Assembly: GCA_039804165.1 (NCBI GenBank)
Contig: JBDRZZ010000041.1
Location: forward strand, 1-6,965
Origin: a candidate division WOR-3 bacterium
GTDB taxonomy: Bacteria; Hydrothermota; UBA3072
Direction: 5' to 3'
DNA: 6,965 bases
Part shown: positions 1 through 6,965 of the stretch, in pieces
How positions within the stretch are numbered: position 1 is the first letter of the stretch
Layout: each line of letters begins with the position of its first letter
Position numbers and translations under genes: made by a program
Notes under the pieces: generated by a model
What the model was told of the DNA's origin: nothing
The model's input: only the letters and a program-made list of their open reading frames with translations
The model's database searches: none

Positions 1-598
1 ATAATCACCAAAGGAAAGAACAGAAAGAAGGTCTCCTTCTTTTAGGGTTAGTTCATCAGTGAAAACATTACCTTTTGCATCTTGGATGGTTATTCCAAAA
101 TGGGAAATATAACCTCCAGGCATTCTGGATGAAAAACTAATTTTAAACCCATCTGGAGACTGTAACACCTTTCCAGGAGGCAAATCCCCAATACTGCAGA
201 TGTCATCAATAATAGTAACCAGAGAGTCGTTAGCAGAGAGGAGGCACCATACACCTTTCAAGGTATCATTTACACCGAGATTTTTTATAATGGGTTTAAG
301 GATAAATGTCTCCCCTTTTTGTGGGTATCCATCATTATTTCCACCTGTTATCTCCCAACCATAAAGAGCAAGATAGGAAGGAACACTTCCAAAGAGGTTT
401 ACTCAGGAATGTTTTAATAAAGAGATAATGCCACAAATGAATTATTGTTTACAAAGTTTTTTCTAAAGATACAGCTTTTAACAATATGGAAGGAATAAGG
501 AACGTTATTGAAAATAAAGGGCTTTTTTGCCCTTGTCTATTGGTAAGGCTTCCAATTTTAAAACTACAAGAGATATGGAGGACATTATGGAGTGAGTT
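1..598 (-). pseudogene. Broken surface-protein gene: beta-helix-like segment then Ig/CARDB-like segment, runs off left edge
   Basis: Protein-like sequence is present on the minus strand but split over several frames. From 402 down to 1 one frame stays open for 134 codons with no ATG, GTG or TTG near its beginning and an in-frame TGA at 403-405. It reads LALYGWEITGGNNDGYPQKG early and later SSRMPGGYISHFGITIQDAK, the pattern of the Ig/CARDB-like modules found in large secreted proteins, with a GDNDG-type turn and alternating hydrophobic strands. Upstream, 536-414 in another frame reads NNVPYSFHIVKSCIFRKN then FVNNNSF and stops at TAA 414-416. The Asn-rich spacing resembles right-handed beta-helix coils. 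Further upstream (598-534) a third frame gives HNVLHISCSFKIGSLTNRQG, and a short piece around 525-510 (GKKALYFQ) belongs to yet another frame. I infer one secreted or cell-surface protein gene wrecked by at least two or three frameshifts. The 1-402 part could still be the intact end of a shorter gene whose start is lost. The family call is from pattern only. Confidence 0.55.
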
Positions 599-621
599 CT
601 GGGTAATAAGAGAATCATATA

Positions 622-880
622 GATAAGATATTAAAGGATTTTGGTATTGTTTTAATTTAATACCGGCAAATTCACCCCAGGCGAAGGGTAGATAGGCTTA
701 TAAATGAGATGCGGCCTGCTAAGATAAAATGAAGTAGAAGTCCGATTCTCCTCTCTTGGCACAATATGGGTTTTAATTGAAGGTAAGGTTATCTATCGGA
801 CGGAGATATCCGAGGAGAACTCTCTTGTGAAGAGAGATAAAGTAATAGAGGATATTTTGAAGAATAGGGTATCCAAATGA
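622..880 (+). pseudogene. ISNCY-type DDE transposase remnant, frameshifted and internally deleted
   Basis: Three short frames join into the C-terminal part of an integrase-core transposase. Frame one (622-657) reads DKILKDFGIVLI, frame two (657-692) reads LIPANSPQAKGR, and frame one resumes (688-729) with VDRLINEMRPAKIK. This matches the well-known stretch of ISNCY/IS1202-like transposases of the form LKELGIELIPA-SPQAKGRVER-LQDRL-ELR-AGI. About eight residues seem missing between VDRL and INEMR. From 731 to the TGA at 878-880 a third frame gives EVEVRFSSLGTIWVLIEGK and then a charged tail (NSLVKRDKVIEDILKNR). It resembles the C-terminal beta-rich tail of the same family, so roughly a hundred residues in between have been deleted. 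No start codon or catalytic N-terminal region remains. The element is dead. Family assignment rests on remembered motifs, not on a search. Confidence 0.6.
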
Positions 881-988
881 AAATAGGACATTTATTTATG
901 AAAAAATGTGAGATTTATTCCGAAAAACAACATTGACATATTGTATAAAAACAACAGCCCTCTTTTAAAAAATTTTCATAAAAAGCTC

Positions 989-1016
989 TTGATTTCTATC
1001 TGGTAAAGATTATTTT
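989..1016 (+). promoter_or_regulatory. Candidate sigma-70-type promoter for htpX-pcm
   Basis: TTGATT at 989-994, a 16-base spacer, and TATTTT at 1011-1016. This would start transcription near 1023, some 19 bases before the ATG and just ahead of the ribosome binding site. The -35 is a fair match and the -10 is weak (T, A, T and final T correct). A perfect TTGACA at 933-938 lies further upstream but has no -10 box at a proper distance. Confidence 0.35.
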
Positions 1017-1027
1017 TTAATAAAAAT

Positions 1028-1034
1028 AAGGAGG
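1028..1034 (+). promoter_or_regulatory. Ribosome binding site of htpX (AAGGAGG)
   Basis: Perfect AAGGAGG with a 7-base spacer to ATG 1042. It fixes the start of the protease gene. Confidence 0.85.
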
Positions 1035-1041
1035 AAGAAGA

Positions 1042-2004
1042 ATGTTTAGACTAAAGATGAGAATGTTTATATTAATTATTGTCTTGTTTGGCATCGTTTA
1101 TGCTGTTGCAACTATGATTGGAACAATTATGGGAATAACAAACTTTTATTTCTATCTTTTCCTTGCTTTACTTTTTATGTTAATTCAATACATAGTAGGG
1201 CCTAAAATTGTGGAATTGTCTATGGGTGTTAGATATATAGAGAAGGACGACCACCCAGAACTCCACCAAATTATCGAAGAACTTGCTAAAGAAGCTAAAA
1301 TACCAAAGCCAAAGATTGGAATTTCACCTATTTCTATTCCCAATGCCTTTGCCTTTGGAAGGACAAGAAGCGACGGGAGGGTATGTGTTACCGAAGGTAT
1401 TTTAAAAGTTCTTGATAAAAATGAACTTAAGGCAGTTCTTGGGCATGAGATCTCGCACATTGTAAATAGAGATGTCTTGGTCATTACGCTGCTCTCTGTA
1501 ATTCCCCTCTTAATGTATAGAATTGCATGGCATCTCCTCTTCTTTGGTGGTATGGAAAGAAGAAAAGATAAAGGTAGTTATACAGCCATCATTGGGCTTT
1601 TAGCCTTAATTTTTTACTTCATTACAAATTTACTCGTTCTTTATGCCTCAAGAATAAGAGAATACTTCGCTGATAAAGGTTCTGTAGACTTAGGAAATAG
1701 ACCCTCAGCCCTCGCTTCGGCTCTTTACAAACTCGTTTATAGCTCCGCAAAAGCTGATAGAGAAACAATAAAAGATGCTGAAGGATTGAAAGCCTTCTTT
1801 CTTAATGACCCTTCAAGAGCAATAGATGAAATAAGAGAACTTGCCCAAATAGATTTAGACAAAAGTGGAACGATCGATCCTGATGAACTTAGATACATCT
1901 ATTCAAAAAAGGTGAAGCTTAGTTTCTCTGATAAATTACTTGAGGCTTTAAGCACTCATCCAAATATGTTAAGGAGAATAAAAAAACTCTCAGAATATAG
2001 CTAA
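1042..2004 (+). CDS. htpX: HtpX-like M48 membrane zinc metalloprotease with embedded EF-hand loop
   Basis: This 320-residue integral-membrane endopeptidase is predicted to degrade damaged or misassembled membrane proteins, with its active site on the cytoplasmic side as in E. coli HtpX. Two N-terminal membrane segments lie at about 7-30 and 34-53. The zinc motif is HEISH at 135-139 (H135, E136, H139). The third ligand is probably E207 in SRIREYFADKGS, and THPN at 305-308 is the conserved C-terminal motif before the final helix. Further hydrophobic segments lie at about 145-168 and 181-203. Unusually, residues 271-282 read DLDKSGTIDPDE, a textbook 12-residue EF-hand calcium loop (D1, D3, S5, G6, I8, E12). 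It sits between the FFLNDP segment and the THPN motif, which makes the protein somewhat longer than the roughly 290 residues usual for HtpX. The start is fixed by a perfect Shine-Dalgarno site. pcm follows after 4 bases. The M48 call is firm. HtpX versus a close M48B relative is less so. Confidence 0.9.
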   Translation: MFRLKMRMFILIIVLFGIVYAVATMIGTIMGITNFYFYLFLALLFMLIQYIVGPKIVELSMGVRYIEKDDHPELHQIIEELAKEAKIPKPKIGISPISIPNAFAFGRTRSDGRVCVTEGILKVLDKNELKAVLGHEISHIVNRDVLVITLLSVIPLLMYRIAWHLLFFGGMERRKDKGSYTAIIGLLALIFYFITNLLVLYASRIREYFADKGSVDLGNRPSALASALYKLVYSSAKADRETIKDAEGLKAFFLNDPSRAIDEIRELAQIDLDKSGTIDPDELRYIYSKKVKLSFSDKLLEALSTHPNMLRRIKKLSEYS

Positions 2005-2008
2005 TTAT

Positions 2009-2689
2009 ATGATAATTCTTTTCTATCTTCTATTTTTTAGCGCCACGAAAGAAATAAAGGATGATTATTATAGTGCTCGTAAGAAGATGATAGAGGAACA
2101 AATAATAAGAAGAGGAGTAAAGGATACCCTAGTGATAAATGCTATGCTTACTGTAAAGAGACATCTTTTTGTCCCTAAGAATTTGCGGTCTTTGGCTTAC
2201 GAAGATTATCCTTTACCTATAGGATATGATCAAACAATTTCACAACCATACATTGTAGCACTGATGACAGAACTTCTGAAAGTAGAAAAGAAGCACAAAG
2301 TTCTTGAAGTAGGGACAGGTTCTGGTTATCAAGCTGCAATTCTTTCCCTTCTTACAGATTCAGTTTTTACGATTGAGATAATCCCTGAACTTGCTCAATC
2401 TGCCAAAAAAAGGTTAGATAGCTTAGGATACAAAAATGTGTTTGTAAAAATAGGAGATGGTTATAAAGGCTGGAAAGAGCATGCTCCTTTTGACAGAATC
2501 ATTGTAACATGTGCTCCAGAAGAAATACCACCACCGCTTTTAGATCAACTCTCTATTGGTGGAAGAATGGTAATTCCTCTTGGTTCTTATTATCAAGAGT
2601 TAGTTCTTATAACAAAAGATTCAAAAGGAGTATCTACTAAGAGTATAATTCCAGTGAGATTTGTTCCAATGTTAAGAGAAAAAAATTAA
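2009..2689 (+). CDS. pcm: Protein-L-isoaspartate O-methyltransferase, possibly with an N-terminal export signal
   Basis: The enzyme transfers a methyl group from S-adenosylmethionine to L-isoaspartyl residues of aged proteins, which starts their repair to aspartate. Family motifs appear in order: MIEEQIIRRG (27-36), RHLFVP (51-56), DQTISQPYIVALM (74-86), the SAM-binding glycine loop VLEVGTGSGYQAA (98-110), the acidic end of the next strand TIEI (121-124), FDRIIVTCAPEEIP (161-174), GGRMVIPLG (184-192) and VRFVPM (216-221). The length is 226 residues against about 205-215 for cytosolic PCM. The extra N-terminus, MIILFYLLFFSATKE, is a short hydrophobic stretch that could be a signal peptide or anchor, but it lacks positive residues before the hydrophobic run. 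The alternative start is Met27 at 2087, giving 200 residues. Neither start has a good Shine-Dalgarno site. I prefer 2009 because it lies 4 bases after the htpX stop, which suits translational coupling. The gene is co-transcribed with the protease, and a joint role in protein quality control is inferred. Confidence 0.93.
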   Translation: MIILFYLLFFSATKEIKDDYYSARKKMIEEQIIRRGVKDTLVINAMLTVKRHLFVPKNLRSLAYEDYPLPIGYDQTISQPYIVALMTELLKVEKKHKVLEVGTGSGYQAAILSLLTDSVFTIEIIPELAQSAKKRLDSLGYKNVFVKIGDGYKGWKEHAPFDRIIVTCAPEEIPPPLLDQLSIGGRMVIPLGSYYQELVLITKDSKGVSTKSIIPVRFVPMLREKN

Positions 2690-3870
2690 TCGTTATTTTT
2701 TAGGGAACTCTTTGCTATAGTTTTCACCATTTCGTAAACTTCTTTTAAAGGAATCTTCCTTTTTTCTGCAATTTTTTTACAAGATTCGTATTCAGGAGAA
2801 ACATTTATGAGTTTTCCTCTTAAATAAGAGAGCTTCACTTCTGCTTTTCCTAAAGGAGTTTTTATCTTTCTCACTTCCCTATTTAACTTTATCCTTTCTA
2901 TATCTTTTATTCTAACCCCAATTGTGGTTGTCTCTCTAAAAAGAATTTCTGTTAAAAAATGAATATCTTCTTTTCTGCATAAAATAGACAACATAAAGCC
3001 TGGTCTACCCTTTTTCATTTGAATTGGGGTTCTGTAAACCTCAAGAGCTCCTTCTTTAAAAAGCTTTTCCTCAACAAGGGGAAAGAATTCAGGATTCATA
3101 TCATCAATATTTGTCTCAATTAATACCTCTTCTAAACCTTTTTCTTCAAGAACACCTAATATTGCTCTTAAAAAATTAGAATTCCCCTCAAGAATTCTTG
3201 ATCCAAAACCAATTCCAATATTATTAACTCTCATTAAAGGCATACCATAAGAATCTACAAAGTGCCTTATTATTAAAGCCCCTGTAGGTGTTACGAGCTC
3301 GCTATTAATTCCAGTTGAATAAATTGGTGCCTTAGCACGCCTAAGTAATTCTAAGGTAGCTGGAACTGGAAGAGGTACTCTTCCATGCTTTATTACCACA
3401 GAACCCATTCCAACATTTATTTTAGAAAAATAAACTTTCTTTACTCCTAAGAGTTTTAAACCAATTATTGAGCCTACTATATCAGCAATTGAATCAATTG
3501 CTCCAAGTTCATGGAAATGAATTTGCTCTTTTGAAACCCCATGGATTTTTGCTTCAACTTCTGCAAGCTCTTCAAACATTTTTTCGGCTTTTATTAAAAT
3601 ATCTCTATCAAGATTGGATTCCCTCAAAATCTTTTTTATATCCTTAAGTTTTCTTTCTTTCTCTTCCTTTTGCTCTTTTACTTCAAACCTTTTCCCCACA
3701 AAATTTCCCCTTCTTTCTTCCCATATTTCTATATTTGTGCCCCGAGGTAAGATTTTCTTTAACATTCCTTCAAATCTCTTCCTATCCAGTCCCAAGTCAA
3801 GAAGAGCTCCTATAAACATATCTCCACTTATGCCCGAAAAACAATCTATATACAAAATCTTCTCTTCCAT
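2686..3870 (-). CDS. larC: LarC, CTP-dependent nickel insertase for the nickel-pincer cofactor
   Basis: LarC performs the last step of nickel-pincer nucleotide synthesis: it inserts Ni(II) into the dithiocarboxylated pyridinium mononucleotide, forming the nickel-carbon and nickel-sulfur bonds and using CTP. The 394-residue chain shows the family landmarks: YIDCFSGISGDMFIGALLDL (7-26), HFHELGAIDSIADIVG (118-133), GRVPLPVPATLELL (163-176), ELVTPTGALI (191-200), ETNIDDMNPE (252-261), MKKGRPG (285-291) and ETTTIGVR (313-320), with SPEYESC (358-364) near the end. Both halves are in one frame, unlike Lactiplantibacillus plantarum, where larC1 and larC2 are joined by a frameshift. The charged linker at 66-80 is Lys/Glu-rich, whereas many LarC proteins carry a His-rich stretch there. 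The ATG is 2 bases after the larB stop with only a poor Shine-Dalgarno site, so coupled translation is likely. Its stop overlaps that of pcm on the other strand. Confidence 0.95.
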   Translation of the reverse strand: MEEKILYIDCFSGISGDMFIGALLDLGLDRKRFEGMLKKILPRGTNIEIWEERRGNFVGKRFEVKEQKEEKERKLKDIKKILRESNLDRDILIKAEKMFEELAEVEAKIHGVSKEQIHFHELGAIDSIADIVGSIIGLKLLGVKKVYFSKINVGMGSVVIKHGRVPLPVPATLELLRRAKAPIYSTGINSELVTPTGALIIRHFVDSYGMPLMRVNNIGIGFGSRILEGNSNFLRAILGVLEEKGLEEVLIETNIDDMNPEFFPLVEEKLFKEGALEVYRTPIQMKKGRPGFMLSILCRKEDIHFLTEILFRETTTIGVRIKDIERIKLNREVRKIKTPLGKAEVKLSYLRGKLINVSPEYESCKKIAEKRKIPLKEVYEMVKTIAKSSLKNND

Positions 3871-3872
3871 TT

Positions 3873-4634
3873 TTATTTTTTCTCTTTCATTTTCTTTATA
3901 ATAGCCGCAGCAAAAAATCCTGCGTTATACCCACCATCTATATTAACAACACTAACACCTGGAGCACAAGAATTGAGCATTGTAAGAAGAGGAGCAAGCC
4001 CTTTAAAACTTGCCCCATAACCACAAGAAGTTGGAACAGCAATTATTGGAGTATTAGTAAGTCCTGCAATTACAGAAGGAAGAGCGCCTTCCATTCCAGC
4101 AATTGCGATTACAACATCAGCTTTTTTTAATTTTTCTTTTATCCATAAAATCCGATGAATTCCAGCAATCCCAACATCAAATATTGTTTCCACTCCTACC
4201 CCCATTGACCTTACTGTTATTTCACTTTCTTTTGCCACCGGAATATCTGAAGTCCCAGCAGTGACAATCAAAACTTCACCAATTGTCTTTTTTGGATATT
4301 CTCCAATGAAAGCAATAGAGGCTTCAGAATATATTTTCGCTTCAGGATAAATCTCTTTTATTTTCTTTAATGTTTCCTTAGGAACTTTTGTGGCAAGGAC
4401 ATTAGTATGATTTTTTAACTTCCCAATTATCTCTATTATTTGTTCCTCAGTTTTGTTTAAACAATAAATAGCTTCAGGAGCCCCCATTCTAAGTTCTCTA
4501 TGTGTATCAATTTTCGCAAAACCAAGTTCCAAGAAAGGAAGACTTTCTAAAACTTCTAAGGCCTCTTCTACACTTTTCTTCCCTTTTCTAACTTCCTCAA
4601 GCAGTTTCTTTATTTCGCTTTTACTTAAACTCAA
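3873..4634 (-). CDS. larB: LarB, nicotinic acid adenine dinucleotide carboxylase/hydrolase
   Basis: LarB carries out the first step of NPN cofactor synthesis: it carboxylates the pyridinium ring of nicotinic acid adenine dinucleotide at C5 and cleaves the phosphoanhydride, releasing AMP. The C-terminal part is PurE (AIR carboxylase)-like. Counted from the chosen start, VLIVTAGTSDIPVAKE lies at about 122-137, DVGIAGIHR at 153-161, VIAIAGMEGALPSVIAGL at 175-192 and PTSCGYGASFKGLAPLL at 201-217. LNSCAPG follows at about 220-226. Its cysteine (C223) is probably the counterpart of the substrate-binding Cys221 of L. plantarum LarB. The N-terminal HREL and GAPEAIYC motifs are also family-typical. 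I chose TTG 4634 (253 residues) over the longer TTG 4670 (265 residues). A GGGAG sits 8 bases upstream of 4634, and the extra residues MILKVIEAGVWI are unlike LarB and arise inside the larE coding region. The gene overlaps larE by 14 bases. Confidence 0.94.
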   Translation of the reverse strand: MSLSKSEIKKLLEEVRKGKKSVEEALEVLESLPFLELGFAKIDTHRELRMGAPEAIYCLNKTEEQIIEIIGKLKNHTNVLATKVPKETLKKIKEIYPEAKIYSEASIAFIGEYPKKTIGEVLIVTAGTSDIPVAKESEITVRSMGVGVETIFDVGIAGIHRILWIKEKLKKADVVIAIAGMEGALPSVIAGLTNTPIIAVPTSCGYGASFKGLAPLLTMLNSCAPGVSVVNIDGGYNAGFFAAAIIKKMKEKK

Positions 4635-5445
4635 TATCCATACTCCCGCTTCTATAACCTTCAAGATCAAGAGTTACATACTGATAGCCAATCCTCTTAA
4701 AACTTGAGATTATACTTTCTCTTTGAGAAAAAATCTTATCAAAATCTTTTTCTAAAACTTCTATTCTTGCTATTTTCCCGTAATCTCGAACACGAACCTG
4801 ATTGAAGCCTTTCGCTATTAATAAGTTTTCTGCTTCTTCAACTTTTTTTAATTTCTTTTTTGTGAGTCTTTCTCCATAAGGGAAACGAGTTGCAAGACAA
4901 CTAAAAGAGGGTCTATTCCAAGATGATAATCCCAATTTCCTGCTCAATAACCTTATTTCTTCCTTTGTAAATCCAACTTCCAGTAACGGACTTTTAACGT
5001 TAAGCTCTTTTATGGCTTTTAACCCAGGTCGATAACCCTTTATATCCTCTACATTTGTGCCTTCTATAACCTCTTTTAATCCCCTTTTTTTCGCTATTTT
5101 TTTTAAATTTTTAAATATTATTTTCTTACAGAGATAACATCTATTAATTGGATTCCTTTTCAAATTATCTTCAGAAAGAAGCGAAAAATCAAGCACTTCC
5201 CATTTACACCCGATTCTCTCTGCCATTCCTTTTGCTTCTAAGATTTTCCTCCCAGGGATCAATTCAGATTTCACGGTTACGGCTAAAACTTTTTCTTTGC
5301 CTAAAAAATCCATAGCCGCCTTCAAAAGAAAACCACTATCAGCCCCCCCAGAAAAAGCCACAAGAACAGATTTATATTTTCTTAAAACTTCCTTAAGTTT
5401 TTGACTTTTCTTATTTTTTTCTGTGAAAATTTCTAACGATTTCAA
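4621..5445 (-). CDS. larE: LarE, ATP-dependent sulfur insertase of NPN cofactor synthesis (three-Cys type)
   Basis: LarE adenylylates the two carboxylates of the LarB product and replaces them with thiocarboxylates. The 274-residue protein has the PP-loop ATPase signature SGGADS (32-37), GTNVEDIKGYRPG (129-141), and the C-terminal GYRSGSMD (263-270). Cysteines C103 and C106 (NRCYLC) and C183 (PSFSCLATRFPYGERLT) form the three-Cys set that in the Thermotoga maritima enzyme binds a [4Fe-4S] cluster carrying the donated sulfur. In L. plantarum only the equivalent of C183 (Cys176) is present and is sacrificed. This LarE is therefore predicted to be catalytic rather than single-turnover. The start is a TTG with at most a weak GGTG ahead of it. 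The SGGADS loop lies about 6 residues deeper than in L. plantarum, so a slightly later start cannot be excluded. It is the first gene of the operon, directly behind a strong promoter. Confidence 0.94.
   Translation of the reverse strand: MKSLEIFTEKNKKSQKLKEVLRKYKSVLVAFSGGADSGFLLKAAMDFLGKEKVLAVTVKSELIPGRKILEAKGMAERIGCKWEVLDFSLLSEDNLKRNPINRCYLCKKIIFKNLKKIAKKRGLKEVIEGTNVEDIKGYRPGLKAIKELNVKSPLLEVGFTKEEIRLLSRKLGLSSWNRPSFSCLATRFPYGERLTKKKLKKVEEAENLLIAKGFNQVRVRDYGKIARIEVLEKDFDKIFSQRESIISSFKRIGYQYVTLDLEGYRSGSMDIEFK
4643..4647 (-). promoter_or_regulatory. Ribosome binding site deciding the larB start
   Basis: GGGAG on the minus strand, 8 bases ahead of TTG 4634 and inside the end of larE (the codons for RSGSM). 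The longer candidate start at 4670 has no such site. Confidence 0.6.
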
Positions 5446-5461
5446 TTTTTACACCATTTTG

Positions 5462-5489
5462 AATATACCCTACTTTTTGGGATTGTCAA
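5462..5489 (-). promoter_or_regulatory. Strong sigma-70-type promoter of the larEBC operon
   Basis: Read on the minus strand: perfect -35 TTGACA (5489-5484), 16-base spacer, -10 TATATT (5467-5462, five of six consensus bases). Transcription would begin near 5455, only about 10 bases ahead of the larE start. The 160-base gap 5446-5605 otherwise holds only the AT-rich region after the envelope-protein gene. A weak 7-base inverted repeat there, AAAATCT/AGATTTT with a 17-base loop (about 5521-5552), is not a convincing terminator. Confidence 0.7.
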
Positions 5490-5605
5490 TGGACACCAAA
5501 TCCTTCTATGACCACAAAGGAAAAATCTCTTCTTTTACGAATTTAAGATTTTATTATATTTTATCTTCTTATCCTACACTCAAGAATTAAATGCTCAAGC
5601 TCAAC

Positions 5606-6628
5606 TTAAAGCCTGAAACCACAGCATCCCTCGCGTTCTTTTGGCGTATAAAGGATGCCAAGGCTTAATATTCCATTCACATGAGGTCCTTTATCCCCAA
5701 ATAATTCTTGAAAGTTTGTGGAGATGCGACCCTCAAGGAGAAACCTAAAATCATAGGTTCTAAAAAGGGCTAAGCCTCCTGCAACCTCAAGAGCCATTCC
5801 TATTCCAGATTCGTAATAGCCCCTTTGAATGGCGGTTAAAGCTAAACCCCCTCCTAAATAAGGAGAAAAATCTTTCCTACTAAAGAAATAAAGAATAGAA
5901 ACACCAATTTTACTTTCGGTCATGTTCCTGTTCCCTAAATATAAAGTATCCTCCTCCTCCAGAGGTAATACTAAAACTCTAGCATTCAACTCTCCAACTA
6001 AATTTGGAGTCTCATACCAGCCTACAAATCCATAACCATAAAGAGTTTTCCCTTGAACATCTCCATACCCTGCAAAAAGTTTTGACACGTTTAAAACTAT
6101 TCCACCAGCATAAAAACTTTTCTTTCTCTTTTCGGCTTTCCAAACTTCCTCTTCAGTTATTTTTTCTATTTCGACAGTCTCTCCCACCTTTTTACCTTCT
6201 TTAATACCTTTCACAAGGCGAGATACACAAACGTCTAAATCTTCTGGGGTCGTTGCTGTCGCTTTATCTGAAAAAAATATCTCACCTGTTTGGGATTTAA
6301 TAGCTACTGCTGAAATGATATGTTTTTCACCTAATTTAGTAATAGAACCAAAAACTACTTCTTCTAAACCAAGTTGTCTTCCAATTTGAGCTGCACATCC
6401 TTTATCTTGACATTCAACTTTTTCTCCCAAACTCCTCTCAATCTCTTCCGGTAAGACTAACCTATCTCCATAAGAGCTAAACTCTGTTCTTATAAGTTGA
6501 TAAATTGCCTCTCCTACATCAGTTTCTACTCCTACGAGCTTAAAAGGAAGCAATCCTATTCCTTTTGCGAAAAGAGAGATAGATAAAAAAACCAAAATCA
6601 AACTCAACACTACTTTTAATTTTCCCAT
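5606..6628 (-). CDS. Exported protein: TolB/CsgG-like N-terminal domain fused to a predicted outer-membrane barrel
   Basis: The precise family is not recognised. The 340-residue protein starts with a signal peptide: MGKLK, hydrophobic 6-20, likely cut after SLFA at residue 21. Residues 23-150 look like the TolB N-terminal/CsgG/LpoB type of alpha-beta fold: IGLLPFK at the first strand, an amphipathic helix, then CQDKGCAAQIGRQLGLEEVV (73-92), FGSI, and a segment ending in KSQTGEIFFS. The CX4C pair C73/C78 before a GRxLG helix is a recurrent feature of this group and could form a disulfide in the periplasm. A charged linker (about 145-170) leads to residues 171-330, which alternate Gly and aromatic residues (YAGGIVLN, YGYGFVGWYE, YLGGGLAL, LEGRISTNF, LSLGILYTP) as in an 8-strand-like small beta-barrel. 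The C-terminus (GCCGFRL) lacks the terminal Phe typical of BAM substrates. The ATG has a perfect AAGGAGG. Monocistronic transcription is likely. An envelope-assembly or structural role is inferred only. Confidence 0.8.
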   Translation of the reverse strand: MGKLKVVLSLILVFLSISLFAKGIGLLPFKLVGVETDVGEAIYQLIRTEFSSYGDRLVLPEEIERSLGEKVECQDKGCAAQIGRQLGLEEVVFGSITKLGEKHIISAVAIKSQTGEIFFSDKATATTPEDLDVCVSRLVKGIKEGKKVGETVEIEKITEEEVWKAEKRKKSFYAGGIVLNVSKLFAGYGDVQGKTLYGYGFVGWYETPNLVGELNARVLVLPLEEEDTLYLGNRNMTESKIGVSILYFFSRKDFSPYLGGGLALTAIQRGYYESGIGMALEVAGGLALFRTYDFRFLLEGRISTNFQELFGDKGPHVNGILSLGILYTPKEREGCCGFRL

Positions 6629-6632
6629 ATTT

Positions 6633-6639
6633 CCTCCTT
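6633..6639 (-). promoter_or_regulatory. Ribosome binding site of the envelope-protein gene (AAGGAGG)
   Basis: A perfect AAGGAGG on the minus strand, 4 bases ahead of ATG 6628. It fixes the start ahead of the signal peptide. Confidence 0.85.
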
Positions 6640-6646
6640 TTGAAAA

Positions 6647-6674
6647 AAGTTAATACAATTCATTATTTTGTCAA
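6647..6674 (-). promoter_or_regulatory. Candidate promoter of the envelope-protein gene
   Basis: Minus strand: perfect TTGACA (6674-6669), 16-base spacer, TAACTT (6652-6647), which keeps the three most conserved -10 bases (T, A and final T). Transcription would start near 6640, so the leader is about 12 bases and consists of little more than the ribosome binding site. The -35 is strong and the -10 is poor. Confidence 0.45.
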
Positions 6675-6695
6675 GCCCTTTCTAATTTTGTTATG

Positions 6696-6963
6696 TTAAA
6701 TCCAAGGCAGGTGGTGGACACTTTGAGATATTTTAACATTCACAAGGTCTAATTCCAGATTAAGAGTCACATCCATTTTCTTCTCCAGGAGTTTATCAAG
6801 ATCCGGCACAAACAAGTGGAGAAGTTCAGGAGATTTATTTCTCTCAATAAGTGTCTCTAAAGTGTTTATCATTCTTGTTTGAGTTCTTTCTCATCGTATT
6901 AAAGAAAAATAGATAATTATTGACTTTATGAAAGAAATGCTCTTTCCCTTCAAAGACTTCTAT
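6696..6963 (-). pseudogene. C-terminal remnant of an integrase-core transposase, frameshifted, runs off right edge
   Basis: From 6963 down to the TGA at 6844-6846 one frame reads IEVFEGKEHFFHKVNNYLFF then FNTMRKNSNKND. This is the pattern of the end of the rve/DDE core of IS481- or IS3-like transposases, where a YNxxRxHSxLxxKTPxE stretch follows an acidic segment. A different frame, open from about 6884 to TAA 6696-6698 (ATG at 6872), carries on with INTLETLIERNKSPELLHLF and then VPDLDKLLEKKMD. That matches the following K-TP-E-L-sPE-LLP-LDxLL part of the same tail. The switch falls near 6866. No intact transposase can be made from this sequence. A 58-residue ORF (6872-6696) could in principle be translated but has no ribosome binding site, so I treat it as part of the pseudogene. 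The family call comes from motif memory. Confidence 0.5.
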
Positions 6964-6965
6964 AT

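Follow-up and report, generated by a model that had tools for sequence, protein, structure and literature searches.

A conserved EF-hand loop beside the active-site plug of an HtpX-like membrane protease, and the possibility that it senses calcium

Why should a membrane protease carry an EF-hand, and what might calcium do to it there? To our knowledge, intracellular Ca2+ signaling in prokaryotes has few defined targets. Most of the described prokaryotic sites of the Dx[DN]xDG kind lie outside the cytoplasm (PMC3123361). The question is raised here by one gene in a window of 6,965 nucleotides (by which we mean the whole stretch of DNA that was analyzed) from a candidate division WOR-3 bacterium. 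That gene, at 1042..2004 on the forward strand, encodes 320 amino acids, which an earlier note, made from the letters alone, had read as an HtpX-like M48B membrane protease with an EF-hand loop.

The family assignment holds up: the protein matches PF01435 (Peptidase_M48; Pfam) with an E value of 6.2e-41, and the zinc ligands and the plug motif are all there. The HExxH zinc motif is HEISH (residues 135-139; 1444..1458, +), whose H135, E136, and H139 are invariant in 26 diverse HtpX; the third zinc ligand, also invariant, is E207 in REYFAD (1660..1662, +); and the HPx4R active-site plug motif is THPNMLRR (residues 305-312; 1954..1977, +), in which T305, H306, P307, and R312 are present in 150/150 close homologues and in every HtpX aligned. 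An AF2 model of the whole protein, built with ten sequences (pLDDT 71.5, pTM 0.76), has the M48 fold, matching human ZMPSTE24 (Z 16.9 over 255 residues, rmsd 3.9), yeast Ste24p (Z 15.9 over ~255 residues), and, in Foldseek, the HtpX fragment 3cqb. NCBIfam HtpX models match as well, each below its equivalog cut-off, which is a threshold for naming and not a biochemical criterion (the best, PRK02391, scores 224.6 bits vs 341). Judged by these profiles, the protein is HtpX-like and outside the curated HtpX equivalogs.

No second HtpX was found in this genome besides the open reading frame at 1042-2004. The genus also includes a candidate division WOR-3 MAG (L001, which has the same coordinates as G001). 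Long HtpX paralogues occur in G001 of this genus (L252:1074-3071, 665 aa) and in Aenigmatarchaeota (L253:714-2402, 562 aa); both are extended at the C terminus by a further region, membrane in character and perhaps OB-like, and a zinc-ribbon-like segment (CPNC...CPRC) lies at the N terminus of the former. No EF-hand loop was seen by eye in either.

How good, then, is the EF-hand? The loop, DLDKSGTIDPDE (residues 271-282; 1852..1887, +), lies where it had been placed, between FFLNDP (252-257) and THPN (305-308). Together with the next Leu, it satisfies the PROSITE pattern PS00018 as written out here. When the protein was shuffled 20,000 times, the pattern turned up anywhere in 0.06% of the trials; the loop is the only such site in the protein, and there is no second EF-hand. 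Taken alone, the protein does not reach a Pfam EF-hand gathering cut-off: EF-hand_5 gives 1.5e-5 and 24.6 bits, just under its 25.9, and EF-hand_1 (8.5e-4) and EF-hand_6 (1.4e-3) are weaker. When nine family members were combined into a profile covering residues 238-320 and searched against the PDB, EF-hand proteins were retrieved: CDPK at 2.3e-6 and 3.6e-6, centrin at 1.6e-4, calmodulin at ~1e-3, and lanmodulin at 3e-3. Every match at E < 0.01 is an EF-hand protein by name (CDPK, centrin/caltractin, calmodulin, sorcin, lanmodulin, or EF-hand domain protein), and in the alignments printed, those to two CDPKs and to centrin, all 12 residues of the loop line up without offset. Elsewhere in the genome, a PF13499 search gave a single match, in an RNase R-like open reading frame, and that one is spurious.

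The loop sits in an insert of ~35-45 residues that ordinary HtpX do without: from the NP/DP segment to THP, there are about 45 residues here vs ~10-20 in ordinary HtpX of the same phylum. The close relatives that bear the insert are 53-72% identical and come from WOR-3, UBP18, Omnitrophota, and Aenigmatarchaeota; they were found in 9/147 genomes of the window's own phylum, 137/334 of the Omnitrophota sampled, 6/156 Aenigmatarchaeota, and 1/6 genomes of the UBP18 group. With Thermoproteota (below), they bear out the suggestion that relatives in other prokaryotes, archaea included, share the insertion.

What has been kept in these loops is quite particular. Across 150 distinct close homologues, the window protein among them, position 1 is Asp in 149, position 3 is Asp or Asn in 149, position 5 is Ser, Asn, Asp, or Thr in all 150, position 6 is Gly in 149, position 8 is Ile or Leu in all 150, and position 12 is Glu in 147; positions 2, 4, 7, 10, and 11 are variable. 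Mean column entropy is 0.35 bits at the ligand (key) positions, 2.2 at the other loop positions, and 1.8 in the rest of the insert, and PS00018 matches at the loop site in 141/150 homologues and elsewhere in 0. Ligand columns that stay fixed while their neighbors drift argue for selection for metal ligation, and by the measure of these alignment columns, the EF-hand loop is under selection. Random loss of the ligand residues, which the earlier note had offered as a refutation, was not seen (D1 in 149/150, E12 in 147/150).

Four members of the set, all Omnitrophota, have altered loops: L157 (G6 to H), L179 (E12 to D), L182 (D1 to R with E12 to S), and L185 (D3 to G with E12 to A). The metal site would thus be dispensable in places, and these four are natural test cases of the need for it.

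The AF2 model puts helices on both sides of the loop, an entering (E) helix at residues 257-268 (1810..1845, +) and an exiting (F) helix at residues 280-288 (1879..1905, +), with a pLDDT of ~70 in the EF-hand region. Folded alone, the 83 residues 238-320 give the same helix pattern at low confidence (pLDDT ~60-62), and Foldseek with this fragment model did not find an EF-hand match. Because the pLDDT values are modest and the fragment has no such match, the helix-loop-helix is predicted, with moderate confidence, and not established; the earlier note had asked for flanking helices, and these appear in the model.

Does the loop occur farther afield? In Thermoproteota (the phylum of L009), 27 distinct HtpX, at 31-37% identity, have a canonical loop in the same place, reading DLDxDGVLDERE or a near variant. 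These EF-hand paralogues (L188, L206-L226, and others) share the loop position with the window protein, but their E helix is longer by about four residues and their C-terminal tail is longer too; an EF-less HtpX is also present in at least some of their genomes. In another archaeal form (L076-L081 in Aenigmatarchaeota; L230 and L243-L245 in Thermoproteota), the loop is cut to a short non-binding turn, and both helices are kept. The idea that the EF-bearing Thermoproteota are ammonia oxidizers was rejected: archaeal AmoA was found in none of the EF-bearing genomes and only in two with the loop-deleted form, those of L230 and L243, the two tested among L230 and L243-L245.

Once the insert columns are left out, the resulting tree sets four groups apart, each split from the remainder by a branch: the bacterial EF clade, the archaeal EF-bearing plus loop-deleted sequences, the archaeal EF-less sequences, and ordinary HtpX. 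The data do not reject a topology that joins the two EF groups (p-AU 0.24), so that a single gain of the EF-hand with several losses is possible; the tree being unrooted, two independent gains would be compatible with it too.

The surroundings of the gene have less to say. Four nucleotides downstream of htpX starts pcm (protein-L-isoaspartate O-methyltransferase; 2009..2689, +; NCBIfam NF001453, E 9.8e-75), which is probably co-transcribed with it; the two genes adjoin in the congener L001 as well and not in other members, and the finding does not depend on pcm. Gene neighbors of the EF-hand htpX differ among members, and no conserved calcium-related neighbors were seen among them. Viral contigs gave one short HtpX-like match, covering residues 96-145 only; the plasmid matches listed are HtpX, with identity of at most ~36%. 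Upstream of htpX, about 640 bases (~403-1041) have no open reading frame of 60 aa or more; this region could hold an extended leader or the remains of a gene, and no Rfam families or tRNAs were found in the window.

Three genes that lie side by side on the reverse strand (2686-5445), all assigned by NCBIfam, belong to the nickel-pincer nucleotide cofactor: larC (2686-3870), larB (3873-4670), with a TTG start overlapping larE, and larE (4621-5445). LarE has a CxxC (RCYLCK) and a third Cys (PSFSCLAT), a pattern that we take to resemble the Fe-S type of LarE. Farther along, also on the reverse strand (5606-6628), is a predicted secreted protein of 340 aa. By eye it might be an outer-membrane barrel, and at 1e-3 neither NCBIfam nor Pfam gave a match.

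If the loop binds a metal, what would it be for? EF-hands usually work in pairs, and a lone one may bind weakly. Glu at loop position 12 favors Ca2+ over Mg2+, which points to Ca2+ as the ligand here. In BepA, H246 of the HPx4R plug coordinates the zinc as its fourth ligand; the plug is autoinhibitory, proteolysis requires that it move, and H246N behaves as a deregulated enzyme (PMC7950410). The motif is found throughout M48, HtpX included (PMC7950410). In the window protein, the EF-hand site comes after the third zinc ligand, E207, and before the C-terminal plug (H306-P307-x4-R312), and the insert leads straight into that plug: the F helix ends 17 residues ahead of H306, and a short linker with one further helix bridges the distance. 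The CDPK alignment covers query positions 25-67 (residues 262-304 of the window protein), including the helix after the loop, and its sole gap is one residue before the loop, with none after. Since an alignment to a pair of EF-hands runs on through the helix before the plug, we infer that the plug hairpin takes the place of the second, pairing EF-hand, and from there, Ca2+ binding would be expected to move the helix that leads to the plug.

The mechanism that we propose is then simple to state. The unpaired EF-hand loop would bind Ca2+, binding would reposition the F helix and the helix leading into the plug, and the shifted helices would alter the readiness of H306 to leave the zinc. By analogy with E. 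coli HtpX, the EF-hand would be on the cytoplasmic side, so that the protease could be gated by cytoplasmic Ca2+, such as might leak through a damaged membrane, and membrane damage would be just when HtpX is needed. In short, the protease may sense intracellular calcium. That the unpaired EF-hand in the catalytic domain binds Ca2+ and controls the adjacent HPx4R plug is, we think, an even call. The larger picture we offer tentatively, as something that might be so: calcium-gated membrane proteases of this family would be widespread among uncultured bacteria and archaea, with an intracellular EF-hand that pairs with the autoinhibitory HP plug, releases it on Ca2+ entry, and so couples membrane damage to the clean-up of membrane proteins by way of a prokaryotic Ca2+ signal.

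The main rival is a plainer reading, and a quite conceivable one even if we would not bet on it: Ca2+ (or Mg2+) is bound constitutively and only stabilizes or folds the C-terminal part, with no sensing at all. This would suit a loop that is conserved with no constant partner in the genome, and it has a precedent in a thermophilic archaeal subtilisin, where a 25-residue insert carries a Dx[DN]xDG loop that serves folding (PMC3123361). The archaeal relatives without the loop keep both helices, which means that the hairpin can stand without metal. What speaks against a purely structural site is where the insert lies, directly before the autoinhibitory plug and not elsewhere in the domain. Resting cytoplasmic Ca2+ is low, moreover, and such a site would need a high affinity that is unusual for an unpaired EF-hand. 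A stabilizing role would leave the same conservation as gating.

Might the helix-loop-helix instead be a docking element or scaffold whose EF-like sequence no longer binds metal? The archaeal proteins that keep their helices around a short non-binding turn do suggest a metal-free role for the hairpin, and the ligands are altered in four bacterial members, but within the EF-type clades, this would leave unexplained why only the metal-binding positions are conserved (0.35 vs 2.2 bits), and we consider it unlikely. Chance likeness to a short pattern, of the sort that does throw up EF-like strings, is already refuted by the conservation of the loop, as well as by the rarity of the match in shuffles, its confinement to one site among the homologues, the second archaeal set, and the profile match.

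Calcium-gating through the plug, the reading that we prefer, would put a conserved, apparently cytoplasmic EF-hand in fusion with an enzyme whose plug is known to be autoinhibitory, and it makes a sharp claim, that Ca2+ alters HtpX activity via the plug, which is testable on one protein by a few point mutations. The earlier note knew of no calcium-regulated HtpX; the open-access literature searched gave no description of an EF-hand in HtpX and, among the papers listed, nothing relevant on HtpX and calcium.

Set beside known systems, the protein is in part quite familiar. It shares with E. coli HtpX and other M48B HtpX the HExxH motif, the Glu that is the third ligand, the HPx4R plug, the N-terminal membrane helices, and the M48 fold, and it differs from ordinary HtpX in the longer stretch from the [N/S]P segment to THP, which holds the EF-hand. 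Like BepA, an M48 metalloprotease of E. coli, it has a zinc site and an HPx4R plug with a fourth zinc ligand (PMC7950410); unlike it, BepA is periplasmic and has a TPR domain, and calcium is unmentioned in that account (PMC7950410). With CDPK, centrin, calmodulin, and lanmodulin, it has in common the canonical 12-residue loop, the profile match, and, as predicted, the flanking helices, but whereas those proteins have two or more EF-hands, here there is a single one, inside a membrane protease.
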